Assembly: GCF_000286355.1 (NCBI RefSeq)
Contig: NZ_AJXN01000008.1
Location: forward strand, 1-41,888
Length of the DNA: 41,888 bases
Direction: 5' to 3'
Origin: Kocuria atrinae C3-8
GTDB lineage: Bacteria > Actinomycetota > Actinomycetes > Actinomycetales > Micrococcaceae
Shown here: piece after piece, positions 1 to 41,888 of the stretch
Position numbering within the stretch: position 1 is the first letter of the stretch
How the letters are laid out: every line of letters begins with the position of its first letter
The notes under the pieces: model-generated
The model's database searches: none
What the model saw: the letters and a program-made list of their open reading frames with translations, nothing else
What the model was told of the DNA's origin: nothing
Made by a program: the position numbers and the translations under genes

Positions 1-40
1 AGGTGACCACCCGGCGTCGTCGTTTAACTTGCGGGGAAGA

Positions 41-901
41 CTAGGCCCAGCGGTTCACGGCTTTGCGTTCAACCACCCCGAGGATGGCGTCCGTAATCTT
101 GCCGATCACGGCCAACAGGATGATCGCCAGAAGCAGCCGATCCGTTCGACCATTGTTCTGCGAATCGGTCAGCAGGAAGCCCAAGCCCATGGAGCTGGCG
201 ATGAGCTCCGCGGCAACCAGGAACAGCCATGCCTGCGCGAGTGCCAATCGGAGACCCGAGAACACGGACGGGACCACCGCGGGCAGCTGAATGGTTGTCA
301 GCAACTTCAGCCCGGAGAGACCGAAAGCACGGCCGGCCTCCACCAGGTTCTTGTCCACGTGACGCAGCGCCATGTACACGGTGGTGAAGATGGGGAAGAA
401 CGCTCCGATGGCGATCAGGGTGACCTTGGAGTCCTCACCGATCTTCATCCAGAGGATCAACAGCGGAACCCAGGCCAGGCTGGGGACCGCGCGGAATGCA
501 CCGATGGTGGGAGTGAGCAGCGCATCGGCCCACTTGGACAAGCCCACGAGCGAGCCGAAAGTCAGACCCAGAACGGCACCGATCGCGAAGCCCAACAGCA
601 CGCGCTGCACGGAGATACCCACGTGGGTCCAGAGCTCACCGCGTTGGGCGAGATCGATTCCGGCCTCGACCACCGAACCCGGCGACGGGAGCTGAACGGG
701 GGAGAAGATTCCCAACACGCTGGTGGACAACCACCACAGCAGCAGCAGTACCAGAGGGACAACGGCCCCGAGTGCGGTGCGTATAGCCCCGACGCCGCGA
801 CGCAGGGGACCGGCGACGCGAGGCTGGAGAGCGGCGTCGTCGTTCGTGGAATCTGTATCGGCCGAATTCTTGGGTGCGGGAGTGTCTACTGAGGTGCTCA
901 T
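41..901 (-). CDS. ssuC: ABC transporter permease, sulfonate/nitrate/taurine type (SsuC-like)
   Basis: This 286-aa inner-membrane protein should form the translocation channel of an importer for an organosulfur-type substrate. After a polar N-terminus of about 40 residues it has roughly six hydrophobic segments (near 41-65, 100-121, 134-152, 159-178, 215-235 and 246-266). The binding-protein-dependent permease EAA loop, which docks on the ATPase, starts at E188-A-G and continues to about 207. Its ATG overlaps the TGA of the upstream binding-protein gene (ATGA, 898-901), so the two are translationally coupled in one operon with the ATPase. The family covers sulfonate, taurine, nitrate, thiamine-precursor and riboflavin importers; the sulfur assignment rests mainly on the SAM-riboswitch-like leader of the operon. 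The exact substrate is not readable from sequence. Confidence 0.85.
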   Translation of the reverse strand: MSTSVDTPAPKNSADTDSTNDDAALQPRVAGPLRRGVGAIRTALGAVVPLVLLLLWWLSTSVLGIFSPVQLPSPGSVVEAGIDLAQRGELWTHVGISVQRVLLGFAIGAVLGLTFGSLVGLSKWADALLTPTIGAFRAVPSLAWVPLLILWMKIGEDSKVTLIAIGAFFPIFTTVYMALRHVDKNLVEAGRAFGLSGLKLLTTIQLPAVVPSVFSGLRLALAQAWLFLVAAELIASSMGLGFLLTDSQNNGRTDRLLLAIILLAVIGKITDAILGVVERKAVNRWA

Positions 902-1968
902 GCGTCAGCCTTGATGGTCGAGGGATCGGCCTTCTCGATGAAGGAGGCGTCGATGATGGTGTCCAGGGCGTCGTCCACCTGGGACTGGTCGGAGACATCG
1001 CCTGATTCAACCAGGTACGGACCCACGCGGCGCAGAACCTCGAGCTGGGCATCACCCGGCACGGGATCGACGTCAAGGTTGGAACGCTCCGCGATGACCT
1101 TGCGGGCCACCGACTCGTCCAGGCCGGCGACCTCGGCCAGGATCTTGACGGTTTCGTCAACGTTGTCCGCAGCCCATTCGCGAGCGTGCTCGTAGGCATC
1201 GACCACGGTCTGAGCGATCTCCGGCTGCTCTTGAAGGAACGATTCCGTGGCATTGAGGAAGCCGTAGGTGTTGAACTCGAGGTTGCGGAAGAAGAGCTTG
1301 GCGCCCTTCTCTTCGGCGCCGGCCATGATCGGATCCAAACCGCTCCACGCATCCACGGAACCGTTCTCCATAGCGGAGCGGCCATCTGCGTGCTGCAAGT
1401 TCTGGACGGTGACTTCGCTGGGGTCCACGCCCGCGTCCTGCAAGGCCTGAAGTAGGAAGAAGTACGGGTCGGTGCCCTTGGTTGCGGCCACGGACTTGCC
1501 CTTGAGGTCTGCCACCTCGGTGATTTCTGAATCCGCGGGAACCACCAGCGCGGCCCACTCCGGGCGGCTGTAGAGCGAGACCACCTTGATCGGGGAGTTA
1601 TTGGCGCGCGCCAGCAGGGCCGCGGAACCGGCGGTCGAGCCCACATGGATCGCTTCCGCACGCAGGTTCTCGTTGGCCTTGTTGGAACCGGCCGACTGGA
1701 TCCAGTTCACGGTGACGTTCTGGTCCTTCAACGTCTCCTCGAGCCAGCCCTTCTCCTTGATGACCAGGCTCAACGGGTTGTACGTCGCAAAGTCGATGTT
1801 GAGGGTGAATGCCTCACCGTCGCCGCCGCCCTGGCTCGGGACGTTTTCGCCGCCAGAGCCTTCACCGGCGCAGGCGCTCAGGAAGCCGGAAAGCGATACG
1901 GCCCCCAGGCCCAGGGCACCAGCTCTCAGGACAGAGCGGCGAGACGGCGTGTTTTTGGACGGATTCAT
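898..1968 (-). CDS. ssuA: ABC transporter substrate-binding lipoprotein, sulfonate/taurine family (SsuA-like)
   Basis: This 356-aa extracytoplasmic solute receptor should deliver substrate to the permease encoded next to it. The N-terminus has a twin-arginine stretch (S9-R10-R11-S12-V-L), a hydrophobic segment and a lipobox ending at C33 (L-S-A-C), so a lipid-anchored, possibly Tat-exported protein is predicted. The mature part has the NMT1/OpuAC-like two-lobed fold typical of SsuA/TauA. Recognisable elements are a hinge region with V-G-S-T-A-G-S near residue 110, G-K-S-V-A-A-T-K-G-T near 160, and W-S-G-L-D-P near 210. A GGAGG ribosome site lies about 7 nt before the ATG. The upstream gene is the ATPase, about 105 nt away, and the permease follows with overlap. 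Related families also bind nitrate, thiamine precursors or riboflavin, so the ligand is inferred. Confidence 0.82.
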   Translation of the reverse strand: MNPSKNTPSRRSVLRAGALGLGAVSLSGFLSACAGEGSGGENVPSQGGGDGEAFTLNIDFATYNPLSLVIKEKGWLEETLKDQNVTVNWIQSAGSNKANENLRAEAIHVGSTAGSAALLARANNSPIKVVSLYSRPEWAALVVPADSEITEVADLKGKSVAATKGTDPYFFLLQALQDAGVDPSEVTVQNLQHADGRSAMENGSVDAWSGLDPIMAGAEEKGAKLFFRNLEFNTYGFLNATESFLQEQPEIAQTVVDAYEHAREWAADNVDETVKILAEVAGLDESVARKVIAERSNLDVDPVPGDAQLEVLRRVGPYLVESGDVSDQSQVDDALDTIIDASFIEKADPSTIKADA

Positions 1969-2072
1969 GGTGGGACCTCCAGGGGATCGTGAGCAGTGCG
2001 AGTAGGCCGGATGAGAGACTCGTGGCCCGAAATGTGGGTGTTCTATAGCCCGGAATGGGCTGGGTGATGCCG

Positions 2073-2955
2073 TTAGTGGCGGTGGGTGTCGACGCCCAGG
2101 CCAGCGAGCAGCGTCAGGCGCATTCGGCCCAGTTGTTCGTCGCTGCGGTTACGCGGGCGGTCGCCGGGCACCGTGAAGACATGCGCGATCGACGCCGCCG
2201 TCTCGCGCGGCTTGCGGCCCAGCACGACGATACGGTCGGCCAGCGGAAGTGCCTCGTCCACATCGTGGGTCACGAGCAGGACTGTGGTGGGGTGGGCTTC
2301 GTGGACCTGCAGGAGGAGATCCTGCATCTTCAAGCGGGTCAAGGCATCGAGTGCGCCGAAGGGCTCATCGAGGAGCAACACACCTGGGCGCCGGGCCAAC
2401 GCCCGAGCAAGGGAGGTGCGCTGCGCCATGCCGCCGGAAACCTCACGCGGGCGCAAATGAGCGAAGTCAGCGAGCTCCACCAATTCCAGCAGTCTCTCGA
2501 CGCGCTCCTGGGCCTCTGCTTTGGGAGTGCCCTGCGGCAAGCCGAGCTCCACGTTCTTGTGGATGTTCTGCCAGGGGAGGAGGCGCGGTTCTTGGAAGGC
2601 GACGGCGCAGCGATCGTCGATTCCGTTCACGGGCGTTCCGTCGATCAGAACGGTTCCCTGGGTGGGGGGCATCCAGTCCCGACGCCGCTCGCAGCAACGT
2701 GGACTTGCCGGAGCCACTGGGGCCGAGGATGGCCAGAACTTCACCGGGAACGACGTCCAGGGTGATGTCTTTCAACACAACATGGGGCTCGTTGCTGTTC
2801 TTACCCGGGAAAGCCCGGCAGACGTTGTCGAAGCGCACGGACAGCGCTTGTGAGGTGTTGTTCTGTGTGCGGTGGTTCCGCGGCTCCGTGATCGAATCAG
2901 AGGCGGCTTCATCCGCTTCTTCCGCGCGAACGGACGTGCTGGCATCAAGAGACAT
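2073..2955 (-). CDS. ssuB: ABC transporter ATP-binding protein, sulfonate type (SsuB-like), frameshifted
   Basis: This is the cytoplasmic ATPase that powers the importer. The first frame (2955 to about 2665) carries Walker [10 protein letters not shown]. The second frame (about 2665 to 2073) carries the Q-loop (F-Q-E-P), the signature V-S-G-G-M-A-Q-R, Walker B L-L-L-D-E-P and the H-loop (V-T-H-D). The frames join at a run of six G on the plus strand (2664-2669). Removing one base gives 293 aa with G-L-D-A-P-T-Q-G across the junction; adding two gives 294 aa. The ATG at 2955 has a GGAG ribosome site that overlaps the 3' strand of helix P1 of the riboswitch-like leader, so translation is probably controlled by ligand. 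It is the first gene of the ssuB-ssuA-ssuC operon. I think the frameshift is an artefact. Confidence 0.8.
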
Positions 2956-2965
2956 GGTGTAATCA

Positions 2966-3052
2966 CTCCATCGGTCCTGGCGGTAGCACCTTGCATAAAG
3001 CCGGTTGCTGCGGCGTCACAGATCCAGGTCTCTCGGCCGCTCGGGATGGTCG
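2966..3052 (-). promoter_or_regulatory. SAM riboswitch-like leader (SAM-I/SAM-IV superfamily core)
   Basis: Read on the minus strand, the 5' leader of ssuB has the S-box core. P1 pairs CCATC (3049-3045) with GATGG (2972-2968). P2 pairs GCGGC (3040-3036) with GCCGC (3014-3010) and encloses kink-turn-like GA dinucleotides. GCAACC lies at 3008-3003 and AAGGTGCTA at about 2992-2984. The P2 loop CCTGG (3028-3024) can form the expected pseudoknot with CCAGG (2980-2976). No P4 hairpin is seen between CCAGG and P1, so the subclass is open, and a missing base cannot be excluded here. The Shine-Dalgarno GGAG (2969-2966) shares two Gs with P1, which suggests that bound SAM hides the ribosome site and shuts off the sulfur importer. 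Identification is by motif only. Confidence 0.8.
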
Positions 3053-3162
3053 CTCAAAACTAACGCGGGAGTGTCGCGCGCGCCAAATTGCCCGAAATAT
3101 GACCGGTCATGGAGTGAATGAGTGGAGGCGATGGATTGCCTCGAATGTTGTTCGAAATGCGG

Positions 3163-3714
3163 TTATTTCACGGCCCGCAGGTTCGGAGTCTCTTCCTCAA
3201 CGTTGACCCCCTGGGAGTACGTGAGGTGCCCTCCCAGGAACCCGCCCACCGTCATCACGCCCAAGCCGGCCAACCCGAGCACTTTGCCAACGGTGTGGTG
3301 TCCGGTCATTCGAGCAATGAGGGATCCCGAGTAGGTCAGCACGGTCACGTCCATGGCCGCCGCGTGGATGAATCCGACGCGAGACGCGGCGCCCTTGGTG
3401 CTCTGCCAGTCATGTAGACCGGTTGCTGCCGTGGGAATCGCACTGAGCACCCCGGCACCCACCAGGATGGTCGAAGCGCCCGCCAGTTCTTCGCCACCCA
3501 GAACATCGAGGAGTGCGGACATGCTCCACGCGCCGATAGGAATGTCGGTGAGCATCGGATGCAGCGGATGACCCAGGAAGTCCCCGCTCAGTGCCTTCTT
3601 GACGAGTGGTTGTTCCGTGACCGGTCCAACGTTCGTCTTCAGGAAATCGATCACGGAGTCCAATGAGTGGGCTTCTTCGATCCGAGTTGTGACCTGCTGA
3701 AATGCCTTGTTCAC
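3163..3714 (-). CDS. DUF2231 family membrane protein
   Basis: This 183-aa integral membrane protein has unknown function. A soluble N-terminus of about 45 residues is followed by H-P-L-H-P-M-L-T-D-I-P, the conserved opening of DUF2231, and about four hydrophobic segments with several histidines (H-D-W near 103, I-H-A near 117, G-H-H near 138). Such proteins are often linked to redox or heme-like membrane functions, but that is not shown here. The GTG start at 3714 is supported by a strong AGGAGG six bases upstream. A candidate -10 box TAGAGT lies on the minus strand at 3806-3811, giving a leader of roughly 85 nt. It appears monocistronic and diverges from the YciI-type gene across a long non-coding gap. 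Confidence 0.8.
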   Translation of the reverse strand: MNKAFQQVTTRIEEAHSLDSVIDFLKTNVGPVTEQPLVKKALSGDFLGHPLHPMLTDIPIGAWSMSALLDVLGGEELAGASTILVGAGVLSAIPTAATGLHDWQSTKGAASRVGFIHAAAMDVTVLTYSGSLIARMTGHHTVGKVLGLAGLGVMTVGGFLGGHLTYSQGVNVEEETPNLRAVK

Positions 3715-3897
3715 CGGGTGCCTCCTGGGCAGTCTCTACTCTGCACCGCAGGGCCGAGTCGCCGGAAGGCGCGGTGCCTGGGGTCACTAAATCGGCCGTG
3801 ACCTTACTCTAAGCGTGCTGAGAAACGTTGGGTAGGGGCAAAAGGCCAGCCGTGCATGAGCGCACAGGATGCGGGGGACAGTACCTCTCGGAATTTC

Positions 3898-3963
3898 GTG
3901 TACCAGTGGAGGAAAAGAACGACCGCAGCGGGCCACACAGAGGAAACCTGTGCACTGGTACAC
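3898..3963. repeat. Inverted repeat with nested hairpin, possible structured RNA
   Basis: The 11-base arm GTGTACCAGTG (3898-3908) is perfectly complementary to CACTGGTACAC (3953-3963). The 44-nt interior contains a second stem, CACAG (3936-3940) with CTGTG (3948-3952), directly next to the outer right arm. This is more structure than expected by chance in a gene-free region. The strand and function are unknown. Confidence 0.5.
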
Positions 3964-4037
3964 CGATTCTGGAGAGCATCACCCTGCGTTCGCGAGTTCA
4001 CCCGGTCATCGCAAGCTATCGGTACGCAATCCCACCG

Positions 4038-4057
4038 GGGCTCCGCTGAGGGAGCCC
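4038..4057. repeat. Short GC hairpin, possible weak terminator
   Basis: GGGCTCC (4038-4044) pairs with GGAGCCC (4051-4057) around a 6-nt loop, followed on the plus strand by TTCTC. It could end a plus-strand transcript covering the inverted repeat upstream, but the T-tract is poor. Confidence 0.35.
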
Positions 4058-4076
4058 TTCTCAGAATGTACTTTAC

Positions 4077-4090
4077 ATAATGTACATTAT
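4077..4090. promoter_or_regulatory. AT-rich 14-bp palindrome, candidate operator
   Basis: ATAATGTACATTAT is a perfect palindrome in an otherwise GC-rich sequence. The half site AATGTAC also occurs at 4065-4071, 14 bp from the copy at 4079-4085. It lies 135 bp upstream of the YciI-type gene. Dimeric regulators such as TetR, MarR or GntR types bind sites of this form; no regulator gene is adjacent. Confidence 0.4.
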
Positions 4091-4224
4091 CGGCCAAACG
4101 CAACGGTGCGCCGAAACCGCTTCCGACACCTCTATATACGTGCGTCTCCCGCGGTGGTTGAATCACTGATGGAAGCACTCGTTGCACACAGCGCGCGAGC
4201 ATCACACCCGCGAAAGGTTCACCC

Positions 4225-4587
4225 GTGGCCCAGTACATGATTTCCGTTTTCCACGAACCTGGCGTTCAGGACGCCGGCGCCGCCTATCAGGACGACGCCG
4301 CTCTGCAGGCCGCCTTCGCGGCCGTCGCCGAGTTCAACGCAGGACTTCAGGCAGCAGGACAATTCGTTTATGCCTGTGGACTCATGCCCCCCGAGACGGC
4401 TCACACTGTGAACGCGACGGGTACCACGCCGTCTGTTGAACCCGGACCGTTTTCCGTGTCGGCAGCATCCATCGGTGGATTCTGGATCGTCGAGGCACTG
4501 GATGAGACCGTGGCGCTTGATCTCGCCACCCGCGCATCTGCCGCTTGCGGTCAGAAGGTAGAAGTTCGGCCGTTGCAGGCGGGCTAA
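4225..4587 (+). CDS. YciI family protein (YCII-related/DGPF domain)
   Basis: This 120-aa single-domain protein has the ferredoxin-like YCII-related fold. It contains M-A-Q-Y at the start, a central G-L-M-P-P-E region, P-G-P-F near residue 74 in place of the usual D-G-P-F/Y motif, and the closing G-G-F-W-I-V-E strand followed by V-E-V-R-P-L-Q. In actinobacteria such proteins often sit beside ECF sigma factors; none is visible here. The biochemical role is unknown. The GTG start is supported by AAAGG about 8 nt upstream. It is monocistronic and converges on the uvrA-like gene, with a long hairpin between the two stops. The AT-rich palindrome upstream may control it. Confidence 0.8.
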   Translation: MAQYMISVFHEPGVQDAGAAYQDDAALQAAFAAVAEFNAGLQAAGQFVYACGLMPPETAHTVNATGTTPSVEPGPFSVSAASIGGFWIVEALDETVALDLATRASAACGQKVEVRPLQAG

Positions 4588-4611
4588 TCCCCCGTTAACT
4601 CATCAGACATA

Positions 4612-4660
4612 ACGTTTGCCCAAGTCACGCGGCATTTGACGCGCTGACTAGGGCAAACGT
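4612..4660. terminator. Long imperfect hairpin between convergent genes
   Basis: ACGTTTGCCC (4612-4621) pairs with GGGCAAACGT (4651-4660). Inside, AGTCACGCG nearly pairs with CGCGCTGACT, with one bulged C. It lies between the stops of the YciI gene and the UvrA-like gene, so a bidirectional terminator is likely, although there is no long T-tract. Confidence 0.55.
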
Positions 4661-4680
4661 CGTCGTTCTCGTGCGCCTGT

Positions 4681-7051
4681 TCAGGCGCCCACGTACTCCG
4701 CAAGGTGCTGGCCCGTGAGTGTGGATTTCTGAGCAACGAGATCTGCGGGCGTGCCCTCGAAAACTATCCGCCCGCCGTCGTGACCTGCACCGGGACCCAA
4801 ATCGATGATCCAATCCGCATGTGCCATCACGGCCTGGTGATGCTCGACCACGATCACGGACTTGCCAGAGTCGACCAGGCGATCCAGCATGCCGAGGAGG
4901 CGTTCAACATCGGCCAAGTGGAGGCCCGTGGTGGGCTCGTCCAGGATGTAGATGCCGCCCTTCTCCCCCATGCGCGTAGCCAACTTGAGTCGTTGGCGTT
5001 CACCTCCGGACAGTGTGGTCAGCGGTTGGCCGACCTTGACGTAGCCCAGGCCGACATCAGCGAGGCGCTCAAGAATCTTGAGGGCGGCTGGGGTGCGCGC
5101 GTCACCGTCGGCGAAGTATTCGAGCGCTTCGGACACGGACATCGAAAACACGTCGCTGATGTTCTTACCGTCCACCTCGAATTCGAGAACAGCCGGCTGG
5201 AAGCGTTTGCCTTCACAGTCGTCACACGTGGAGGTGACACCCTCCATCATGCCCAGGTCCGTGTAGATCACGCCGGCGCCCTTACACGTGGGGCACGCGC
5301 CCTCGGAGTTGGGGCTGAACAGTGCGGGCTTTTCCCCGTTGACCTTGGCAAACGTCTTGCGAATGGAGTCGAGCAAACCCGTGTAGGTGGCAGGGTTGCT
5401 GCGTCGCGAGCCGCGGATCGCGCTTTGGTCGATCGAGACAATGTCCTGGTTGTCCGGCAAGGACCCGTGTACCAGTGAACTCTTGCCCGAACCGGCCACG
5501 CCCGTGATCACGGTCAACACGCCCAGAGGGATGTCCACGTCCACGTTGTCCAAGTTGTGCGAGGTCGCCCCGCGGATCTCGAGCTGACCCGTGGGTTTAC
5601 GGAAGGAGTCCTTCAGCGCGATCTGGTCGTCCAAGTGACGGCCGGTATTGGTGTCACTCCCCCGCAGCTCGTCCACGGTGCCTTCGAAACAAATGGTGCC
5701 GCCATCGGTGCCTGCGCCCGGGCCGAGGTCCACCACGTGATCCGCAATCGCGATGGTTTCCGGCTTGTGCTCTACAACCAGAACCGTGTTGCCCTTGTCT
5801 CGCAGCTCCAACAACAGCTCGTTCATCTGGCGGATGTCATGCGGGTGCAGGCCGATAGTCGGCTCATCGAACACATAGGTGACATCGGTCAGCGGCGACC
5901 CTAAGTGACGGATCATCTTGGCGCGCTGTGACTCACCGCCCGACAGCGTGCTGGTGGGACGATCCAGGGACAAGTAGCCCAGGCCGATCCGCACAAAGGA
6001 ATCAAGTGTTGCGGTCAAGCCGTCCAACAGGGGCTTCATGGACGGGTAATCCAGGCTTCGAACCCACTGAGCCAGATCGGTGATCTGCATGGCGCACGCA
6101 TCGGCAATGCTCACGCCGTCGATCTTTGCGTTGCGCGCACCCGCCGCCAGGCGCGTCCCGTCGCATTCCGGGCAGGCTTTGAAGGTGACGGCGCGATCCA
6201 CGAACTCACGGACGTGGGACTGCATGGCCTCGCGGTCCTTGTTCAACATGGACTTCTGGATCCGCGGGATCAAACCCTCGAAGGTCATGTTGATGCCCTC
6301 GACCTTGACCTTCACCGGCTCCATGTAAAGGAAATCCTGGAGCTGTTTGTCCGTGAAGTCTTTGATGGGTTTGTCCCCGGGGAAGAACTCGAGCCCGCCG
6401 TACAAACGGACGTTCCAGCCACCCTTGTTGTAGCCGGGAACAGTGATGGCGCCGTCCTTGATGGACAAGTTCTCGTCATAGAGCTCTGTGAGATCCAGGT
6501 CCGAGACCTTGCCCATACCTTCGCAGCGCGGGCACATGCCGCCGGTGATGGAGAAGGTCTTCTTCTCCTTCTTCTGGTTGCCACGCTCCACCGTGATCGC
6601 TCCGGCGCCGCTGACCGACGGGATATTGAAGGCGAAAGCTTGGGCCCGCCAATGTGTGGTTCGGCCAGACGGGAGAAGACGATGCGGAGCATCGCGTTCA
6701 CATCCGTTGCGGTCCCCACCGTGGATCGCGGGTTGGCGCCCATCGGTTCTTGGTCAACCATGATGGCGGTGGTGATGCCCTCCAGCATGTCGACCTCTGG
6801 CCGGCCAACGGTGGGCATCATGCCTTGCAAGAAGGCGCTGTAGGTTTCGTTGATCAACCGCTGCGACTCCGCGGCCACGGTGCCGAATACCAAGGAGCTC
6901 TTGCCCGAGCCGGAGACGCCCGTGAAAACGGTGAGTCGGCGCTTGGGAATATCCAGACTCACGTCCCGAAGGTTGTTTTCGCGGGCGCCCGCACTCGAAT
7001 CAGATCGTGGGTGTCGGCCGCGTGTTCGCGGGCCGCATCGGTTGTGCTCAC
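4681..7051 (-). CDS. UvrA-like excinuclease-type ABC ATPase, short form, two frameshifts
   Basis: This is a DNA-damage-recognition-type twin ABC ATPase of 790 aa once two missing bases are restored. The GTG start at 7051 has GGAG six bases upstream. The first break is in the run at 6988-6990, restoring R-V-R-G-A-R-E-N-N-L; the second is at 6642-6644, restoring H-I-G-G-P-Q-A-F-A-F. Features are Walker A G-V-S-G-S-G-K-S-S, zinc-binding pairs (C-P-R-C, C-P-E-C, C-P-T-C, C-D-D-C), two signatures (L-S-G-G-E-S-Q-R and L-S-G-G-E-R-Q-R) and two Walker B boxes (F-D-E-P-T and L-D-E-P-T). Canonical UvrA is about 940-1000 aa, so this is the shorter UvrA2/DrrC-like class, which probably lacks the UvrB-binding insertion. 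Members are linked to tolerance of DNA-binding drugs in some hosts; a role here is inferred. It is monocistronic. Confidence 0.82.
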
Positions 7052-7119
7052 CGTGTCTCCAGTGGTTGAAGAAATGCCGTCCAGATTACGACGGCGCACG
7101 GCAGTTTATCGCGCACGCG

Positions 7120-7635
7120 TCACTTGAACACACCCACGGTTGAGGTCGCCAAAGCCGGCGATGTGCAAGCAGTGCTCTCGTCGTACACCTGGCGCTCGTG
7201 AGCCGCACCCGGCAACTTCATGTTGATCAGATGGGTGTCCACCACGACTCCGCAATCAGCAGAGTCGAAGAGCTCGGGGCGGGTGACGCGGAGTTCAGCG
7301 GTCGCACTCTGGCCGGGCTCCAGGTAAACGGTCTCCCCCAGCTCGGCCGTTTTTTCAACGGGTGCCCCGGCCAGGGAGACTCCCCCATCGTGAATGGTTG
7401 CACGCTGAACGTCCGGGTGGCCGCTCACTTGGCACTCCTGATCACTCATATTGGTGACCGTCAAAGCCTCCGTGTATGCGCCGGTGCCTGCGCCACCCTC
7501 CACGGGATTCACCGTGACGCTCACGTTGTCGCAAGCACCCACGGCGGGAGCAGCTTGCGCGGGTGCCATCACTGAGAACGACAGACCCAGTCCGACGATT
7601 GCTGCGGTTCCGGTCAACTTGCTGATGCGTTGCAT
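7120..7635 (-). CDS. Secreted DUF4232 domain protein
   Basis: This 171-aa exported protein has a Sec signal peptide (short basic start, hydrophobic core, A-Q-A-A-P cleavage region near residues 27-30). The mature part is a small beta-sandwich with four cysteines (near C35, C68, C128 and C157) that could form two disulfides, as is usual for DUF4232. There is no lipobox, so release to the medium or wall is expected. The function is unknown. The ATG has a strong AGGAGG site, but this lies inside a 7-bp self-complementary stem (7637-7654). The gene is divergent from the DUF3054 gene and stands alone between it and the UvrA-like gene. Confidence 0.75.
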   Translation of the reverse strand: MQRISKLTGTAAIVGLGLSFSVMAPAQAAPAVGACDNVSVTVNPVEGGAGTGAYTEALTVTNMSDQECQVSGHPDVQRATIHDGGVSLAGAPVEKTAELGETVYLEPGQSATAELRVTRPELFDSADCGVVVDTHLINMKLPGAAHERQVYDESTACTSPALATSTVGVFK

Positions 7636-7636
7636 G

Positions 7637-7654
7637 ACGACCTCCTGAGGTCGT
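7637..7654 (-). promoter_or_regulatory. Hairpin containing the Shine-Dalgarno of the DUF4232 gene
   Basis: On the minus strand ACGACCT-CAGG-AGGTCGT forms a perfect 7-bp stem with a 4-nt loop, and the AGGAGG ribosome site spans loop and 3' arm, one base before the ATG side (start at 7635). Folding would mask the site. A near-identical arrangement precedes the gene starting at 15000. Confidence 0.5.
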
Positions 7655-7870
7655 GGGCCCCGGTGACGTTCACCGGGTTGTCAGCCCTCCGGACTTCAGT
7701 GCTTATCCGGTCATTCCAGGCTGGGGGCGGTCGTCGGGTTTGCACAAGCGAATCCGGATATCTTAATGGGCTTGTGATGCTGTGACGCCTTGATTCCGGG
7801 GTGTTCTTTCAAGAGATTGTTCAGGGTTTTACAATAACTTTCACGTCAATGTTTAAGGAATACGCGGGCC

Positions 7871-7876
7871 TAGAAT
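7871..7876 (+). promoter_or_regulatory. -10 box for leaderless DUF3054 mRNA
   Basis: TAGAAT is followed by exactly six bases and then the ATG at 7883, so transcription is predicted to begin at the start codon. No Shine-Dalgarno sequence is present upstream. A -35 box is not evident. Confidence 0.6.
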
Positions 7877-7882
7877 GGGGTC

Positions 7883-8317
7883 ATGTCCCGATCTGCATCG
7901 CCTTCCACGTCACCTTCTCCCACGTCCTCCGTGAGAACCTCTCCCCCGCACCCCGGTTCCACGAAATGGCCGTGGTTCCTGCTCGCGGATGTGGTCCTCG
8001 TGACGATCTTCGCCGCACTGGGCCGCAATGCCCATGAGCAGAGTCCTTGGGGCGCACTTGAGACCGCGTGGCCGTTCTTGGTCGGTGCGCTTGTTGGCTG
8101 GGCCATTATTCGTGCGCATCGGCGACCGGCAGCACTGTTTCCCACGGGTGTGGTCGTGTGGTTGTCCGCGGAAGTCATCGGTATGTTGCTGCGCATGGTC
8201 ACCGGGCAAGGGACGGCGCTCGCCTTCGTCCTGGTCAGCTTGGGCGTGCTGGGGTTGTTCCTCCTGGGATACCGATTGATCGTGCTCCTGAGCAGCCGGG
8301 TCCGACGCACTCGCTAG
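7883..8317 (+). CDS. DUF3054 family membrane protein
   Basis: This 144-aa membrane protein has a Ser/Pro/Thr-rich N-terminus of about 28 residues and then four hydrophobic segments (near 30-46, 60-78, 88-105 and 112-132). The family hallmarks are visible: A-A-L-G-R-N-A-H, T-A-W-P-F-L, V-V-V-W-L and G-M-L-L-R with G-Q-G-T-A. The function is unknown. The start is set by the TAGAAT box six bases upstream, which predicts a leaderless transcript. The Lrp-type gene follows 30 nt downstream with its own AAAGGA site and may be co-transcribed. Confidence 0.78.
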   Translation: MSRSASPSTSPSPTSSVRTSPPHPGSTKWPWFLLADVVLVTIFAALGRNAHEQSPWGALETAWPFLVGALVGWAIIRAHRRPAALFPTGVVVWLSAEVIGMLLRMVTGQGTALAFVLVSLGVLGLFLLGYRLIVLLSSRVRRTR

Positions 8318-8347
8318 GCTGAAGGTAGACGTCGAGAAAGGATTCAC

Positions 8348-8626
8348 ATGCTCACCGCAATCGTGCTGATCAAAACCACTGCCGACCGCATCCCCGAGGT
8401 GGCTCAGGAGATATCCAACATCAAGGGCATCACCGAGGTGTATTCGGTCACCGGCGATTGGGACCTCATCGCCATGGTGCGCGTACGCGAGCACGAACGA
8501 CTTGCGGACGTGATCGCCGATCAGCTCTCCAAGATCAAGGGCGTGGTGTCCACGAACACCAACATCGCTTTCCGTGCCTACAGTGAGCACGACCTGGACG
8601 CAGCGTTCTCTTTGGGCATCGACTAA
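8348..8626 (+). CDS. Stand-alone Lrp/AsnC ligand-binding (RAM) domain protein
   Basis: This 92-aa protein consists only of the RAM/ACT-like effector domain of Lrp/AsnC regulators, without the helix-turn-helix. The family pattern is visible: hydrophobic strand A-I-V-L-I-K, helix, V-Y-S-V-T-G-D-W-D-L (the G-x-x-D ligand turn), M-V-R-V, second helix and the terminal T-N-T-N-I-A-F strand. Such small proteins form oligomeric rings that can bind amino acids; the target is unknown. An AGAAAGGA site lies about 6 nt before the ATG. It is probably co-transcribed with the DUF3054 gene and converges on trpD across a hairpin terminator. Its neighbourhood with trpD and the cytochrome genes is, to my knowledge, common in Micrococcaceae. 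Confidence 0.8.
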   Translation: MLTAIVLIKTTADRIPEVAQEISNIKGITEVYSVTGDWDLIAMVRVREHERLADVIADQLSKIKGVVSTNTNIAFRAYSEHDLDAAFSLGID

Positions 8627-8651
8627 GCGATATTTTCCCCAGTACACGACG

Positions 8652-8690
8652 GACGCCGCTCCCCCGGGATCAACCCGGCCGAGCGGCGTC
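8652..8690. terminator. Bidirectional hairpin between Lrp-type gene and trpD
   Basis: GACGCCGCTC (8652-8661) pairs perfectly with GAGCGGCGTC (8681-8690). A second stem, CCGGG (8664-8668) with CCCGG (8674-8678), is nested inside. It sits between convergent stops. Downstream bases on plus are GTCGTTGGTT, not a full T-tract. Confidence 0.65.
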
Positions 8691-8716
8691 GTCGTTGGTT
8701 AAAGAAGCCTTGCGAA

Positions 8717-9773
8717 CTAGGCGGACTTCGCGAACTGGACCCACCGATCCAGGACGCCTTGAGCCGCACCGGAATCGATCGACTCGGCCGCGCGGGCAAT
8801 AGCCTTGGCGAACCGGTCGTGGAACTCGCCGTCCGCGGACTCGGCCACGGCCATCAAGCCGGCGGCCGAATTGAGCAGCACCGCGTTGCGGATGTGCCCC
8901 TGGGTGCCGCCCAGAACGTCACGAACCACGCCCGCGTTGTACTGGGCATCCTGACCGCGCAGGTCCTCGATGGTGGCGCGGGGCATGTCGAAATCGAGCG
9001 GCTCGAGCGAGTGTTCCGTGATCTGACCGTCACGGACCTCCCACACGTCCGACGGCGCCGTCACCGTGAGCTCGTCCAGCCCGTCCCCGCCGCGGAAAAC
9101 CAACGCGCGATCACCGCGATTCTGGAAGACGCCGGCCATCAAAGGCGCCAGTGCGGCGTCCGCAACGCCGATCGCGGAGGCCTTCACCTTGGCCGGATTG
9201 GTGATGGGACCCAGGAAATTGAACGCGGTGGCCACGCCCAGTGCCTTACGGGCCACAGCCGCGAAGCGCATGGACGGGTGGAAGGTCTGAGCGAACAGGA
9301 ACGTGATCCCCACGTCCGACGCCGCCTGCTCCACCTTGTCGACAGGCAGGTCCAGTTGCACTCCGAGTGCCTCCAGGACATCGGCGGAGCCGGACTTGGA
9401 CGAGGACGCCCTGTTGCCGTGCTTCACCACTCGCACCCCGGCGCCGCGCACACGAGGCGGACATGGTTGAAATATTCACGCTGGAAAGCCGGTCTCCTCC
9501 GGTACCCACGATGTCCAGGGCCGGCGCGGGAACGTTCACGGTACGGGCGTGCTCGACCATCGCATCCGCGAGACCGTTGAGCTCGGCCACCGTTTCACCC
9601 TTGGTGCGCAGTGCCATGAGGAAACCCGCGATCACGGCATCGGAAACCTCGCCGTTCATGATGGTGTCCATCGCCCAATAGGACTCGTCCCAGGTGAGAT
9701 CCTCGCCACGCGAGAGCGAGGTCAGAAGATTCGGCCAGTGCATGCTTGATTGGGAGCCAGTTGAGGTAGTCAC
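8717..9773 (-). CDS. trpD: Anthranilate phosphoribosyltransferase, frameshifted
   Basis: This enzyme transfers the phosphoribosyl group of PRPP to anthranilate in tryptophan synthesis, in the cytoplasm. The N-terminal frame has the helical domain and the PRPP loop D-I-V-G-T-G-G-D followed by V-N-I-S-T-M-S-A. The C-terminal frame continues with K-H-G-N-R-A-S-S-S-K-S-G, G-P-I-T-N-P and R-G-G-D-G-L-D-E. The frames join near 9449-9458. Restoring one C and one G gives S-A-L-V-V-R-G-A-G-V and a normal 352-aa protein. The GTG at 9773 lies six bases after TAGAGT (9780-9785), so a leaderless mRNA is predicted and no ribosome site is seen. It stands alone rather than in a trp operon, divergent from ctaE. 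Confidence 0.85.
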
Positions 9774-9779
9774 AATCTG

Positions 9780-9785
9780 ACTCTA
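9780..9785 (-). promoter_or_regulatory. -10 box for leaderless trpD mRNA
   Basis: On the minus strand TAGAGT is followed by six bases (CAGATT) and the GTG start at 9773. Confidence 0.6.
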
Positions 9786-9916
9786 CCGCCAGATTCCGGC
9801 CGTGCACGAAGCCGCCCAACCGCTCCGATTTCGGCTCCCTTATAAGAGGAGCACTGAAATAACCTGCAAGAGAACCACTTGGTTCGCGACACGGCACCGT
9901 CGGAAGGCCTCGGTGG

Positions 9917-9946
9917 TTGGTTCGGGAAGAGTTTTGGCGACATAAT
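9917..9946 (+). promoter_or_regulatory. Promoter of ctaE-qcrCAB, leaderless
   Basis: TTGGTT (9917-9922) and CATAAT (9941-9946) are spaced 18 bp apart and resemble a housekeeping sigma promoter. Six bases separate CATAAT from the GTG of ctaE at 9953, so the mRNA should begin at or next to the start codon. Confidence 0.6.
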
Positions 9947-9952
9947 GTCTCT

Positions 9953-10591
9953 GTGACAACTGCAACCCATACCCCAGCCAAACCGGCAGGCGTTAACATC
10001 AATCGCCCCAACCTCACTTCGGTGGGCACCATCGTGTGGCTCTCCTCCGAAGTGATGTTCTTCGCCGGTCTATTCGCCATGTACTTCACCCTCCGTGCAA
10101 CATCTCCGGAGCTGTGGGAAGAACGGACTGCGATGCTCAACGTCCCGTTGGCGTTGATCAACACCATCATCTTGGTGCTCAGCTCTGTGACCTGTCAGTT
10201 CGGTGTGTTCGCCGCGGAGCGTCTCCAGCCCCGCCGTACCGGCAGCATCTTCCAGTTCACCAAGTGGGGAATGACCGAATGGTTTGCCCTCACTTTCTTG
10301 ATGGGTGCCATCTTCGTCTCCGTTCAGGTGTACGAGTACGCGGTGCTGGTTTCTGAAGGTGTGACCATTGCGGCCGACGCATACGGCTCCGCCTTCTACA
10401 TCACCACCGGCTTCCACGCGATCCACGTGACCGGCGGTCTCATCGCATTCCTGTTCATCATGGGCCGCGCCTACGTTGCCAAGCGGTTCGGACACTACGA
10501 GGCCACCTCGGCCATCGTGGTCTCCTACTACTGGCACTTCGTGGACGTCGTCTGGATCGTCCTGTTCATCCTGGTCTACTTCATTCAGTAG
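9953..10591 (+). CDS. ctaE: Cytochrome c oxidase subunit III
   Basis: This 212-aa membrane subunit belongs to the aa3-type oxidase that reduces O2 to water and pumps protons. It has about five transmembrane segments, starting with [14 protein letters not shown], a signature stretch of subunit III. Later conserved pieces are F-H-A-I-H-V-T-G-G and the C-terminal Y-W-H-F-V-D-V-V-W helix. GTG at 9953 is chosen because the family starts with M-T-T-A-T-H and because CATAAT lies six bases upstream; a longer in-frame extension to 9917 would overlap the promoter. It is first in the operon ctaE-qcrC-qcrA-qcrB, the usual actinobacterial order, in which bc1 and aa3 form a supercomplex. Confidence 0.93.
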
Positions 10592-10651
10592 CCAGCAGGA
10601 ACGATTCACCCCATCCCAGTCTCCAAGTACCGAGTAAAAGGAACGTTTGAC

Positions 10652-11443
10652 GTGAAGGCACTCTCACAAAAGCGCCGCCATCCCCTGGCAGTTCTCGCAC
10701 TGCTCGTCATGGCTTTGCTTCTCACCGGTGGACTCTATGCAGTTGCCACAACCACCAACGAAGCCAAGGCCGAGACCACGACCTACTCGGCACAGGACAT
10801 TGAGGAAGGCCAGAAATTGTTCCTGGCCAACTGCTCCACCTGCCACGGCCTGAACGCCGAGGGCACCGAGGCCGGTCCCAGCCTCATCGGTGTTGGTGCA
10901 GCGTCGGTTGACTTCCAGGTCGGCACCGGCCGTATGCCCATGCAGATGCAGGGCCCCCAGGCACAGGTCAAGCCGGAACAGTTCAATGAAGAACAGACCA
11001 AGCAGCTTGCCGGCTACGTTGCCTCGCTCGGTGCTGGCCCGGCCATCCCCGAAGATGAGTACCTGGACGTCACCAAGGGCGACTCCGCCAACGGTGCCAA
11101 GGTCTTCCTGGCCAACTGCGCCATGTGCCACAACGCGGCAGGCGCCGGTGGTGCACTGACCCGCGGTAAGTTCGCTCCCTCCGTGATGGGTGTCGACGAG
11201 GCTCACATCTACGAGGCCATGCAGACCGGCCCGCAGAACATGCCCGTGTTCAACGATGCCAACATCACCCCTGAGGAAAAGCGTGACGTGATCACCTACC
11301 TCAAGGCCCTGGACAACAACACCGACCCGGGTGGATTCAACCTCGGCTCGCTTGGCCCGGTTTCCGAAGGTCTTCTGATCTGGAGCATCGGTCTGGCCGT
11401 TGTTATCGGCTTCACCGTCTGGCTCACTTCCCGCTCCGCCTGA
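10652..11443 (+). CDS. qcrC: Cytochrome bc1 complex diheme cytochrome c subunit
   Basis: This 263-aa diheme cytochrome c passes electrons from the Rieske/b part of bc1 directly to oxidase subunit II, replacing soluble cytochrome c in actinobacteria. An N-terminal membrane segment (about 13-33) is followed by two heme c domains with C61-S-T-C-H65 and C156-A-M-C-H160, and Met axial-ligand candidates (M-P-M-Q-M near 95; M-P-V-F near 197). A C-terminal membrane helix (about 239-258) anchors it. The GTG start has AAAAGGA about 8 nt upstream. It follows ctaE by 60 nt and precedes qcrA by 73 nt in the same operon. The gene is intact. Confidence 0.93.
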   Translation: MKALSQKRRHPLAVLALLVMALLLTGGLYAVATTTNEAKAETTTYSAQDIEEGQKLFLANCSTCHGLNAEGTEAGPSLIGVGAASVDFQVGTGRMPMQMQGPQAQVKPEQFNEEQTKQLAGYVASLGAGPAIPEDEYLDVTKGDSANGAKVFLANCAMCHNAAGAGGALTRGKFAPSVMGVDEAHIYEAMQTGPQNMPVFNDANITPEEKRDVITYLKALDNNTDPGGFNLGSLGPVSEGLLIWSIGLAVVIGFTVWLTSRSA

Positions 11444-11516
11444 GAGCAACTGCCGGTCACGGCCGGCAAACCTGACACAGCATTATTCAAAGCATCAAGA
11501 GAAGAATGAGGGACAC

Positions 11517-12611
11517 ATGGGCGACCATCGTGACGGCACTCCCCAGCACAGCGGGGCGGTTGTCACCTCGGACGGAGCGGCTAAGAATCAGTTCCCCGAC
11601 CCGGGACTTCCGCCGCACCGTCCTCGTGTGACAGACGTTGACCCCAAAGCTGCTAAGCGTGCCGAGCGGCAGGTAGTACTGCTGTTCATCATCTCGATCC
11701 TCGGATCAATTCTGTTCTTCGTCGCGTACTTCGGTATTCGCGTTGACGGTCCGATCTATGACGTAGTCAATACCGAGCCGACCAGCCAGCTGCGACTCCA
11801 GAACCTGCTTCTGGGTCTTGGTATCGCACTGGGCATGTTCGGTATCGGTATCGGTGTCGTGCAGTGGGCTCGTACCCTCATGCCTGACCACGAACTGGTC
11901 GAGGAGCGTCACGACGTGCGCACCGAGGACCAACGTGCTGAGGCTCAGGAAATCCTGACCACCATCTACGACGAGTCCGGCATCAAGCGCCGCCCTCTGC
12001 TGCGTAACACCCTGATCGGTGCCGCAGTGTTGGCTCCGCTCCCCTTCGTCGGTCTGCTGAAGGACCTGGGCCCCACCGACCTCAAGGTGCTGCGTCACAC
12101 CATCTGGGATGAGGGAGTCCGCCTGGTTCGTGACCCCTCCGGCACCCCGATCAAGGCATCGGATGTCACCTTGGGCTCCGCGTTCCACGTGGTCCCCGAG
12201 AATCTCTCCGAGCTGGGTCACCACGATGGCTACCTGGACCAGAAGGGCAAGGCCGTTGTGCTCCTCATGCGTCTCGACCCGGACACCGTGAACGTCTCCG
12301 CCGGTCGCGAGGACTGGAACGTGGATGGCATCTTCGCCTACTCCAAGGTCTGCACCCACGTCGGTTGCCCCATCGCACTGTACGAGCAGCACACTCACCA
12401 CCTGCTGTGCCCCTGCCACCAGTCGACCTTCGACCTCACCAACGAGTGCGAAGTGATCTTCGGCCCGGCATCGCGTCCGCTGCCCCAGCTGCCCATTACC
12501 GTTGATTCCGAGGGATACCTCGTTGCGCGTAGTGACTTCCACGAACCCGTGGGACCCACCTACTCGCAGCGCGGATTCGCAGTCCGAGAGATGCAGGGTG
12601 AGGCAAACTGA
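11517..12611 (+). CDS. qcrA: Cytochrome bc1 complex Rieske iron-sulfur subunit
   Basis: This 364-aa Rieske protein takes electrons from menaquinol oxidation and hands them to the diheme cytochrome. The long N-terminal part has about three membrane segments (near 60-80, 101-122 and 166-185), typical of actinobacterial QcrA. The 2Fe-2S cluster ligands are C279-T-H281 and C298-P-C-H301, with the surrounding G-C-P-I and H-Q-S-T-F pieces. The ATG at 11517 is chosen over an upstream in-frame ATG because GAGGGA lies five bases before it and because the upstream part overlaps qcrC. The TGA overlaps the ATG of qcrB (TGATG, 12609-12613), which couples the two genes. Confidence 0.93.
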   Translation: MGDHRDGTPQHSGAVVTSDGAAKNQFPDPGLPPHRPRVTDVDPKAAKRAERQVVLLFIISILGSILFFVAYFGIRVDGPIYDVVNTEPTSQLRLQNLLLGLGIALGMFGIGIGVVQWARTLMPDHELVEERHDVRTEDQRAEAQEILTTIYDESGIKRRPLLRNTLIGAAVLAPLPFVGLLKDLGPTDLKVLRHTIWDEGVRLVRDPSGTPIKASDVTLGSAFHVVPENLSELGHHDGYLDQKGKAVVLLMRLDPDTVNVSAGREDWNVDGIFAYSKVCTHVGCPIALYEQHTHHLLCPCHQSTFDLTNECEVIFGPASRPLPQLPITVDSEGYLVARSDFHEPVGPTYSQRGFAVREMQGEAN

Positions 12612-14274
12612 TGTCTTCTACTACTGATTACGAGTACCAGCCCCGCACACGCACCGGGCGGATCGCTAACTTCGTAGACACCCGTGCGGGTGTCTCCCCC
12701 ATGGTCAAGGAATTCGGTCGCAAGATCTTCCCTGATCACTGGACCTTCATGTTCGGTGAGGTCGCCCTCTACAGCTTCGTGATTCTGCTGCTGTCGGGTA
12801 CGTTCCTCGCCTTCTGGTTCGACCCCACCATGACCTCCCTCGAGTACCACGGCAGCTACGTGCCCATGCAGGGCGTGGAAATGTCCGGTGCTTACGCATC
12901 CACGTTGAACATCTCGTTCGACATTCGCGGCGGCCTGTTCCTGCGTCAGCTCCACCACTGGTCGGCGCTGATGTTCGTGATGGCGCTGTCGGTGCACATG
13001 CTCCGCGTGTTCTTCACCGGTGCGTTCCGCCGCCCCCGCGAGCTCAACTGGGTTGTCGGTTGCGTGCTCTTCCTCCTGGCGATCGTGGCCGGCTTCTCCG
13101 GCTACTCCCTCCCGGATGACGTTCTGTCCGGTAACGGTCTGCGCATTGCGGACGCCATGCTGAAGGCGATCCCCGTGGTCGGTACCTACATGTCGATGTT
13201 CATGTTCGGTGGCGAGTTCCCCGGTCTGGCAATTATCGGCCGTATGTACATTGCTCACGTGCTGATCATCCCCGCGCTGATCCTCATGATGATCGTGGTC
13301 CACTTGTTCATGGTTGTCGTGCACAAGCACACCCAGTACCCGGGCCCGGGTCGTACCGAGAACAACGTTGTCGGCTTCCCGGTCGGCCCCGTGTACGCGG
13401 CAAAGGCCGGTGGCTTCTTCTTCATCGTGTTCGGCATCCTGTCCACGTTGGCGGCGACCACCACCATCAACGCGGTCTGGAACTACGGTCCGTACGACCC
13501 CTCCCCGGTTCAGGCAGGTTCTCAGCCCGACTTCTACATGGGCTTCCCGGACGCGCCCTGCGCCTCATGCCCGGTGCTTGGCCCTTCTCCTGGGAGTGGA
13601 CGATCTTCGGACTCGAATTCCCCATGGCCATCCTGCTGCCGTTGCTCCCCATCGGTCTGATGTTCGTGGCGATGTTCGCTTACCCGTGGATCGAGCGTTG
13701 GGTCACCAAGGACAACCGCGTGCACAACGTGTTGGACCGCCCGCGTAACGCCCCGTTCCGTACCGCTATCGGTGCAGCCGCCGTGACGTTCTACGCAGTG
13801 CAGATGATGGCGGCATCCTCCGACCTCATCGCCACGCACTTCCACGTTGGCCTGAACGACGTCACGTACTGGCTGCGTGCCTCGTACTTCCTCGGCCCGA
13901 TCCTCGCGTTCATCATCACCCGCCGCATGTGCCTGGCGCTGCAGCGAAAGGACCGCGAGATCGTCCTGCACGGTCGCGAGTCCGGCCGCATCCAGGCCCT
14001 GCCGCACGGCGAGTTCGTGGAAGTTCACGAGCCCCTGGACGAGTACAAGCGCTACCGTCTGGTCGACTTCGAGGACTACCAGGTGCAGCCGGCCCGCGCT
14101 AACGCGAAGGGCAAGGTCACCGGCATGGAGAAGCTCCGTGGTCGCTTGAGCCGCTGGTACTTCGAAGACCGCGTCGCCCCCGTGACTCCTCAGGAGCTCG
14201 AGGCCGCACACGGTCACCACGACGACCACGAGTCCGTCGGAGCCGGATCCAGCAAGGCTCAGCTCGATAAGTAA
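12611..14274 (+). CDS. qcrB: Cytochrome bc1 complex cytochrome b subunit, frameshifted
   Basis: This membrane subunit binds two b hemes and the menaquinol sites. The first frame runs to about 13553 and includes the heme-ligand helices with H-H-W-S-A-L and V-H-M-L-R, then H-V-L-I-I-P and V-H-L-F-M. The second frame resumes with R-L-M-P-G-A-W-P-F-S and carries the C-terminal helices and the long cytoplasmic tail seen in actinobacteria. One missing G at 13553 (restoring a GGCGCC) gives G-F-P-D-G-A-L-R-L-M-P and a normal 554-aa protein. QcrB is needed for the main respiratory branch, so a sequencing error is more likely than decay. It is last in the ctaE-qcrCAB operon and ends before a strong hairpin. 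Confidence 0.9.
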
Positions 14275-14298
14275 TCGGTTGACCTGCTAGATCGTCCA

Positions 14299-14334
14299 GA
14301 AGATGCCCCCGAGGTTCTCCTCGGGGGCATCTTC
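14299..14334 (+). terminator. Terminator of ctaE-qcrCAB
   Basis: A perfect 16-bp stem (14299-14314 with 14319-14334) and 4-nt loop are followed by GTATCTTT. It lies between convergent genes and may serve both directions, but the T-rich side favours the plus strand. Confidence 0.8.
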
Positions 14335-14340
14335 GTATCT

Positions 14341-15000
14341 TTACTCCCCTACCCGGCGTGTGAATGTCATATGAATGACTCCCGATCCGGAGACGACAGA
14401 CTCCACGTGGAACCGGTCCTCAAGTCCTTCCAGACCGTCCCAGAGCCGTTCCCCGCGTCCCAGCAGTATCGGAACCACCACGATGTGCATTTGGTCGATC
14501 AGATCGGCTTGGAGAAACTCTCGGACTGTCGTGGTGCCTCCACCGATCCGGACATCTTTACCTTCCGCCAGTTGCCGAGCCCGTCGCAACGCTTCCTGCG
14601 GATCCGCATGGACGAAATAGAACGTGGTACCACCGTCCATCTCGAGTGGGAGCCGCTGATAGTGAGTCAGAACCACTACGGGTGTGTGAAATGGCGGATT
14701 GTCTCCCCACCACCCGCGCCATTCCTCGTTCTCCCATGGACCTCTGGATGGGGCGAACTTGTTCCGCCCCATAATCTCCACGCCGATGTCGTCGGCCCAG
14801 TTGCTGGCAAAGGCGTCGTCCACACCCACAGACAGCTCCTGGCTGCCGTGGAATCCCATACGTTGAAACGTACGAGTGGGCAGAGCCCAACGCAGCAGAC
14901 GCTCCCCTGCATGACCGAAGGGAGCCTCCAGAGACTGACCTTCACCTACTCCGAATCCATCGAGTGAGATGGAGAAATTATGAACTCTGACGCGTGACAT
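14341..15000 (-). CDS. Dihydrofolate reductase / RibD C-terminal domain family protein
   Basis: This 219-aa protein has the DHFR-like RibD_C fold: V-H-N-F-S-I-S-L-D-G at the start, G-R-N-K-F near residue 85, V-V-V-L-T-H as the central strand, D-V-R-I-G-G-G-T-T-T (the nucleotide-binding glycine turn) near 160, and a C-terminal H-I-V-V-V-P-I-L-L-G-R-G. Members are small NADPH-dependent reductases of unknown substrate and are not usually the folate enzyme. The ATG at 15000 is chosen because the protein family starts M-S-x-V-R-V and because AGGAGG lies directly upstream, though inside a 6-bp hairpin. The gene sits between the convergent respiratory arms and is monocistronic or co-transcribed with the deacetylase-like gene upstream. 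Confidence 0.75.
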   Translation of the reverse strand: MSRVRVHNFSISLDGFGVGEGQSLEAPFGHAGERLLRWALPTRTFQRMGFHGSQELSVGVDDAFASNWADDIGVEIMGRNKFAPSRGPWENEEWRGWWGDNPPFHTPVVVLTHYQRLPLEMDGGTTFYFVHADPQEALRRARQLAEGKDVRIGGGTTTVREFLQADLIDQMHIVVVPILLGRGERLWDGLEGLEDRFHVESVVSGSGVIHMTFTRRVGE

Positions 15001-15016
15001 ACGACCTCCTGGTCGT
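15001..15016 (-). promoter_or_regulatory. Hairpin containing the Shine-Dalgarno of the RibD_C-type gene
   Basis: On the minus strand ACGACC-AGGA-GGTCGT ends directly at the ATG (15000). The 6-bp stem holds half of the AGGAGG site and the loop holds the rest. This is the same layout as at 7637-7654. Confidence 0.5.
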
Positions 15017-15125
15017 TGGGCCACGATCGATGGAGTGTGGTCGTAGCCGAAGTGAGTTCGGCCGTGTTGGCCGCCAGGCTGCTTAAGGGCTGAGCCAGTG
15101 ACGCGTGTTCGCCTTGGCGCCGATG

Positions 15126-16031
15126 CTAGTCCTGTTCCGATTCAGCCGGAAGGACCTCCGAAAGCCGAGCAAAGCTCATCCCGCGCTCTCGAAGGATGGG
15201 AAGCGCAGCTGCGACGCCCGCAGCGGTGCCACTCGAAGGACGGTTGGAGTGCGCGAGAAGAATGTCCCCTGCTTCCATGCCCACCAGGCGATCCGTGACC
15301 GCAGCCGCGTCAAGGGTGCCACCGTCATCACCATTACGATTGAAATTCACGACCAGCAGCCCCAGGGACCGAGTGATCTCGGCCGCGACATCATCCAGGT
15401 GTGCGGTCCCCGATCGGAAGTATGCGGGTCTGGTACCCGTGAACTCCTCAATCAGCTCTTGTGCGCCCATGATCTCGTCGTACACGGCTCCCGCGTCTGA
15501 GGTACCCGCAATCCCGTAGGCCGATGCACCAGACACAGATAGCGGCTGATGGACGGTCCCGTGATTCGCAATCTCGAAGAGCGGATCGGCCGCCAGTTGC
15601 TCTGTGAAGGCCGGGTTAGCCTGCACCCATCTGCCGGCCAAAAAGAACGTGGCCGCAGTTCCAGTGTCGCGTAGTGCGCTTACCAGGGCCTCATCCAAGG
15701 AGTCGCCTCCGGGACCGCCGCAGCAATCGAACGTCAATGCAATGGGATTCGTCCCCGCCGGTAAAGACATGGCCACCCCGGGCACGTCGATCCCCCAGGC
15801 ACTCGGTTGCCGAGAACCGAACTCGGTCACGACTTGCTCCCGCGACAGAGGAGAAGAAGTCGATGAAGGTGAAGAAGCCTCAGCTTCCGTACTTGTACCA
15901 GTGGGAACCGCAGTAGATTCCTGTGGGGTTTCAGAACGTGTGGCGCACCCGGTGACGGTGACCGCCCCTATACCCACGGCCGCGGTCATCAGGGAACGTC
16001 TGGTCAACTGGGCTGCACTTGTCCTGTCCAC
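15126..16031 (-). CDS. Polysaccharide deacetylase-like lipoprotein (NodB domain)
   Basis: This exported lipoprotein of about 301 aa has a twin-arginine-like R-R-S-L-M, a hydrophobic segment and the lipobox V-T-G-C, then a Ser/Thr/Glu-rich linker of about 40 residues. The NodB-type domain follows: L-T-F-D-C-C-G-G (motif 1), N-H-G-T-V-H (motif 2, both zinc-type His present), Y-F-R-S-G-T-A-H (motif 3) and I-L-L-A-H-S-N (motif 5). The second Asp of the usual T-F-D-D-G is replaced by Cys. The expected role is de-N- or O-acetylation of wall or surface glycan, but the changed motif makes this uncertain. GTG at 16031 is chosen over ATG at 16058 because TAGAGT (16039-16044) lies seven bases upstream, predicting a leaderless mRNA. 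Confidence 0.72.
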   Translation of the reverse strand: MDRTSAAQLTRRSLMTAAVGIGAVTVTGCATRSETPQESTAVPTGTSTEAEASSPSSTSSPLSREQVVTEFGSRQPSAWGIDVPGVAMSLPAGTNPIALTFDCCGGPGGDSLDEALVSALRDTGTAATFFLAGRWVQANPAFTEQLAADPLFEIANHGTVHQPLSVSGASAYGIAGTSDAGAVYDEIMGAQELIEEFTGTRPAYFRSGTAHLDDVAAEITRSLGLLVVNFNRNGDDGGTLDAAAVTDRLVGMEAGDILLAHSNRPSSGTAAGVAAALPILRERGMSFARLSEVLPAESEQD

Positions 16032-16038
16032 GAGACCA

Positions 16039-16044
16039 ACTCTA
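16039..16044 (-). promoter_or_regulatory. -10 box for leaderless deacetylase-like gene
   Basis: On the minus strand TAGAGT is followed by seven bases and the GTG at 16031. The same hexamer precedes trpD. Confidence 0.5.
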
Positions 16045-16141
16045 TCCAGACCGTGCACTCACAGACAGGTCAGCGGCACTGCGGCGGGTAATGGCCGGAC
16101 ATTACGTCGAATGGGGCATCGCGTGATCCCCAGGGGGCACA

Positions 16142-16175
16142 AAGAAGCCTCCCCGTTGCCGGGGAGGGCTTCTTC
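16142..16175 (-). terminator. Terminator of ctaCDF
   Basis: On the minus strand a stem of about 12 bp with one bulged base (GAAGCCCTCCCCG with CGGGGAGGCTTC) and loop GCAA is followed by TTTGTG. It begins about 20 nt after the ctaF stop. Confidence 0.75.
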
Positions 16176-16193
16176 AGTGATAGAACGCCTACA

Positions 16194-16598
16194 TCAGTGG
16201 GCGTGATCTCCGCGCGAGTGCTCGAAGATGAGTCCGAACAAGCCGAGGATCACAACCGGGACCGAGAGTCCGATGATCCACCAGCCAACGGCCAGGGCCA
16301 GCACGAAGATCGCGCAACCCATGCCCAGCAGCAGCGGCCACCAGCTCCACGGAGAGAAGGCCCCGTAGTCACCGGACATCTCCACGATCTCGCCGTCCTC
16401 ACGGTCCTCCGGGAGCATGGCACCGGTGGAACGATCCACGAGCCAGAGGTACACCGCGAGCATGAAGCTCATGGCTGCCACGGCCAGCAACGCGGGGAAG
16501 CCCGCCAGTTCCTGGAAACCGGTGAGGTAGCCGTAGACCATTCCCACGACTGCGCAGAAGACACCCAGAAGAATGAAGGTTTTGATAGTGGTTTTCAT
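16194..16598 (-). CDS. ctaF: Cytochrome c oxidase subunit IV (actinobacterial CtaF)
   Basis: This 134-aa membrane protein has two N-terminal helices (about 7-27 and 34-53), a charged loop with [10 protein letters not shown], a W-S-W-W-P-L-L-L motif and two C-terminal helices, ending in a His-rich tail. This is the small fourth subunit found in actinobacterial aa3 oxidases. The ATG at 16598 overlaps the TGA of ctaD (ATGA, 16595-16598), which fixes both the ctaF start and the true ctaD end; upstream in-frame sequence is the frameshifted ctaD tail. The hairpin at 16142-16175 ends the operon. Confidence 0.9.
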
Positions 16599-18314
16599 CG
16601 ACCGTTCCTTCCAGATCCGCCGACCAGCGGCTGTTCTGCTTCGAACTGCTGGCTGGAGAACGCCGCCAGTTCCGGGTGGTGCAGGTCCAGAGCAGGGCGC
16701 TCGGAGCGGATACGGGGCAGGGAGGTGAAGTTGTGCCGCGGGGCGGGCAAGAGGTTGCCCATTCGAGCGAGCCGCCGAAGCCCCAGGGATCGTCAACTTC
16801 AACCTTCTTGGCGTTACGTGCAGTGGTGTACACGTTCCAGAAGAACGGAATCATCGAGATACCCAGCAGGATGGCACCCCACGTGGAGAACTGGTTCATC
16901 CAGGTGAAGCCGTCCTCCGGCATATAGTCCGCGTAACGACGGGGCATACCGTCAACGCCCAGCCAGTGCTGGATGAGGAAGGTCATGTGGAAGCCGACGA
17001 ACAGCAGCCAGAAGTGAATCTTGCCGATGCGCTCGTTGAGCATCTTGCCGGTGAACTTGGGCCACCAGAAGTAGAAGCCGGCGAACATACCGAACACGAT
17101 GGTTCCGAAGATCACGTAGTGGAAGTGAGCCACCACGAAGTACGTATCGGACACGTGGAAGTCCAGCGGCGGGGTGGCCAGGATGATGCCGGTCAGACCA
17201 CCGAACAGGAAGGTGAAGAGGAAGCCGAGAACCCAGAGGATAGGTGTCTCGAACGTCAATGACCCTTGCCACATGGTGCCGATCCAGTTGAAGAACTTCA
17301 CGCCGGTGGGCACCGCGATCATCATGGTCATGAACGAGAAGAACCCGAGAGCCACGGCACCGGTCACGTACATGTGGTGAGCCCACACGGTCACGGACAG
17401 GGCGGCAATGGCGATGGTCGCGAAGACCAGACCCTTGTAACCGAAGATCGGCTTACGGGAGAAGACCGGGATGATCTCGGAGACGATGCCGAAGAACGGC
17501 AAGGCCAGCACGTACACCTCGGGGTGACCGAAGAACCAGAACAAGTGCTGCCAGAGGATGGCACCGCCATTCTCCGGATCGAAGATGTGACCACCCAGAC
17601 GTCGATCCATACCCAGTGCGAACAGCGCGGCTGCCAGCGGCGGGAAGATCATGATGATCAGCAAGGAGGTGATCAGCGTGGTCCAAGTGAACACGGGCAT
17701 ACGCCACATGGTCATACCCGGGGCACGCATGCACAGGATGGTGGTAATGAAGTTGACGCCACCCATGATGGTGCCGAAGCCTGCAGGCCCAGGCCGAAGA
17801 CCCATAGGTCACCACCAACTCCTGGACTGAACGTTGTGCTGTTCAGTGGCGCGTAAGCGAACCAGCCAAAGGACGCGGCGCCTTGAGGGGTCACGAAGCC
17901 GGCAACGGCGATCAGGGAGCCGAACAGGAAGAACCAGAACGCCAGAGCGTTCAGACGCGGGAACGCGACGTCCGGGGCGCCCAGCTGAAGCGGGACGATG
18001 ACGTTCGCGAAACCGACGAACAGCGGAGTACCGAACATCAGCAACATGATGGTGCCGTGCATGGTGAAAAGCTGGTTGTACTGTTCCTTGGTCTCCAGGA
18101 TCTGCATGCCCGGATCAAAGAGCTCCGCGCGGATCAGTAGCGCCATGACGCCACCGACACAGAAGAAGATGAAGGACGCGATCAGGTACATGTACCCGAT
18201 GGTCTTGTGGTCAGTGGAGGTGAGCCAGTTGACGATCACCTTGCCCTTTGACCTAGGCACAACACGGGGAGCGACCGTGGTCGCTTCGTCCCGCGAATAT
18301 TCGAGCGTAGACAT
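16595..18314 (-). CDS. ctaD: Cytochrome c oxidase subunit I, two frameshifts
   Basis: This is the catalytic heme a / heme a3-CuB subunit. The ligand helices are visible: T-M-H-G-T-I-M (heme a), W-F-F-G-H-P-E-V-Y (CuB His and the cross-linked Tyr), V-W-A-H-H-M-Y (CuB His pair) and A-H-F-H-Y-V-I-F-G (hemes a3 and a). The first break at 17780-17781 lacks one base and restores L-G-L-Q-G-F-G-T-I-M-G. The second at 16740-16743 restores C-P-P-P-R-H-N-F near the C-terminus and leads to the TGA that overlaps ctaF. The repaired protein is 573 aa, normal for the family. ATG at 18314 follows ctaC by 10 nt. The order ctaC-ctaD-ctaF on minus converges on ctaE-qcrCAB. Confidence 0.9.
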
Positions 18315-18324
18315 TGCCTATCCC

Positions 18325-19187
18325 CTAGTTGTTGGACGTGTCGTTTTGGTTCGGGTTGCGGTTGTACTCGTCGCCGACGGAGCCAACGTTGCCCTCGCTG
18401 CGCAGCTGTTCCATCTGAGCGTCGTACTCTTCCTGGCTCACAACGGCAACGTTGAAGAGCATTTCGGAGTGGTACTCACCGCAGAGCTCGGCGCACTTGC
18501 CGGCGAAGACACCTTCGCGGCCGGTGGTGAAGCTCATGTAGTTGGTGCGCTCGGGGAACATGTCAATCTTCTCGAGGAAGGCGGGAACCCAGAAGGAGTG
18601 GATCACGTCGCGAGACTTGATCTCGAGCTCAACCTTGCTGTCCACGGGCAGGTACAGGGTGGGGAGAGTTTCCTCCACGCCTTCCTCGCCGGTCAGGTGC
18701 GCCTGAACGCCTGGTAGTAGACGTCGTCGTCGAGGTAGTTGAAGTCCCAGGCCCACTGCTTGCCGTACACCTGAACGGTGACATCCGGGTTGTCGTGGCG
18801 CGCCGTGATGGCTGTCTGTGCCCGCTCCGAGAAGAAGAACAGGGACACGATCATGGCGATCGGGACAATGGTGTAGAACACCTCGAGCGGTGCGTGGTAG
18901 GCCAGCTGACGGGGGTAACCGGTCTCGTTCTTGCGACGACGGTAAGCGATCATGCACCAGAGCATGAGGCCCCAGGTGACCAGGCCCACTGCCAGTGCTG
19001 CTACCCACGAACCGATCCACAGATCAATGATGTGGTCCGCGTTGTCAGTGGTGCCACGCTCGGTGGGCAACCAGCCCATCTTCGCTTGTTCGGAGCAAGC
19101 GGTGAGCGTGGTCGCAGCCAGGACTGCCACTGCCGAGGCCTTGAGCATCCGGCTTCGGCGGCTGCCGGATCGAGTTTGCGAACTCAC
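18325..19187 (-). CDS. ctaC: Cytochrome c oxidase subunit II, frameshifted
   Basis: This membrane-anchored CuA subunit receives electrons from the diheme cytochrome QcrC. It has a lipoprotein-type signal (R-R-S-R, hydrophobic core, L-T-A-C) followed by two transmembrane helices (about 50-72 and 92-112). The beta-barrel CuA domain has Q-W-A-W-D-F-N-Y, V-I-H-S-F-W-V-P and the CuA site C-A-E-L-C-G-E-Y-H-S-E-M. One base is missing at 18710-18711, where restoration gives V-Y-Y-Q-G-V-Q-A-H-L and a 287-aa protein. The GTG at 19187 has AAGGG about 7 nt upstream and matches the family start; an in-frame extension to 19247 is unlikely. It is the first gene of ctaCDF. Confidence 0.9.
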
Positions 19188-19382
19188 AGACGGCCCTTCC
19201 TCTTCTTTGTGTGAGCTGCGTATGCGCTGGCACTGGGCGCAGGGCATACGTGGCCCGTTAATAATTCTCCCTTGAGAGCTTACCTCTCGAGCAGCGCTTC
19301 TGGTGACACTGTGTCACCGTGCCGTGTCGCCATTTTTCGTCCGGATTTCTACCCCGCGGGACGGGCCGGGGATCTCACGCAA

Positions 19383-19428
19383 GAACGGGGTGAATCCAAC
19401 GCCCGGAGACGTTGGATTCACCCCGTTC
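19383..19428 (-). terminator. Hairpin after erpA
   Basis: A perfect 19-bp stem (19383-19401 with 19410-19428) with an 8-nt loop lies just after the erpA stop and before the ctaC promoter region. The T-tract on the minus strand is short (GTTCTTG). Confidence 0.75.
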
Positions 19429-19446
19429 AGGAGTGGTTGGGACTCC

Positions 19447-19815
19447 TTAGTGGAAGGAATCACCGCAGGCGCAGGACCCGCCCGCGTTGGGGTTGTCGAT
19501 CGAGAAGCCCTGCTTGGAGATGCTGTCCTCGAAGTCCACGGTGGAGCCGTTGAGGTACGGGACGCTCATCTTGTCCACGATGACCTCCACGCCGTCGAAA
19601 TCGCGGGTGCTATCTCCGTCCAGGACGCGCTCGTCGAAGTAGAGCTGGTAAATCAGACCGGAGCAGCCGCCGGGCTGCACGGCCACGCGCAACCGCAGGT
19701 CGGTGCGACCCTCCTGATTGAGGAGATCACGAACCTTCTGTGCGGCCACATCGGTCAACAGGACCTCGTGGGTCGGCATTTCTTGGGTGGTCTCGTTATC
19801 GGTGGTGACGCTCAT
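19447..19815 (-). CDS. erpA: Iron-sulfur cluster insertion protein (HesB/IscA/ErpA family)
   Basis: This 122-aa A-type carrier binds and delivers Fe-S clusters to client proteins in the cytoplasm. The three conserved cysteines are present: one in P-G-G-C-S-G-L near residue 51 and the C-terminal C-A-C-G pair. The central F-D-G-V-E-V-I-V-D and D-F-E-D-S-I elements are typical. The ATG at 19815 has a weak GAAAGCGAG site. Its position near ctaC and the Rieske subunit fits a role in supplying clusters to respiratory proteins, but that is inference. A strong hairpin separates it from ctaC, so it is probably transcribed alone. Confidence 0.88.
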   Translation of the reverse strand: MSVTTDNETTQEMPTHEVLLTDVAAQKVRDLLNQEGRTDLRLRVAVQPGGCSGLIYQLYFDERVLDGDSTRDFDGVEVIVDKMSVPYLNGSTVDFEDSISKQGFSIDNPNAGGSCACGDSFH

Positions 19816-19894
19816 GGTGCTCGCTTTCTGTCCAACCGGGGCCGTTCGTGGAGACGAACCGTTCTTTAATCTTCAAACGTCTCGGGTCCGGGAA

Positions 19895-21306
19895 TCATTC
19901 CGAGTCACGGCGGCCTTGTTCAGCCAGCGCGGTCAACACCAGGGCCTCGGCGGTCACCGCGTGCAGGAAATCTCCGATGTGCAGCGACTCGTTGGCACTG
20001 TGTGCCCGCGTGTCCGGATCCTCGATTCCCGTGATCAGGATCTGGGCATCAGGGTACGCCTCCGTGAGGGTTGCCGTAAACGGGATGGAGCCTCCCATGC
20101 CGGCTTTCACCGCGGGTCGACCCCAGGCCTGCTCAAAGGCCCACAGAGCGATCTGTGAACTGACGGCCCGGGTGTCCGCACGGAAGGAAGGTCCGGTCTC
20201 TTCCAAGGAGAAGGTCACGTGCGCGGCGAACGGCGCATTGTCCTCGACGTGCTTGCGCAGTGCCTCCCCCGCCTCCTTGGGGTTCTGGCCCGGCGCGATG
20301 CGCAGGCTGAGCTTGGCACGGGCCGTCGCAGCGATCGAGTTCGACGCCGTGGCCACGTCCGTCACGTCGATTCCGGTCACTGACAGGGCCGGCTTGGTCC
20401 AGAGCCGAGAGGCGATCGAGCGGTCCCGGCCAATTGCACGCCCTCGAGCACCCCGGCGTCCGCGCGGAAACGCTCTTCCTCATAATCGACATCCACGTCG
20501 TCCTCGGAGAGCAACCCGGCTACCGCAACGGCGCCGTCGTCGTCGTGGAGCGTGGCAATCAAGCGCGCGAGCAGCGTGGGGGCGTCGAGCACGGGACCGC
20601 CGTAAATCCCGGAGTGCACCGAGTGATCCAGGGCAGAGAGCTCCACGATGCCTCCGACCACACCGCGCAGGCTCGTGGTCAGGGCGGGCACGCCCACCTC
20701 CCAGTTGGCGGAATCGGCAATCACGATGACATCCGCGGCGAGGCGATCACGGTACTCGCGCAGGAAATCCTCGAAACCGGGTGATCCGGCCTCTTCCTCG
20801 CCCTCGATGAAGACGGCGACGCCCAAGGAGGGTTCCTCCCCCGTGTGCTTGAAGAAGGCACGCAAGGCACCGATGTGGGCCATGACGCCGGCCTTGTCGT
20901 CGGCCGCACCGCGGCCCCACAGTCGGCCGTCCTTCTCGATGGCCTGAAAAGGTTCGGTGTTCCACAGTTCCCGCTTGCCCGGAGGCTGCACGTCGTGGTG
21001 GGCGTACAGAAGAATGGTGGGGTACCCCGGAGCCGGTGCCTTGCGGGCCACCACGGCCGGGTGGCCGGGTTCATCACCCTGATTTACGCGCAAAATGTCC
21101 ACGCTGTCGAACGGCAACTCGGACAGCAGGTCCTTGACCGCTTCCGCGCTGCGCTCCAGGTCAGCGGGATCAAAGGATTCCCACGCCACACCGGGGATGG
21201 CCACGAGCTCGGAGAGCTCCCCCAGAAGTTGCTCGCGGGATCCGTTGACGGTTTCCCGCAGCGCATCGATGGTGTCCTGGGCCGGTGGAGTGAACTCGGT
21301 ACTCAT
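19895..21306 (-). CDS. M20/M25/M40 family metallopeptidase (dipeptidase-like), frameshifted
   Basis: This cytoplasmic zinc peptidase of the aminoacylase/dipeptidase clan has Y-A-H-H-D-V-Q-P (metal His and catalytic Asp), R-G-A-A-D-D-K (bridging Asp), E-G-E-E-E-A-G-S (catalytic and metal Glu), A-D-S-A-N-W and a final R-A-H-S-A-N-E His ligand. The lid/dimerisation domain lies between. One missing base at 20421 joins the frames as L-A-G-T-G-S-I-A-S-R-L-W and gives 470 aa, normal for the family. The ATG at 21306 lies seven bases after TAGTGT (21314-21319), so a leaderless mRNA is likely. It diverges from the DUF3043 gene. The substrate is not known; peptide turnover is the usual guess. Confidence 0.85.
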
Positions 21307-21313
21307 GTCCTCA

Positions 21314-21319
21314 ACACTA
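21314..21319 (-). promoter_or_regulatory. -10 box for leaderless M20 peptidase gene
   Basis: On the minus strand TAGTGT is followed by seven bases (TGAGGAC) and the ATG at 21306. GAGGA is also present but is too close to the ATG to act as a normal ribosome site. Confidence 0.55.
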
Positions 21320-21379
21320 TCGCCGCCGTCCGGTTACGCGCCGATGGCACCGCGATGCCGCGTCTCGCGCGGACTCCGC

Positions 21380-21385
21380 TATCCT
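21380..21385 (+). promoter_or_regulatory. -10 box for leaderless DUF3043 gene
   Basis: TATCCT is followed by six bases and the GTG at 21392. No Shine-Dalgarno is seen. Confidence 0.6.
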
Positions 21386-21391
21386 GGATCG

Positions 21392-21986
21392 GTGTTTGGA
21401 CGCAAGAAAGCAGATGAATCCACGGGATCCACGGCCGTAGGCGCCTCGAGCGAGCCGGTGGAAACCACCCCCGCCGATGGCCGCAAGGGTCGCCCACTCC
21501 CAGCCGCAAGGAACAGGAAGCCGCGCGTAAGCGCCCCCTGGTCCCGGCCGATCGCAAGATCGCCAAGGCCGAATCGCGCCAGGCCGAGCGCGAGCGTCGC
21601 GCCGTGGCCAGGCTGGCATGGCCGCCGGCGATGAGCGCTACCTCGGTCCGCGCGACCGCGGTCCGCAGCGCCGCTTCGCCCGAGACTGGATCGACTCCCG
21701 CTTCAACATCGGCGAGTTCGTCCTGATCTTCTTGATCCTCATGTTGTTCATCCTGTTCCTGCCCAACCAGGCGATCGGATTGACCTTCATCTGGATCATG
21801 TACGGCTACATCGCACTGTGCGTGATCGATGCCTTCATCACCACAGCACGCATGCAATCGGCCATGCGCCGCAAGTTCGGTGAGGTGCAACGGGGCACCC
21901 GCTGGTACGCCGCGATGCGCACGTTCACCATTCGCCGCCTTCGCCTGCCCAAGCCGCAGGTTCGCCGCGGGGAACGCCCCGCCTAG
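21392..21986 (+). CDS. DUF3043 family membrane protein, two frameshifts
   Basis: This actinobacteria-specific protein has a charged, Lys/Arg-rich N-terminal half and two hydrophobic segments near the C-terminus (F-V-L-I-F-L-I-L-M-L-F and the following helix). It starts V-F-G-R-K-K, the family opening. Restoring one C at 21493-21495 gives G-R-P-T-P-S-R-K-E-Q-E-A. Restoring one G at 21611-21612 gives A-R-A-G-M-A-A-G-D-E-R-Y-L. The repaired protein is 198 aa. The start is set by the TATCCT box. The function is unknown. It converges on pyrD with a strong terminator between them. Confidence 0.82.
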
Positions 21987-22012
21987 GCCCGGAATTTCTC
22001 ATCTGCGACAGC

Positions 22013-22049
22013 ACACGGGACCCGCACCGATTCGGTGCGGGTCCCGTGT
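22013..22049 (+). terminator. Terminator after DUF3043 gene
   Basis: A 17-bp perfect stem (22013-22029 with 22033-22049) and a 3-nt loop are followed by TTCATTGT. It lies between the convergent DUF3043 gene and pyrD. Confidence 0.8.
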
Positions 22050-22095
22050 TCATTGTGTCTCGTCCTTCGTTGGCTCAAGGGAAGGGACTTAAGTC

Positions 22096-23189
22096 TCAGC
22101 CGCGAACGCGCCGCGCCGCCTTCTTGAGGCCACGATTGATGCGGGCCGCCCAGAACGGACCCTCGTACAGGAACGCCGTGTAGCCCTGCACCAGATCTGC
22201 ACCGGCATCGAGACGCTCGATCACGTCCTCCGGGGTGGTCACCCCACCCACGGAGATCAGGGTCAGCCGGTCCCCCGCGTGCTGGCGCAGCATCTTCAGA
22301 ACTTCCAGCGAACGACGCCGCACGGGTCGCCCGGAGAGCCCACCCGCACCACACGCGGTAATCTCGTCCTCGCTGCTGCGCAGGCCCAAACTTTCGCGGG
22401 CGATGGTCGTATTGGTGGCCACGATGCCGTCCAGCCCGAGGTCGAGGGCCAGCTCTGCAACCGCTTGGACATCGGCGTCCGCGAGGTCCGGTGCGATCTT
22501 TACCAGCAGGGGCACGTGGCGCCCGGTGACGGCGTCGGCTTCTTCACGTACCGCGCTGAGCAGCGGCCGCAGCGAATCGAGTTCCTGCAATTGCCGTAGC
22601 CCCGGAGTATTGGGCGAGGAAACGTTGACGACCAGGTAATCGGCGTACGGGGCCAATGCCCGCGTGCTCGTGACGTAATCCTCCACGGCGTCCTCGAGAT
22701 CGACCACCTTGGTCTTGCCGATGTTCACTCCCACGATGGGACGCTCAAGCCCCGTCTTGAGGGACTGTTCACTCAGTGACTGTAAGGTCGCGGCCACGCG
22801 CGGGCGACCGCCTGCGCGCCGTCGTTGTTGAATCCCATGCGGTTGATGACCGCGCGGTCCTTGATCAGACGGAAGAGGCGGGGCTTGGGGTTGCCGGGCT
22901 GTGGCTGACCCGTGACGGTACCGATCTCCACGTGGCCAAAACCCAGATCCATGAGCGCGTGGGTGCCGGTGGCTCCCTTGTCGAAACCCGCGGCCAGACC
23001 GAACGCGGATGGGAAGCGAAGGCCCATGACCTCCACCGCACTTCCGGGATCGGGGCGGGTGAATTTATTCAGAATGGATCCGAGGCCGCTCCGGTGCACG
23101 ACCTTGATGCCGGCGAAACCGAGGGTGTGGGCGAGTTCCGCATCCATCCAGGAGAACGCGACTTTGAAGAACGTGGGGTACAAGCGCAT
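22096..23189 (-). CDS. pyrD: Dihydroorotate dehydrogenase (quinone), class 2, frameshifted
   Basis: This FMN enzyme oxidises dihydroorotate to orotate in pyrimidine synthesis and passes electrons to the quinone pool at the membrane. The N-terminal helix pair (L-Y-P-T-F-F-K-V) is the membrane/quinone part of class 2. F-G-L-A-A-G-F-D-K and N-R-M-G-F-N-N lie in the first frame, [10 protein letters not shown] (catalytic Ser) and the phosphate-binding S-V-G-G-V-T in the second. A missing base near 22800 joins them as V-A-R-R-V-A-A-T-L and gives 364 aa. ATG at 23189 is preferred to 23207 because the family begins M-R-L-Y-P. A weak AAAACT box lies six bases upstream, so this mRNA may also be leaderless. 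Confidence 0.88.
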
Positions 23190-23283
23190 GGTGTCAGTTT
23201 TGCACACGCTCCGAGCCCTGAAGCCCGGGTGCTCTACGTGTCAAAGTCGCTTAAAGTCTGGATTGAGGGTTGCAAGATAACTC

Positions 23284-24069
23284 TCAACTACCCCTTGCGA
23301 CTTTATCCACTGCTCCCCCGTAACGTCGGTCCCGGCTCGCATATTCTTCGACGGCGCGCCACAGCACCGTGCGATCAACGTCCGGCCACAGCACATCCAG
23401 GAACACGAGTTCCGCGTACGCGGATTGCCACAGCATGAAGTTGGAAATGCGCTGCTCTCCCGAGGAACGCAGAAACAGGTCGACGTCCGGGAGGTCGGGT
23501 TCGTCCAAGTATTGCTGCACGGTCGACTCGGAGATGGAGCGGGGGTCCAGCACACCGGATTGGATGTCCCGGCCCATGGCTGCTGCGGCGTCGGCGATCT
23601 CGGCACGGCCACCGTAGTTCACGCACATGGTCAGGGTGACCACGTCATTGTTCTTGGTTTCTTCCTCGGCGTGCTCCAGTCGGTTGATCACGGACTTCCA
23701 CAGCTTGGGTCGGCGTCCGGCCCAGCGGACCCGGATTCCCCATTCCTGGAACGTGGGCAACTGGCGCTTCATGACGTCCCCGGTGAAGTTCATCAGGAAC
23801 GCGACTTCTGAAGGCGATCGCTTCCAGTTCTCCGTGGAGAAGGCATAGGCCGAAACGTTGGGGATACCCATCTCGATCGCTCCGGCCACCACGTCCAGCA
23901 GAGCCCGCTCGCCTGCACGGTGCCCCTCGTTGCGCGGCAAACCGCGCTCATTGGCCCACCGGCCGTTGCCGTCCATCACCAGGGCTACGTGCTTGGGGAC
24001 GAACTGCTCCGGGATGGCAGGGGGCTTGGCGCCACTCGGGTGTGCCGGAGGCGGGGAAAATCTGCTCAC
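23284..24069 (-). CDS. uppS: Isoprenyl transferase (undecaprenyl diphosphate synthase family)
   Basis: This 261-aa cis-prenyltransferase elongates farnesyl/geranyl diphosphate with IPP to make the polyprenyl carrier for cell-wall sugars. The conserved regions are all present: V-M-D-G-N-G-R-W near residue 31 (Asp essential for catalysis), [14 protein letters not shown], and [15 protein letters not shown] near the C-terminus. The GTG start at 24069 has AAAGGA about 8 nt upstream. It lies 20 nt after recO, so the two are co-transcribed, which is the usual actinobacterial arrangement. Intact. The chain length of the product cannot be told from sequence. Confidence 0.92.
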
Positions 24070-24089
24070 GCTCTGAGTCCTTTACTGAA

Positions 24090-24845
24090 TCATTCGGTGC
24101 GTTCCACCAAGCTCAGGGAACGTACCGACCGTTCCATGTGCCATTGAATGTAGCTTGCCACCAGTCCCGCGGCGGCGCGGGCGGTCTTGGAATCCGCGGC
24201 GTCAATGGTTTCCCAGTCGCCCGCCAACAGTCCCTGGAGGAGCACGAAAGTGGCCTCGCTCGGTGCCGCAGACCCCGGCGGGCGGCACTGCGGGCACACC
24301 GCACCACCGATCGCTGCGGAGAAGGAGCGGTGGGGTCCTGGGGCGCCACACCGGGCGCAATCGACGAAACTGGGAGCCCATCCGGCGATCGACACCGCCC
24401 GCAGCAGGTAGGAATCCAGGGTGCGGCCGGGTTCGTGTAGCCCACGTGCCACAGCGGAGAGGGCGCCGATGAGGAGCTGGTAATGCTGTTGCGCGGTGTC
24501 GTAATCGTCCGCGGTCAGCTTCTCCGCGGTCTCCACCATGGCGGCGGCGGCCGTGTACTTGGCGTAATCGGAACCGATCTGCTCGCCGTAGGACCGCTTG
24601 CCCAATGCTTGGGAGACGATGTCCAGGGTGCGGCCCTGAACGAGTTGCAGCGTGGCCACGTTGAACGGTTCCAGGCGCGCACCGAAACGCGACGTGGTGC
24701 GGCGCACCCCCTTAGCCACCGCACGCACCTGTCCGTGCTCCTTGGTCAGCAGAATCACGATGCGATCGGCCTCGGCCAATTTATAGGTGCGGAGCACCAC
24801 GGCCTCATCGCGATACGAGCGAGAAGCGAAAGTTGAACCGGCCAC
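24090..24845 (-). CDS. recO: DNA repair protein RecO
   Basis: This 251-aa protein helps load RecA on SSB-coated DNA in the RecFOR pathway. An N-terminal OB-fold ([18 protein letters not shown]) is followed by a helical domain with a zinc site (C-A-R-C and C-P-Q-C). The GTG at 24845 is chosen over an in-frame start at 24887 because the family starts just before S-Y-R-D-E-A and because GAGACT lies six bases upstream, a weak match to the leaderless layout seen elsewhere; AGGGGA could also serve as a ribosome site. It follows leuA across a strong hairpin and is co-transcribed with uppS. Confidence 0.85.
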
Positions 24846-24894
24846 TCCCCTAGTCTCCCACGTTCTTCTGGCCGCTCGGGCGGCCACACGAAAG

Positions 24895-24948
24895 CGCCGA
24901 CGCCGCTCGGCGGCCCTCCGTGCGGAAGGTCACCGAGCGGCGTCGGCG
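24895..24948 (-). terminator. Terminator between leuA and recO
   Basis: A 16-bp perfect stem (24895-24910 with 24933-24948) encloses a 22-nt loop. It lies just after the leuA stop. The arm sequence GACGCCGCTCGG is shared with the hairpin at 8652-8690. Confidence 0.7.
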
Positions 24949-24969
24949 GCTAGCTCGAGGCAATGAGGG

Positions 24970-26798
<1,829 letters not shown>

Positions 26799-26823
<25 letters not shown>

Positions 26824-26858
26824 CACATAAGCAGGAGTCGCACGTTCCCTGGCCGCAT
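26799..26858 (-). CDS. leuA leader peptide (putative leucine attenuator)
   Basis: This is a 19-codon frame starting with ATG at 26858 and ending with TGA at 26799. It encodes M-R-P-G-N-V-R-L-L-L-M-C-R-S-G-A-S-P-I. Three consecutive Leu codons (CTC CTG CTT) sit in the middle, and the start of leuA is 75 nt downstream. The extended -10 box TGGTACGTT places transcription start at or one base before the ATG, so it would be translated as a leaderless mRNA. Leader peptides rich in the end-product amino acid control biosynthetic operons by attenuation, and leucine-type leaders upstream of leuA are known or predicted in actinobacteria. It was too short for normal gene finders. The mechanism is inferred from arrangement only. 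Confidence 0.65.
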
Positions 26859-26865
26859 GTGATCC

Positions 26866-26871
26866 AACGTA
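26866..26871 (-). promoter_or_regulatory. Extended -10 promoter of leuA leader
   Basis: On the minus strand TGG-TACGTT is an extended -10 element followed by seven bases and the leader-peptide ATG at 26858. No convincing -35 box is seen. Confidence 0.55.
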
Positions 26872-26972
26872 CCACTTGGGTGGGCCGGGCCTGGAAAATG
26901 CGCGCAATCATGTCGACGGCGCTCGGGCACTGACGACGGAGCGTCACCGCTCTACGGGGCTACCGTCGGGCA

Positions 26973-27053
26973 TGGCTCCGTCCGGTGGGTTCTGTCCAAG
27001 CAGTACGGACCGCGAGTTCCGTCCAAACGGCACGGCCCGCGCGTTCCGACCAG
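26973..27053. repeat. Three imperfect 27-bp tandem repeats
   Basis: Units at 26973-26999, 27000-27026 and 27027-27053 share the pattern GTTCCG(T/A)CCAA at their ends. By eye units 2 and 3 match at 20 of 27 positions and units 1 and 2 at 16 of 27. They lie in the gap after the LCP gene stop. Confidence 0.5.
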
Positions 27054-27066
27054 GCGGTGAGCCCCG

Positions 27067-28772
27067 TCAGTCCTGGCAGGTGAACTGCTCAGCCGTCTGC
27101 CCCTGCAGCTCATCCGGCAGCGCACCGGAGAGGTCCAGCTTGTCGCCGGAGGTGAAGTCCTGGCCGATGGAGACGCGCAGCCCCTCCAGCTCGTAGTCGG
27201 CCACGAGCTGGCTGTCCGGGACACCCAGCAGCGCCGCTAGATCATCGGCCGCGGTGGCCCACGAGGGGTTGTAGAAGATCTGCGTACCGGCCAGTGCGGT
27301 TCCGGTGCGGCTGGTTTCCGCCTGGGTGTAGCCCGATTCGGCGAGCAGTTCGCGGATCTCGCTGCCACGATCCGGGTCCCCCGAGCGATTGGCAATCGTG
27401 AGCGGGACCAACGAGGGCTGCACCTGCGGCGTCCATTCTTCCGAGGCGTCCTCGGTTGCGGACGGTTCTGGTGCGGTGGTGGGACCAGCGGGCGCTACGG
27501 TTTCTTCGAGTGCGGTACCCGGCGCGGCATCGGAGGTGGCCTGAGCTCGGTGGGCTCCGCGGCGGCGTCGTTCTCCTGACCAGCTTCAGTTTCCTGGCCG
27601 GCGTCGGTGGCCGCCCCGGAGGCTTCAGGCGACGGCGCTGCATCGGTCACGGCACGATCCTCCTGGAGTGTATCGAAGAGCCGCTCGGCCGGTTCCTCGT
27701 CCAGGACGAGCCGGTTGGGGTCCTCGGGATTCGGAACGTTGGGAACGGTCACGAAAGCGATCCGCCCCAGGTCGATCCCCGCAAAGGTTCCCCCGATCCC
27801 CACGAGCGTGGGCAGGGAGGTGAGGCCCTCGTCCACGTGCAGGTTCTGGGTCATGACCTCTGCAATCCGGTAGAGCTGCGGCAGGTTGTTCAGCGTGCCG
27901 TCGCCCTGAATCTTGCGGGTGAGCGAGGCCAGGAAGGACTGCTGCGAACGGATGCGGGATTCATCGCCGCCGTCGCCGAAGGCTGCGCGGGAACGGAGGA
28001 ACGCCAAGGCCTGATCGCCCTCGACCGAGGAGATACCCGCCGGAAGTTTCAGGCCGGACTTGGGGTCGTCCACCGGGCGGTTCACGCACACCTGCACGCC
28101 GCCCACGGTGGACGAAAGCTCCTTGACGGCATTGAAATCCGCGAGCATGAAGTGATCGATGTCCACACCGGCCATCTCGTTGACCGTGGCCACGGTGCAC
28201 CCCGGGCCGCCGTTCTCCACTGCGGAATTGATCATGTCCCGGTGCGCGGGGAACACTTCCCCGGACTCAGGATCCGTGCACTTGGGAATGTCCACGATCA
28301 GGTCACGCGGGAAGGACACCACGGTCACCGCGTCACGGTTCTCCGTGACGTGCACGAGCATCATGACGTCCGTGCGTCCGGAGGCGTCGTCCTCATCGCC
28401 GTATTCGGCGTTCCCCGAACCGGTGCGCGTATCCGATCCCATGACCAGGATGTCCAGCGGGCCCTCGCCCACTTCGGACGAGCCGTCCGAGAGGTTCAGC
28501 GGGCTGCTGTCCAGGTTGCTGCTGAGCCGCAGTGCCGCGACTCCCCCGATGCCGAACACGGCAATCAGACCGAACACGACCAGGATGGCCGCAATCTTGC
28601 GTGCGGACGGGCGGTGATCCCGGGAGCGGTGATGCCGACCCGTTTGCTTGAGCTTGATGTGCTCGAACTCGCGGTCCTCGTGCAGTGACTGACGACGCGT
28701 GGTGGGAGTGTCCCAGGGCGCAGTTTCACGGGACGCGTTCCTGTCGCGGCCGTGTGTGCTGCGTGAATCCAC
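27067..28772 (-). CDS. LytR-CpsA-Psr (LCP) family protein with C-terminal LytR_C domain, frameshifted
   Basis: This membrane-anchored enzyme of the LCP type transfers glycopolymers from lipid carriers to peptidoglycan outside the cell. A basic cytoplasmic part of about 58 residues precedes one transmembrane helix (about 59-81). The LCP domain has L-V-M-G-S-D-T-R near 115, S-G-R-T-D-V-M-M-L and S-F-P-R-D-L (catalytic and phosphate-binding Arg/Asp). After a Glu/Ala/Thr-rich linker the frame breaks at 27540-27541. Restoring one base continues into the LytR_C domain (I-A-N-R-S-G-D, Y-N-P-S-W-A-T-A-A), ending at 568 aa. The GTG at 28772 has AGGAG about 9 nt upstream. It stands between leuA and era as its own unit. 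Confidence 0.85.
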
Positions 28773-28866
28773 TGAGTAAGTCTCCTGTATCGGTACGTGG
28801 CGCCGTGCTGGGCCCCAGACAGATTAGTGAGGTTTCCCTAATCCCACCTGAGAACGGTTGCGAGGA

Positions 28867-29916
28867 TCAGAATCCCAAGCGCGATAATTGTTTGGGATCC
28901 CGCTGCCATTCCTTGGCGACCTTCACGTGCAGGTCCAGGTACACCTTGGTGCCGAGCAGGGCCTCGATCTGGGTGCGGGCCTTGGTGCCGATCTCCCGCA
29001 GCCTGGAGCCTCCCTTGCCGATCACGATGGCCTTTTGCGAAGGCCGTTCGACGAACAAGCTCGCGTGGACGTCCAGCATGGGGTTGTTCGCTGCGCGGCC
29101 CTCGCGTTCGGAAGCCTCGTCCACGACCACGGCCAACGAGTGGGGCAGTTCGTCGCGCACGCCCTCCAGCGCGGCTTCACGAATCAACTCGGCCATCATG
29201 GTGATCTCGGGTTCGTCCGTGAGCTCACCGTCCGGATACAGCGGAGGGGATTCCGGCATGAGGCTCACGAGCAGCGACGCGAGTTCCTCGACCTGGAAGC
29301 CGTCCTTGGCACTCACCGGGATCACGTCCGTCCAGCCGGGTTCGGGTTGGCCGGCGCGTCCCGACTCGTTCACGGAGGCGACGTTCGAGGACGACGCCGC
29401 GCGGCGGCGTCGTCGTTGCTCGCGCTGGGCCTGCTCCTCGGCCATGACCTCGCGGCCCAGTTCGGTGACCGCAACCAACTGCTCGGCGAGCTTGTCGCGC
29501 GGCACCGAATCCGCCTTGGTCACGATGGCGACCACTGGATTGCGACCGGCCGCGGCGGCCACCTGTTGAGCGATGTACCGATCGCCCGGGCCGACTTTCT
29601 GATCGGCCGGAATGCAGAATCCGATCACGTCCACTTCGCCCAGGGTCTCGGCGACCACGTCGTTGAGCCGCTGCCCCAATAGGGTGCGGGGCCGGTGCAG
29701 TCCGGGGGTGTCCACCAGGATCAGCTGGCCGTCCTGGCGATGCACGATGCCGCGAATCGTGTGACGGGTGGTCTGGGGGCGGTTGGAGGTGATCGCAACC
29801 TTCCGGCCCACCAGGGCGTTGGTCAGCGTGGACTTGCCCACGTTGGGGCGGCCCACGAACACGGCAAAGCCCGCGCGGAACTGTTGCTCGGGGGTGTCCT
29901 GATGATCCTCAGACAT
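28867..29916 (-). CDS. era: GTPase Era with an extra charged insert
   Basis: This GTPase assists maturation of 16S rRNA and the 30S subunit. The G-domain has G-R-P-N-V-G-K-S-T, switch region T-T-R-H-T-I-R-G, D-T-P-G-L-H and T-K-A-D. The C-terminal KH domain contains V-I-G-K-G-G-S-R-L-R-E-I-G. Between T-K-A-D and the G5-type P-V-S-A-K there is an extra stretch of roughly 40 residues, with Arg-, Gln- and Ser-rich runs (R-R-R-R-R-A-A-S-S-S). Its DNA contains a 10-bp-arm palindrome (29391-29413) like the intergenic terminators. ATG at 29916 is chosen because GAAAGGA lies seven bases upstream. It follows ybeY by 33 nt; the CBS/DUF21 gene often found between them in related genomes is absent. Confidence 0.9.
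   Translation of the reverse strand: MSEDHQDTPEQQFRAGFAVFVGRPNVGKSTLTNALVGRKVAITSNRPQTTRHTIRGIVHRQDGQLILVDTPGLHRPRTLLGQRLNDVVAETLGEVDVIGFCIPADQKVGPGDRYIAQQVAAAAGRNPVVAIVTKADSVPRDKLAEQLVAVTELGREVMAEEQAQREQRRRRRAASSSNVASVNESGRAGQPEPGWTDVIPVSAKDGFQVEELASLLVSLMPESPPLYPDGELTDEPEITMMAELIREAALEGVRDELPHSLAVVVDEASEREGRAANNPMLDVHASLFVERPSQKAIVIGKGGSRLREIGTKARTQIEALLGTKVYLDLHVKVAKEWQRDPKQLSRLGF
29391..29413. repeat. Terminator-like palindrome inside era
   Basis: ACGACGCCGC (29391-29400) and GCGGCGTCGT (29404-29413) form a perfect 10-bp stem with a 3-nt loop. The arm matches the GACGCCGC core of the hairpins at 8652-8690 and 24895-24948. It lies in the insert region of era. Confidence 0.55.
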
Positions 29917-29949
29917 CAACGTGTCCTTTCGCAAAGCATTGGGCGGGGG

Positions 29950-30456
29950 CTACTTCATCGTTTCGACGGGGGCATCGCGCCCCAAAAACTCTTCGAGCAA
30001 ACCTCGCTGCAGGGTGAACATGGCTTCTCGTTCACCCTCTTCCACGTGGTCGTGCCCGAGGAGGTGGAGCATGCCGTGCACGGTCAACAGGCACAGTTCG
30101 TCCTGTGTGCTGTGCCCGGCCGCTTCCGCCTGACGTTCGGCTACGGGTGGGCACAACACGATGTCCCCCAGGACGCCCAGGCTCAATTCCGTTTCGGTGC
30201 CAGCCGTCAGCTCGTCCATGGGGAAGGACATCACGTCCGTGGCACCGGGCAGGTCCAGCCACTGGACGTGCAGCTCGGCCATCTGGTCCTCGTCAACCAC
30301 GGAAATGGACAGCTCGGTGTCCGGGTGGATGTGCCACCGTTTGAACGCGAGTTCCGCCAGCGCCGTCAACTGCTCCGGGTCCACCGCGCGGTAGGCGGCG
30401 GGGAAGGTGGCCTGTTCCTCCGGGGTCTCCCACGGGGTGTCGATGGAGACGCTCAT
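29950..30456 (-). CDS. ybeY: Endoribonuclease YbeY (rRNA maturation factor)
   Basis: This 168-aa metal-dependent endoribonuclease acts in 16S rRNA 3' end processing and ribosome quality control. The zinc motif H-G-M-L-H-L-L-G-H-D-H is complete near residues 131-141, and the upstream conserved T-D-V-M-S-F-P-M strand is present. The ATG overlaps the TGA of phoH (ATGA, 30453-30456), so the genes are translationally coupled. era follows after 33 nt. Intact and of normal length. Confidence 0.92.
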   Translation of the reverse strand: MSVSIDTPWETPEEQATFPAAYRAVDPEQLTALAELAFKRWHIHPDTELSISVVDEDQMAELHVQWLDLPGATDVMSFPMDELTAGTETELSLGVLGDIVLCPPVAERQAEAAGHSTQDELCLLTVHGMLHLLGHDHVEEGEREAMFTLQRGLLEEFLGRDAPVETMK

Positions 30457-31544
30457 GCCTGTTGGTCCGGCTGCTGGGCCGATTCGGCCGCCGCTGAACG
30501 GCGCTCGTCCTTACGGCGGCGCCTTTCGTTGCGGTGCCGGTTGGTGGTGTCGAACCTGTCGTAGGCGGACACGATCTCACCCACCAGTTCGTGGCGCACC
30601 ACGTCCTGGGCGGTCAGCTCACAGAACGCGATGTCGTCGATGTGCTGCAGCACGTGCTGAACCTGTCGCAGCCCCGAGGACGTACTACCCGGGAGGTCCA
30701 CCTGGGTGACGTCGCCGGTGACCACGATGCGCGAGCCGAAGCCCAGGCGCGTGAGGAACATCTTCATCTGTTCCGGCGTGGTGTTCTGGGCCTCGTCAAG
30801 AATCACGAAGGCGTCATTGAGCGTGCGGCCGCGCATGTAGGCCAGCGGAGCCACCTCAATGGTTCCCGCTTCCATGAGACGCGGAATGGACTCGGGGTCC
30901 ATCATGTCGTGCAGTGCATCGTAGAGCGGGCGCAGATAGGGATCGATCTTGTCGTTGAGCGACCCCGGCAGGAATCCCAGCCGTTCGCCCGCCTCGACAG
31001 CGGGGCGCGTGAGGATGATCCGATTGACCTCTTTGGACTGCAAAGCGCGCACGGCCTTGGCCATGGCCAGGTAGGTCTTACCCGTACCGGCAGGGCCCAC
31101 ACCGAAGACCACGGTGTGCTCGTCGATCGCGTCCACGTAGTGCTTCTGGTTCACGGTCTTGGGCCGAATGGTCTTACCGCGGGTCGACAGGATGCTCGTG
31201 GCGAGCGCACTTGCGGGGCGCATGCCCTCGGCTTCGCGCAGCATGCGCGTCACGCGCATGACGGTGCGCTCGGTGATTTCCGTTCCGCGTTGAGCAAGGA
31301 CCACGAGTTCTTCGAGCAGCGCGGCCGCGGAACGGGTGTCGGCGACGGGCCCTTCGAACGCGACGTCAACATCGCGCACGGTGATCCGGACATTCGGGAA
31401 GTTCTGTTCCAAGAGGCGCAGTGTGGCATCTGCCTGTCCGAGAGCTCGCAATGCGGTGTCCCGATCTGGCATGTGAACCACAACTCGAGTGTGGCCTGGT
31501 TGGTCTTGGGGGTTCGGATCGACCCCGGAAACTTGATCAGTCAT
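30453..31544 (-). CDS. phoH: PhoH family protein (PhoH-like ATPase)
   Basis: This 363-aa cytoplasmic P-loop ATPase has G-P-A-G-T-G-K-T (Walker A) near 142, a following T-R-P-A-V-E-A-G-E segment, F-V-I-L-D-E-A-Q-N-T-T (Walker B) near 237 and G-D-V-T-Q-V-D-L-P, all PhoH hallmarks. The N-terminal domain of about 120 residues is the KH-like part found in the PhoL type next to ybeY. The role is probably RNA-linked, but it is not well defined. ATG at 31544 is chosen; TAGGCT lies eight bases upstream (31553-31558), so the mRNA should have almost no leader. A TTG at 31553 is unlikely. It heads the operon phoH-ybeY-era. Confidence 0.88.
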   Translation of the reverse strand: MTDQVSGVDPNPQDQPGHTRVVVHMPDRDTALRALGQADATLRLLEQNFPNVRITVRDVDVAFEGPVADTRSAAALLEELVVLAQRGTEITERTVMRVTRMLREAEGMRPASALATSILSTRGKTIRPKTVNQKHYVDAIDEHTVVFGVGPAGTGKTYLAMAKAVRALQSKEVNRIILTRPAVEAGERLGFLPGSLNDKIDPYLRPLYDALHDMMDPESIPRLMEAGTIEVAPLAYMRGRTLNDAFVILDEAQNTTPEQMKMFLTRLGFGSRIVVTGDVTQVDLPGSTSSGLRQVQHVLQHIDDIAFCELTAQDVVRHELVGEIVSAYDRFDTTNRHRNERRRRKDERRSAAAESAQQPDQQA

Positions 31545-31552
31545 TGGGGTCA

Positions 31553-31558
31553 AGCCTA
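31553..31558 (-). promoter_or_regulatory. -10 box of phoH-ybeY-era, near-leaderless
   Basis: On the minus strand TAGGCT is followed by eight bases and the phoH ATG at 31544, implying a leader of only one or two bases. Confidence 0.45.
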
Positions 31559-31742
31559 CCGCCCGTTGCCACCCCTTGTTGTGTTGCAGGTTGGTAACGG
31601 TTTCCCTCAGGACGCACTTCTGGGTTCAGCCCCACCTGTAACTGTGGGTATCTTTGTCCACCGGTGACAAACTTGTACGTTCTGCGCGCCTCACGACGTG
31701 TGTGGAGACAACAGCTACAGCTCATACCGGGGTGGTGAACAC

Positions 31743-32666
31743 ATGAAACACAGGCATTATTCTGCCCGCAGGCCGGTGGCCGTCCTATCCGTAGGCCTCG
31801 CTCTGACCCTGGGTCTGTCAGCCTGTGGCTCCGCCGCCGATCGAGCGACCAATGCTTCCAGTACCGCACCCAGGATCGCCTCCGCGCCCATGAGCACGGA
31901 CAACGCCTACGAAGGCGTTGCCACCGAGCAGACACCGGTCTACTGGGCCGGCAGTGGGGACGAAGCCCGGTATCTTTTCCGTGAGTTCCGCACCGCAGCC
32001 AATGCGGACACCGTGGATCCCGTGGCCGAGTCGGTGGTCATGATGACCACCCTGTCTCCGTTGGACGAGGACTACCGGTCCATGTGGACTCCCGTGGAAA
32101 ACGTGGGTACCTCCGTGTCCCCGGATGGCACCATCACCGTGGATTTGCCCTCCAACGCCTTCGCGAGCCGGCTCTCCGCCGAGGACGCAGAACTCGCTCT
32201 CCAACAACTCGTCTACACCGTGTCCGCTGCCGCCGTGACCGCAGGCCTTCTGGATGCCGCTACCGCCAAGGAAGTTCGCGTGCTGGTGGATGGTGAATCC
32301 GGGTACAAGGCTTTCGGCTCCGTGGACCTCGACGAACCGATCACCCGCGACGCGTCCATCGCGGCACCGGTGTGGCTCATCGATCCCCAGACCAACACGG
32401 AATCGGGACAGCCCATGACGATCTTCGGCAGGGTACTCCCGGACTTCGCCTCGGCACGTTGGGAAGTCATTCCGCAGGGTGACAATGAGGCTGTCAAGTC
32501 CGGCGAGATCTCGCAACCGAGAAACACCCCCGCCTCGACCGCCGGTACAGAGTTCCGCGTACCCGTGGAGGTTCCGGCCGGCGACTACACGGTGCGGGTC
32601 ACGGGTGAAAATGAGGACGGCGACGTGATCACCGACGATCACGCGGTCACGGTCGTCGAGGACTGA
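31743..32666 (+). CDS. Lipoprotein with GerMN and Gmad2 domains
   Basis: This 307-aa exported lipoprotein has a signal peptide with lipobox L-S-A-C-G ending near C28. A linker leads to a GerMN-type domain (T-P-V-Y-W-A-G, Y-L-F-R-E-F, then T-I-T-V-D-L-P-S-N-A-F and a helix with A-L-Q-Q-L-V-Y-T-V). The C-terminal Gmad2 domain starts near A-P-V-W-L-I-D-P and shows I-F-G-R-V, W-E-V and G-D-Y-T-V-R-V beta strands. These domains were first described in spore-germination proteins but are common at the surface of non-sporulating actinobacteria; a role in envelope polymer or signalling is a guess. ATG at 31743 follows a GGGGTGG site. It lies alone on plus between rsmE and phoH, both on minus. Confidence 0.8.
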   Translation: MKHRHYSARRPVAVLSVGLALTLGLSACGSAADRATNASSTAPRIASAPMSTDNAYEGVATEQTPVYWAGSGDEARYLFREFRTAANADTVDPVAESVVMMTTLSPLDEDYRSMWTPVENVGTSVSPDGTITVDLPSNAFASRLSAEDAELALQQLVYTVSAAAVTAGLLDAATAKEVRVLVDGESGYKAFGSVDLDEPITRDASIAAPVWLIDPQTNTESGQPMTIFGRVLPDFASARWEVIPQGDNEAVKSGEISQPRNTPASTAGTEFRVPVEVPAGDYTVRVTGENEDGDVITDDHAVTVVED

Positions 32667-32738
32667 CAGTCCCCCAAGTCCGCGTCACGCAGAACGGAAC
32701 ACTGCTCCGAGAGTTCTGAGCCGCGAGATGTTGGATGT

Positions 32739-33499
32739 TCAGGCCCAGCGGCCGGTCACAGCAGATAACGCAGCGAGAGCCGCCGGTCCCGCCGTGGAGG
32801 CGCGCATGACCTCGTTTCCGAGTTTCAGGGGCCGCGCCCCTGCCGCAACGAACCGCTCGAGCTCCTGATCGCTGATCCCGCCCTCGGGTCCCACGATGAG
32901 TCCAATCGACTCGACGCCGGTGAACTCATCGGATGAGAGACCGCCCCAGGAGAAGTCCGAGGACTCGTGCAGGACGAACCACCGCGTCTCGGCCTGCTCC
33001 TGAATCAAGGCGGCCAGGCCGTTGGAGTTCACGTGCTCGCCGAGCTCCGGCCAGCGAGCACGCCGTGATTGCTTGGCAGCGGCGGTCATCGTGGACTGCC
33101 ACTTGGCCAGGGTCTTGGCGGCGCGTTCGGGCTTGAGCCGCACAATGCTGCGGTCCGCCTGCCATGGGATCACGCGGTCCACGCCCAGTTCGGTCGCGCT
33201 TTCGGCCGCCTGTAGATCGCGGTCGCCCTTGGCCAAAGCCTGCACCAGAACGAATTCGGTAGCGGGTGCGGGCTCGTGCGTCACGGACGCGACGCGCACG
33301 GTCATGGAGTCTTTCTCGCCGTTCAAGAATTCGCACGAGGCCCGAGTGCCCGCCCCATCCACCAGATCGACAGTCTCACCCGACCGCATCCTACGCACGG
33401 TCACGGCGTGACGCGCCTCGGCGCGGTGAGGACGAACTTCTCACCGGCGCTGGCTGCGCTCAGCTCACCGGGATCGGCGAAAAAGACCGGATCCGTCAC
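32739..33499 (-). CDS. rsmE: 16S rRNA (uracil-1498-N3)-methyltransferase, frameshifted
   Basis: This SPOUT methyltransferase modifies U1498 of 16S rRNA using SAM. The N-terminal PUA-like domain begins D-P-V-F-F-A-D-P, in another frame from the rest. Restoring one base at 33424 (a GGCGCC context) gives V-L-T-G-A-E-A-R-H-A-V-T-V-R-R-M and a 253-aa protein. The C-terminal SPOUT knot has V-L-V-Q-A-L-A-K-G-D-R and G-L-I-V-G-P-E-G-G-I-S, then L-G-N-E-V-M-R-A-S-T-A. The GTG at 33499 overlaps the TGA of dnaJ (GTGA, 33496-33499), so it belongs to the hrcA-dnaJ-rsmE operon. Annotation from the internal start at 33404 would lose about 32 residues. Confidence 0.87.
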
Positions 33500-34634
33500 A
33501 GATCGTTGAACCGATCCTTGAGCCGGGAGAAGAAACCACCGGAGGACGGCGTGTTCACGGTGGTCGCATCCGTGCGGCGCTCATTGCGCAGGGTGGCCAA
33601 CTGTTCGAGCAACTCGCGCTGCTCGGAGTTGAGGTCCTGCGGAGTCTCCACCTCGATATGCACCTGCAAGTCACCGCGGCCCTTGCCGCGCAAGTGGGTC
33701 ACACCCAGGTCCTCGAGGGTCACGGTGGCACCCGACTGGGTGCCCGCAGCGACGTCGACGTCCCGAGCGCCGTCGAACGTCTCGAGCTGGACCGTGGTAC
33801 CCAAGGCGGCCGAGGTCATGGGAATGCGAATACGCGCGTGGAGGTCGTCGCCTTCGCGGTGGAAGGTGGGGTCCGGATCGACCTTGAGTTCCACGTAGAG
33901 GTCGCCGTTGGGTCCGCCGGCGGTGCCGGCCTCGCCCTGGCCCGAGAGTCGGATGCGGTTGCGGACTGGATGCCGGCGGGGATCTTGATGGTGAGCGGGC
34001 GGCGATCGCGCACGCGGCCCTCGCCGTAGCACTCGTGGCACGGGTTCTCGATCACGGTGCCGAAGCCGTTACACGAGGCACACGGTGCCTGCGTGGTGAC
34101 CACGCCCAGGATCGACTGCTTCTGGTACTGCATGTGCCCGGAGCCGCGGCACATGGAGCACGTGGTGGGGCTGGTGCCGGGCTGGCAGCACGAACCCTCA
34201 CACGTGGGGCAGACCACCGCGGTGTCCACGGTGATGTCCTTCTCGACACCGAACACGGCGTCCTTGAGGGAGATGCGCACGTTGATGAGTGCGTCCTGAC
34301 CTGCCGGGTGCGCGACTGGGGGCCGCGCTGGCGGCTGCACCGGCGCCTGGAAGAACGTTTCGAAGATGTCCGCGAAGCCGAAGCCCGAGCCGGGGAAGCC
34401 CCCGCCGAATCCGGTGTCGGTTCCGTTCTCGTTACCCGTGGCGTCGTAAACGCGGCGCTTCTCGGGGTCGGCCAGGACGTCATTCGCGTGCGAGACGCGC
34501 TTGAATTCTTCGGCCGCCTCCGGGGAGGGATTCACGTCCGGGTGGAGTTTGCGGGCCTTCTTGCGGTAGGCGCGCTTGATCTCTTCCGGGCTGGCGTCCC
34601 GGGTCACGCCCAGGGTTTCGTAGTGATCGCTCAC
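33496..34634 (-). CDS. dnaJ: Chaperone DnaJ (type I, with zinc fingers), frameshifted
   Basis: This Hsp40 co-chaperone stimulates DnaK and binds unfolded proteins. The J-domain has the H31-P-D motif, then a Gly/Phe-rich segment (near 75-95). Four zinc repeats follow: [24 protein letters not shown] and C-H-E-C-Y-G-E-G, the first diverging from CxxCxGxG. One missing base at 33962 breaks the frame at I-P-A-G-I-Q-S-G-N-R-I-R-L. The repaired protein is 379 aa. It is the hrcA-linked paralogue (DnaJ2 type) usual in actinobacteria, 73 nt after hrcA and overlapping rsmE. It is expected to be under CIRCE/HrcA control. Confidence 0.9.
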
Positions 34635-34707
34635 GATGGAATCGATTCTTCTTTCGTCAGTGTGTTTTTCTCAACGCGGATGGGGAACGGTGCCACGGCG
34701 GGCGCCG

Positions 34708-35720
34708 CTACTCCCCCAGCGTGTGGGACAAATAGCGCGCCACGCGCGGACCGCGGCCATGGTGGAGGGGTAATCCATTCGGGTGGGGCCCACCACGCCC
34801 AGTTTGGACACAGATTCTGGGCCGTAGCCGGTGGCCACCACGGAAGTTTCCGCGAGCGGATCGTCGGTACTGTCCGATCCGATGCGCACGGCCACACCAC
34901 GAGCATCCTGTTGCATCTCTGACAACAATCGCAGCATGACCACTTGTTCCTCAAGTGCTTCGAGCACGGGACTAATACTGAGAGCAAAGTCACCGCTGAA
35001 CCGGGCCAGGTTGGCCGTGCCGGCCATGACCAGTCGGTGGTCTTCCGACGACGCCGCGAGGGTCGCGAGTGCCTCGGCCACCACGGTGCCGGCCTCGGCG
35101 AGTTCCGCCGGCAATTGCTGCACCAGGTTGGCGGTGGCTGCGGGCACATCCTGCAGCGGACGCCCCACCACCGAGGCCAGAACTCGGGCGCGCAGTTCCA
35201 TGAGTTCGTGCTCGGGCAGCGCTCGGCTGACTTCCACGATGCGCTGCAGCACCCTGCCGGACGTGGGAATGAACACCACCAGCAGGGAGGTCCCGCCCAC
35301 GTCCACGAGCTCGACATGGCGCAGCGTGGTGCCGGATGCCGCGGGGTACTGGATCACGGCGACCTGGTGCGTCAGCTGGGCGAGCAACCGAACGGTACGT
35401 TCCATCGCGTCGTCCAGGTCGTCCGCGCCGTCCAGGAAGGACTGGATGGCTCGCTTCTGCGGCGACGACAGCGGGCGCACCGACGCAATCTGGTCCACGA
35501 ACGTCCGGTAGCCCTTGTCCGTGGGGATGCGACCCGAGCTGGTGTGCGGTGCCACGATCAGGCCGTCCTCCTCCAGCGCCGCCATGTCGTTGCGGACCGT
35601 GGCGGAGGAGACCCCCAGTTGGTGCCGTTCCACCAGGGCCTTGGAACCGACGGGCTCCCGCGAATGCACGTAGTCCTCGACAATCGCTCGCAAAATTTCT
35701 GCTCTGCGCGGCTGACTCAT
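34708..35720 (-). CDS. hrcA: Heat-inducible transcription repressor HrcA, frameshifted near the end
   Basis: This repressor binds CIRCE operators and controls heat-shock genes. The N-terminal winged helix (R-R-A-E-I-L-R-A-I-V-E-D-Y and V-S-S-A-T-V-R-N-D-M-A-A-L-E) is clear, followed by G-R-I-P-T-D-K-G-Y-R. The GAF-like dimerisation region follows, and the conserved V-V-G-P-T-R-M-D-Y lies near the C-terminus. A missing base at 34744 changes only the last residues; restoration gives V-R-A-V-A-R-Y-L-S-H-T-L-G-E and the TAG at 34708 (337 aa). ATG at 35720 is chosen because GGAGGTGA lies five bases upstream. A CIRCE element lies 74 nt upstream, so the gene is autoregulated. It is first in hrcA-dnaJ-rsmE. 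Confidence 0.9.
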
Positions 35721-35793
35721 TCGTGTCACCTCCCCGGCGTGTACGGACGCGGACCTTGCCCATCGACCGTGAATCACGGTCATCGTCACAATT

Positions 35794-35820
35794 TTGGCAC
35801 TCAATGATTGACAGTGCTAA
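35794..35820. promoter_or_regulatory. CIRCE operator for HrcA
   Basis: TTGGCACTC-N9-CAGTGCTAA matches the consensus TTAGCACTC-N9-GAGTGCTAA at 16 of 18 arm positions. It lies upstream of hrcA, as expected for autoregulation, and also between hrcA and the divergent DUF3097 gene. Confidence 0.9.
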
Positions 35821-35907
35821 TTCACATCAGTTTAGCGCCGTCCGACCGGGACGCCATTTGGTACGCTCGCGGCTGATCATCCACCCCGCACGTGAGGACG
35901 GCGCATC

Positions 35908-36774
35908 GTGACAGCATCCGGTTGGAACTGGGGCCCGCAGGATTTCAGCAGCCCGTCGGTGGCTCGTACCGGTCCCGTTTCACGCGAGACCGCTCTCGAA
36001 CCCGGCATGGTCCTCGAGGATGCCCAGACCGGTTGGGTGGGCGCGGCCGTCAGCCTGGAGACCATCGGCGGGATGCGCGTGGTCGGACTGGAAGACCGGC
36101 ACGGCAAGATCAAGACTTTCCCCCTGGGCCCGGGTTTTCTTCTGGACGGTGAGCCCATCAAACTCGGTCCTCCCGCGCGGAAGACGGGCCCCAAGAAACC
36201 CGCCCGCACCCGTTCCGGTTCGGTGGCGGTCGAGGGCTTACGAGCCGGCGTGGCCAAGGAATCCCGGATCTGGGTGGAGGGCTATCACGACGCCGAACTG
36301 GTCGCCAAGGTCTGGGGCCACGATTTGGCGGTCGAAGGCATCGTGGTGGAACCGCTCCACGGCATAGATGACCTCCCGGCGGCGGTACGCGATTTCAACC
36401 CCGGCCCCAAGCGGCGGCTCGGCGTTCTGGTGGACCACCTGGTGACGGGGTCCAAGGAATCCAAGATCGCAGCGGACGCCCTGCGCGTTCCCGGAGCCCA
36501 GGGCAATCTGCTCGTGCTCGGCCACCCCTACGTGGATATTTGGCAGGCCGTGAAGCCTTCGGTTCTGGGTTTGCAGGAATGGCCCGTGATCCCGCGCGGA
36601 ATCGACTGGAAAACCGGCATGGCCAAGGCGCTGGGCCTCCCCCACAAGACACCTGCGGACATCGGTCAGGCCTGGCAGCGGATCCTGGCCCGCGTGGACT
36701 CCTACTCGGACCTCGAGCCATCGCTGCTGGGACGGGTCGAGGAACTCATCGATTTCCTCACGGCCCCGCAGTAG
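35908..36774 (+). CDS. DUF3097 family protein
   Basis: This 288-aa soluble protein of unknown function is widespread in actinobacteria, often near hrcA. Recognisable pieces are G-W-V-G-A-A-V near residue 46, an arginine/lysine-rich linker (about 88-105), E-S-R-I-W-V-E-G-Y-H-D-A-E-L near 118 (a TOPRIM-like E-G-x-x-D-A-E pattern), L-G-V-L-V-D-H-L near 173 and I-P-R-G-I-D-W-K. The TOPRIM-like pattern suggests nucleic-acid chemistry, but no activity is known to me. The GTG start has GAGGA about 8-10 nt upstream. It diverges from hrcA over the CIRCE region. Intact. Confidence 0.82.
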   Translation: MTASGWNWGPQDFSSPSVARTGPVSRETALEPGMVLEDAQTGWVGAAVSLETIGGMRVVGLEDRHGKIKTFPLGPGFLLDGEPIKLGPPARKTGPKKPARTRSGSVAVEGLRAGVAKESRIWVEGYHDAELVAKVWGHDLAVEGIVVEPLHGIDDLPAAVRDFNPGPKRRLGVLVDHLVTGSKESKIAADALRVPGAQGNLLVLGHPYVDIWQAVKPSVLGLQEWPVIPRGIDWKTGMAKALGLPHKTPADIGQAWQRILARVDSYSDLEPSLLGRVEELIDFLTAPQ

Positions 36775-36967
36775 ATCCCTCTAGTCACACACCATCCGGG
36801 CCTCTCACACAACCGCACCGTTCAGTGCCGACTGTCCGGTTGCGGGGTGGTGCGGATAACACCGCCGATTCAGCCCGGACACAGCCTGCGACCCCTAGAA
36901 TGGACCGAATACTTCAAGCGCAGCCTCACGCTGCACTACGGGCTCGTTGCCCCGGAAAGAGACACCA

Positions 36968-37423
36968 GTGGTTGATCAAGCAGCACCCGCCCGTTCCGGT
37001 TCACGACCTGCACCCTCGAACGGCCCAGCCTTCGAGAGCATCCCCGCGCAGGCCGAACCCCTGGATATCTCCCAGGACAAGCAGTGGGCCACTCTCGCGC
37101 ACCTGGGCGGTGTGGCCGGTGCCCTGCCCAGTTACCTGATTCTGCGGAGCGTAGGCGATCGCGGGCCGTTCACACGGCAGGAATCCCGAGAGGCACTCAA
37201 CTTCTCCTTGCTGCCCACCGTGGTCATCCTGGCGTGCATCGCGCTGGCGTTGATTCCCGCCGTGGGCTGGATCTTCGCGCTGCTGGCGGCCCTCACGTGG
37301 GTGCTGCTCGCCGTGCAGTCGGTCATCGCCGGGATCAAGGTCAACCAGGGCGAGCCCTACCAGTACCGAGGCAACACGAACCTGTACGACAAGCTGCAGA
37401 CCAAGCGTTCCGCTCAGGCCTGA
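36968..37423 (+). CDS. DUF4870 domain membrane protein
   Basis: This 151-aa small membrane protein has a disordered N-terminus of about 40 residues and the DUF4870 core: W-A-T-L-A-H-L-G-G-V near residue 43, a short helix, G-P-F-T-R-Q-E-S-R-E-A-L-N-F and two further hydrophobic segments (about 80-101 and 104-124), then G-E-P-Y-Q-Y. The function is unknown. The GTG at 36968 is chosen because GGAAAGAG lies about 6-8 nt upstream. The upstream gap of about 190 nt from the DUF3097 gene holds no gene I recognise. A perfect terminator follows. Confidence 0.82.
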   Translation: MVDQAAPARSGSRPAPSNGPAFESIPAQAEPLDISQDKQWATLAHLGGVAGALPSYLILRSVGDRGPFTRQESREALNFSLLPTVVILACIALALIPAVGWIFALLAALTWVLLAVQSVIAGIKVNQGEPYQYRGNTNLYDKLQTKRSAQA

Positions 37424-37455
37424 TCGCCCCACAAGTCGAACAAGAATTAACGACG

Positions 37456-37491
37456 CCGCCGCGTCCGGATTGCTCCGGACGCGGCGGTTTT
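37456..37491 (+). terminator. Rho-independent terminator after DUF4870 gene
   Basis: A perfect 14-bp stem (37456-37469 with 37474-37487), a 4-nt loop and TTTT (37488-37491) form a clear terminator between convergent DUF4870 and hemW. Confidence 0.9.
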
Positions 37492-37588
37492 CATTCGCGG
37501 TTCGTTTTAGTGCCCTGTGATCTACGTGGGGGTGGCGCTCCACTTCGAGGCAGCGCCCGACGAGCTCTTCGTCACCAATCCCTGTGCA

Positions 37589-38831
37589 TCACCAGTCGAG
37601 CAGGCGACGGGTCACGGCGTCGGCCATGAGACGACCCTGGTCGGTGAGAATCACGCGCCCGGCGATCGCCGCGGGCCCGTCCACCCAACCGTCCGCGATG
37701 AGCCCAGCTACCGCGTTCCGTCCCTCGGGACGCAAGCTCGAGGTCTCCAGGCCTTCGTGGATCCGGATCCCCAGCATGACGTGCTCAAGGTACTGGGTGT
37801 CCGGGTCCAGGGTTTCGCGACCCACGGCCGGTGAGAGTCCCTCGCGGATCTTGTTCGTGTACGGCAGCGGATGCTTGATGTTCCACCAGCGCACGCCGTC
37901 CATGTGCGAGTGCGCACCGGGGCCAATGCCCCACCAGTCCTGGTTCCGCCAGTACGCGATGTTGTGAGCGCTGCGGTTCTGCTCGGCGCTGCGGCCTTCG
38001 GCGGCGCGGGACCAGTTGGAGACCTCGTACCACTCGAATCCGGCCTCGCGCAGCAGACGATCGGCCAGGATGTACTTCTCGGCCTGATCATCGGGATCCA
38101 CCTGGGGAACCTCCCCGCGCCTGATCTGTGCGGCGAGCTTGGTGCCGTCCTCGATGATCAGCGAATACGCGGAGATGTGGTCGGGTTCCAGCTCCAGGGC
38201 GGCCTCGACGGAGCGTTGCCAATCCGCCACAGACTCCCCCGGTGTGCCGTAAATCAGGTCCACGCTGGCCGACAGCCCCGCCTTGCGCGCCCCGGCCACC
38301 GCCATCGGCACATTGGCCGGGGTGTGGGTACGTTCCAAGACTTTCAACACGTGCGGCACGGCGGACTGCATCCCGAAGGACACCCGGGTAACCCCCGCAT
38401 CAGCGAGGACCTCGAACGTACGATCCGTGACCGAATCCGGGTTGGCTTCACCGTGACCTCGGCGTCCGGGGCCAGCCCAAAGCTCTCTCTGGCTTGCGTC
38501 AGCACATCGGCGAGGTTCTCGGCGGGCAGCAGCGTGGGCGTTCCGCCGCCGAAGAACACGCTGTGCAGCGGGCGCGAGGGTGCCCCAGCGGCGTCGAGAA
38601 CGGAACGGCCGAAGCGGACTTCCGCGGCGGCGTCGTGATGGTAATCGTCACGGGACACGTCCGGGCCCAGTTGGGACATCGTGTACGTGTTGAAGTCGCA
38701 GTAACCGCAGCGCACCGCGCAGAACGGGACGTGCACGTACAAGCTCAGCGTGCGTTCGCCCGCCCGGGCCACGGCACTCGAGGTAGGGACCCGTCCGCGG
38801 GAGCCGGGTCCCCTTCGGGCTGAGCGGGCAT
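37589..38831 (-). CDS. hemW: Radical SAM heme chaperone HemW, two frameshifts
   Basis: This HemN-like protein binds heme and a 4Fe-4S cluster and is thought to deliver heme to client proteins. The radical SAM motif is C-A-V-R-C-G-Y-C in V-H-V-P-F-C-A-V-R-C, followed by F-G-G-G-T-P-T-L-L. Restoring one base at 38449 gives V-T-V-E-A-N-P-D-S-V-T-D, and one near 38757 gives P-G-R-A-E-R-T-L-S. The repaired protein is 414 aa. The start is ATG at 38831, which overlaps the TAA of lepA (TAATG), so the genes are coupled; GTG at 38772 is an artefact of the second break. The C-terminal part contains the HemN_C domain (G-I-G-P-G-A-H-S). Its presence fits a cytochrome-rich cell. Confidence 0.88.
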
Positions 38832-40687
38832 TACTTCTTCTTGTCCTTGCCCGACTCTTCGTCGGAGGACAGCGCGGCCACGAAGGCTTCCTGGGGAACC
38901 TCCACGCGGCCCACCATCTTCATGCGCTTCTTGCCTTCCTTCTGCTTCTCGAGCAGCTTGCGTTTACGGGAGATATCGCCGCCGTAGCACTTGGAGAGCA
39001 CGTCCTTGCGGATCGCACGAATGTTTTCGCGCGCGATGATCCGCGAGCCGATGGCCGCCTGAATGGGCACCTCGTACTGCTGGCGCGGGATCAGGTTCTT
39101 GAGCTTGCCCGTCATGACCACACCGTAGGAATAAGCCTTGTCCTTGTGGGTGATCGCGCTGAATGCGTCCACCTGTTCGCCCTGCAGCAGGATGTCCACC
39201 TTGACCAGGTCGGCGGCCTGTTCGCCGTCCGCCTTCCAGTCCAGGGACGCGTAACCGCGGGTCTTGGACTTGAGCAGGTCGAAGAAGTCGAACACGATTT
39301 CCGCGAGCGGCAGACGGTAACGCAGCTCCACGCGGTCCTCGGACAGGTAGTCCATGCCCTTCATCTCGCCGCGCTTGGACTGGCACAGCTCCATGACGGC
39401 GCCGATGAACTCGGACGGCACGAGCACCGTGGCCGAGACCATGGGCTCGCGGATCTCGTTGATGCGACCTTCCGGGAACTCGGACGGGTTGGTCACCTCG
39501 GTCTCCGTGTTGTCCTCGAGCGTCACGTTGTAGGACACCGACGGCGCGGTGGAGATCAGGTCCAGGTTGAACTCGCGTTCCAGGCGGTCACGGGTGATCT
39601 CCAGGTGGAGCAGACCCAGGAAGCCGCAACGGAAGCCGAAGCCCAACGCGGTGGAGGTCTCGGGTTCGTAGACCAGAGCGGCGTCGTTGAGCTGGAGCTT
39701 TTCGAGCGCGTCGCGAAGGACGGGGTAATCCGAGCCCTCGACCGGGAACAGGCCCGAGAAGACCATGGGCTTGGGGTCTTCGTAACCGCCCAGGGATTCC
39801 TCGGCGGGCTTGATGTGGGAGGTGACCGTATCGCCCACGCGGGACTGGCGGACGTCCTTCACACCGGTGATCAGGTAACCGACCTCGCCCACGCTCAGTC
39901 CCTTGGAGGGGATGGGCTCGGGGGAAATCACACCGATCTCCAGCATTTCGTGGGCCGCGCCGGTGGACATCATGCGGATGCGTTCGCGGGGCTTGAGGGT
40001 GCCGTCCACCACGCGCACGTAGGTGACCACACCGCGGTAGGTGTCGTACACGGAGTCGAAGATCATCGCGCGCGAGGGTGCGTCCTTGACGCCCTGGGGC
40101 GGAGGGACATCCTGCACGATCTTGTCCAATAGTGCTTCCACGCCCATGCCTGTCTTGCCCGATACGCGCAGCACTTCTTCCGGCTCCACGCCGATCAGGT
40201 TCGCCAGTTCTTCCGCGTACTTGTCCGGCTGAGCCGCGGGCAGGTCGATCTTGTTGAGCACAGGAATGATCGTGAGATCGTTCTCCAGCGCAAGGTAGAG
40301 GTTCGCCAGCGTCTGGGCTTCGATGCCCTGCGCGGCGTCCACCAACAAAAGGGTGGCTTCGCACGCGGCCAGCGAACGGGACACCTCGTAGGTGAAGTCC
40401 ACGTGCCCGGGGGTGTCGATCATGTTCAGCGCGTAATCGGTGCCGTCCACGTTCCACGGCATGCGCACTGCCTGAGACTTGATGGTGATACCGCGCTCAC
40501 GCTCAATGTCCATGCGGTCCAGGTATTGGGCCTTCATCTGCCGCGGGGTCACCACACCGGTGGCCTGCAGCATGCGGTCAGCCAGCGTGGACTTACCGTG
40601 GTCGATGTGAGCGATGATGCAGAAATTTCTGAGCACCGAGGGGTCGGTCGAGGCGGGTGCCGGTGGATTGACGGCCAACGGTGACAC
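38831..40687 (-). CDS. lepA: Elongation factor 4 (LepA)
   Basis: This ribosome-bound GTPase promotes back-translocation or 30S assembly under stress. The G-domain has [17 protein letters not shown] and N-K-I-D-L-P. EF-G-like domains II, III and V follow, and the LepA-specific C-terminal domain ends in a Lys-rich tail. The 618-aa length from the GTG at 40687 is normal, and this start is supported by AAAGGA about 8 nt upstream; a longer frame to 40819 is not supported. The stop overlaps the start of hemW. This is one of the longer genes here without a frameshift. Confidence 0.93.
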
Positions 40688-40792
40688 AGGCGGTCCTTTC
40701 ATTCTCAGGATGACTCCCCAGTTTCCCACGTTCCGTTCGGATGGGCGAACCGGGCATCCTTGACTCACAGGCAGCGTGGTGCGCGCCGCCAC

Positions 40793-40798
40793 TAGACT
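40793..40798 (+). promoter_or_regulatory. -10 box for leaderless PemK/MazF-like gene
   Basis: TAGACT is followed by seven bases and the ATG at 40806. No Shine-Dalgarno is seen. Confidence 0.5.
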
Positions 40799-40805
40799 CG
40801 TGCGC

Positions 40806-41419
40806 ATGGCAGATTTCATGCGCCTCGCGCGCCAGGGCCTCCGCGCCTACCGCATGTACAAACGAGTGTCCGGTTCCATGCAGCAGAACCGCGGCCAGGA
40901 CTCCCGCCCGGACATGCAGCAGCGTCCGACGCCGCAGCAGGGCCAGTACGAGCCTCAGGGCCGGTATGAGCCGCGTGGTCAATACCAGGCGCCTACCTCT
41001 CAGCCCTCCTCGGGTGGTCGGTTGTCCAAACCGTATCTCGGTGACTGGACCGGGCCCGTGAACCCGCACTACGACCCCCATCCGGACGGTCGCCGGATCC
41101 GGGTGAGGTCGTGTGGACCTGGGTGCCGTTCCAGGAGGATTACACCCAGGGCAAGGACCGTCCCGTATTGATCGTGGATCGCGCCGGCGATTACTTGCTG
41201 TGCCTGATGCTCACGTCCAAGGACTACGACAACGCGTCCTACAACGATCCGAACTTCGTGGATGTCGGAACCGGAACCTGGGATCGCCAGGGCCGCCCCT
41301 CCGAAGCTCGTCTGAATCGCGTGATCCCCGTGCTCGCCGCGGACATCCGCCGCGAAGGTGCCGTGCTGGACCGCAATCGCTTTGACGACGTGGCCCGGGA
41401 ACTCGGGAACCGGCGCTGA
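40806..41419 (+). CDS. PemK/MazF-like domain protein with Gln/Tyr-rich linker, frameshifted
   Basis: An N-terminal basic helix ([15 protein letters not shown]) is followed by a Gln/Arg/Tyr/Pro-rich linker with Y-E-P-x-G repeats. The C-terminal half is a PemK/MazF-like barrel ([23 protein letters not shown]). One missing base at 41093-41094 joins [10 protein letters not shown] and gives 204 aa. MazF toxins are mRNA interferases, but this one has no antitoxin gene beside it and a long N-terminal extension. Its place next to lepA and rpsT looks like conserved housekeeping context, so a non-toxin role is as likely. The start is set by TAGACT seven bases upstream of the ATG. Confidence 0.75.
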
Positions 41420-41575
41420 ACACGATGATCTGATAAGCTTTATCGCTGTGTGTCCGCGCTGGTCGTCGGGCACAGCGGATGGTTGCCACCGAGAATCCCC
41501 ACTCTCACACTCAGTCGATGATCATCCGTGAGCCCTCACTGACCGAAATTCCGTGAACAGTTTTAGGAGTTATAC

Positions 41576-41836
41576 GTGGCCAACATCAAGTCGCAGAAGA
41601 AGCGCATCCTCACCAACGAGAAGGCTCGCCTGCGCAACAACGCTTACAAGTCCGAGCTGAAGACCCTGATCCGCAAGGTCAACGACGCCATTGGCGCTTC
41701 CGACAAGGACGCCGCCGAGTCGAACCTGCGCATCGTGTCCCGCAAGCTGGACAAGGCCGTGTCCAAGGGCGTTCTGCACAAGAACACCGCGGCCAACAAG
41801 AAGTCCGGCCTGGCCAAGAAGGTCTCCAAGATCTGA
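41576..41836 (+). CDS. rpsT: 30S ribosomal protein S20
   Basis: This 86-aa basic primary-binding protein of the small subunit contacts 16S rRNA at the 5' and 3' minor domains. The family start [10 protein letters not shown] and the Lys/Ala-rich helices with [11 protein letters not shown] are clear. The GTG start has TTAGGAG about 7 nt upstream. The 150-nt upstream gap should hold its promoter; a short GATAA-GCT-TTATC inverted repeat lies near 41432-41446. Monocistronic, with a terminator that reaches the end of the window. Confidence 0.95.
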
Positions 41837-41858
41837 TTCAGCCTCAGCTGACAGCCTG

Positions 41859-41888
41859 AGAGCCCGGTACCTCGAGGTACCGGGCTCT
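41859..41888 (+). terminator. Terminator after rpsT (cut by window end)
   Basis: A 13-bp perfect stem (41859-41871 with 41876-41888) has the loop TCGA. The T-tract would lie beyond the last base of the window. Confidence 0.75.

Follow-up and report, generated by a model that had tools for sequence, protein, structure and literature searches.

Gene Content of the Locus

The window analysed here, the whole stretch of 41,888 nucleotides from Kocuria atrinae C3-8, carries on its minus strand the genes of an ABC importer, ssuBAC, and, directly ahead of ssuB, an 88-nt leader RNA (Table 1). The family of this importer had been called ambiguous in a preliminary description of the DNA. It is less so than this suggests, since the binding protein scores above the curated TIGR01728 (SsuA_fam) threshold, although neither the permease nor the ATPase reaches an equivalog cut-off (NCBIfam SsuC, 190.8 vs. 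347, for the window permease; SsuB, 191.9 vs. 395, for the Kocuria carniphila counterpart of the ATPase). The SsuA of the closest genome (G001) and the window SsuA share 96% identity. In K. carniphila, the ssuB counterpart is one intact ORF of 290 aa. Since further genes of the source assembly (L001, L003) likewise appear truncated or interrupted in frame, the split of ssuB in the window is likely an assembly error.

A gene for a DUF2231 membrane protein is found upstream of the leader on the same strand (window 3163–3714). At the K. carniphila locus (L327), a scan of six ORFs lying past ssuC and acs gave no match to ssuD; glgC and the gene for aminopeptidase N are located downstream there.

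Table 1. Features of the ssuBAC locus (window coordinates) and SAM-IV elements of the source genome.
Feature	Position	Strand	Basis or remark
ssuC-like permease	41–901	−	PF00528; best NCBIfam model SsuC
ssuA, sulfonate-type substrate-binding lipoprotein	898–1968	−	TIGR01728 202.9 bits, cut-off 163.5
ssuB-like ABC ATPase, frameshifted in this assembly	2073–2955	−	ORFs 2467–2955 and 2073–2744
ssuB start codon ATG	2953–2955	−	12 nt past P1, 10 nt past GGAG
SAM-I (S-box) aptamer, P4-less	2965–3052	−	RF00162 46.5 bits; 88-nt RNA
P1 5' strand CCAUC	3045–3049	−	pairs with 2972–2968; sequence
P2a 5' strand GCGGC	3036–3040	−	pairs with 3014–3010
P2b 5' strand GAG, above kink turn	3030–3032	−	pairs with 3023–3021
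PK-1 pseudoknot 5' strand CCUGG, in L2	3024–3028	−	pairs with 2980–2976
P2b 3' strand AUC	3021–3023	−	pair counts, 84-row alignment
P2a 3' strand GCCGC	3010–3014	−	pair counts, 84-row alignment
P3 hairpin, AGCAACC ... GGUGCU	2985–3009	−	RF00162 alignment
GCAACC core	3008–3003	−	sequence
Core motif AAGGTGCTA	2992–2984	−	sequence
12-nt P3-to-P1 joining segment (canonical SAM-I P4 position)	2973–2984	−	RF00162 alignment without P4
PK-1 pseudoknot 3' strand CCAGG, in P3–P1 joining segment	2976–2980	−	5 pairs in window
P1 3' strand GAUGG	2968–2972	−	last two G are the start of GGAG; sequence
GGAG Shine-Dalgarno-like site, 2-base overlap with P1	2966–2969	−	sequence
SAM-IV elements L006–L010	contigs C51, C171, C17, C35, C84		82–107 bits
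Marginal SAM-IV element L011	contig C10		38.4 bits

The Leader RNA of ssuB

The leader was matched by the Rfam SAM-I model (RF00162) at 46.5 bits, above the cut-off of 44.4 bits and with an E-value of 1.2 × 10−7 over the window and 4227 Rfam families; within the window it is the sole Rfam match above cut-off. The covariance-model check proposed earlier for this leader has therefore come out in favour of SAM-I. A spaced pattern of 22 fixed bases, derived from these leaders, occurs once in the window and in none of 100 shuffles, and the lineage model R1, which was built from the 84 rows of the alignment A1 described below (some of them ssu leaders) and counts the window sequence among its training set, scores 90.7 bits at 3052–2964 of the minus strand.

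The RF00162 alignment contains all of the SAM-I core elements, namely P1, the kink-turn P2, and P3 with GCAACC/GGUGC. The preliminary description had placed a P1, a P2 with GA pairs, GCAACC, AAGGTGCTA and a possible CCTGG/CCAGG pseudoknot on the minus strand in front of ssuB, and each of these was found there, as was the GATGG strand of P1 running into GGAG (2972–2966). In the window leader, the GA nucleotides of the kink turn separate P2a from P2b, the latter with one mismatch (G3030 × A3023), and P1 consists of 5 pairs only, the three outer pairs of RF00162 not being formed. The 18 model positions around P4 shrink to 2.

The SAM contacts that the available part of PMC3764141 gives for the structure 2GIS (A6, U7, A87, U88, G11, A12, C44, A45, U57 and G58) have identical letters in the window leader, the mapping having been done by eye and covering the positions mappable in that way. 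Among the letters which that source gives as conserved around the SAM-I ligand, the one exception noticed in this mapping is the J3/4 adenine A62, which takes part in a base triple in 2GIS and is C in the window. Judged from its alignment, the window RNA is a P4-less SAM-I variant rather than canonical SAM-I, P4 being a usual architectural element of SAM-I which the Rfam cut-off does not demand.

Distribution of the P4-less Layout

The preliminary description had pointed out that a P4 hairpin is lacking, unlike in standard SAM-I, and the RF00162 alignment bears this out; yet it is no oddity of a single leader, as P4 is regularly absent in the genus and often so across Actinomycetota. In the genus, RF00162 gave 86 matches in 25 of the 27 genomes, and P4 is missing from all 86, the stretch from GGTGC to GATGG being too short for it (80 matches of standard length, four one base longer, and two extending past P1). 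Eight of the 86 matches score under the Rfam cut-off, so that cut-off-based annotation misses some of these RNAs.

A text pattern for the P4-less layout was found in at least 117 stretches in named genomes. Among the matches listed, the titles of 80 are nearly all from Actinomycetota, with Micrococcales, Actinomyces, Lentzea, Amycolatopsis, Nocardia, Rhodococcus, Kineococcus and others represented. The outsiders Lautropia and Anaerolineae were rejected as chance matches. Three pattern matches, L140, L166 and L205, lack the rest of the aptamer; they were taken as chance and removed before alignment.

Across the phylum, RF00162 matches were present in 145 of 296 genomes. Sixty of these S-boxes (the 30 best scoring and 30 picked by hand) were sorted by the distance from GGTGC to the end of the match: it is at least 30 bases, as expected with P4, in 50 of them, and 19–20 bases, without P4, in the other 10. 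These 10 carry a canonical P2 (GAGGGAC...GGCCC), unlike the Kocuria type, and the P4-less layout thus comes in two sequence forms. The second form was seen in other actinobacterial families (L287, L289, L290, L291, L292, L294, L295, L297, L299, L300) with the same 12-nt P3–P1 layout as in the Kocuria type. Taken together, the P4-less form looks like a lineage-wide variant of SAM-I.

Covariation

Alignment A1 comprises 84 rows of P4-less relatives, thinned from 234 text-pattern matches. The pattern itself fixes GCAACC, GGTGCT, GCC and GATGG, which partly accounts for the fact that P3, the P1 3' strand and two bases of the pseudoknot do not vary in A1. Standard pairs fill 99.4% of the 2015 cells, compared to 96.5% in shuffles, seven pairs show changes on both sides (3.0 in shuffles), and pairing falls to 27–54% when the partners are slid. 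Both-side changes were found in three of the five pairs of pseudoknot PK-1, where 98.8% of the cells are paired, in two of the five pairs of P2a and in two of the three pairs of P2b. As for P1, none of the 84 rows has a non-standard pair, and both-side changes were sought without success among these rows, whose selection had fixed the P1 3' strand; P3, partly fixed in the same way, shows none in A1 either.

Alignment A2, with 21 hand-chosen rows of the two P4-less forms, adds the second form and L106. It has 12 pairs with both-side changes, as compared to 7.0 in shuffles, and three of the six pairs of P1 are among those that changed on both sides. Pseudoknot pairing is down to 87.4% in A2 because one pair is out of register in the second form.

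Association with the Importer and Other S-boxes of the Genus

Sixteen genomes of the genus have a window-type SsuA, and in every one of them the Rfam model alone gave an RF00162 match upstream of its gene, on the same strand. Model R1 extended the comparison to 45 SsuA loci in the genus and family (the 16 of the genus and 29 further best family matches, out of 67 matching genomes), and the leader was present at 43 of them. One of the two exceptions (L353) starts 576 bases before SsuA, too short to show a leader, and the other (L350) is a real miss. Relatives keeping the transporter thus keep the leader as well, with covariation in P2 and the pseudoknot and, in the wider set, in P1; the case that the preliminary description had named as refuting, a transporter kept without covariation in these elements, did not arise. 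GGAG is formed in each of the 43 ssu leaders by an AG placed directly after GATGG, and 42 of the leaders have, 6–13 nt past P1, a start codon that opens a frame of 150 codons or more; for L348, no such frame was found. Some genera have ssu leaders with a P3 longer by 70–80 nt (L336, L337, L338, L343, L344, L345, L347, L349 and L351; matches of 163–175 nt) and an unchanged P1/GGAG end.

Other S-boxes of the genus, for which single examples were scanned, precede genes for methionine synthase-like, O-acetylhomoserine sulfhydrylase, methylenetetrahydrofolate reductase, SfnB-like and acetate-CoA ligase proteins, while the gene downstream of L025 gave no family match. With the exception of acetate-CoA ligase, these genes fit a methionine and sulfur regulon.

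The acs-like leaders L002, L023 and L043 differ in their start sites: the sole ATG that opens the long frame belongs to the 3' strand of P1 and is closely preceded by AGGAG in the pseudoknot strand, and the alternative start is a TTG two nt past P1. At L021, L053, L072 and similar S-boxes of the genus, the start codon lies about 50–120 nt past P1, and the genus therefore probably has a second kind of expression platform.

Proposed Mechanism and Alternatives

Based on the sequence, the leader RNA very probably senses S-adenosylmethionine (SAM). It is likely that it functions as a compact P4-less SAM-I riboswitch, which would bind SAM and, when SAM is plentiful, repress ssuBAC at the level of translation. 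As in SAM-I, the binding site would lie between P1 and P3, and SAM would lock the 5-pair P1; the closed P1 would hide the first half of GGAG in GAUGG, and the 30S subunit would be shut out. Without SAM, the short P1 would open and the ribosome could bind directly, so neither a separate terminator nor an anti-sequestering hairpin would be needed. Given that the start codon follows P1 at a distance of just 12 nt, that no terminator-like site was found between the aptamer and ssuB, and that half of GGAG belongs to P1, competition between a SAM-stabilised P1 and the 30S subunit would be the simplest mechanism, and SAM-dependent occlusion of the ribosome site appears to be the best one.

A consensus scan found no promoter-like site upstream of the leader, and the single-strand stability of the leader is not unusual (z 0.01). 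When the leader was folded together with the first codons, without pseudoknot or ligand, the aptamer helices came out 5.7–6.7 kcal/mol above the unconstrained ensemble, and the fold favoured by the computation has the aptamer paired to the region of the start codon. Thermodynamic single-strand folding thus did not pick the aptamer fold and lends it no support.

A SAM-I element acting mainly on transcription, in which the SAM-stabilised P1 would block ribosome loading and Rho would then terminate the untranslated mRNA, or a more distant terminator would act, with the mRNA level as the main output, is an unlikely explanation. The S-boxes whose start codons lie 50–120 nt past P1 indicate that other platforms exist in the genus, but the short distance from P1 to the ssuB start, without a terminator-like site in between, and the GGAG overlap kept throughout the ssu leaders argue against such a platform here.

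It is even harder to see the leader as a decayed S-box which no longer binds SAM and is kept by its proximity to ssuB, and we regard this as very improbable. The RF00162 score barely above cut-off, the P2b mismatch, the changed J3/4 adenine and the folding that does not favour the aptamer could be taken as signs of decay. However, the low score reflects the missing P4 of the lineage (canonical SAM-I forms of the phylum reach up to 93.7 bits), the letters of the ligand site are intact, and the leader is retained at 43 of the 45 SsuA loci.

Finally, that the leader RNA belongs to SAM-IV or SAM-I/IV instead of SAM-I is hardly credible and was rejected: P4 is missing, as it is in SAM-IV according to the available part of PMC6890682, and the source genome has real SAM-IV elements, but the site gave no SAM-IV (RF00634) match with E-values up to 10, SAM-I/IV (RF01725) scores 23.4 bits there against a cut-off of 41.1, a kink-turn P2 and PK-1 are present, and the stretch from P1 to the start codon, 12 nt, seems too short for P5/PK-2.

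In the source genome, RF00634 gave 10 matches with E-values up to 10, none of them at the ssuB leader. Six are over the cut-off of 38, five of them clearly so and one marginally (Table 1), and five SAM-I elements are found alongside them. By eye, the ORFs that follow the SAM-IV elements look like metY, metF, and genes for a MetQ-type lipoprotein and an MFS transporter.

Comparison with Known SAM Riboswitches

As summarized in the available part of PMC6890682, SAM-I has P4, SAM-IV lacks P4 but has P5 and PK-2, and SAM-I/IV lacks the split P2 and PK-1. The window RNA shares with SAM-I (RF00162) P1, the kink-turn P2, the pseudoknot between L2 and J3/4, P3 and the GCAACC and GGUGC core, and differs from it by the missing P4, the 5-pair P1 and the half of the ribosome site carried by P1. 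With SAM-IV (RF00634) it has in common the absence of P4, PK-1 and the shared core, whereas SAM-IV, as the same source has it, possesses P5, PK-2 and a 4-nt turn in P2. SAM-I/IV (RF01725) is of the same clan and has the same binding core, but the available parts of PMC2864571 and PMC6890682 describe it as lacking the P2 internal loop and PK-1, respectively, both of which are present in the window. The window RNA combines the split P2 and PK-1 of SAM-I with the absence of P4 seen in SAM-IV.

SAM control of ssu operons in Bacillota and base stems overlapping start sites in Actinobacteria are already in print. The available text of PMC4342826 reports a SAM riboswitch before ssuACB in Bacillus methanolicus, which is similar to the present case in its position upstream of a sulfonate-uptake operon and different in being a Bacillota element, and that of PMC12452182 reports SAM riboswitches before ssu-type operons in Bacillota more widely. 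As far as its available part goes, PMC1262725 (citing Vitreschak 2004) states that the base stems of actinobacterial riboswitches overlap the translation start, and that the genomes examined at that time had yielded no regulatory RNA upstream of methionine operons; like the window leader, these riboswitches have a closing stem over the initiation region and no extra hairpin, but the statement concerns riboswitches in general. The Xanthomonas SAM-I treated in the accessible part of PMC7270179 likewise acts on translation, but it possesses P4, and its expression platform is a separate one with hairpins that sequester the SD. In a literature search that was incomplete, which makes the novelty uncertain, no description of a P4-less SAM-I with split P2 and PK-1 was found.

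Implications

The SAM clan is the standard example of different scaffolds carrying the same binding core. Within it, the P4-less S-boxes may constitute a distinct, so far undescribed subclass that keeps the SAM-I core, the kink turn and PK-1 and lacks both P4 and P5/PK-2; this proposal is tentative, and we give it slightly less than even weight. Within Actinomycetota the subclass would include two or more sequence types, possibly of separate origin; one of the types would serve as its own expression platform, with half of the ribosome site in P1 and, in a few acs leaders, the start codon inside P1 as well. A form that is widespread in nature yet does without the stabilising fourth element would reveal how small a scaffold suffices for the core.

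As small RNAs, the P4-less leaders lend themselves to testing, and the same five base pairs would serve both binding and regulation. The Rfam model scores such RNAs near its cut-off; the variant model R1 gives 88–98 bits to the five SAM-I elements of the source genome, training sequences included. For the family, the leader would link sulfonate uptake to SAM status, and this biological role is amenable to testing.
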